From contig NZ_CABDWS010000035.1 in assembly GCF_901447495.1 (NCBI RefSeq), forward strand, positions 1 through 32,195: DNA of 32,195 nucleotides, in the 5' to 3' direction. The position numbers were made by a program, and so were the translations under genes. This DNA is from Haloimpatiens lingqiaonensis. GTDB taxonomy: Bacteria > Bacillota > Clostridia > Clostridiales > Clostridiaceae. Below the pieces are notes generated by a model. The model saw nothing but the letters and a program-made list of their open reading frames with translations, was not told the origin of the DNA and did no database searches. Below are positions 1 through 32,195 of the stretch, one piece after another. The first letter of the stretch is position 1; every line of letters starts with the position of its first letter.

Positions 1-1
1 A

Positions 2-79
2 GCAACTATGGAATTGGGAGAATCCCCACAGAAAAACATAGATACTTTCTTATCTATACTAAAATATAAAAATAAATAA
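2..79 (+). CDS. C-terminal tail of a gene cut by the window edge
   Basis: An open frame runs in from the left edge and ends at TAA (77-79), giving about 25 residues ending in FLSILKYKNK. The amphipathic, lysine-rich ending looks like a real protein C-terminus. It lies 55 bp upstream of the ABC ATPase start, so the two may share an operon. The piece is too short to name. Another frame is also open to TAA at 67-69, so even the frame choice is uncertain. Confidence 0.35.
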   Translation, partial: ATMELGESPQKNIDTFLSILKYKNK

Positions 80-134
80 GTTTATAGTCAGTTAAATGAC
101 TGCTATAAACTTATTATACGAGGAGGATTATATT

Positions 135-1208
135 ATGGAAAAAAGATCTAAAGGAGTTAATATAAAAAATTTAAGTAAAATATATATTGGGGCTAATAAT
201 AATGAATTTAAAGCTGTTGACAATATATCAGTAGACATTAGACCAGGAGAATTTGTAACTTTACTTGGACCATCTGGATGTGGTAAGACTACTACATTGA
301 GAATGATAGCTGGATTTGAAATCCCAACCATGGGAGAGATATATCTAGGGGGAGATAAGATAAACGATCTTCCACCAGACAAAAGAGATAGTGCTATGGT
401 TTTCCAAAGCTATGCCCTTTTCCCTCATTACAATATTTATGATAATATAGCATATGGTTTAAAGTTAAAGAAAATAAGTAAGGATGAAATAAAAAATAAA
501 GTAGATAATATTATTGAACTAGTGGGATTAAAGGGAATGGAAAATAGATATCCAAACCAATTATCCGGAGGGCAGCAGCAAAGGGTTGCGCTAGCTCGTG
601 CACTAGTTATGGAGCCAGGAGTATTGCTATTTGACGAACCTCTTTCAAACCTTGATGCAAAGCTTAGAGTATATATGAGAACAGAAATTAGAAAAATACA
701 ACAAAAGGTTGGTATTACAGCAGTTTATGTTACTCACGATCAGTCAGAAGCTATGAGCTTATCTGATAGAATCATTATAATGAACAAAGGAATAATTGAG
801 CAGGTTGGAACTCCTAAAGAGGTTTATTACACACCAAAAACAGAATTTGTTGCGGATTTCATTGGTACAGCAAACTTTATAAGTGCTACAATAGATAGTG
901 TAGAGAATGGCATAGCGGAAGTTTCTATTTGCGGCAAAAAAATGAGCATACCTTATAAGGGAGATAAAAAAGGTGGCAGTGCTTGTAAATTGGTTTTAAG
1001 ACCAGAGGCAGTGGAAATAGGCAGAGAAGGATTTTTAGAAGGAAAAGTTACACTATCAACATTTATGGGTTCTTACCAAGATTATGTGGTTAAAGTAGGA
1101 GAGGAAGAAGTTAAAATTCAACATAACAACCCTCAGGTAAAAGAAATTTTCAATGAAGGGGAAAATGTAAAAGTAAGCTTCTCACCATATAATGTTCATA
1201 TAATATAA
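135..1208 (+). CDS. ABC transporter ATP-binding protein (PotA/FbpC-type importer ATPase)
   Basis: Cytoplasmic ATPase that would drive a solute importer. From the ATG at 135 (357 aa) the visible motifs are Walker A GPSGCGKTT (45-53), Q-loop VFQSYALFPH, signature LSGGQQQR (143-150), Walker B with D167-E168, and H-loop H201. A TOBE-like C-terminal domain occupies about 240-357. An upstream ATG at 96 is in frame, but 135 is preferred because AGGAGG (121-126) sits 8 bases before it. Family members carry polyamines, iron, thiamine or 2-aminoethylphosphonate, and the sequence does not say which. No permease or binding protein lies next to it here, so its partners are probably upstream of the window. 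An IS110 element lies just downstream. Confidence 0.9.
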   Translation: MEKRSKGVNIKNLSKIYIGANNNEFKAVDNISVDIRPGEFVTLLGPSGCGKTTTLRMIAGFEIPTMGEIYLGGDKINDLPPDKRDSAMVFQSYALFPHYNIYDNIAYGLKLKKISKDEIKNKVDNIIELVGLKGMENRYPNQLSGGQQQRVALARALVMEPGVLLFDEPLSNLDAKLRVYMRTEIRKIQQKVGITAVYVTHDQSEAMSLSDRIIIMNKGIIEQVGTPKEVYYTPKTEFVADFIGTANFISATIDSVENGIAEVSICGKKMSIPYKGDKKGGSACKLVLRPEAVEIGREGFLEGKVTLSTFMGSYQDYVVKVGEEEVKIQHNNPQVKEIFNEGENVKVSFSPYNVHII

Positions 1209-1220
1209 TATTAGTGAGAG

Positions 1221-1283
1221 GTAAAAAGTAAGAGGTGAAAAGTAAAAAGTAATAAGTAAAAAGTAAGAGGTAAAAAGTAAGAG
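1221..1283. repeat. 63-bp minisatellite unit, left of the IS110 element
   Basis: AT-rich unit built from imperfect GTAAAAAGTAAGAG and GTGAAAAGTAAAAAGTAATA subunits. It is identical base for base to 3090-3152 on the other side of the IS; counting two more bases on the left the match is 65 bp. It begins 12 bp after the ATPase stop codon. The irregular interior makes chance identity unlikely, so the two copies were probably adjacent tandem units before the IS inserted. Confidence 0.85.
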
Positions 1284-1400
1284 ACCAGCTAGTAAAAGTC
1301 AATAAGTTTTTATAAAAATTTTTATTAATAAAAATAGGCATAACAAAAAGTCCATTGAAAAACACGAACAATGGAAAATGGCTCCTAATTGTTTTAGCCG

Positions 1401-2696
1401 TTAGGCTGCGCGGGTTGATTTATTGTTTAGATACATTTTTGAATGTATTTTGGGGTCACGTAATTCATACTCCTTTTGGTTTTTAAGAACAGAGAATATG
1501 TAGTTAATTAGCTTATGCATTATTGCAACTAAGCCTACTTTTTTCTTTTTACCTTTCATATTCTCATTATAGAAATTTAGTAGAACTTTATTTATAGGTT
1601 CACCTTTTCTATTCTTACGTATGGATGCTAACGCGACAGCGTATAAGGCTCTACGGCCTATTCTGGTACCTCGTTTAGACATGGCATTTCTGTCACTAGT
1701 AAACTTACCAGATTGGCTAACAGAGGGATCTAAACCAAAATAAGCAACTAAGTGTTTAGGCTTAACAAAGCCTTTAATATTGCCTATTTCACTCATTATT
1801 GTAATGGCAGTTAGTGCTCCAACACCTGGTATTGAGTAAAGTAATTGTACATTTTTCTTAAATTCATCAGATACTTCATTACTACGCATTAATAGATGAA
1901 TTTCTGTTAATAGATTTTCAATTTGGATTTCTAGTGATTCTATTACTGCGATAGTATTAATTATTTTTACAAACAGACTTGGTGATTTAAGGCCAATGTA
2001 AACAGCGTCCTCTGCAGCAGCATATAGCTTTTTATAAGTTTTTTCACTGTGTGCTAGCCCTCTTTTGGAACTGGTTGAAATGAGGTTAATAAGTTCATTT
2101 CTATCAGCATTTAAAACTGCTTCAGGGCTAGAATACTTTTTTAATATAGCTATTGATGTTTTTCCAGTAATGTCCGAAAAGACAGTGCTATAACTAGGAA
2201 ATATAACTCTTAAATCAGTAGAAAGCTTTTTCTTAAATGCAGATTTACTATCAGTAAATTTATAGTAATCTCTACAAAGAGACTTTAAAGTGTAGATTTC
2301 AACATCAAAATCAGAAGAATATTTAACATTTTGAAATTTACCTATAGTAGCAATGGTTAATGCATCTTTTTTATCATTTTTCACTTTTCTTATTCCACTA
2401 TTTTTGTTACAATTAGTAATGAGTGGATTAAGGATACATACTTCAAATGTATCTTTAAGAAAGTGGAAAAGAGTAAGATGGTATACACCAGTAGATTCCA
2501 TGAAAATACCAGTTTTCATGTTAAACTCTTCTTCCGCTTTTTTTATTTGATCTACTAGGTAATCAAAACCATTTCTGCTATGCATAATCTTAAAAGGCTT
2601 TCTATAAATTTCACCGTTAGGTGCTAGTATGGCAACTACTGAGAAGTCTGCTGATACATCAATTCCAACTGTTGGTCTATAAAAAAATTTACTCAT
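1401..2696 (-). CDS. IS110-family transposase (DEDD/serine recombinase)
   Basis: 431-aa recombinase that moves its element under direction of a bridge RNA (established for IS110 relatives). The N-terminal RuvC-like domain shows the DEDD residues D13 (VGIDVS), E67 (MESTGVYH), D108 and D111 (NDKKDA). The middle is helical. The C-terminal Transposase_20 domain has SIPGVGALTA followed by LDPSVSQSGK (about 322-331), which should contain the catalytic serine, and then SKRGTRIGRRALY. The ATG at 2696 has AAAGGAG (complement of 2706-2712) about 9 bases upstream. The reading frame is full length and undamaged, so the element may still be active. Confidence 0.95.
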   Translation of the reverse strand: MSKFFYRPTVGIDVSADFSVVAILAPNGEIYRKPFKIMHSRNGFDYLVDQIKKAEEEFNMKTGIFMESTGVYHLTLFHFLKDTFEVCILNPLITNCNKNSGIRKVKNDKKDALTIATIGKFQNVKYSSDFDVEIYTLKSLCRDYYKFTDSKSAFKKKLSTDLRVIFPSYSTVFSDITGKTSIAILKKYSSPEAVLNADRNELINLISTSSKRGLAHSEKTYKKLYAAAEDAVYIGLKSPSLFVKIINTIAVIESLEIQIENLLTEIHLLMRSNEVSDEFKKNVQLLYSIPGVGALTAITIMSEIGNIKGFVKPKHLVAYFGLDPSVSQSGKFTSDRNAMSKRGTRIGRRALYAVALASIRKNRKGEPINKVLLNFYNENMKGKKKKVGLVAIMHKLINYIFSVLKNQKEYELRDPKIHSKMYLNNKSTRAA

Positions 2697-2744
2697 ATAT
2701 ATTATCTCCTTTGTTTTTGAGATAGAATAGATATTCCATTTCTA

Positions 2745-2970
2745 TCAGTAATTTTGTAACCTTGTTTGTGACACAGGTAATTCCCGAAGGGAAACCTAAC
2801 CAGCTAAACACAGAATTCTCACTGATGGAATGATACTCTCTTCTACGGGTAATAATGACTCGCTAGAGTCACTTCCCAGGTAAAAACCATCTATCTTCTA
2901 TTCAAGAGATATTATACATCAATATTAACTAATTTGGTTTCCTTTTAAGGGAAAATAGAAAACTAAGTTA
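2745..2970 (-). ncRNA. Predicted bridge RNA of the IS110 element
   Basis: Read on the minus strand, this noncoding stretch has a 5' hairpin (TTTCC/GGAAA, 2938-2942/2950-2954) and two guide loops. In the target loop, 2878-2886 matches the right flank at 3088-3096 (AGGTAAAAA), and 2838-2842 is complementary in sense to AAGAG at 1279-1283. A perfect hairpin TGACTC/GAGTCA (2856-2871) separates these two segments. In the donor loop, 2799-2806 matches the element end at 1284-1291 (ACCAGCTA), and 2761-2765 is inverted relative to ACAAG at 3085-3089. TTCCC/GGGAA (2781-2793) separates these two. Order and orientation (LTG, RTG, LDG, RDG) follow the IS621 rules. The exact RNA ends are not known. Confidence 0.75.
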
Positions 2971-3089
2971 GAGTAGAAACATGCACCCTATCGGGTAAAA
3001 AAATTACGAATAATAGAAAAAAATCAGTTATAATGTTCGTAGGTAATATAGATAGTTTTCTATTGAATGTTATGACTACATTATACAAG

Positions 3090-3166
3090 GTAAAAAGTAA
3101 GAGGTGAAAAGTAAAAAGTAATAAGTAAAAAGTAAGAGGTAAAAAGTAAGAGGTAAAAAGTAATAG
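3090..3166. repeat. 63-bp minisatellite unit plus partial unit, right of the IS110 element
   Basis: 3090-3152 is identical to 1221-1283. A further partial subunit, GTAAAAAGTAATAG, follows to 3166, and a degenerate piece appears again near 3345-3356. The motif GTAAGAGGTAAAAAG, which is the IS110 target, occurs again inside each copy, so unoccupied target sites remain. Confidence 0.8.
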
Positions 3167-3239
3167 GCAAGAAGTAAGGAATTAATAAATAATTGAAAAT
3201 TATTATTGCATGGTTATGTTTAGGTATTTAGATGATAAG

Positions 3240-3275
3240 CAAATAAGGTCCTAGGGGCCTTATTTGTTTATATTA
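3240..3275 (+). terminator. Probable rho-independent terminator
   Basis: Perfect 9-bp stem CAAATAAGG (3240-3248) / CCTTATTTG (3258-3266), followed by a modest T-rich run. It may once have ended the ATPase transcript before the IS110 element inserted. The stretch 3167-3336 around it holds no convincing gene. Confidence 0.5.
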
Positions 3276-3336
3276 AGAATTAAGTCATATATTTTACTTT
3301 TCTTATATATGAAACAACTATTTTCTTAGACATTAC

Positions 3337-3366
3337 TTGCTTATAGTAAAAAGTAAAAATTATAAT
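3337..3366 (+). promoter_or_regulatory. Candidate promoter for the mgtC-like gene
   Basis: TTGCTT (3337-3342) and a perfect TATAAT (3361-3366) are separated by 18 bp. Transcription from here would give a leader of about 165 nt before the start codon at 3538. Confidence 0.4.
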
Positions 3367-3436
3367 CTTAAAAAATACAATTTATAAATTATTTTAATAT
3401 GGGACATTTAATGGGAGGAGGTGAGTTGTTGCAATA

Positions 3437-3519
3437 AATCTATAAAAGTATGACAGATCAGAAATATTTCAGAAACATTGAAGGGTGAATTAAAGAATGT
3501 CTATATATTTTTATAGATT
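3437..3519 (+). promoter_or_regulatory. Possible structured mRNA leader upstream of the mgtC-like gene
   Basis: An 11-bp perfect outer stem, AATCTATAAAA (3437-3447) / TTTTATAGATT (3509-3519), encloses GACA (3452-3455) / TGTC (3498-3501) and a GAAATATTTC palindrome (3461-3470). It ends 18 nt before the start codon. Leaders that sense ions often precede Mg2+-related genes, but this does not fit the M-box consensus as I know it. AT-rich DNA can form such stems by chance. Confidence 0.3.
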
Positions 3520-3537
3520 ATGGGCAACTAAGGCTAT

Positions 3538-4236
3538 ATGCTGATTCATGAGGTGGTTTTAAGGATTGCTCTTGCGGTTATAGTAGGTGGATTAATTGGG
3601 TATGAAAGAGAATTCAAGAATAGACCAGCAGGCTTTAGAACTCACATTTTAGTTTGTGTAGGTGCTGCGGTGATTTCTATGATTCAATTATATTCAGTGG
3701 AAGAAACTACTAGATTAATATTAGCACATCCACAGTTACAATCTGCTTTGAAGGCTGATATTGGAAGGCTTGGGGCACAAGTTATAAGTGGCATAGGTTT
3801 TTTAGGTGCAGGTACTATAATTCATGAAAAAGGGTCTGTTAAAGGGCTTACTACTGCGGCAAGTCTTTGGGTAGTAGCATGTATTGGATTAGCAGTGGGC
3901 CTTGGATACTACACTTTAACTTTGCTATCAACAGCTGCTGTTTTTATGGTACTAGCTTCACTTAAAAGATTTGAGGCTAGATTTATGGAGAAAGGGAATT
4001 TAGTTAAAATTGAACTTCAATATATTGATAAAAAGCAATTAACATATATTATTGAAGGATATTTTGAAGATAAAAATATAAAAGTACAAAACATTGAATT
4101 TTCTTTAGAAGATGATGATAATATATATAAAAGCAGTCTTTATACTGTATTGGTACCTAGATATATTAAAATAAGCAAAATAATTCAAGAATTATCGGTT
4201 TATGAAGGGATAGAAAAAGTTAATTTAGTTGAATAA
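3538..4236 (+). CDS. MgtC/SapB family membrane protein
   Basis: 232-aa membrane protein of the MgtC/SapB family, associated with Mg2+ limitation, acid or virulence adaptation. About four N-terminal membrane segments (residues 1-140) carry the family hallmarks GGLIGYERE, RPAGFRTHILVCVGAA, GIGFLGAGTI and KGLTTAASLWVVA. A soluble, ACT-like C-terminal domain (about 150-232) follows. The start is fixed because an in-frame TAA lies at 3529-3531; the ribosome site (CTAAGG) is weak and close. A strong hairpin at 4361-4395 ends the unit, so the gene looks monocistronic. Family assignment is firm; the physiological role is not. Confidence 0.9.
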   Translation: MLIHEVVLRIALAVIVGGLIGYEREFKNRPAGFRTHILVCVGAAVISMIQLYSVEETTRLILAHPQLQSALKADIGRLGAQVISGIGFLGAGTIIHEKGSVKGLTTAASLWVVACIGLAVGLGYYTLTLLSTAAVFMVLASLKRFEARFMEKGNLVKIELQYIDKKQLTYIIEGYFEDKNIKVQNIEFSLEDDDNIYKSSLYTVLVPRYIKISKIIQELSVYEGIEKVNLVE

Positions 4237-4360
4237 CTATATGCCGATTGTTTTATAGGATGGTGACAAGGAAGCCACTGTTGCTTGTTTAGGTGGTAAT
4301 TGACAGAAATTTAAGCATTTGAAAAATAATTTAATATAATAAAATTCGATAATTTTAACG

Positions 4361-4395
4361 AATACAGCTCAATTGTGATACAATTGAGCTGTATT
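4361..4395. terminator. Strong, possibly bidirectional terminator hairpin
   Basis: Perfect 16-bp stem AATACAGCTCAATTGT (4361-4376) / ACAATTGAGCTGTATT (4380-4395) with a 3-nt loop. It lies between the mgtC-like gene and the sensor kinase. The following T-run is weak. Confidence 0.7.
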
Positions 4396-4472
4396 AATTT
4401 ATCTGATATTTATTAACTCAACTTTCTCATATAAATTTTAAATTTAGTATAGATTCTAAAAAGGAGAGTTTT

Positions 4473-6230
4473 ATGAAAAAAATTTTTTCATTTAAAAATA
4501 GACTTTGGTTTAGAAATAAACATAAAGGAAGTTTTAAGGATAAGTTGTTTAGGGGATTCCTATTAGTAGGAATATTGCCTCTTTTGAGTATGACTATTTT
4601 TTTCTACCACAACACTAGTAAATCTATTACTAGTAAATTGGATATTTCGGTAAAAGAAAATTTAGAGGTAGTAAGTAAGCTTATAGATTCGTCACTAGGA
4701 AGTTTTATAAGCATAAGCAATTATATATCAGAAAATAAAGAAGTAAGAGAAATTTTAAAGAAAAAAGATTATAATAGTTATGAAGAAAAATTTTCAGATA
4801 TTCAGAAAATATATAGGATAACTAGCGGGGTATTAGCTACACAAAAAAGGGACGTGCCTATATACATAACTGGAATGAGCCGATACAGCCATTTTAGTAC
4901 TACGGATTATTATCCTCCTATATATGAGAACTTAAATAGTGATTTTTTTAAATTAATTGATAAAAGAGAAAATGAAAAATTTTTATATGTACATAGAAGA
5001 GTAGATGGAAAAGATAGAAAAGATATTGTAATGGCTATAGGAAAGGAAATAAAGGACATAGAAAGTGGAGAAAAAATAGGATATGTAGTGGTTGACTTAT
5101 ATGATGACTATTTTAATGATATTTTTAAATACTTAAAAGTTTATAAGGATAATAATATTTTTGTTTTAGACAGAGATGGAAAAATTATAACGGATAAAAT
5201 AAACAAAAATAAAACTGGATTTTACTTTTATGAAGAGTACTTGGATGAAGTGCTTAAGAATAATAAAGGAAAATTTCCTTGTACTTTAAACAATAAAAAA
5301 TACACTGCTTATTTTACAACTTTAAGTGATACAGGACTTAAAATAGTGGAAATAATTCCACAAAGCCAATTATATAAAGATAAAAGAGTCATTATATTTA
5401 CTTTCATGTTATTGCTTATTTTATTTGCTGTACTAGCTATAATTACTTCTTTTGTGTTGTCTAAAAATATATCTAAGCCTATAAATGAACTATCTGATTT
5501 AATGGATAGGGTGGAAAAGGGCGATAGAAACGTGAATTTTTCTATTGATACAGAGGATGAAATTGCTCACATGGGTAATAGCTTTAACAATATGCTTAAG
5601 GAGATTAATAGGTTAATAGAAGAAGTTTATGTTAAACAGTATTTGCTAAAGGAAGCAGAATTCAAGGCTCTTAAAGCTCAAGTAAATCCTCATTTTTTAT
5701 ATAATACATTGGAGTCAATTAATTGGATGGCAAAGCTTGGAGATTTGCAAGGAGTAAGCACTATGGTCACAAGTTTAGGAAAGTTTTTACGATATAGTAT
5801 TAGTAAAAAAGGTGATATAGTAACAATAGAAGAAGAGATGCAACAGGTTAATAATTATTTAACCATACAGAAAATTAGATATGGAGATAAATTTCAGGTA
5901 TTTATTGAAGTAGAAGAGGATGTTTATAAGCAAAATATTCTTAGGCTTTTAATTCAACCATTGGTGGAAAATGCTATAACTCATGGTTTGGAACAAAAGA
6001 GAGGTAAGGGCAAGCTTATTATAAAAGGATATTTAGAAGAAAATATAATTTATATTGATGTTATAGACGATGGCATTGGAGTTGGAAATAGCAATAGTTC
6101 AGGAGAAAAAATAGGTTTAAGTAATGTGGACAATAGAATAAAGATTCAATATGGAGATGAGTATGGAGCAACATTACTTAGTGAAGAAGGATTTACTATA
6201 TCTAGAATTAGTATACCTGCTGGAGTGTAA
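4473..6230 (+). CDS. YesM-like membrane sensor histidine kinase
   Basis: 585-aa membrane kinase that would sense an external or envelope signal and phosphorylate the regulator at 6526. TM1 is at about 27-46, followed by an extracytoplasmic sensor domain of about 260 residues (47-305) and TM2 at 306-330. HAMP lies at about 331-385. The His_kinase motif NPHFLYNTLE has phospho-acceptor H407. The ATPase domain has its N-box at VENAITHG (N500) and a G1 box IDDGIG (D532-D533). Ribosome site AAGGAGAG precedes the ATG. YesM/YesN pairs usually sit beside ABC importers and control them, which fits the YnjB-type importer 4 kb downstream. The signal cannot be read from the sequence. Confidence 0.93.
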   Translation: MKKIFSFKNRLWFRNKHKGSFKDKLFRGFLLVGILPLLSMTIFFYHNTSKSITSKLDISVKENLEVVSKLIDSSLGSFISISNYISENKEVREILKKKDYNSYEEKFSDIQKIYRITSGVLATQKRDVPIYITGMSRYSHFSTTDYYPPIYENLNSDFFKLIDKRENEKFLYVHRRVDGKDRKDIVMAIGKEIKDIESGEKIGYVVVDLYDDYFNDIFKYLKVYKDNNIFVLDRDGKIITDKINKNKTGFYFYEEYLDEVLKNNKGKFPCTLNNKKYTAYFTTLSDTGLKIVEIIPQSQLYKDKRVIIFTFMLLLILFAVLAIITSFVLSKNISKPINELSDLMDRVEKGDRNVNFSIDTEDEIAHMGNSFNNMLKEINRLIEEVYVKQYLLKEAEFKALKAQVNPHFLYNTLESINWMAKLGDLQGVSTMVTSLGKFLRYSISKKGDIVTIEEEMQQVNNYLTIQKIRYGDKFQVFIEVEEDVYKQNILRLLIQPLVENAITHGLEQKRGKGKLIIKGYLEENIIYIDVIDDGIGVGNSNSSGEKIGLSNVDNRIKIQYGDEYGATLLSEEGFTISRISIPAGV

Positions 6231-6300
6231 AAGTGTAGAGTAATGTTTAGTATATAAGCCAGTGAAGAGTAATGTAGAAAATTTAACGTTAATATAAACA

Positions 6301-6460
6301 GAGCTTTTAGCTTCAGATGGAGTTTTTACTCCAACTGAAGGTTAGAGATCGTTATCCAGGGACGTAGCTGCCGTTATCTCCCACTTTGTTAGAAGTGGGA
6401 GTGCTACGGCAGGTAGTCATCGGATAAAAAATATTCCATCTCCTATAGGTGGGAGAGTTC
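6301..6460. other. Hairpin-rich insertion between kinase and regulator (MITE/PATE-like or ncRNA)
   Basis: The 295 bp between the two genes is visibly more GC-rich than its surroundings and unusually structured. Hairpin 1 spans 6311-6340, a 13-bp stem with one A.A mismatch and a TTTT loop. An outer stem TTATCC (6352-6357) / GGATAA (6422-6427) encloses hairpin 2: TGCCGT (6369-6374) / ACGGCA (6406-6411) stacked on CTCCCACTT (6378-6386) / AAGTGGGAG (6393-6401). Hairpin 3 is TCTCC (6439-6443) / GGAGA (6452-6456). There is no coding frame. It resembles end structures of IS200/IS605-like elements, but the family is not proven. Confidence 0.55.
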
Positions 6461-6525
6461 ACATTGAGATTACATAGTAAAGTTCATTGCATGTATAAAT
6501 TTAGTAGTTTGAGGAGGATATACTT

Positions 6526-8091
6526 TTGGTTAAAGTCATAGTGGTAGATGATGAGTATTTAGCTAGAGAGGGTATGAAAAGAACCATTGAGTGGGAGAAA
6601 TATGGCTGTACTATAGTTGGGGAAGCGGAGGATGCATTTGGTGCAATAGAACTGGCAAAGGTTGAAAAACCGGATTTAATTATAACGGATATAAATATGC
6701 CGGAAATGAATGGATTAGAAATGGCTAAAAATATTAGAGAAATTTTGCCTAATAGCAAGTTTATCGTAATTACTGGCTATGACGATTTGAATTATGCAAT
6801 AGGTGCTGTTAAAGTTAATGCTATGGATTTTTTATTAAAGCCTATAGATGAAAAGGAATTTTTGAATGCTATAGAAAAAGCAGCTAATGAATGCGTAAAG
6901 ACGAGAGAAAGTGTATCTATAACACAAGAAAAAATGTTATTAGATATGATGAGAGGTAAGATAGGAAGTTATGAAAATATTTATGAAGAGATAAGAAGAC
7001 ACAATGTATCCTTACAAAAACTTTTGATTGTTTCTATTCAAAATGATAATTATGAGAAAATATTAGAAATGGATAATATGAAATTAATTTATGAGCAGAA
7101 TCAAATAATTAGAGAGGCAGTAAATAAATCCTTTTTGGAGGAACACTATGTTATTGAATGTCATGAGGACAAGCTAGCATTGATATTAAGTTGTAATAAT
7201 ATTAGTTGTGAAAAGGAAATTCAAAATAAGCTGAAAAATATCCAAAGCATTGTAAAATCTAGATGTAATATAACTATTAGTATGGGTGTTTCCTCTATAA
7301 TGAATTTTGAAGACATACAAAATATATATAGTCAAGGAAAAAAGGCTTTAAAAAACAGATTATACAGCGGTAAGGGCAGCATAACTTATTTTAAAGATAT
7401 GAGTAAAGAAGTTTGTGATGAAGATAAGTTAGAATGGGGTAATTTACATCAAAAGGAAAAAGAACTTGTACTAAGCATAAAAGCTTGTGATAAAAAGAGA
7501 GTTAAGGATGGATTAAAATACATTTATCATGATATATTTAAATGCAATAAGATAAGCGATGATACCATAAAACAAATAAGTATAAATTTAATTCTAAAGT
7601 CATTAGAGAGTCTTAAGGATTTTAATATTAATATGGCAGATATAGTAGGAGAAAATTTTAATGTTTACAAGAAAACTACAGAACTTAATACTCTTGAGGA
7701 ATTGTATGCATGGGTTGAGAAGCTAATATTTGAAATACTATATGCCATAAAGGAAGTTAAGGTAGAGATAGCGGAGTCAGGAATAAAAGATGCCTTAGAC
7801 TACATGACGGAGCACTATAATGAAAATATTTCTTTAAACGACGTGGCGACGAAAGTTTATTTAAGTGAAAGTTATTTAAGTAGAAAAATTAAGAAAGTAA
7901 TGGGTGTAAGTTTTGTGGAGTACTTAACAAAACTTAGGGTAAGTAAAGCCATGGAATACTTAACAGAGCCTGAGGCAAAGATAGCCGAGGTGGCATCTAA
8001 AGTAGGTTATACAGATTACAGATATTTTTCTCATGTTTTTAAAAAGTACACAGGCTATTCACCTAGTGAGTTTATGAAAGTACCCTTATAA
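6526..8091 (+). CDS. YesN-like response regulator, AraC-type DNA-binding
   Basis: 521-aa cytoplasmic transcription factor. The receiver domain (1-120) has acidic D8-D9, phospho-acceptor D55 (ITDINMP), T83 and K105 (LLKP). A long linker (about 125-410) contains a GGDEF-like remnant common in YesN proteins. The C-terminal AraC domain (about 415-521) has two helix-turn-helix units, SLNDVATKVYLSESYLSRKI and KIAEVASKVGYTDYRYFSHV. The start is TTG at 6526, chosen because GAGGAGG (6511-6517) is well spaced. It is the partner of the kinase at 4473. A terminator follows at once, and the TVP38-ynj cluster 250 bp downstream is its likely target. Confidence 0.93.
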   Translation: MVKVIVVDDEYLAREGMKRTIEWEKYGCTIVGEAEDAFGAIELAKVEKPDLIITDINMPEMNGLEMAKNIREILPNSKFIVITGYDDLNYAIGAVKVNAMDFLLKPIDEKEFLNAIEKAANECVKTRESVSITQEKMLLDMMRGKIGSYENIYEEIRRHNVSLQKLLIVSIQNDNYEKILEMDNMKLIYEQNQIIREAVNKSFLEEHYVIECHEDKLALILSCNNISCEKEIQNKLKNIQSIVKSRCNITISMGVSSIMNFEDIQNIYSQGKKALKNRLYSGKGSITYFKDMSKEVCDEDKLEWGNLHQKEKELVLSIKACDKKRVKDGLKYIYHDIFKCNKISDDTIKQISINLILKSLESLKDFNINMADIVGENFNVYKKTTELNTLEELYAWVEKLIFEILYAIKEVKVEIAESGIKDALDYMTEHYNENISLNDVATKVYLSESYLSRKIKKVMGVSFVEYLTKLRVSKAMEYLTEPEAKIAEVASKVGYTDYRYFSHVFKKYTGYSPSEFMKVPL

Positions 8092-8106
8092 GCCCAAGTG
8101 ATATGC

Positions 8107-8167
8107 TCCCTTCTAGGTAGATAAGTGAAATAATAAAAACTTGTTTACTTAGAAGGGAATATTTTTT
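8107..8167 (+). terminator. Rho-independent terminator after the two-component genes
   Basis: TCCCTTCTA (8107-8115), extended by a further GTA, pairs with TAGAAGGGA (8150-8158). The arms are separated by about 34 nt and followed by ATATTTTTT. It separates the regulator from the following operon. Confidence 0.7.
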
Positions 8168-8254
8168 ATGTCAAAAACAAATATTAGCCCAGAAGAGAAA
8201 ATAGCTGCTATGAATAGCTCCCTATATAAAAAAATAATAGAAAATAGCCCATGA
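8168..8254 (+). CDS. Possible 28-aa small protein
   Basis: ATG at 8168 follows AGAAGGGA (8151-8158) at good spacing and encodes MSKTNISPEEKIAAMNSSLY and eight more residues to TGA (8252-8254). The composition is protein-like, but the ribosome site is also the descending arm of the terminator, so it may be fortuitous. No family is recognised. Confidence 0.25.
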   Translation: MSKTNISPEEKIAAMNSSLYKKIIENSP

Positions 8255-8262
8255 ATAGATTA

Positions 8263-8323
8263 TATCTATAAAAATATTTAAATAGATAACTTATGATATA
8301 CTATTAACGGGTATAAAGTATAC
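8263..8323 (+). promoter_or_regulatory. Candidate promoter and operators of the TVP38-ynj cluster
   Basis: An extended -10, TGATATACT (8294-8302), has no good -35, which suits an activator-dependent promoter. Upstream lies an inverted repeat, TATCTAT (8263-8269) / ATAGATA (8282-8288), where an AraC-type activator could bind. Downstream, GTATA/TATAC (8311-8323) forms a second small dyad. AAGGAGGG (8328-8335) is the ribosome site of the first gene. Confidence 0.4.
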
Positions 8324-8342
8324 AGGCAAGGAGGGAAATTTT

Positions 8343-9047
8343 TTGAAAAAAGATAGAAAATCAATGGTTAAAAAACTTTCTATAGTAGCCATTGTTGTAG
8401 GAATTTATTTATTAATTCCTCCGGTGAAGAATACCGTAAACTCAATGATAGCTGTTTTGAGTAAATTTAATGTAGATGCGGCTAAGGAGTATATATTATC
8501 TTTTGGAATATGGGCACCAGTTATATCATTCCTTTTGATGATGCTGCAATCCATAGCAGCACCATTGCCAGCATTTATTATAACTTTTGCTAATGCGGGA
8601 TTGTTTGGATGGTGGCAGGGAGCTATATTATCTTGGACAAGTTCCATGGCAGGAGCAGTATTATGTTTTTATATTGCAAAATTTTTAGGAAGAGATGTAG
8701 TTGAAAAGCTAACGAGTAAATTTGCTTTAGAAAGTATTGATAATTTTTTTGAAAGATATGGTAAATTTGCAATTTTAATAGCTAGGTTGTTACCATTTAT
8801 ATCCTTTGATGTGGTAAGCTATGCAGCCGGTCTTACATCTATGGGATTTTGGTCATTCTTTTGGGCTACAGGAATTGGGCAACTACCAGCAACTATAGTA
8901 TATTCTTATGTTGGAGGTATGCTAGTTGGAGGAACAAAAAAATTAGTATTTGGACTTCTTATCTTATTTGCATTAACAATACTTATATACTTAATTAAGA
9001 GAATTTGGAGTGAAAAAAATAATAAAGAAGCATTAAATAAAAATTAA
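8343..9047 (+). CDS. TVP38/TMEM64 (DedA-superfamily) membrane protein, YdjX/YdjZ-like
   Basis: 234-aa inner-membrane protein of the SNARE-associated/VTT family. Hydrophobic segments lie at about 12-28, 52-85, 92-115, 140-165, 170-192 and 200-220. The family signature runs through SMAGAVLCFYIAKFLGRDVV, and ARLLPFISFDVVSYAAGLT gives the re-entrant region with conserved R and P. Relatives are linked to lipid scrambling or transport and to ion or metal effects. The TTG start at 8343 is supported by AAGGAGGG 7 bases upstream. It is the first gene of the cluster, with 17 bp to the Fe-S protein. A second TVP38 gene follows at 10259, the same sandwich as E. coli ydjX-ydjY-ydjZ. Confidence 0.9.
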   Translation: MKKDRKSMVKKLSIVAIVVGIYLLIPPVKNTVNSMIAVLSKFNVDAAKEYILSFGIWAPVISFLLMMLQSIAAPLPAFIITFANAGLFGWWQGAILSWTSSMAGAVLCFYIAKFLGRDVVEKLTSKFALESIDNFFERYGKFAILIARLLPFISFDVVSYAAGLTSMGFWSFFWATGIGQLPATIVYSYVGGMLVGGTKKLVFGLLILFALTILIYLIKRIWSEKNNKEALNKN

Positions 9048-9064
9048 ATTAAAGGAATGAATTT

Positions 9065-10231
9065 ATGAAGAAAAATAATATATCACAAAAGTTGTATATA
9101 CCAAAGGAATTGCAAGAAATTATAAAAGAATATGGTGAAAAGTGTGTAGATTGCAAGCAGTGTATGATTAAATGTCCCATGCTAAATGACTTTTGTAATT
9201 CTCCTAAAAAATTATTGCAGGAACTTGCAGAGGGAGATTTTGATGCGATACTTCCATACTCTTGTGCTTTATGTGATTGGTGTAGTGAGGTTTGCCCTAA
9301 AGGAATAGATTTTAAGAAAATTTTCTATTCCATGAGAAAAGATGTAGCCAAAAATCATACGGAAACTTTAAAAAAAGTGAGATATGGAGTGGTTAAATAT
9401 CATCAAAAGAACAGTTTTTCAAAAATATTTACAGCTAATCATCAGCCTTTAAGTAAAAGAGATGACGGAAAGGTAAAAAAAGTTTTTTTACCTGGATGTA
9501 GTTTGGCGTCTTATAGCCCTATGTTAGTTATGAAAACTTATGAGTATTTAAGGAATAATTTTAATGATATGGGCATTATCTTAAAGTGCTGTGGAAAGCC
9601 TACTTATGATATGGGAGATGTAAGGAGTTTTGAAAATTATTTTAATTCATTGGAACAGGATATAGAGGCAATGGGAGCTACAGAGGTGATAGTGGCTTGT
9701 GAAAACTGCTATAAGACTTTAAGCGAAAATTATAAGAGGGGAAAAGTTAAATCTCTATGGAGCGTTATGGCAGAAAAGGGCGTTCCAGAGAAAGTAAAGG
9801 GGAGCTATAGTAATTTGAATTATACTTTTTCATTGCATGACCCTTGCTCTATAAGAGATGAAAAGGAAATACATGAATCTGTTAGATTCATATTAAATGA
9901 AATAGGAATTAAAAATAAGGAATTTAAATTTTCAAAGGATAAAACTTCCTGTTGTGGTTTTGGTGGTATGATTGGGGTAACTAATAGTGATATTTCAAAG
10001 GCACAAATGAAAAAAAGAGCTTCAGAGGCAGAGGGAGATTATATTGTATCCTATTGTCAATCTTGTGTGGAAGCAATGAATGTGGCGGGAAAAGAATCTG
10101 TACATATTTTAGATTTGATTTTTAATGAGCAAGTAATAGAAGAGAATATCTTTAAGCAAAAGGATATAAAAACTATAAATAAATGGATTAACAGATATAA
10201 GTTAAAAAAAATTATAGCATCTATGAAATAA
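9065..10231 (+). CDS. Fe-S oxidoreductase-like protein with two 4Fe-4S sites and two CCG domains
   Basis: 388-aa cytoplasmic redox protein. Two ferredoxin-type clusters are ligated by C27-C30-C33-C37 and C67-C70-C73-C77. Two cysteine-rich CCG domains of the heterodisulfide reductase B / GlpC type follow: FLPGCS...KCCGKP with ACENC, then HDPCS...SCCGFGG with YCQSC. The C-terminus is basic. It lies between two TVP38 membrane genes, the position of YdjY in E. coli. As I remember it, YdjY is shorter, so this version seems to carry the catalytic-type CCG domains as well. It may pass electrons to or from a membrane partner; substrate and partner are unknown. The ribosome site AAAGGA is adequate. 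Confidence 0.85.
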   Translation: MKKNNISQKLYIPKELQEIIKEYGEKCVDCKQCMIKCPMLNDFCNSPKKLLQELAEGDFDAILPYSCALCDWCSEVCPKGIDFKKIFYSMRKDVAKNHTETLKKVRYGVVKYHQKNSFSKIFTANHQPLSKRDDGKVKKVFLPGCSLASYSPMLVMKTYEYLRNNFNDMGIILKCCGKPTYDMGDVRSFENYFNSLEQDIEAMGATEVIVACENCYKTLSENYKRGKVKSLWSVMAEKGVPEKVKGSYSNLNYTFSLHDPCSIRDEKEIHESVRFILNEIGIKNKEFKFSKDKTSCCGFGGMIGVTNSDISKAQMKKRASEAEGDYIVSYCQSCVEAMNVAGKESVHILDLIFNEQVIEENIFKQKDIKTINKWINRYKLKKIIASMK

Positions 10232-10258
10232 GTATAATAAATTTAAAAGGGTGATTTT

Positions 10259-10933
10259 ATGAGTAAAAAGTCTATTAAGTTTTTAAAGTATATTTGTAGT
10301 TTTGCAATATTGGCAATAGCTATATACTTTTTGAACAAATGGAATGTATTTAAGAATTTTTCTCCCAAGGAATTGAAGGAGTATTTAGGTAATTATGGGA
10401 TTTGGGCTTCAGTAGTGTACATAATAATGTTTACTTTAGTTCCGCTGACTTTATTTCCTGATTCTGTTTTGGCCATAGGTGGGGGACTTGCTTTTGGACT
10501 TATAAAAGGAAGTATTTATACACTTATAGGGGCGGTATTGGGTGGAACGTTATCTTTTTATATAGCAAGATTTTTGGGAAGGGATTTTGTAAAGAAATTA
10601 ACTAGTCATAAATTAGCTCATTTTGAGAAGTCTCTAGAAAAAAATGGATTTGTAGTTGTATTACTTCTTAGAATGATACCACTATTCCCTTTTGATATTG
10701 TAAGTTATAGCGCAGGATGTTCAAATATAAGATATAAGGATTTTATATTTGCTACACTTATAGGAACCATACCAGGTATAGTGGTTTATACAAATTTGGG
10801 AGATAAATCTGCTAATATAGGTTCAAAATCTTTTTATGTGTCTATTTGCCTTTTAATTTTATTATTTTTGGCATCATTTTTATTAAAGAAAAAATTCTCT
10901 TTTAAAAATTTAAAAGAGATTAGAGAAGAATGA
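10259..10933 (+). CDS. Second TVP38/TMEM64 (DedA-superfamily) membrane protein, YdjZ-like
   Basis: 224-aa membrane protein paralogous to the product at 8343. The N-terminal TM is at about 8-24. The core signature is GAVLGGTLSFYIARFLGRDF (about 97-116), followed by LRMIPLFPFDIVSYSAGCS with the conserved Arg-Pro. A C-terminal TM (about 192-210) and a lysine-rich tail end the protein. The ribosome site AAGGGTGA is well placed 27 bp after the Fe-S gene, so the three are probably co-transcribed. Divergence from the first copy suggests the two proteins form a heteromer or do different jobs; this is inference. Confidence 0.9.
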   Translation: MSKKSIKFLKYICSFAILAIAIYFLNKWNVFKNFSPKELKEYLGNYGIWASVVYIIMFTLVPLTLFPDSVLAIGGGLAFGLIKGSIYTLIGAVLGGTLSFYIARFLGRDFVKKLTSHKLAHFEKSLEKNGFVVVLLLRMIPLFPFDIVSYSAGCSNIRYKDFIFATLIGTIPGIVVYTNLGDKSANIGSKSFYVSICLLILLFLASFLLKKKFSFKNLKEIREE

Positions 10934-11020
10934 TAAATTAAATACTTAGTTTTTAAAATATTGAACATTTATTGAATGAAGCTATTTTTATTGTAATTAC
11001 ATTTGAAAGGAGCAATTCAT

Positions 11021-12268
11021 ATGAAAAAAATATTCAAAAAGATGCTTATATTAATAATGGTAGGAATTTTATCGGTATACTTAGTTGCTTGTGGTAAAGA
11101 AAGTAAAAAGGAAAATTCAAATTTAGGAAAAAACAATTGGGAAACTATTTTAAAAAATAGCAAGGAAAAGAAAGTTAACATATATATGTGGGGCGGAAGT
11201 GAAGAAGTAAATAAATATATGGATTCTTTTATAGCACCAAAGGTTAAAGAAAAATATAATATAGACTTAAAAAGAGTTCCAATTAAAGATGCTAAAGATA
11301 TGATAAATAAACTTTTGACAGAAAAACAAGTTAATAAAAAAGAAGGAACTATAGATGTATGTTGGATTAATGGTGAAAACTTTAAATTAGCTAAAGATAA
11401 TTCTCTTTTATGGGGAAGTTTTGTAGACAAACTACCTAATTACAATAAATACATAGATAAATCTGCTAAAGATATGACAAAGGATTTTGGTGAAGATACC
11501 AATGGATTAGAGGCACCTTGGGGGAAGGCTCAATTTGTTTTAGTATATGATAGTGATAAGGTAAAAAATCCGCCAAAATCTATGGAGGAACTTAAGGATT
11601 GGGTCAAGAAAAATCCAGGAAAATTTACTTATCCAGCACCACCAGATTTTACAGGCAGTGCTTTTGTACGTCAGTGTTTACTAGGACTTGTTGATGATTA
11701 TAGTAAATTTCCAAGTAATGTAGATGAGAAAAAATTTAGTGAGGATGCTAAACCACTTTGGAATTATTTAAAGGAAATTAAGCCTAATTTATGGAGAGAG
11801 GGTAAAACTTATCCAGAAAGTTCTGGAAAATTAGATGAGTTATATGCTAAGGGTGAAGTTTGGATGACCATGTCATATAACCCAGTTCATGCATCTAATA
11901 AAGTTAGAAAAGGTACTTTCCCTAAGAGTACAAAAACCTACGTTTTGGATAAAGGAACTCTTTCTAATACACATTATTTAGCTATACCATTTAATGCACC
12001 TAATAAGGAAGCAGCTATGGTGGTAATTGATTTCATGCTTTCTCCAGAAGCTCAATTTGAAAAAGTTGATCCTAAAGTTTGGGGAGATGGAACAGTTTTA
12101 AGTTCAGAGAAACTTTCAAAGGAACAAAAGGAAAAATTGAAATCTATGATAAATGGAGAAGGAACTATTTCACAAGAAGAGTTAGAAAAACACAGAGTGC
12201 CTGAAATTCCATCATCTTATGTGGAAATAATAGAAAAGGGCTGGATGGATAATGTGGCAAAGGATTAA
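11021..12268 (+). CDS. YnjB-type ABC transporter substrate-binding lipoprotein
   Basis: 415-aa lipoprotein that would capture the solute outside the membrane. The signal peptide ends in the lipobox LVAC with C24 as lipidated residue. The mature part shows segments I associate with the E. coli YnjB family: WGGSEEVNKYMD, WINGENF, APWGKAQF, TYPAPPDFTGSAF, LWREGKTYPES and NPVHA. A TTG at 11003 is in frame, but ATG 11021 is preferred because AAAGGAG (11006-11012) sits 8 bases upstream. Its end overlaps the first permease by 17 bp, implying coupled translation. YnjB substrates have not been established to my knowledge, and fold alone does not give the ligand. Confidence 0.9.
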   Translation: MKKIFKKMLILIMVGILSVYLVACGKESKKENSNLGKNNWETILKNSKEKKVNIYMWGGSEEVNKYMDSFIAPKVKEKYNIDLKRVPIKDAKDMINKLLTEKQVNKKEGTIDVCWINGENFKLAKDNSLLWGSFVDKLPNYNKYIDKSAKDMTKDFGEDTNGLEAPWGKAQFVLVYDSDKVKNPPKSMEELKDWVKKNPGKFTYPAPPDFTGSAFVRQCLLGLVDDYSKFPSNVDEKKFSEDAKPLWNYLKEIKPNLWREGKTYPESSGKLDELYAKGEVWMTMSYNPVHASNKVRKGTFPKSTKTYVLDKGTLSNTHYLAIPFNAPNKEAAMVVIDFMLSPEAQFEKVDPKVWGDGTVLSSEKLSKEQKEKLKSMINGEGTISQEELEKHRVPEIPSSYVEIIEKGWMDNVAKD

Positions 12269-13130
12269 ACCTTATATATTTGTTTTGCCAGCTTTTTTAG
12301 TGGCTTCCACCTTAATTTTAGGAGGATTAATAGAAGGGGTACTTGGAAGTTTAGGAGTTTCATATTTACAGGACAGTGAAGCTATTTCTTTTAGGTTTTA
12401 TAGGGAACTGCTACATTCAAAGGATTTTTGGAAAAGTTCCTTTCTAACCCTGAAAATATCCATAATAAGTACTGTCATAGCTGCCATATTAGGATTAATA
12501 ATCATTTTTATTTTATTTCTTATGAGAATTAAGAAAAAAAATCATGCTACTGGACTATGGAGAATTTTTCAAATACCTATGTTGTTCTCTTATCTAATAG
12601 GTGCTTATGCTATATTTTTATTGTTGTCCCAAAGTGGATGGATTTCTAGTATATGTTATAGATTGGGAATAATAAAATCTATGAATGCATTTCCTATACT
12701 GGTTAATGATGAGAGATCCATAGGAATCATAACAGCATATGTATGGAAAACAACACCTTTTATGGTGCTTATGTTGTATCCTGTACTTTTAAAAGTAGAA
12801 AACAATTGGTGGTATGTGGCCAGTACATTGGGGGCTAATAGATTTAATTTTTTTAAAGAAGTAGTTTTGCCAATGCTTAAATCTCCACTTACTTCAGCTG
12901 CGTTTATAGTATTTTCTTTTAGTTTTTCTGCTTTTGAAGTGCCATATTTATTGGGGGTTTCTTATCCAAAGGCTTTAGGAGTATATTCTTATGAGATGTA
13001 TGTTAATGGCAATTTTTCTAATAGGCCATTGGCATTAGCTACTAATATAATAATATTTTTATTTATAATATTTATAGCTATTTTGTATTATTTTTTAAGG
13101 AATAAGGAAGAAAATAATTTTAAAATGTAA
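12252..13130 (+). CDS. ABC transporter permease 1 (corresponds to the N-terminal half of YnjC)
   Basis: 292-aa inner-membrane permease with six predicted segments at about 8-30, 62-90, 105-127, 155-180, 205-232 and 262-285. The ATPase-contact EAA-like loop is STLGANRFNFFKEVVLPMLK (about 190-210). Its start overlaps the binding-protein gene by 17 bp. E. coli YnjC is a single fused double permease of about 510 residues; here the two halves are separate genes totalling 556 residues. It should pair with the permease at 13144. Confidence 0.88.
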   Translation: MWQRIKPYIFVLPAFLVASTLILGGLIEGVLGSLGVSYLQDSEAISFRFYRELLHSKDFWKSSFLTLKISIISTVIAAILGLIIIFILFLMRIKKKNHATGLWRIFQIPMLFSYLIGAYAIFLLLSQSGWISSICYRLGIIKSMNAFPILVNDERSIGIITAYVWKTTPFMVLMLYPVLLKVENNWWYVASTLGANRFNFFKEVVLPMLKSPLTSAAFIVFSFSFSAFEVPYLLGVSYPKALGVYSYEMYVNGNFSNRPLALATNIIIFLFIIFIAILYYFLRNKEENNFKM

Positions 13131-13143
13131 GGAATAAGTTAGT

Positions 13144-13938
13144 ATGAATAAAAAAGTACAAGTTTTTTTTCTATATTTTTTTCTATTATTTTTTATATTA
13201 ATAGGAGTAATACCTATAATTTTGCTTTTTATTTTGAGCTTTTCTTCTCAGTGGAAATGGCCAGATTTATTGCCAACGATATTTAGTATTAGAGCTTGGA
13301 AATATATATTATTTGAGTCTAAAGGAACTGTAGAAGCTATAAAAAATAGTCTCTTAATAGCTGTAATGGTTAATATTATTAATTTAGTTATTGCTATACC
13401 GGCGGCAGATGCTTTAGCTAGGTACAAATTTAAGGGTAAAGGTTTTTTAGAGTTATTTTTTATGATTCCTATAGTAATTTCTCCACTTACCATACTGGTG
13501 GGAATGCATAAAAGTTTTATTAAATTTGGACTTACTGAGAGTATTTTAGGAATAGTACTAGCACACGTTATTCCAACTTTACCTTATATGATTAGAGCAG
13601 TAGAGACAAGCTATAAAAACTTAGGATTTAAATGGGAAGAAGCTGCAAAGGTATTAGGAGCTGGCACATTAAAAAAGTTTTTTTATGTTACTCTCCCTTT
13701 TATATTGCCAGGAATTGTGGCGGGTTCAAGCTTAACTATACTTATATCATTAAATCAATATATAAGTACTATGTTTATAGGCGGGGGACAAATAAGTACT
13801 GTCAGTATAGTTATGTTTCCTTTTATAAGTGGAGGAGAACAAAGCATTGGAGCTGCCTATTCTATACTTTTTGCACTAGTGTCTTTGATATGTTTATGGA
13901 TTATGGATTCATTTATAAAAAGATACTATAAACAATAA
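13144..13938 (+). CDS. ABC transporter permease 2 (corresponds to the C-terminal half of YnjC)
   Basis: 264-aa permease with membrane segments at about 8-28, 62-84, 95-118, 135-150, 185-210 and 232-252. A textbook EAA loop, WEEAAKVLGAGTLKKFFYVT with LP following (about 163-185), is present. It lies 13 bp after permease 1 and completes a heterodimeric channel. A 170-bp gap to the ATPase follows and contains a candidate internal promoter, TTGGAT (14033-14038) and CATAAT (14057-14062). Confidence 0.9.
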   Translation: MNKKVQVFFLYFFLLFFILIGVIPIILLFILSFSSQWKWPDLLPTIFSIRAWKYILFESKGTVEAIKNSLLIAVMVNIINLVIAIPAADALARYKFKGKGFLELFFMIPIVISPLTILVGMHKSFIKFGLTESILGIVLAHVIPTLPYMIRAVETSYKNLGFKWEEAAKVLGAGTLKKFFYVTLPFILPGIVAGSSLTILISLNQYISTMFIGGGQISTVSIVMFPFISGGEQSIGAAYSILFALVSLICLWIMDSFIKRYYKQ

Positions 13939-14108
13939 ACCGTAAGTAAATATTATGTTAAATATGGAAACATAAATAAAGTGTCACCAAGCTTTAATGT
14001 ATAAGTTAAAGTATCTATGTTACTTTTTAAGTTTGGATTTTTAACTTTAGGAGAATCATAATACAATTAAACTATATTAAAATTTAAATAACTTAGAAGG
14101 GTTTTAGT

Positions 14109-15278
14109 ATGAATAAAGTTCAATTGATAAACGTAGAGAAAAATTATAATTCACATGAAAAATTAAAGATTAAAGAAAAGGGATTTAATTTACATATTCC
14201 TAATTTGATCATAGAAGAAGGAGAATTTTTTGGATTATTAGGTCCATCTGGGTGTGGAAAAAGTACTCTTTTAAAGTTGGTAGCGGGACTATTGGAGATG
14301 GATAAAGGAAATATATACATAGAAAATAGAGATATTTCAATGGTAACTACAGAAAAGCGAAATATAGGAATGGTTTTTCAAGAACCTTTGCTTTTCCCAC
14401 ATATGACATTAAAAGATAACGTGGCTTTTGGATTAAAAATGAGAAAGGTTAAAGGTACGGAAAGAGAAGAGGAAGTTAGTAAAATTTTAAGTATTGTAGG
14501 TTTAAAGGGATTAGAAAAAAGATATCCTAATGAATTAAGTGGGGGACAACAGCAAAGGGGAGCTATAGCAAGAGCCTTAGTATGCAAGCCCAATATACTG
14601 CTAATGGATGAACCATTTAGTGCATTAGATCCAAAGTTAAGAGAAGAGATGAGAGGTTTTATAAAGGAACTGCAGAAAAAATATAATATAACTATAATTT
14701 TTGTAACTCATGATAAAGAAGAAGCCTTTTCTTTATTCCACAGGATGGCAATTATGGAAGAGGGTAAAATAGTACAAATAGGATCTCCAAAGGAATTATA
14801 TGAGAAGCCTAAAAATATGTTTGTTAGCAGATTTTTAGGAATTAAAAATATTTTTACTGGTAATATAAAAGAAGATTATTTTTATGGTGAAGGCTTTAAG
14901 TTATATATTGGCATGAAATATAGAAATAATTTACGCAAAAATTTATGTAATACAGCATTAAAATTTGAAAAAACAGGAGAAACTGAGGAGGCATCTTTAA
15001 ACAAATATTTAGCTATAAAGCCAGAAGGATGTAAAGTAATTAAGGAGTTAAAAGAAGGTTTCTCTAATAGTAAGAGTTATAATGATAATTTTAGTTATAT
15101 TCATGGAGAAGTTAAGAATACCACTTTTATACAAGGATTTTGGCATTTAGAAGTAAATATATCCTTAAAGTGTAGTTTATATGTAATCCAAATTAATGAA
15201 GAAAATATGGATTTTTCTCCAGGAGATAGGGTTATTGTGAAATGTAATTTAGATAAAATAGATTTTATAGGAGAATAA
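14109..15278 (+). CDS. ABC transporter ATP-binding protein (YnjD/PotA-like)
   Basis: 389-aa ATPase that powers the importer encoded upstream. Walker A is GPSGCGKST (45-53), Q-loop VFQEPLLFPH, signature LSGGQQQR (143-150), Walker B D167-E168 and H-loop H201. The C-terminal 150 residues form a TOBE-like regulatory extension, longer than in a minimal E. coli YnjD-type subunit. The motif positions are the same as in the orphan ATPase at 135, so both belong to the same subfamily. The ribosome site is AGAAGGG before the ATG. The 170-bp upstream gap may carry its own promoter. Confidence 0.9.
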   Translation: MNKVQLINVEKNYNSHEKLKIKEKGFNLHIPNLIIEEGEFFGLLGPSGCGKSTLLKLVAGLLEMDKGNIYIENRDISMVTTEKRNIGMVFQEPLLFPHMTLKDNVAFGLKMRKVKGTEREEEVSKILSIVGLKGLEKRYPNELSGGQQQRGAIARALVCKPNILLMDEPFSALDPKLREEMRGFIKELQKKYNITIIFVTHDKEEAFSLFHRMAIMEEGKIVQIGSPKELYEKPKNMFVSRFLGIKNIFTGNIKEDYFYGEGFKLYIGMKYRNNLRKNLCNTALKFEKTGETEEASLNKYLAIKPEGCKVIKELKEGFSNSKSYNDNFSYIHGEVKNTTFIQGFWHLEVNISLKCSLYVIQINEENMDFSPGDRVIVKCNLDKIDFIGE

Positions 15279-15420
15279 ATCGTGCATATTATTTAATAAA
15301 ACAAATGAATTTACAAGATTGTATGCGGAATAGAATCTATATGAAAGAGAGAATATGAAAGAAAGGAGTATTTAGTAAGAATTTTATAACCTTAGATTTA
15401 CGTCTTACTAGAGATAAATT

Positions 15421-16005
15421 ATGTTAGATACCTATGGAAGAAAATATGTAAATCCATTAATAAATTTTACTGCAAATATTTTTATAAATATGAATTTTAC
15501 TGCTAATTTTATTACTGTAACTGCTTTTTTAGTTGGAATCAGTTCCGTTGCATTTATATACTTTGATTTGCCTTATATAGCTGTTGGAGTGTTGTGGTTC
15601 TCAGGATTTTTGGATGCAGTTGATGGGGCCATGGCAAGAAAAATGCAAAAACCTACAGCTTTGGGAACGCTTATGGATATAACCTTTGACCGTTTAGTAG
15701 AAATGTCCATAGTTTTATCTTTAGCTATAAAATTGCCTAAAAGTATTTTACATCTTTTAATTTTAACTATATGTATTTTGTTATCAATGACAATTTTTTT
15801 AACGGTAGGCGCTTTGACAGAAAAAAAAGGCATGAAATCTTTTTATTATCAAGCGGGATTAGCAGAAAGAACTGAGGGCTTTATTATGTTTTCCCTTATG
15901 ATTATATTTCAAAGTCATTTAAATATTATAACAGATATTTTTTCTATATTAGTGTTTATAACAGCACTTCAGAGACTTAATGAAGCTAGGAAAATATTTG
16001 TATGA
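15421..16005 (+). CDS. CDP-alcohol phosphatidyltransferase (YnjF-like)
   Basis: 194-aa integral membrane enzyme that transfers a phosphatidyl group from a CDP-lipid to an alcohol acceptor. The catalytic motif is complete: D68-G69-x2-A72-R73-x8-G82-x3-D86-x3-D90. Hydrophobic segments surround it (about 28-62, 95-130, 148-178). Length matches E. coli YnjF. The start is fixed by an in-frame TAA at 15415-15417; no good ribosome site is visible, so expression may be low or coupled. It sits in the importer cluster exactly as ynjF does in E. coli, so the transported solute or a product of it may be the acceptor alcohol. Other family members make PG, PS, PI or cardiolipin, and the acceptor cannot be told from the motif. 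Confidence 0.9.
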   Translation: MLDTYGRKYVNPLINFTANIFINMNFTANFITVTAFLVGISSVAFIYFDLPYIAVGVLWFSGFLDAVDGAMARKMQKPTALGTLMDITFDRLVEMSIVLSLAIKLPKSILHLLILTICILLSMTIFLTVGALTEKKGMKSFYYQAGLAERTEGFIMFSLMIIFQSHLNIITDIFSILVFITALQRLNEARKIFV

Positions 16006-16077
16006 TATAATATATTTTACTAAATACTTTATGAAAAATTTCAATTATAAGATAATAATTATAGGGGGATTTTTATT

Positions 16078-16797
16078 ATGTATATTGTAGAACATACTTC
16101 TGATGATTTTAATGATATCTCTAGCAAGGTAGATACTGTTATAATACCTATAGGTTCAGTAGAAGCTCATGGGCACCATCTTCCATTGGGAACAGATATA
16201 TTTTCACCTAGGTTATTTTGTGAAAATATAAATAAAAAAATTGGAGATAGAGTTTGGATTGCACCGGAGATTCCATATGGTCAAAGTTACGACCTATCTA
16301 TATATCCTGGTACAGTTACAGTACCTTCTGAAGTAATGGCGGAATATCTTTTTCATGTGTGCAAAAGCTTTTATAAGAATGGACTTAAAAATATAGTTTT
16401 TTTAAATGGGCATGGAGGAAATATAACTTCTCTTAGTTTGGCAGCAGAAAAGCTAGTGGACTTGGGTGCTGTGGTTATGACTATAAATTGGTGGATGGAT
16501 TTTTCTAAAGATATACTTACTATAACTGAGGGCCAAGGACATGGGGGAGAAGATGAAACCTCAGCTATTTTGTATTACAATGAAAGTCTAGTTCAAATGG
16601 CAAAAGCCACAAAGAATCCTAATAAACAACTATATCCTGTAAGATTTAAAGAAAGAGGAAAGACTATTTTTCAAGATGCTATTACAGGAGATGCAACTCT
16701 GGCTTCTAAAGAGAAAGGTGAGAAGATATTTAATTTATTGGAAAATAAAATAATAGATAGAATAAATCTTATGGAGCAAGGAAAATATTTTGAATAA
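16078..16797 (+). CDS. Creatininase-family amidohydrolase
   Basis: 239-aa probable metal-dependent amidohydrolase. Ligand and catalytic positions are visible: E29 and H31 (SVEAHGHH), D40 (LGTD), H112 (NGHGGN), and the HGGEDETS segment with E158. The family opens cyclic or linear amides (creatinine, the formamide in F420/FAPy deformylases) and includes mycofactocin MftE, so the substrate here is open. The ribosome site AGGGGGA precedes the ATG, 72 bp after the phosphatidyltransferase, and a strong terminator follows immediately. It is therefore the last gene of the cluster and could process the imported compound. Not part of the E. coli ynj set as I know it. Confidence 0.88.
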   Translation: MYIVEHTSDDFNDISSKVDTVIIPIGSVEAHGHHLPLGTDIFSPRLFCENINKKIGDRVWIAPEIPYGQSYDLSIYPGTVTVPSEVMAEYLFHVCKSFYKNGLKNIVFLNGHGGNITSLSLAAEKLVDLGAVVMTINWWMDFSKDILTITEGQGHGGEDETSAILYYNESLVQMAKATKNPNKQLYPVRFKERGKTIFQDAITGDATLASKEKGEKIFNLLENKIIDRINLMEQGKYFE

Positions 16798-16800
16798 AAA

Positions 16801-16860
16801 AATTAATAGCAAAGTTATTCACAACTACCATAGTGCTTAACTTTGCTATTAATTTTTTTT
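16801..16860 (+). terminator. Strong rho-independent terminator closing the cluster
   Basis: Perfect 17-bp stem AATTAATAGCAAAGTTA (16801-16817) / TAACTTTGCTATTAATT (16838-16854) running into eight Ts. It marks the end of the TVP38-ynj-creatininase unit. The rest of the gap to 17124 holds a promoter and no supported gene, apart from a 9-codon frame at 17023 behind AGGAGGGG. Confidence 0.92.
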
Positions 16861-17025
16861 GATATTACTTTACGTTATTTAATCGTTAGACTTTTGATTA
16901 ATTGCAATAGTGCCACTAATTAGAGGCATACAAATTAGAAGAACAATTGTTTTCAGTTCTTAAAGTAATATATAATATGGAATATTAAATAGATTGAAGT
17001 TTCAGGAGGGGAGTATAAAATAATG

Positions 17026-17053
17026 TTAAAACATTATCAAAGTATGGTATAAT
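17026..17053 (+). promoter_or_regulatory. Candidate promoter of the glycerol dehydrogenase gene
   Basis: An extended -10 TGGTATAAT (17045-17053) lies 16 bp after a weak -35 TTAAAA (17026-17031). The start codon is 71 bp downstream, so the gene has its own transcription unit. Confidence 0.5.
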
Positions 17054-17124
17054 ATAGTTGTACTACATAAATAAGTTTGACACATAATAAGGAATGAAAA
17101 TAAAAATAATTAGGGAGTGATAAT

Positions 17125-18216
17125 ATGGTAAGAAGTATAATTGCACCAGGAAAATATGTTCAAGGTAGAGGGGAATTAGGTAACATAAAAGAGCATGCTA
17201 AAAGCTTAGGAAAGTCATTTTTCATAATTGCTAGCCCTAATGGAATTAAAAGAACTAAACCAGTAGTAGAAAAAAGTTTTCAAGGTGAAAATGTGAAATT
17301 AGCTTTTGAATCTTTTAACGGTGAATGTTCTAAAGGAGAAATAGAAAGATTAAGGCAGGGAGTAAAGGAAAATAATTCTGATGTTATTATTGGAATAGGT
17401 GGTGGAAAGATATTTGATACTGCTAAAGCAGTGGCTTATTATGAAAATATACCAGTAGTTATAGTACCAACTATAGCTTCAACAGATGCTCCATGTAGTG
17501 CTTTATCAGTTATATATACAGATGAGGGAGTATTCAGTGAATATTTACTTTTACCTAAAAATCCTGATTTGGTTTTAGTAGATACAGGGATAGTTTCTAA
17601 AGCTCCTGCTAGATTATTAGTAGCAGGTATAGGTGATGCTTTGGCTACATATTTTGAAGCAAGAGCATGTTTAAGAGCAAATGCATTAAATATGGCCGGA
17701 GGAAATATTACAAAAGCAGCTTATGCATTGGCTGAGCTTTGCTACAATACTTTGTTAGAAGATGGATTAAAGGCTAAGTTAGCAGTGGAAAAGGGTGTTT
17801 GTACTGTAGCTGTTGAAAATATAATAGAAGCTAATACTTATTTAAGTGGCATTGGATTTGAAAGTGGTGGATTAGCTGCAGCTCATGCGATCCACAATGG
17901 ATTTACTGTACTTTCACAGTGTCACCATTTATATCATGGAGAAAAGGTAGCATTTGGAACAATAGTTCAATTAGTTTTAGAAAATAGTTCAATGGAAGAA
18001 ATAGAAGAAGTTATAGGACTATGTCTTGATTTGGATCTTCCTGTTACTTTAGAGGATATGGGAATAAAAGAGGTTAAGGAAGAAGAAATTAGAGAAGTGG
18101 CAAAGGCTTCCTGCGCAGAAGGAGAAACTATTCATAACATGCCATTTAAGGTTACAGAGGATGATGTATACGCAGCTATAATGGCAGCAGATGCACTTGG
18201 AAGGCTTTATAAGTAA
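17125..18216 (+). CDS. gldA: Glycerol dehydrogenase (NAD+, Zn-dependent)
   Basis: 363-aa iron-family alcohol dehydrogenase that oxidises glycerol to dihydroxyacetone. The dinucleotide-binding GIGGGKIFDTAKA motif (about 91-104) and PTIASTDAPCSALSV are present. Zinc ligands D171 (IGDALATYFEA), H254 (AAAHAIHNG) and H271 (YHGEKVAFG) fit the GldA pattern. Length is normal for the family. GGGAGTGA precedes the ATG. It is bounded by its own promoter and a terminator, so a link to the upstream lipid-related cluster is positional only, though dihydroxyacetone and glycerol metabolism would fit it. Confidence 0.95.
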   Translation: MVRSIIAPGKYVQGRGELGNIKEHAKSLGKSFFIIASPNGIKRTKPVVEKSFQGENVKLAFESFNGECSKGEIERLRQGVKENNSDVIIGIGGGKIFDTAKAVAYYENIPVVIVPTIASTDAPCSALSVIYTDEGVFSEYLLLPKNPDLVLVDTGIVSKAPARLLVAGIGDALATYFEARACLRANALNMAGGNITKAAYALAELCYNTLLEDGLKAKLAVEKGVCTVAVENIIEANTYLSGIGFESGGLAAAHAIHNGFTVLSQCHHLYHGEKVAFGTIVQLVLENSSMEEIEEVIGLCLDLDLPVTLEDMGIKEVKEEEIREVAKASCAEGETIHNMPFKVTEDDVYAAIMAADALGRLYK

Positions 18217-18263
18217 AGGGATAATTTGAAATTAATGTATGCATAATATTTATAGAATAACAT

Positions 18264-18310
18264 ATAAAGTGAGAATGCTAAGGCTCAATAATAGCACATT
18301 CTCACTTTAT
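18264..18310 (+). terminator. Terminator of the glycerol dehydrogenase gene
   Basis: 14-bp stem ATAAAGTGAGAATG (18264-18277) / CATTCTCACTTTAT (18297-18310) with extra inner GCTA/TAGC pairing, followed by TTAATTTTAA. Confidence 0.85.
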
Positions 18311-18383
18311 TTAATTTTAAAACACTCATTAATGTATTGAAACTGAATTGGGTGTGCGGGAAGAGAAAATGGTAATTTAATGC

Positions 18384-18898
18384 ATGAAGCTAAATTTAGA
18401 GGAACTATGTTTTGATGTTTTGAAAAAGAACTCAAAGATTTTTATTCATAATAAGGTTGGGGTGGAAAGGGAAGATTTAGATATGAATGTTTTTACAGAT
18501 GTTAAATGGATAATAATTTTGATTTTAATAAATATAGTGATAAACTTTTAGAGTATTAATTATATAATTATAAAAATGGAGAAATTAACAATAAAGTAAT
18601 ATTTGAAAAAATGAAAGGGTATGAAAGTAAAAGCCCTATTAATATGGAAACACCTATTTTATTTATGAGGATTACAGATTATAATGAGCTTTTAAAACTT
18701 GGAGGGAAGGAAGAAATTAGCCTTTCAGAAAATGAAGTAGCTTTGTATTCCCCTGATTTGAAGAATGATAAACCAGAGCTTAAAGATGCACTTTCTAAGT
18801 ATATTAAAAGTGACAATACTATTAAGATAGCTCAAAATGAGTATAAACTTTATCCTAATATCATATACAGCACATTAACGCTTTTCATAGGAAATTAA
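18384..18898 (+). pseudogene. Degraded ABC-transporter permease (FtsX-like) fragment
   Basis: Two frames read as one damaged protein. From 18384 one frame runs through KVGVEREDLDMNVFTDVKW. The sense then shifts near 18506-18512 into the frame that reads NNFDFNKYSDKLLEY, stop (18557-18559), then LYNYKNGEINNKVIFEKMKG and on to 18898. The last part (95 aa from ATG 18611) is soluble and resembles the extracellular domain of FtsX-type permeases, but the membrane segments are absent at both ends. The gap 18311-18383 is empty. The family call is tentative; the frameshift-plus-stop pattern is clear. Confidence 0.5.
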
Positions 18899-19086
18899 AG
18901 GATTTTAAAGTTAGAGAATCAAATTACGTGTAATTGTCCAAATATCTGAAATTATACAACAATATGCTATATAATTATAGAGAAGTTATATATAAAAAGA
19001 TGGGGGCTTGTTAACAGTTAAAGAAAGACTATAAAACTATATAAAAGTCCATTATTTTTTAATAGGCTTCAAAATTATCTAGTAGA

Positions 19087-19155
19087 ATCACCTCGAAACA
19101 TTATAAAAAATAAGTTATTGAACATAATGATATGTAAATAGCAAAGTGAGGTGAT
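19087..19155 (+). promoter_or_regulatory. Hairpin that would hide the tnpB ribosome site
   Basis: ATCACCTC (19087-19094) is perfectly complementary to GAGGTGAT (19148-19155), which includes the tnpB Shine-Dalgarno. An inner CATTAT (19099-19104) / ATAATG (19124-19129) stem stabilises the fold. The rest of 18899-19160 shows no gene and probably contains the left end of the tnpB element. Confidence 0.45.
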
Positions 19156-19160
19156 AAAAC

Positions 19161-20288
19161 ATGATAAAAGCATTAAATATACGGCTATATCCAACACAAG
19201 AGCAAATAATTTTAATGCATAAGCATATAGGCTGTATGAGATTTGTTTATAATTGGGCGTTAGCCAGACAAATAGATAGCTATGAACTTAATAGTAAAAA
19301 ACTATCAGTTACAGATTTAGGTAAACAATTAACTGTTTTAAAGAATACCGCAGGTTATGAGTGGTTATATGAAGTATCTAATGCAACACTTAAAGAGAGT
19401 ATTAGAGATTTAGATAAAGCATATACTAATTTCTTTAATGGAAGTGGCTTTCCTAAATTTAAAAGCAAGAAAAAATCAGAACCTAGATTTTATAGCAGAT
19501 ATGAAAGAATTTATTTTCAAGATAACTTTGTTAATCTTGAAAAGATAGGTAAAGTTAAATACAAATCAGATTATGATATAGATTTAACTGCTGTAACAAA
19601 GTTTAAAAATCCCAGAGTACATTTTAATAGTAGAGTATGGGTACTTTCAGTAGGTATTGAAGATACTATTAAAACTGTTAAATTAAATGATTTTAGCTTA
19701 GGAATTGATTTAGGAATATCTAAATTAGCGATAACAAATATAGATAAATTAGACACAAAGAATGTTAATAAAACAAACAAAGTTAAAAAACTAAGTAAAA
19801 AGTTAAAAAGGCTTCAAAGACAATGTTCAAGAAAATATATTATGAATAGGAAAGGAGAGAGTTACCAAAAAACCAAGAACATTGCAAAACTTGAAAAGAA
19901 GATTAAGAAACTTCATAGTAAACTTAAAAATATTAGATTAAACCATATACACCAAACTACTTCTAAAATGGTGAAAGCCAAACCATATAGAATAGTTATG
20001 GAGGATTTAAAAGTATCTAATATGATGAAGAATAAGCACTTATCAAGGGCAATAGCAGAGCAAGGATTTAATATTTTTATCAATCAGATGAAATATAAAT
20101 GTGAAAAGTATGGTATTAAATTTGTGCAAGTACCTACATTTTATCCTTCAAGTAAAACATGCAGTTATTGTGGCAATATCAAGAAAGACTTAAAGCTTTC
20201 AGATAGAGTTTATAAATGCAAATGTGGATTTACTTGTGATAGAGATAAAAATGCTTCATACAACCTTGCAGACTATGGTTTAGTATAA
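19161..20288 (+). CDS. tnpB: TnpB-type RNA-guided endonuclease of an IS200/IS605- or IS607-like element
   Basis: 375-aa nuclease, full length for the family. The N-terminal helix-turn-helix-like segment IKALNIRLYPTQEQIILMHK is followed by RuvC residues D183 (LGIDLGIS), E281 (VMEDLKV) and D360/D362 (CDRDKNASYN). The zinc finger is CSYC...CKC (about 331-353). Known homologues cut DNA guided by an omega RNA from the element's right end and promote retention of the element. No TnpA (Y1 or serine recombinase) gene is adjacent, so this is a solo copy that cannot transpose without help. The ATG follows GAGGTG at 19148-19153. Confidence 0.92.
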   Translation: MIKALNIRLYPTQEQIILMHKHIGCMRFVYNWALARQIDSYELNSKKLSVTDLGKQLTVLKNTAGYEWLYEVSNATLKESIRDLDKAYTNFFNGSGFPKFKSKKKSEPRFYSRYERIYFQDNFVNLEKIGKVKYKSDYDIDLTAVTKFKNPRVHFNSRVWVLSVGIEDTIKTVKLNDFSLGIDLGISKLAITNIDKLDTKNVNKTNKVKKLSKKLKRLQRQCSRKYIMNRKGESYQKTKNIAKLEKKIKKLHSKLKNIRLNHIHQTTSKMVKAKPYRIVMEDLKVSNMMKNKHLSRAIAEQGFNIFINQMKYKCEKYGIKFVQVPTFYPSSKTCSYCGNIKKDLKLSDRVYKCKCGFTCDRDKNASYNLADYGLV

Positions 20289-20310
20289 TCATCTAAAGGA
20301 TTTACTAAAC

Positions 20311-20412
20311 TGGGTAATCGTTACAACCCAATATACTTGTAAAGTATATCAAAGCCTATAGAGTGTTACACAAACGAAAGTAGCTGCAATCTAACCTCTT
20401 TGCAGGAGGTTG
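20311..20412 (+). ncRNA. Candidate omega RNA scaffold / right end of the tnpB element
   Basis: Three hairpins follow tnpB: TGGGT/ACCCA (20311-20330), a perfect ATATACTT/AAGTATAT (20331-20349), and AACCTC/GAGGTT (20393-20411). TnpB elements encode an omega RNA overlapping the tnpB 3' end, with the guide lying just past the right end, so the bases after about 20412 would be the guide. The boundary is inferred from the last hairpin. The rest of 20289-20517 shows nothing else. Confidence 0.45.
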
Positions 20413-20517
20413 TAAAATGGGCAAAATCGAACATTATGAAGTAGGAAAGAAACAAAACTATATATTTATATAATCTTTTTATAAAGTTTTATAAGGTTTT
20501 GGTAACGGTATTCAATA

Positions 20518-21075
20518 ATGAGTAATATTAATCCATTTGATAAGTGTCCAGTTTATGAAACCAATAACTTAATATTTACAAAAGTTAAAGAGGAAGACGC
20601 AATAGACTTATTTGAGTGCTATTCTGATCCGATTACTAAAAACCGTATGAATAATGATAATTGTGGTGGTATATGGGATACACGCAATATTGACGCTGTA
20701 ATAAAGGGTATTAATGGATGGAAGCAAGAATTTGACGATAGATTTTATATAAGATGGAGTATTAATCATAAGCAGACAAACAAGATAGTAGGTACTATCG
20801 AAATAGCACCTATTCCTAATACAACAAGATTTTGGGATGGTGCTTGTGAGACTGGTATATTAAGAATAGACATTATTTCATCTCTTGAAAATGAAATAGT
20901 TTTATCTGAAATTTTAAGAATGGTTTCTGATAATTTTTATGCAGATTTTGATATTAAAAATATCATCATTAAAGCAACTAAAGACGATGGAGAAAGAGTT
21001 TTAGCCTTGGAGAATAATGGTTTTGACAAATTAGAGAACAACACCTTCCCTTATAGTGATTATTATATAAAATGA
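20518..21075 (+). CDS. GNAT acetyltransferase (RimJ/RimL-like)
   Basis: 185-aa acetyl-CoA-dependent N-acetyltransferase. The N-terminus TNNLIFTKVKEEDAIDLFEC is typical of the RimJ/RimL group, and KIVGTIEIAP forms the central beta strands. The usual acetyl-CoA loop R/Q-x-x-G-x-G is poor here (ETGILRIDIIS), so activity or substrate may differ. The ribosome site is weak, perhaps because the tnpB element upstream displaced the native leader. Its stop overlaps the next start as ATGA, implying translational coupling to the DUF2935 gene. Confidence 0.7.
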   Translation: MSNINPFDKCPVYETNNLIFTKVKEEDAIDLFECYSDPITKNRMNNDNCGGIWDTRNIDAVIKGINGWKQEFDDRFYIRWSINHKQTNKIVGTIEIAPIPNTTRFWDGACETGILRIDIISSLENEIVLSEILRMVSDNFYADFDIKNIIIKATKDDGERVLALENNGFDKLENNTFPYSDYYIK

Positions 21076-21656
21076 ATACTGTAAGAATGGTAGAGAATTT
21101 AAATAATAGGGCTATGGGAGCTGCAGAGCAAATAGCAGCGTTCAAAACCAATGTGCTTCAGAATGTATTGTCATGCAGGATGTTTACAACAAATTATCCA
21201 CTGCTTATAGATCATATTTTAAGAGAAGCTAAATTTTATTTAAGAATGCTTAGAAAGCTTCAGGGTAGAGAAGAGTTTGATATAGCTAGAGAAGTTGCTT
21301 ATCAGGAAACCTTTTGGAATAGAATTATGGCTGAACACTCAAAATTTATCCGAGGACTACTTGATCCAACTGAAGTTAAACTATTTGATACTGCAAATAA
21401 CTTTGGGGAAAGGTTTGATGAGCTTACAGAAGAGGCTAGAAAACTATTTATAAATATGGGATTATTACCTTTAGTAACTGATAGAAGTCTTAAGAATACT
21501 GTTGGTATTCGAGATTTTAAAAAGCAGGGTACTGAAGGACTTATACAGTGCAATATCAAGTCAATTGCCTTTCCGTTACTTGGAGATCATGTAGTTAGAG
21601 AGGCAAATCACTATATAAGAGTGCTAAAGAGATTTAAACAATATAATATGAAATAA
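21072..21656 (+). CDS. DUF2935 protein, lacking the N-terminal part
   Basis: 194 aa. Residues 1-65 resemble the second half of one DUF2935 helical bundle (AFKTNVLQNVLSCR, PLLIDHILREAKFYLRML). Residues 75-190 form a complete second bundle (FWNRIMAEHSKFIRGLLDP, HVVREANHYIRVLKRFK). Full-length relatives have two tandem bundles of about 120 residues, so roughly 75 N-terminal residues are missing. The His/Glu pattern (AEH, DH..RE.) resembles ferritin-like metal sites; the function is unknown. The ATGA overlap with the GNAT gene may be a product of the rearrangement that removed the N-terminus. Confidence 0.7.
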   Translation: MNTVRMVENLNNRAMGAAEQIAAFKTNVLQNVLSCRMFTTNYPLLIDHILREAKFYLRMLRKLQGREEFDIAREVAYQETFWNRIMAEHSKFIRGLLDPTEVKLFDTANNFGERFDELTEEARKLFINMGLLPLVTDRSLKNTVGIRDFKKQGTEGLIQCNIKSIAFPLLGDHVVREANHYIRVLKRFKQYNMK

Positions 21657-21676
21657 TATAATACAACTGAAAAAAG

Positions 21677-21719
21677 AAAAAACACCGTAGAATTTAATTT
21701 TGAATAATACGGTGTTTTT
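21677..21719 (+). terminator. Rho-independent terminator after the GNAT-DUF2935 pair
   Basis: AAAAACACCGTA (21678-21689) pairs with TACGGTGTTTTT (21708-21719), a 12-bp stem ending in T-rich sequence. Confidence 0.88.
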
Positions 21720-21841
21720 ACGTGGGTTTTTAAAACAATTCATGAAATATTAGGTGAATTCATATTTTAAGGAGTATAATAGAGGTATAAAATTTATTGC
21801 TAGAAATAGTCGAAGGCTATTTATGTTAGGGGGGAATAAAA

Positions 21842-22342
21842 TTGACAAATAAAATATATTTCAAAAAATTTATTTCAGAAGACGACTTTCAATATTTTTC
21901 GAAGTTAGTTTTCAATGAAAAAGTAATGGTAATGAATTTGGGAAGAGTATTTACAATGGATGAAGCAAAAAATTACTATAAGTATTTATTAGAAAATAAT
22001 AAAACACATGATGATTTTGGAAATTTCAAGGTTTTTGAATCATCAGCTAACAGTTTTATAGGTATGTGTGCTAGTACAATAAGTAGCGATTTGAAAGAGG
22101 CGGAGATTGAATATATGCTGCTTCCTGAGTACTGGAGAAAAGGCTATGGAAGCGAGATTGTAGACAATTTATTAAATATGATTGAAGAAACAAAGAGTAT
22201 TGAAAAGGTTACAGCAATAATAGAACCTAATAATGTTGGGTCGAGAAAAATATTACTAAAAAACGGTTTTGTATCTTGTAAGGTATATAAAACTGATGAT
22301 GGTTCACTAGCAGAAATGTTTAGTAAAAAAATAACTTATTAG
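21842..22342 (+). CDS. GNAT acetyltransferase (RimJ/RimL type)
   Basis: 166-aa acetyltransferase. The acetyl-CoA-binding segment LLPEYWRKGYGSEIVDNLLN carries the R-x-x-G-x-G-like RKGYGS. IIEPNNVGSRKILLKNGFVS is the conserved motif B region. The start is TTG at 21842 with AGGGGGGAA about 6 bases upstream. Such proteins acetylate ribosomal N-termini, antibiotics or small amines; the substrate is undetermined. It lies alone between a terminator and the structured leader of the HAD gene. Confidence 0.85.
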   Translation: MTNKIYFKKFISEDDFQYFSKLVFNEKVMVMNLGRVFTMDEAKNYYKYLLENNKTHDDFGNFKVFESSANSFIGMCASTISSDLKEAEIEYMLLPEYWRKGYGSEIVDNLLNMIEETKSIEKVTAIIEPNNVGSRKILLKNGFVSCKVYKTDDGSLAEMFSKKITY

Positions 22343-22368
22343 ACAATAAAAAGTGAATAATAAGAAAG

Positions 22369-22430
22369 AAAGGAGGATTTAGTGAGGGTTTAGCACTTGT
22401 TATACACACTCTCACTAAAGATAAAGAATG
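22369..22430 (+). promoter_or_regulatory. Split ribosome binding site bridged by a hairpin
   Basis: A strong AAAGGAGG (22369-22376) lies 51 nt before the HAD start codon at 22428. A perfect 9-bp hairpin, TTTAGTGAG (22378-22386) / CTCACTAAA (22411-22419), lies exactly between them. With the hairpin folded, 9 unpaired bases separate Shine-Dalgarno and AUG, an ideal distance. No closer ribosome site exists, and an in-frame TAA at 22422-22424 rules out an upstream start. Confidence 0.6.
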
Positions 22431-23054
22431 AAAATAGACAGTTTTATTTTTGATTTAGATGGAACTCTGTGGAGTTCTATAGAAGGAATTTGTGCAGCAT
22501 GGGCAACTGTATTATCAAAGTATCCAAAGTTAGAAAAAGTAGTAACGCCTACTGAGATGGAAAAATGTATGGGACTTCAAATGAATGAAATAGGTAAAAA
22601 ATTATTTCCAGATCTAGATGAAAATTTTCAAGCGAAGTTAATGAAAGAATTTTGTGAAACTGAACAAGGTTATTTGGAACAACATGGCGGAAAACTATTT
22701 CCTAAATTAGAAGAAACACTTGAAAAGTTATCTAAAAAATACAGATTATTCATAGTTAGTAATTGCCAAGACGGTTACATACAATGTTTTTTTAAAGCCC
22801 ATAAACTGGATAAGTATTTTACTGATTTTGAATGTTCAGGAGTAACAGGACTGCCTAAGGGAGAAAATAATAAAATTATAATACAAAGAAATAATTTAAA
22901 AAGTCCAGTTTATGTAGGAGACACCATTATGGATGCAGATTCAGCAAGGGTAGCAGAAATTCCATTTGTATATGCAAGGTATGGCTTTGGCAATGTTGAA
23001 GAATATGATTATGTAATTGATAGCTTTGAGGAGATATTAACTTTAGGCTTATAA
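22428..23054 (+). CDS. HAD-family hydrolase (phosphoglycolate phosphatase-like)
   Basis: 208-aa cytoplasmic phosphatase of the haloacid dehalogenase superfamily. Motif I is FDLDGTLW (nucleophile D9, acid D11). A helical cap follows (about 20-85). Motif II is IVSNCQDG (the Ser), motif III a Lys in PKGENNK, and motif IV VYVGDTIMDADSA. The substrate is probably a small phosphorylated metabolite. The start codon is reached only through the hairpin-bridged ribosome site described at 22369, so translation may be structure-dependent. Confidence 0.88.
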   Translation: MKIDSFIFDLDGTLWSSIEGICAAWATVLSKYPKLEKVVTPTEMEKCMGLQMNEIGKKLFPDLDENFQAKLMKEFCETEQGYLEQHGGKLFPKLEETLEKLSKKYRLFIVSNCQDGYIQCFFKAHKLDKYFTDFECSGVTGLPKGENNKIIIQRNNLKSPVYVGDTIMDADSARVAEIPFVYARYGFGNVEEYDYVIDSFEEILTLGL

Positions 23055-23099
23055 GTTAAAAATAAGTTTTAGGATAATGGGGTGGGGGAGATGGTATTT

Positions 23100-23162
23100 A
23101 TGAAAGAAAAAGTAAAGGTGCTTATAGTAGGAACTTATCTAATGTATATAAAGGAGGTGTGA
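23100..23162 (+). CDS. Possible 20-aa leader peptide
   Basis: ATG 23100 follows GGGGGAG (23084-23090) and encodes MKEKVKVLIVGTYLMYIKEV, ending at TGA 23160-23162 within the ribosome-site region of the next gene. Placement would allow translational coupling. It may equally be chance. Confidence 0.25.
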   Translation: MKEKVKVLIVGTYLMYIKEV

Positions 23163-23167
23163 AATTT

Positions 23168-23575
23168 TTGAGTAAAAGAAATGTTATTATTGCAGTAATA
23201 GCATTATTATTGATAGCTTTAGTTTTTTCTAGTTATAAATTGCTTGCAAAAAAGCATGGTGGGTTTGACATTGAAATAAAAAATAATACCAGTGAAAATA
23301 TAAAAGGACTAACTATAACTTATGAAGGGATAGTTAAGGATATACAATTACCAGAAATTCAAGTTGGAAAAACATATAAAATTAATGTAAATCCAAAAGA
23401 AAACTTTAGTGAAAATCATATGATTATTTACTATAAAGATAAAAGGGGAGTAGTGCAGAAAAATACGCTTATAGGTTACTTTGAGAAGGGTTACAGTGGC
23501 AAGGTTAAAGTTAATATTAAATCTCAAGATAAAAATGGATTAATTATTATGCAAATTGCAGAAAAGATATATTAA
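23168..23575 (+). CDS. Unknown membrane-anchored extracytoplasmic protein
   Basis: No family is recognised. From TTG 23168 the product has 135 aa: a short basic N-terminus, one hydrophobic segment (IIAVIALLLIALVFSSY, about 6-22) and a soluble beta-rich domain of about 105 residues outside the cell. A GTG at 23159 is in frame but only one base after AAGGAGG (23151-23157); TTG 23168 gives normal spacing. The N-segment lacks a lipobox and a clear cleavage site, so it is probably a membrane anchor. A terminator follows. Confidence 0.65.
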   Translation: MSKRNVIIAVIALLLIALVFSSYKLLAKKHGGFDIEIKNNTSENIKGLTITYEGIVKDIQLPEIQVGKTYKINVNPKENFSENHMIIYYKDKRGVVQKNTLIGYFEKGYSGKVKVNIKSQDKNGLIIMQIAEKIY

Positions 23576-23621
23576 AATGTAATTAGTAATTTATATGATT
23601 GATAGATAGGATGGTCAAGAA

Positions 23622-23660
23622 GGGGTTGATGCTAAGTTTTTAGCATGCAGCCCCATTTTT
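23622..23660 (+). terminator. Rho-independent terminator
   Basis: GGGG (23622-23625) and ATGCTAA (23629-23635) pair with TTAGCAT (23640-23646) and CCCC (23651-23654) around a small internal loop, followed by ATTTTT. Confidence 0.8.
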
Positions 23661-23798
23661 AAAAATGAATTTGCTATATTAATAAGCATAAATTCATCTT
23701 TATAAGGCCTATATTTTATGGGGGTAGTACTTTTATTTGAACTATTACAATTTATGAATTAAAATATAGATATAACAAGAATCTAGGAAGGTGAACTG

Positions 23799-24671
23799 AT
23801 GAAGCCTACAAACTATGAAGATTTAATTATGAAAAGAGCAATGGATATTTTTGCAGAAGAGGGGTTAAAATTTTTTGGAATTAATAAAAGAGTAAAGGAA
23901 CTAGGCCCTACTGAATTAGTAACTTTACAAACTAAAAATATGTTTATGGAGTATACTTTTCTAATGGAAGATGACTCTTTTATACATTTTGAATTTCAAA
24001 CAACAAATAAAGGAAAATCGGATTTAAGAAGATTTCGGGCATATGAAGCATTATTAAGTCATCAAACAGGAAAAGATGTAGTTACCTATGTTGTTTATTC
24101 AAGTAACATAAAAAATCCAGAAGATACTCTACAAACAGGGATAAATGGATATAAAATTAATTCAATATCTATGGCGGATAAAAATGGGGATAAGATATAT
24201 AATGATATTGTGGGTAAAATAGAATCTGGAATGGAACTTACCAAAGAAGAGATGATTTCTTTGACGTTTACTCCTATAATGGTTGGTAAAATTAGTACTG
24301 CAGACAAGATAATTAATGCTATACATGTAATAAAAGACGTACATAATGACTATAAGTATGATGTAGAATCAATACTATACGCTTTTGCAAATAAATTTTT
24401 AAGTGGAAAAGATTTAGAAAGAGTAAAGGAGGAATTGAGAATGACTGAACTTGGTAAGAGCTTAATACAAGAAGGAATTGAAAAAGGGATAAAAGAAGGC
24501 AGAGAAGAGGGAAAAGCTGAACTTTTAATTAAAATGTTAATAAAAAAGTTCAAGAGAATGCCTAATAAATATAAAGAAAAAATAAAAACACTTCCAGAAG
24601 AAACATTAGAGATAATTGCAACGGATATATTTGACCTAAATTCAATAGAAGAGTTAGAACAATATTTTTAA
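23799..24671 (+). CDS. Rpn-family recombination-promoting nuclease-like protein (PD-(D/E)XK)
   Basis: 290-aa protein of the Rpn / putative-transposase nuclease group. The nuclease core appears in FLMEDDSFIHFEFQTT with acidic D58-D59 and the E65-x-Q67 variant of the (D/E)xK motif. An Arg-rich helix LRRFRAYEALL follows. The C-terminal region has a charged coiled stretch rich in EEGREEGK (about 225-245) and a DUF4351-like end (LPEETLEIIATDIFDLNSIEELEQYF-type, about 265-290). E. coli Rpn proteins stimulate RecA-independent recombination; such genes are common in accessory DNA. AGGAAGGTGA lies before the ATG. The gene is complete. Confidence 0.85.
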   Translation: MKPTNYEDLIMKRAMDIFAEEGLKFFGINKRVKELGPTELVTLQTKNMFMEYTFLMEDDSFIHFEFQTTNKGKSDLRRFRAYEALLSHQTGKDVVTYVVYSSNIKNPEDTLQTGINGYKINSISMADKNGDKIYNDIVGKIESGMELTKEEMISLTFTPIMVGKISTADKIINAIHVIKDVHNDYKYDVESILYAFANKFLSGKDLERVKEELRMTELGKSLIQEGIEKGIKEGREEGKAELLIKMLIKKFKRMPNKYKEKIKTLPEETLEIIATDIFDLNSIEELEQYF

Positions 24672-24697
24672 AAGAGAAGGCCTTAATTAATGGAGAG

Positions 24698-24733
24698 ATA
24701 GCTTATTATTTGTAATAGTGAGCTATTTTTTTT
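24698..24733 (+). terminator. Rho-independent terminator after the Rpn gene
   Basis: ATAGCTTATTA (24698-24708) pairs with TAATA and AGCTAT (24712-24725) with a 3-nt bulge, ending in a run of Ts. Confidence 0.75.
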
Positions 24734-25060
24734 AAGTCCAAGTTGTTTGGCAAGAATATAATTGTGATCCTAACCAATTCTAACAATTTTAGGCTACCTA
24801 AGTGTGGATAATTTTAAATTGTTATATAAAATGTAGTAAGAATCAAGAAGAATGGTTAAATATAGAAATGGTATATATTTGTATGTTATAATTATTTTAC
24901 AAGTTAATATATAGAAGTTTTGAATTATTGAAGATAAAGCGTGATTTAAAAAAAGCAATAAGAGAATATAGAGTAAAGATAATAGATTGTAATGAAAATA
25001 TGAGAAATGAGAGATGAAACTGTGCAATAACGGTGGTTTGTGTAGTTAAAGGGGGATTTT
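24734..25060. other. Gene-free interval
   Basis: About 330 bp of AT-rich DNA. One short frame without a start codon (about 24900-25018, ending in KIIDCNENMRNER) is open on the plus strand, but nothing supports it as a gene. The leader of the GNAT gene at 25061 with AAAGGGGG lies at the right edge. Confidence 0.5.
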
Positions 25061-25567
25061 ATGTATAACGTTCGTTATGCTGATGTAGATGATGCAAAAA
25101 TATTAGGACAGATCCATTCAGAATCATGGAAAGTAGCATACAAAGGTGTAGTACCAGATGAAGTATTAAATAATATTACTGCTGAAAAAAGACAAAAATA
25201 TTTTGAAAAGGCATTAACAGAAGGATGGGAAGAAGATGCTATAATTTTTAAAGATGACAAAGCAGTTGGATTAATATGTATTGGAAAATGTAGAGACGAA
25301 GACAAAGAAGAATTCTGGGGTGAAATATGGGGTATATATTTATTGCCAGAGTATTGGAATATGGGTATAGGCTTTGAATTAATGAATTGGGGATTGAATG
25401 AATTAAAGAGAAGAAATTATAAAAAAATTGCCTTATGGGTTCTTGAGAGGAATATAAATGCAAGAAATTTCTATGAAAAAATGGGGTTTAAGCATGATGG
25501 CACAATTAAAAAAATTACCATAGGTAAAACATTAAATGAATATCGTTATGTAATATCTATTATATAA
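25061..25567 (+). CDS. GNAT acetyltransferase
   Basis: 168-aa acetyltransferase with a full GNAT fold. The N-terminus VRYADVDDAKILGQIHSESW is typical of the PhnO/YitH-like group. The acetyl-CoA loop is EYWNMGIGFELMNW, with N-M-G-I-G in place of the usual R-x-G-x-G/A, and motif B is LWVLERNINARNFYEKMGF. AAAGGGGG precedes the ATG. The substrate is unknown. It stands alone ahead of the small TIGR04076 gene. Confidence 0.88.
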   Translation: MYNVRYADVDDAKILGQIHSESWKVAYKGVVPDEVLNNITAEKRQKYFEKALTEGWEEDAIIFKDDKAVGLICIGKCRDEDKEEFWGEIWGIYLLPEYWNMGIGFELMNWGLNELKRRNYKKIALWVLERNINARNFYEKMGFKHDGTIKKITIGKTLNEYRYVISII

Positions 25568-25610
25568 ATTCTAATTATTGTAATATGTATTTAGCGTGGG
25601 GGGTATGGAA

Positions 25611-25856
25611 ATGTCTAAAGTAAAACTAACAATCATGAAAAGCAATTGTAGGTGCGGATATCACAAAGAAAATGATTCTTTTATTGTAGGAGATATTTGT
25701 CCACCTATATGTCATGAGCTATGGAATAATATTTATCCAAGCGTATATGTTCTTTTAAATGGAGGAGTACTAGATTATGGTGATACTAAAGAAAAAAAGT
25801 TTGAAATGAAGTGCCCAGACAATGGCAGGGTAGTGATACGTGGTGAAGTTGTATGA
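25611..25856 (+). CDS. TIGR04076 family small protein
   Basis: 82-aa protein with Cys residues in SNCRCGYH, DICPPICHELW and MKCPDNG, followed by VVIRGEVV. The pattern K(V/I)-T-(I/V) near the N-terminus and the C-P-x-x-x-H-x-x-W element fit the TIGR04076 family, whose function is unknown. ATG 25611 is chosen over GTG 25596 and ATG 25605 because GTGGGGGG (25596-25603) then has normal spacing. Confidence 0.75.
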   Translation: MSKVKLTIMKSNCRCGYHKENDSFIVGDICPPICHELWNNIYPSVYVLLNGGVLDYGDTKEKKFEMKCPDNGRVVIRGEVV

Positions 25857-25977
25857 GAATATATTATGTGAGACATTGATTAGATGAAAAATTCATTAAG
25901 TCAATAGTATAAAAGGTAAAAGAAAATTTTTAACTGTGTTATAAAAATATAAAATATAGTAGATAAGGATGAAGCAA

Positions 25978-26577
25978 ATGAATTTTATAATTATAATCAC
26001 CATTGTAATAGCTTTTATATGTGGTTCCATACCAACAGGATATTTGATTACCAAAAAAATATGTGGAATCGATATTAGGACTAAAGATAGTGGAAATATT
26101 GGTTCAACAAATGTAAAAAGAATTGTAGGAGCTAAGATATCCATTATTACTCAAATAATAGATATTTTAAAGGGAGTAGTTCCTGTGTTTTTAGCAATAA
26201 ATTTGATAAAGATGATAAAGCTACCAATATCAAACAATGCTTATCTATCTATTATAGCTATAGTAGTAATTTTAGGTCATGATTATACTCCATTTCTTAA
26301 ATTTAATGGCGGCAAGGGTGTAAATACAACTATTGGAGCATTTATTTTACTTGCACCTGCTGCAACATTAATTGGAGTTGCAGTTCATTTCATATTCAGG
26401 TCATTCACAGATATAGTGTCCATTAGATCAATTGCTTTAGGGGTAACTATACCAATAATTTGTATTATTATGAAGTTACCTATTGAAGTCATAATTTCTA
26501 CTACAGTAGCTTGTATTTTGATGATATTTAGACATAAAAGCAATTTAATAAGACTTATAAATAAAGAGGAAAGATAA
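25978..26577 (+). CDS. plsY: Glycerol-3-phosphate acyltransferase, acyl-phosphate type (PlsY)
   Basis: About 199-aa membrane enzyme that acylates glycerol-3-phosphate from acyl-phosphate, the first step of phospholipid synthesis. Family motifs are GSIPTGYLI, KDSGNIGSTN (usually GATN), LGHDYTPFLKFNGGKGVNT and RHKSNLIRL, within five membrane segments. ATG 25978 is preferred to ATG 25969 because AAGGATGA then lies at normal distance; the N-terminus becomes a clean hydrophobic segment. It is a stand-alone gene in the accessory region rather than in a housekeeping context, so it may be an extra copy. A lipid link with the cluster at 8343-16797 is possible but distant. Confidence 0.9.
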   Translation: MNFIIIITIVIAFICGSIPTGYLITKKICGIDIRTKDSGNIGSTNVKRIVGAKISIITQIIDILKGVVPVFLAINLIKMIKLPISNNAYLSIIAIVVILGHDYTPFLKFNGGKGVNTTIGAFILLAPAATLIGVAVHFIFRSFTDIVSIRSIALGVTIPIICIIMKLPIEVIISTTVACILMIFRHKSNLIRLINKEER

Positions 26578-26600
26578 ATAAATTTAATTAATGCCTTGCC

Positions 26601-26617
26601 CATTACGTGACGTAATG
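26601..26617. promoter_or_regulatory. Perfect palindrome CATTACGT-G-ACGTAATG
   Basis: 8-bp perfect arms with a one-base centre, about 90 bp upstream of the GNAT gene at 26705 and just after plsY. No T-run follows, so a protein-binding operator is more likely than a terminator. No known regulator consensus is assigned. Confidence 0.4.
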
Positions 26618-26704
26618 ATTTATAATTACAATAAATATTACAGTAAAGTTTTAGAAATATATGTAGAAGTAAGAAAATAAAAGAGGTATGGGGAGGCTAT
26701 AATT

Positions 26705-27493
26705 ATGATACGAAAATTAACTCAAGAAGATAATAAGGAGCTTATGAAATTAATTATGAAGGAGCCAGAGTTTAATCTTTATATAATTGGAGATATAGAA
26801 AACTTTGGATATAATCAAAATTTTCTTGAATATTTTGGTGAATTTGATAGAAAGGGTGTTTTAATAGCTGTTTTAGTTAGATATTTTAGTATTTTCAATT
26901 TGTATGCGAAAAATGAATTTGATGTAAATGGATTTGTAAATATAATGAAAAATCAGGGTAAGGTGGAAATGCTATCTGGAAAAACAAATTTAGTATCAAA
27001 ATTTGAGAAAACATCATCAGAATTTAATGAATCGGAACTACATTATTTTGCTGTGTTAAAGGAAATAAATGAATCATTTAAAGTAGATAGAGAAATCGAT
27101 GTAAAAAAGGCAAGTGTTGAAGACATTGGACGTATAGCTGAATTGAGAGAAAAAATTAAAGAATTTTCTCATGGCAGTCATGATTTTAAGGAAATTATTT
27201 TAAATGATTTTAAAGCTGGCACAGCTCATGAATATTATGTTGAAGTTGATGGTAATATAGTATCACATGCCCAAACATCTGCAGAAAACAGTATGTCAGC
27301 AATGGTGGTTAGTGTTATGACTGACAGTAAATATAGAAAAAAAGGGTTTGCATCTGCTTGTGTGAAAGTCATATGTGAAGACTTACTTAAACAGGGAAAA
27401 ACTCCATGTCTATTTTATAAAAATCCTGCTGCAGGAGCTATATATAAAAGTATAGGTTTCAAGGAAATAGGATTCTGGAGTATGTATATGTAA
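26705..27493 (+). CDS. GNAT acetyltransferase, two-domain
   Basis: 262-aa protein. The N-terminal half (1-125) looks like a degenerate GNAT-like domain. The C-terminal half (about 128-262) is a full FR47-like GNAT domain with VSVMTDSKYRKKGFASACVK, which contains the acetyl-CoA loop RKKGFAS, then CLFYKNPAAGAIYKSIGFKE as motif B. The substrate is unknown. It sits downstream of the 17-bp palindrome, a possible operator. Confidence 0.85.
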   Translation: MIRKLTQEDNKELMKLIMKEPEFNLYIIGDIENFGYNQNFLEYFGEFDRKGVLIAVLVRYFSIFNLYAKNEFDVNGFVNIMKNQGKVEMLSGKTNLVSKFEKTSSEFNESELHYFAVLKEINESFKVDREIDVKKASVEDIGRIAELREKIKEFSHGSHDFKEIILNDFKAGTAHEYYVEVDGNIVSHAQTSAENSMSAMVVSVMTDSKYRKKGFASACVKVICEDLLKQGKTPCLFYKNPAAGAIYKSIGFKEIGFWSMYM

Positions 27494-27845
27494 GTATAAG
27501 TTTTTTAGCGCAATGTAAAGATGTTACCTTTGTTTTTGAACATATTCCTCAAACAAATCCAAGTAAGACTTTTGTTAATGAAGGGTGTAAATGGGTAAGT
27601 TCTCTTATTAGGTAATGTAAGCTACTAAAACATATAAAGCTCACAATTATTAAATATTACGTAAAATATAAAAGAAAAATTTAAGAAGTAATGTCGTAAA
27701 TTTTTAGAGTTAAGCGACATACCATGAGGAGGTCGGGCGTACATACCCAGATTTATTAGGGTAAGACGTTGGAGTTAAATCAATGCATATTTGTTAGAAA
27801 AATGGGGATTAAAGATTATTTATGTAATGCAGGGGGGTAAATAAA
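27494..27845. other. Gene-free interval with a possible coding relic and repeats
   Basis: One plus-strand frame (about 27521-27616) reads DVTFVFEHIPQTNPSKTF and on to SSLIR, stop. This looks like a protein C-terminus but has no start, so it may be a relic. At 27712-27760, GCGACATACC and GCGTACATACC form a near direct repeat, and TACCC/GGGTA makes a small hairpin. The segment is more GC-rich than its surroundings and leads into the higher-GC gene at 27846. Confidence 0.35.
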
Positions 27846-28424
27846 GTGGCAAGAGTTTATGGAATTAAAAAACGATTAGAGCAAAATAATATTGACAAAA
27901 AACTTATAAAGGAAATTATAGGAAACGGGGATTTAGTAGAAGTCATTACACGGATGGAAACTTTACTTGATTCTATTATAATGTATGAAAGTTTGGATTC
28001 TTGTGCCTGTCTGGGCGGCAAAGAATATCTGAAAAAATGTGAAAAAATCGGTAAAGAATTGACCGGCAAATCTATAAATGAGAAAATACTCTATCTCAAT
28101 AGTAAGATTTTTCTTTCCGAAAGTATCGCCTTAAATAATGACGGTACATTAACTGCGGTACTGGTTTATAAAAACAATGATAAGTATTCGTGCGTTTGCT
28201 CAGCCACCGTTTGTAAAGGTGTGAAAGTTTCAGATCTTGCTCTATCAAAAAGCAATTCTGTTGACCGTGACATGCCTTTATCATACTGTTTATGTTGTGC
28301 GGGGTCATTTCGCCGCCATTTACAATTAATGTTAGATGTTAAACTGAAAACAAAGGAAATTATTTCGTCTCCGATTAACAGCCGAGGTGAAAAACCATGT
28401 GAATTTGTTTTTGAATTTAATTGA
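27846..28424 (+). CDS. Cys-rich protein of unknown function (possibly DUF6144-like)
   Basis: 192 aa from GTG 27846, preceded by AGGGGGG. The N-terminal half is helical. Cysteines occur as CACLGG and KKCEKIG, then YSCVCSATVCKG, then SYCLCCAGSFRRHLQ. The last motif, with paired Cys followed by Arg/His, resembles a family I associate with DUF6144, but I am not certain. At least nine Cys suggest zinc or Fe-S binding. Base composition is clearly higher in GC than neighbouring genes (for example around 28295-28320), suggesting recent transfer. It is surrounded by gene-poor DNA on both sides. Confidence 0.7.
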   Translation: MARVYGIKKRLEQNNIDKKLIKEIIGNGDLVEVITRMETLLDSIIMYESLDSCACLGGKEYLKKCEKIGKELTGKSINEKILYLNSKIFLSESIALNNDGTLTAVLVYKNNDKYSCVCSATVCKGVKVSDLALSKSNSVDRDMPLSYCLCCAGSFRRHLQLMLDVKLKTKEIISSPINSRGEKPCEFVFEFN

Positions 28425-28957
28425 TACAGTTTCCACCAATAAGCATAGTTAGAAGTTATTTTACTTTGCATTCCTTATATTTTCTGTGTGATAAAAGGGC
28501 TCGATATCTGTGTTGAGCTTCAAGCAAGGGGTCATGATCCGTCGCCTAACACCATATGCCCGTTTGTGCTGGTAGGCTCAATTCTTTGAGGTAAACCAGC
28601 ACGCATATCTTCAATACGGCTGCCGCTTATTTCAGACACGTCGGGCATAAAAAACGTTATTTGAAATTTTAAGTCAATGAAAGTTTAAGTTTACGCATCT
28701 AAAGGTTTTGGAGTTTTTATATACAAATATAAGTTACAAGTGAAGAATATTATGCACCTTATTTCTCCAAATTGTTACTTCACAACTTTCTTATATTATG
28801 TATTACCTTAACAATTTAAATCTTTATCTGGGCATTTAGCAGAAACCGTTGAGAAAGATAAAATTAAAATGATTTCTATTTTATTTGAGAAGGTACCAGG
28901 AATAAAATTACATAAATAGTAAATGAAGGAGAATTTTAATAATATGGGGGATTAAAA
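28425..28957. other. Gene-poor interval with foreign-looking DNA
   Basis: About 530 bp. The left part (to about 28660) is higher in GC and carries a small minus-strand frame (28532-28648). It also has a long imperfect hairpin, GTGCTGGT...ACCAGCAC, with inner CTCAA/TTGAG pairing near 28567-28605. The right part (28660-28957) is AT-rich and holds no supported gene, ending in the leader of the SDR gene. Confidence 0.5.
28532..28648 (-). CDS. Possible small protein or gene relic, 38 aa
   Basis: The minus-strand frame from ATG (28648) to TGA (28532) encodes MPDVSEISGSRIEDMRAGLP and 18 more residues ending in HMVLGDGS. Composition is protein-like and unlike the surrounding AT-rich DNA, but there is no ribosome site. 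It may be a fragment of a transferred gene. No family is recognised. Confidence 0.3.
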   Translation of the reverse strand: MPDVSEISGSRIEDMRAGLPQRIEPTSTNGHMVLGDGS

Positions 28958-29917
28958 ATGAAGGTTTTAGTTATGGGTGGAACTCAGTTTGTAAGTAGTT
29001 CAGTGGCAAAGTATTTAATTAGAAAGGGATATACGGTAGATATATTTACAAGAGGTGTTAAGCCTATTGAATATGATGGGGCTAGGAGACATTTACAAGG
29101 GGATAGAAGGTCCATTGAAGATTTAAAAGCAAATATTTTAATGGAAAAATATGATTATGTTTTTGATATATCTGCATATACAAAAGAAGATGTGGAAAAT
29201 TTAACTAAGGTTTTAAATAGGGAAAACTTAAAAAGATATATATTCTGCAGTTCAGGATCTGTGTATATACCTTCACATGAAGTAGTTACAGAAGAATTTA
29301 CTCGAGGTGAAAATGCAAACTGGGGAAAGTATGGATTGAATAAGAATAAGGCTGAAGACTATTTATTTAATCTATATGAAGCTGAAGGTTTTCCTGTAAC
29401 TATATTCAGACCTACTTATATATATGGAGATGGAAATAATTTATACAGGGAGATTTATTTATTTGATAGGATAAGTAGGGGATTAGATATTCCAATACCT
29501 GATGGTAATAAGAAAACTCAATTTATACATATTGATGATTTAGTTAAGATATTTGAAAGTGCCGTACATGTAGACGAGGCTATAGGACAAGCATATAATG
29601 TAACACATCCTGAATTTGTAACATGGCAGCAATTAGTTGAAACTGCAATGAAAGTGGTGGGCAAAACAGTAAATATAATAAAAGTGGACGATAAAAAATT
29701 AGACATATTAGATATAAATGTAAGAGAATTTTTCCCTTTCAGAAATGTAACTTATTTATTAGATACAAAAAAATTACAAAATCATGGGCTATACGTACCA
29801 AAAGTTAATCTATTTGAAGGCATGAAAAAAACATATAAGTGGTATTGTGATTCTAAACCGCAAGTAAAAGATGATAGAATGAATAAAATGAATTTAGTAT
29901 TGGAATGCACAATATAA
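28958..29917 (+). CDS. NAD-dependent epimerase/dehydratase-like SDR protein
   Basis: 319-aa extended SDR-fold protein. The nucleotide-binding motif is MGGTQFVSSSVAKYL, with Q-F-V-S in place of the usual G-F-I-G, as in the CSP41-like atypical branch. The active-site pair Y-x-x-x-K appears as YGLNKNK, and FRPTYIYGDGNN follows. C-terminal residues about 225-300 form the substrate domain. GGGGGAT lies before the ATG. The substrate is unknown; sugar nucleotides are usual. The gene is complete. Confidence 0.85.
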   Translation: MKVLVMGGTQFVSSSVAKYLIRKGYTVDIFTRGVKPIEYDGARRHLQGDRRSIEDLKANILMEKYDYVFDISAYTKEDVENLTKVLNRENLKRYIFCSSGSVYIPSHEVVTEEFTRGENANWGKYGLNKNKAEDYLFNLYEAEGFPVTIFRPTYIYGDGNNLYREIYLFDRISRGLDIPIPDGNKKTQFIHIDDLVKIFESAVHVDEAIGQAYNVTHPEFVTWQQLVETAMKVVGKTVNIIKVDDKKLDILDINVREFFPFRNVTYLLDTKKLQNHGLYVPKVNLFEGMKKTYKWYCDSKPQVKDDRMNKMNLVLECTI

Positions 29918-29957
29918 AACAATATATCGACACAATTTTTAAAATGGGGTGATTTCA

Positions 29958-30236
29958 ATGGCAACTTGGATTGCGCATCTAAGAGTAGCAGAAAATATTT
30001 TGAAAAAAGGATATAATTTCGAACAAAAGGCTTTCATAGTGGGGAATATTGGACCTGATTACTTAGATTATTTTCCAAAGGGAGCTTTTGAAAAACAAGT
30101 AAAATATATAACTGAGTTTTATTTAGGTGAGAATGAGGAAAGTAAAGATAATTTTATTTATTTAACAGAAGATGAAATGGATGAATTTGTTGATAAGACA
30201 ACAAGAATAATAGATAATTTGCTAAGGAATGTTTAA
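29958..30236 (+). CDS. Zinc-dependent phospholipase C-like protein with internal deletion
   Basis: 92 aa. The N-terminus MATWIAHLRVAENILKK with VGNIGPD matches the start of Zn_dep_PLPC proteins, and the C-terminus (DEMDEFVDKTTRIIDNLL) matches their end. The middle, normally about 100 or more residues with most zinc-binding His, is absent, so the product should lack phospholipase activity. ATG 29958 is chosen over GTG 29949 because GGGGTGA (29946-29952) gives proper spacing. The deletion is in frame, so a short protein can still be made. Confidence 0.65.
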   Translation: MATWIAHLRVAENILKKGYNFEQKAFIVGNIGPDYLDYFPKGAFEKQVKYITEFYLGENEESKDNFIYLTEDEMDEFVDKTTRIIDNLLRNV

Positions 30237-30292
30237 AGAAACTTAAATATGTTAAAATAAATATGTAGTATATAAAATGGAGGGAGTGATTA

Positions 30293-30733
30293 GTGGTGAA
30301 TGAACAATTATATGATGTAAAAAGTAATAAATTATTATCAGCCTGTCCATTAAGTAGATATGATGAAAATGTAATATCTTTAACGTTATTTGGTAGCTAT
30401 AATACTAAGTTTTGGATTGAAGGTAAGAGTGATATTGATATATTGGTATTAGTTAAACAGTTGGATTTTGATATAGAATATAAAATAGAAAAATATTACA
30501 ATAACCTAATTTCAAATTATTTTAACTACGATAATATTCACTTTACTTTTATATCTTTAAGAGATTTTGATACAGTATTTGCGGATATTTATATAGATTT
30601 TAAGGATAAAATAATTTTTGATATGGATTTACATTATGATTTTTTATTGTATATCAGTAAATTTAATAGAGTTAATGAAAATCTTATAGATTTAGTTAGA
30701 AAGGATTGGGAATCAAAGTATGGTTTATTATAG
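30293..30733 (+). CDS. MntA-like nucleotidyltransferase antitoxin
   Basis: 146-aa minimal nucleotidyltransferase. The catalytic motif is G34-S35-x11-D47-x-D49 (LFGSY...SDIDILV); MntA proteins usually have GSx10DxD, so the spacing is one residue longer. Known MntA enzymes neutralise HepT by adding AMP to a tyrosine in its RX4HXY motif. The start is GTG 30293 or GTG 30296 after GGAGGGAG. It overlaps the next gene by 14 bp, as expected for a co-translated toxin-antitoxin pair. Confidence 0.75.
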   Translation: MVNEQLYDVKSNKLLSACPLSRYDENVISLTLFGSYNTKFWIEGKSDIDILVLVKQLDFDIEYKIEKYYNNLISNYFNYDNIHFTFISLRDFDTVFADIYIDFKDKIIFDMDLHYDFLLYISKFNRVNENLIDLVRKDWESKYGLL

Positions 30734-31184
30734 GTATAAAAAAGAAAGATTAAATGATAAGTTTAACAGTGCATACGATTTTCTAATGAAAATTAGAAAA
30801 GCAGTAAAACTTTATTGTGAAATGCCTAATGATATAGTAGCCAGAGGAATGACTGGATATTTTTCTGATTTTACAGAATATATAATAGATATATGTGAAA
30901 CTTATTTAGTAATTAATGATAGATACAATCCAAGATTAAGTGGAGTGGAACTTATTAAAACTGCTTCAAACTTTGGATTAATGGATGAATTTCTTTGTGA
31001 TTTTATGGTTAAATGTATAGTTTTAAGAAATAGATTTACTCATGATTATTATAAAAGAGATATTGCAGAAAAAGATATAGTAAAGTTTTGCCATTCAAAT
31101 ATGTTATATTTAGATATATTTTTAGAGGCATCTAATGAATTTATAAAATTGAAATATAAATTTAATAAAAGTATGCAAGAATAG
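30720..31184 (+). CDS. HepT-like HEPN toxin (RNase)
   Basis: 154-aa all-helical HEPN protein. The toxin motif R103-x4-H108-x-Y110 is intact (RNRFTHDY); in characterised HepT, R and H are needed for RNA cleavage and Y is the site of AMPylation. It overlaps the upstream nucleotidyltransferase by 14 bp. In the E. coli and Shewanella systems the order is often toxin first; here antitoxin comes first. A stand-alone HEPN role in sugar or antibiotic transfer is an alternative, but the intact motif favours a type VII toxin-antitoxin system. Confidence 0.75.
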   Translation: MVYYRYKKERLNDKFNSAYDFLMKIRKAVKLYCEMPNDIVARGMTGYFSDFTEYIIDICETYLVINDRYNPRLSGVELIKTASNFGLMDEFLCDFMVKCIVLRNRFTHDYYKRDIAEKDIVKFCHSNMLYLDIFLEASNEFIKLKYKFNKSMQE

Positions 31185-31205
31185 ATTTACGGAAGGAAGT
31201 ATAAA

Positions 31206-31667
31206 ATGGAAATTGCTGAACTTACCAATATGTGTATGATAGAGGATAGTAAAAATGGAAAGGTGCTAGTTCAAAATCGTAAGAAAGGAAATTGGACAGG
31301 CATTGCCTTTCCGGGAGGCCACGTTGAAAAAGGTGAGTCCATAGTTGAGTCTGTAATAAGAGAGGTAAAGGAAGAAACTAATTTAGATATTGATAATATT
31401 AAACTATGTGGAATAAAAGATTGGTACGAAAAGGATAAAAATAAAAGATATATAGTTTTATTATTTAAGACACAAACTTTTTCTGGTGAGCTTTTAGAAA
31501 ATGGAGAAGAGGGAGATGTACACTGGGTAGATAAAAAATCTGTTTATAGTCTAGATTTGGCACATGGATTCGATAAAATGTTAGATGTTATGTTAAGCCA
31601 AACATTAAATGAATATTTTATAAGTGAAACTTTTGAACAGAATGGTTGGAAACATGAGTTAAGATAG
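31206..31667 (+). CDS. Nudix hydrolase (8-oxo-dGTP diphosphatase-like)
   Basis: 153-aa hydrolase of nucleoside diphosphate-X compounds. The Nudix box is complete: G38-x5-E44-x7-R52-E53-x2-E56-E57. The preceding WTGIAFPGG is typical of the MutT-like group, which removes oxidised nucleotides. GGAAGGA lies before the ATG, 21 bp after the HEPN gene, so it may be co-transcribed with the toxin-antitoxin pair. Confidence 0.9.
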   Translation: MEIAELTNMCMIEDSKNGKVLVQNRKKGNWTGIAFPGGHVEKGESIVESVIREVKEETNLDIDNIKLCGIKDWYEKDKNKRYIVLLFKTQTFSGELLENGEEGDVHWVDKKSVYSLDLAHGFDKMLDVMLSQTLNEYFISETFEQNGWKHELR

Positions 31668-31758
31668 GAAACGATAGTGATAAATATGCTGTAAAAATAC
31701 AGGCATAGATTCTACCCTTAAAAGTAAGCGTCAAAAATTAAGTATCTAGAAAACATAC

Positions 31759-31800
31759 CCTCTCATTGATAAACTTAAGTAAAAGATTATCAATGGGAGG
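31759..31800 (+). promoter_or_regulatory. Hairpin sequestering the IS66 tnpA ribosome site
   Basis: CCTCTCATTGATAA (31759-31772) pairs over 14 positions, with one G.U, with TTATCAATGGGAGG (31787-31800). The second arm contains the tnpA Shine-Dalgarno GGGAGG. Read-through transcripts from outside the element would fold this way and be poorly translated. Confidence 0.65.
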
Positions 31801-31807
31801 TTTACTT

Positions 31808-32140
31808 ATGTATAAAAAATTAGATAATGATGCTTGGGAGGAATATTTAAATAAATTTAACTCTGTTAAAGATACAATAACAGTGAAAGATTTCTGTGCT
31901 GAGAATAACCTTAATAAGAGTCAATTTTATTACCATAAAAAAAGAGTAGAAAAGGCAATTGAAAGTAAAGAACCTGTTTTTCAGGCTATTTCTTTGAATA
32001 GTAAAGTTGATAATACTAAAGAAAATAAATCTACATTAAAAGAAGTAAAAATTAATGTAGGCAATGCTAATATCCTTATTCCTGTTAGCGAAGCTACTTT
32101 AATAACAGCAATAATTAAGGAGTTAATTCTAAAATGTTAA
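31808..32140 (+). CDS. tnpA: IS66 family accessory protein TnpA
   Basis: 110-aa accessory protein. The N-terminus carries a helix-turn-helix-like region (TVKDFCAENNLNKSQFYYHK), typical of IS66 TnpA, followed by a linker and a beta-rich end (VKINVGNANILIPVSEATLI). ATG 31808 is chosen over an upstream in-frame TTG at 31766 because GGGAGG (31795-31800) lies 7 bases before it. The last codons overlap the tnpB start. Confidence 0.88.
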   Translation: MYKKLDNDAWEEYLNKFNSVKDTITVKDFCAENNLNKSQFYYHKKRVEKAIESKEPVFQAISLNSKVDNTKENKSTLKEVKINVGNANILIPVSEATLITAIIKELILKC

Positions 32141-32195
32141 ATATAGATAAGGTAGAAAAAGTCTATCTTGCCTGCGGTTATACGGATTTAAGAAA
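32134..32195 (+). CDS. tnpB: IS66 family TnpB (partial, cut by window edge)
   Basis: ATG 32134 overlaps the end of tnpA by 7 bp and opens MLNIDKVEKVYLACGYTDLRK. The V-Y-L-A-C-G-x-T-D-L-R-K signature is diagnostic of IS66 Orf2. The rest lies outside the window. Confidence 0.88.
   Translation, partial: MLNIDKVEKVYLACGYTDLR

What the first reader, a model, noticed from the sequence alone, without database searches (positions are those of the whole stretch)
2745..3087. Complete guide set of an IS110 bridge RNA read from sequence, explaining its insertion site
All four guide segments predicted by the IS621 model are present in the right order and orientation: LTG (2878-2886) and RTG (2838-2842) match the repeat DNA flanking the element, and LDG (2799-2806) and RDG (2761-2765) match the element's own ends. 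Each pair surrounds a perfect small hairpin, and the core is CT at both junctions. On the transposase strand the inferred target is TTTTTAC-CT-CTTAC. This is a natural programmable recombinase with a readable target.
Basis: partly seen in the sequence, partly recalled or inferred. Interest (0 to 1): 0.75.

Follow-up and report, generated by a model that had tools for sequence, protein, structure and literature searches.

The report
RNA-guided jumping gene in repeat DNA
This is a known kind of bacterial jumping gene (IS110 family) that carries its own guide RNA; its relatives show that most of them are aimed at the ribosome-binding sites of genes, while this copy is aimed at a repeat scattered through its host genome.

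Summary
Confirmed. The four guide segments lie where stated; 0 of 50,000 shuffles reproduces them in order. The element (1284-3089, minus strand) encodes a 431-aa IS110 recombinase and a leader RNA whose two-loop fold covaries in relatives: 92.5% of cells paired (38.8-48.9% when slid), 20 of 36 pairs with double-sided change. Over 69 insertion sites in 26 genomes the left target guide matches its own flank at 5.3 of 7 positions (background 1.96; 0 of 10,000 permutations). The right target guide also tracks its flank, more weakly. The right donor guide predicts the element's left end in 69 of 69 parsed copies, 32 distinct RNAs; one unparsed copy breaks this. New context: the commonest guide in relatives is CCTCCT, the complement of the Shine-Dalgarno sequence, and 50 of 69 insertions sit just before a start codon. 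The window copy, and a second copy whose guide differs by one base that its own flank shares, are aimed at a dispersed heptad repeat. IS900 (start-signal targeting) and seekRNA elements (natural re-programming) are precedents, so this is a well-resolved new member. No transcript or activity was shown.

The parts
1284..3089 (-). Whole IS110 element, 1806 bp counting one CT core (cores at 3089-3088 and 1283-1282)
   Evidence: Conserved end sequences; both ends recognised in 61 copies of 18 genomes. Copies within G150 and within G137 share sequence up to these ends and differ beyond
1401..2696 (-). Recombinase, 431 aa; D13, E67, D108, D111 and S329 align with the DEDD residues and S241 of IS621 (DEDD residue numbers of IS621 recalled; S241 seen)
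   Evidence: PF01548 4.3e-26, PF02371 2.2e-23; phmmer to IS621 8wt6 1.8e-14 and ISCro4 9t56 4e-14, positions counted by hand on that alignment
2719..2910 (-). Bridge RNA as modelled (192 nt; true transcript ends not known)
   Evidence: Model R1 and covariation
2897..2903 (-). 5' arm of outer stem GAATAGA
   Evidence: pairs with 2725-2731, 97.8% of cells paired (helix 1)
2725..2731 (-). 3' arm of outer stem TCTATTC
   Evidence: helix 1
2878..2886 (-). Left target guide TTTTTACCT (7 non-core + CT)
   Evidence: identical to the flank
2847..2877 (-). Hairpin between the two target guides
   Evidence: helices 3 and 4; all 5 pairs of helix 4 have double-sided changes, 81.3% of its cells paired
2838..2842 (-). 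Right target guide AAGAG (core + 3)
   Evidence: pairs with CTCTT of the right target; tracks the flank over 61 sites
2799..2806 (-). Left donor guide TAGCTGGT
   Evidence: identical to the element's right end 1291-1284; nearly invariant in relatives
2776..2796 (-). Hairpin between the two donor guides
   Evidence: helix 7, 95.6% of cells paired
2761..2765 (-). Right donor guide ACAAG
   Evidence: pairs with CTTGT of the left end; dinucleotide covaries with the end in 69 of 69 parsed copies
1297..1302 (-). -35 box TTGACT of the circle-junction promoter, in the right end
   Evidence: TTGAC[TA]-17-TAT[AG]AT across RE-CT-LE in 61 of 61 copies with both ends
3080..3085 (-). -10 box TATAAT of the circle-junction promoter, in the left end
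1219..1283 (+). Left flank, heptad repeat array (right-target side on the transposase strand)
   Evidence: 65 bp identical to 3088-3152; heptads
3088..3152 (+). Right flank, heptad repeat array (left-target side on the transposase strand)

Best explanation
An IS110-family insertion sequence with a bridge RNA of the IS621 type. The element excises as a circle; joining its ends builds a promoter (TTGACT-17-TATAAT) that transcribes the leader RNA. The RNA binds the recombinase; its first loop pairs with the target (LTG with the left bottom strand, RTG with the right top strand), its second loop with the element's own joined ends, and the recombinase exchanges strands at CT. The commonest guide in this clade is the complement of the Shine-Dalgarno sequence, so insertions land just upstream of start codons and leave AGGAGG intact. 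In this genome the target loop matches a dispersed heptad repeat (GTAARAA/GTAAGAG). Shown here: anatomy, conserved fold, guide-target and guide-donor covariation, SD placement, junction promoter sequence. Inferred from published IS621 work: transcription, RNA binding, circle formation and strand exchange.
For: Recombinase family and catalytic residues. Fold: 92.5% of 929 cells paired, slid controls 38.8-48.9%; 20 of 36 pairs with double-sided change, slid 5-9. LTG: 69 sites, 26 genomes, 5.30 of 7 matches, other offsets of the same flanks 1.96; at least 5 matches in 77% against 2.5%; 23 distinct guides re-dealt 10,000 times, none as high. Of 12 rows whose guide is not CCTC, 8 match their own four core-proximal bases completely; re-dealing 11 guides, 0 of 5,000 as high. 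RTG: 61 sites, first 3 bases, 0 of 10,000. RDG dinucleotide equals the left end in 69 of 69 parsed copies (TG 51, CG 17, CA 1), which are 32 distinct RNAs in 23 genomes; two further copies were predicted to begin CT-AG and do. Plasmid copies from Thermoanaerobacterium and Peptoclostridium, not used to build the model: 6 of 9 scorable, RDG right in all 6 with two further end types (AG, GG), LTG 4 to 7 of 7. Same-genome one-base guide and flank difference. SD: 50 of 69 sites followed by a start codon with an open frame, 45 of 57 for CCTC guides, against 400 of 4,000 random positions and 31 of 86 AGGAGG words. Junction promoter sequence 61 of 61. Tree: the window groups with two Hathewaya copies that have the CCTC guide, 97/95.
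Against: No transcript or activity data. No Rfam family matches the RNA. The single-sequence fold is only modestly better than shuffles (z -1.79; 7 of 200 as good) and its minimum-energy structure is not the conserved one. RTG agreement in the window is 3 non-core bases; in the plasmid copies it is good in some and absent in L207. The base after the LDG does not match the core C. 8 of 69 sites match the LTG at 3 or fewer of 7 positions (L188 1; L179 and L171 2; L091, L083, L132, L138, L108 3), some because the crossover lies a few bases off, and L135, not among the 69, matches at 1 of 7. The IS621 handshake pairing of the target loop is absent in 48 of 59 scored copies and half present in the window. 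The right-end fragment L118 of the same genome has RT CCATG, poor for this RTG; whether it belongs to the same copy as L119 is not known. 12 of 57 CCTC-guide sites have no start codon. L177 breaks the donor rule at one base and L181 has a damaged RDG. No empty site was sought or found, and a 65-bp block is identical on both sides of the element.
Confidence: 0.93

Rival explanations
1. The recombinase itself reads the target by protein-DNA contacts; the leader is an ordinary regulatory RNA and its matches to flanks are coincidence or sequence picked up from old flanks.
For: All scored copies share the CT core, and one guide class (CCTC) dominates, so part of the match could reflect one ancestral preference.
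Against: Close recombinases have different targets that follow the loop: window TTTTTAC and Hathewaya CCTC at 92% protein identity; the same-genome one-base change; 8 of 12 non-CCTC guides match their own four core-proximal bases fully. One identical RNA sits at 9 different sites in G150, so the match is not copied from the local flank.
Confidence: 0.04
2. Same mechanism, but the window copy is no longer active.
For: One complete copy and two end fragments on other contigs in this genome, while some relatives have at least 9 to 12 copies (G150, G137).
Against: Open 431-aa frame, catalytic residues, guides and both promoter boxes intact.
Confidence: 0.3
3. The repeat guide arose after a CCTC-guided element landed in an SD-like site (AGAGG) of the repeat, the guide then converging by recombination with flanking sequence.
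For: The repeat contains AGAGG; the two copies in this genome are mosaics, with leaders 57-80% identical upstream of the RNA but 95-100% over it.
Against: The RTG also differs from relatives' RTGs, and the two half-sites lie on opposite sides of the element, so one conversion event would not give both.
Confidence: 0.15

Closest known systems
IS621 and ISCro4 bridge recombinases (Durrant 2024 PMC11208160 and Hiraizumi 2024 PMC11208158, passages read; ISCro4 seen only as PDB hit 9t56)
   Same: DEDD plus serine recombinase, leader RNA with two loops each holding left and right guides around a hairpin, CT core, promoter rebuilt in the circle, dispersed repeat as target (REP for IS621)
   Different: 431 aa against a 328-residue solved chain; 179 nt of left end before the modelled RNA; outer stem enclosing both loops; LDG not followed by the core C; target-loop handshake pairing mostly absent; different target
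IS900 of Mycobacterium avium paratuberculosis (PMC8141618, passages read; Doran 1997 seen only as a title in its reference list)
   Same: IS110 family; insertion motif CATGNNNNNNTCTCCTT, i.e. reverse complement of an SD-like word and a start codon, the same order as in the CCTC-guide copies here
   Different: IS900's guide RNA was not examined here; the window copy itself targets a repeat, not an SD
IS110- and IS1111-type seekRNA elements (Siddiquee 2024 PMC11187229, passages read)
   Same: Non-coding region upstream of the gene in the IS110 type yields a guide RNA; natural re-programming among relatives reported
   Different: IS1111 type has the non-coding region downstream and subterminal inverted repeats; such repeats were not sought here

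Membership tests
IS110 family | DEDD_Tnp_IS110 and Transposase_20 domains | tested here: met
   both above the curated cut-off
IS110 family | DEDD and serine catalytic residues | tested here: met
   alignment to 8wt6, counted by hand; IS621 DEDD residue numbers recalled, S241 seen
IS110 family | Long non-coding region upstream of the gene (IS110 type, not IS1111) | tested here: met
   391 bp upstream, 117 bp downstream within the element, from coordinates
IS110 family | No target-site duplication beyond the core | tested here: inconclusive
   relatives' flanks share CT only by eye; the window has 65 bp identical on both sides inside a tandem array; no empty site
Bridge RNA | Two internal loops conserved by covariation | tested here: met
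Bridge RNA | LTG and RTG match and covary with target | tested here: met
   exceptions
Bridge RNA | LDG and RDG match and covary with the donor ends | tested here: met
   RDG 69 of 69 parsed copies over three end types, one unparsed exception; LDG matches but is nearly invariant, so it gives no covariation
Bridge RNA | Promoter rebuilt at the RE-LE junction | tested here: met
   sequence only, 61 of 61
Bridge RNA | Handshake guides pair after strand exchange | tested here: inconclusive
   donor-loop first position can pair in 59 of 59 (3 by G-T), nearly invariant; target-loop fails in 48 of 59
Bridge RNA | RNA expressed and bound by the recombinase | not testable with these tools
   needs RNA sequencing and binding assays

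The most novel reading that the evidence does not exclude
A clostridial clade of IS110 elements whose bridge RNA is in effect an anti-Shine-Dalgarno guide: it aims insertion at the ribosome-binding sites of many genes while rebuilding the AGGAGG at the junction, and lineages are re-aimed by changing both target guides, here to a host heptad repeat, elsewhere apparently to other repeats. Target loops may also act in trans: two identical copies that lack exactly the target loop sit at two different SD sites.
Probability: 0.7. Interest if true: 0.62.

Novelty: new member of a known kind. Interest (0 to 1): 0.5.

Why it matters
It gives a natural series of guide changes with matched targets in one clade (SD, SD variants, a heptad repeat and others), including a one-base change between two copies in one genome, which is a ready test bed for bridge-RNA rules. 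It also suggests a guide-RNA explanation for why some IS110 elements, such as IS900, sit at start signals.

Tried and rejected
Rfam found no family for the RNA. Single-sequence folding was uninformative. RNAalifold's pairing of guide CCU with GGG was set aside for a GGG-CCC closure in the counting structure; model R1 still carries the RNAalifold structure. The counting structure was derived from the same alignment, so the slid control favours it on cells paired, less on double-sided changes. First-pass patterns for guides missed or misread several loops and were replaced. Of 87 model matches in loci chosen because they had hits, 86 were parsed (L098 dropped as a repeat of L195); 15 gave no LTG or no recognised left end (L096, L195, L184, L178, L134, L194, L139, L135, L190, L189, L191, L192, L106, L107, L193); 71 gave both; two repeated sites were dropped (L185, L126), leaving 69. 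On the right-target side two were dropped (L085, L121), leaving 61. L118 was left out of the model search because it lacks the leader, and L197 because it repeats L106. L132's guide was parsed one base off by an inserted A and was still counted. Copies are related and many are identical, so permutations were done over distinct guides; that does not remove shared ancestry. The tree does not show clustering of guide class (7 changes, shuffled mean 7.4), so SD as the ancestral target is a majority inference, not shown. Searches for a published account of clostridial SD-directed IS110 or of this heptad repeat (listings, with passages read from PMC11208160, PMC11208158, PMC11187229, PMC8141618 and PMC3196728) showed none; that library lacks most subscription papers and all bioRxiv.

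Full report
What was checked. Dinucleotide-preserving shuffles of this stretch gave the four words in order in 0 of 50,000. The two long words (LTG, LDG) carry the weight; the two 5-letter words are common by chance.

The element. The window lies in genome G000 (184 contigs), which the tool does not name; relatives in the same family include genomes whose contigs match named Clostridium and Hathewaya records, so Clostridiaceae is an inference. The element runs 3089 to 1284. Its gene is a 431-aa recombinase with both IS110 Pfam domains that matches the IS621 and ISCro4 chains, with the DEDD residues and the serine aligned. It lies between an ABC transporter ATPase gene (96-1208) and an mgtC-family gene (3538-4236), inside an array of 7-base repeats.

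The RNA. Twenty-six leaders were aligned. A structure with an outer stem, a target loop with a hairpin and a donor loop with a hairpin has 92.5% of cells paired; sliding the 3' partners gives 38.8-48.9%; 20 of 36 pairs change on both sides (5-9 when slid). A covariance model found matches in 36 of 225 genomes of the order. No Rfam family fits.

Guides against flanks. Element ends were recognised by conserved end sequences, not by the target guides. In 69 insertion sites of 26 genomes the LTG matches the flank at 0.43, 0.68, 0.67, 0.90, 0.88, 0.81 and 0.93 of sites from position -7 to -1, mean 5.30 of 7; the same guides against other offsets of the same flanks give 1.96. Re-dealing the 23 distinct guides never reached the observed mean in 10,000 tries (null 3.29, sd 0.23; the statistic weights each guide once, observed 5.08). 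By number of matches the 69 sites are: 7 of 7, 9; 6, 31; 5, 13; 4, 8; 3, 5; 2, 2; 1, 1. Among 12 rows with other than CCTC next to the core, 8 match their own four bases fully (window, L119, L175, L095, L177, L115, L114, L116), two match three of four (L137, L176), and two match CCTC better than their own guide (L132, whose guide was parsed one base off, and L138). For the RTG, 61 sites of 21 genomes match at 0.93, 0.64, 0.41, 0.46, 0.25 and 0.33 for the first six bases; permutations as high: 2 of 10,000 on two bases, 0 on three and on four, 4 on six.

Donor side. The dinucleotide after CT at the left end equals that predicted by the RDG in 69 of 69 parsed copies (TG, CG, CA); these are a different set from the 69 target sites, and amount to 32 distinct RNAs in 23 genomes. 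Two copies whose left ends had not been recognised were predicted to start CT-AG and do (L135, L190), although their LTGs match the flank at only 1 and 4 of 7. Copies that the pattern could not parse were read by eye: L176 fits, L177 differs at one base, L181 has a damaged RDG, L196 shows no RDG.

Out of sample. Nine plasmid copies from Thermoanaerobacterium and Peptoclostridium were all found by the model. Six could be scored: RDG right in all six, with end types AG and GG; LTG 7, 7, 5, 7, 7 and 4 of 7 (L201, L202, L206, L207, L208, L209); RTG five of five bases in L209, the first two in L201 and L202, the first only in L206 and L208, none in L207. In L203-L205 the left end was not recognised. 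L201 and L202 are alike, so these are fewer than six independent cases.

Same-genome test. A second left-end fragment (L119) has LTG TTCTTACCT where the window has TTTTTACCT, and its flank has TTCTTACCT. Upstream of the RNA the two leaders are 57-80% identical over columns 40-200, the window there resembling the C. carboxidivorans copy and L119 the Hathewaya copy, while over the RNA they are 95-100% identical.

What the clade aims at. The commonest guide is CCTC-CT. Read on the other strand, the flank is AGGAGG or close to it followed by a start codon with an open frame in 45 of 57 such sites, 50 of 69 overall; controls with the same test are 400 of 4,000 random positions, 31 of 86 AGGAGG words and 528 of 3,884 other AGG words, taken from loci around relatives, some of it element sequence. 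Because CT is kept at both ends, the AGGAGG beside the gene is rebuilt. The window and L119 flanks are not SD sites but a heptad repeat found 104 times (25 bases, up to 3 mismatches) in this genome, 29 in one congener, 0 in another, with 0 for the reversed control in each. The exact 12-base target occurs 32 times here, three of them in the window, reversed control 16. The protein tree places the window beside Hathewaya copies with the CCTC guide (97/95), inside a clade that is mostly CCTC; guide class itself is scattered on the tree, so the direction of change is likely but not proved.

Known background. Bridge RNA, CT core, junction promoter and repeat targeting are described for IS621 (PMC11208160, PMC11208158; passages). 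Start-signal-like targeting is described for IS900 (PMC8141618, passages; motif CATGNNNNNNTCTCCTT). Natural re-programming is described for relatives of seekRNA elements (PMC11187229, passages). I found no account of SD-guided clostridial IS110 or of this heptad repeat, which cover only the open library.

Limits. No expression or activity data; no empty site; the 65-bp identity of the two flanks is best read as a tandem array already present, but that was not tested.

Noticed in passing
L106 and L107 (genome G137): Two 1814-bp copies, identical to each other, lack exactly the 76-nt target loop (between 8-base TTAGATGT repeats) yet sit at two different SD-like sites with unrelated flanks (34-35% identity); six intact 1890-bp copies compared are identical to one another. 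Suggests movement in trans, though gene conversion or two separate deletions are possible.
   Followed up: partly
window 1219-1283 and 3088-3152: A 65-bp heptad-repeat block is identical on both sides and ends exactly at each junction; IS110 elements are not known to duplicate targets, so a tandem array that was already there is the likely cause.
   Followed up: no
window 20355-20447: RAGATH-18 RNA directly downstream of a TnpB-like gene 19161-20288 (PF07282, PF12323, PF01385), possibly its guide RNA.
   Followed up: partly
L119 against the window leader: Mosaic leaders: diverged upstream part, near-identical bridge RNA.
   Followed up: partly
L084, L085, L086: All three fetched copies from C. 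carboxidivorans and C. drakei sit beside one shared sequence (RT CAAATGCGACGTCC) with a matching RTG CTCA, perhaps a second repeat target.
   Followed up: no
L135 and L188: Copies in two genomes share the left flank TTATTACAGGAATA, which fits neither LTG, perhaps another shared target.
   Followed up: no
L115, L138: Guide CCAGCCCCT; flanks look, by eye only, like ends of other mobile elements; L138's flank fits CCTC better than its own guide.
   Followed up: no
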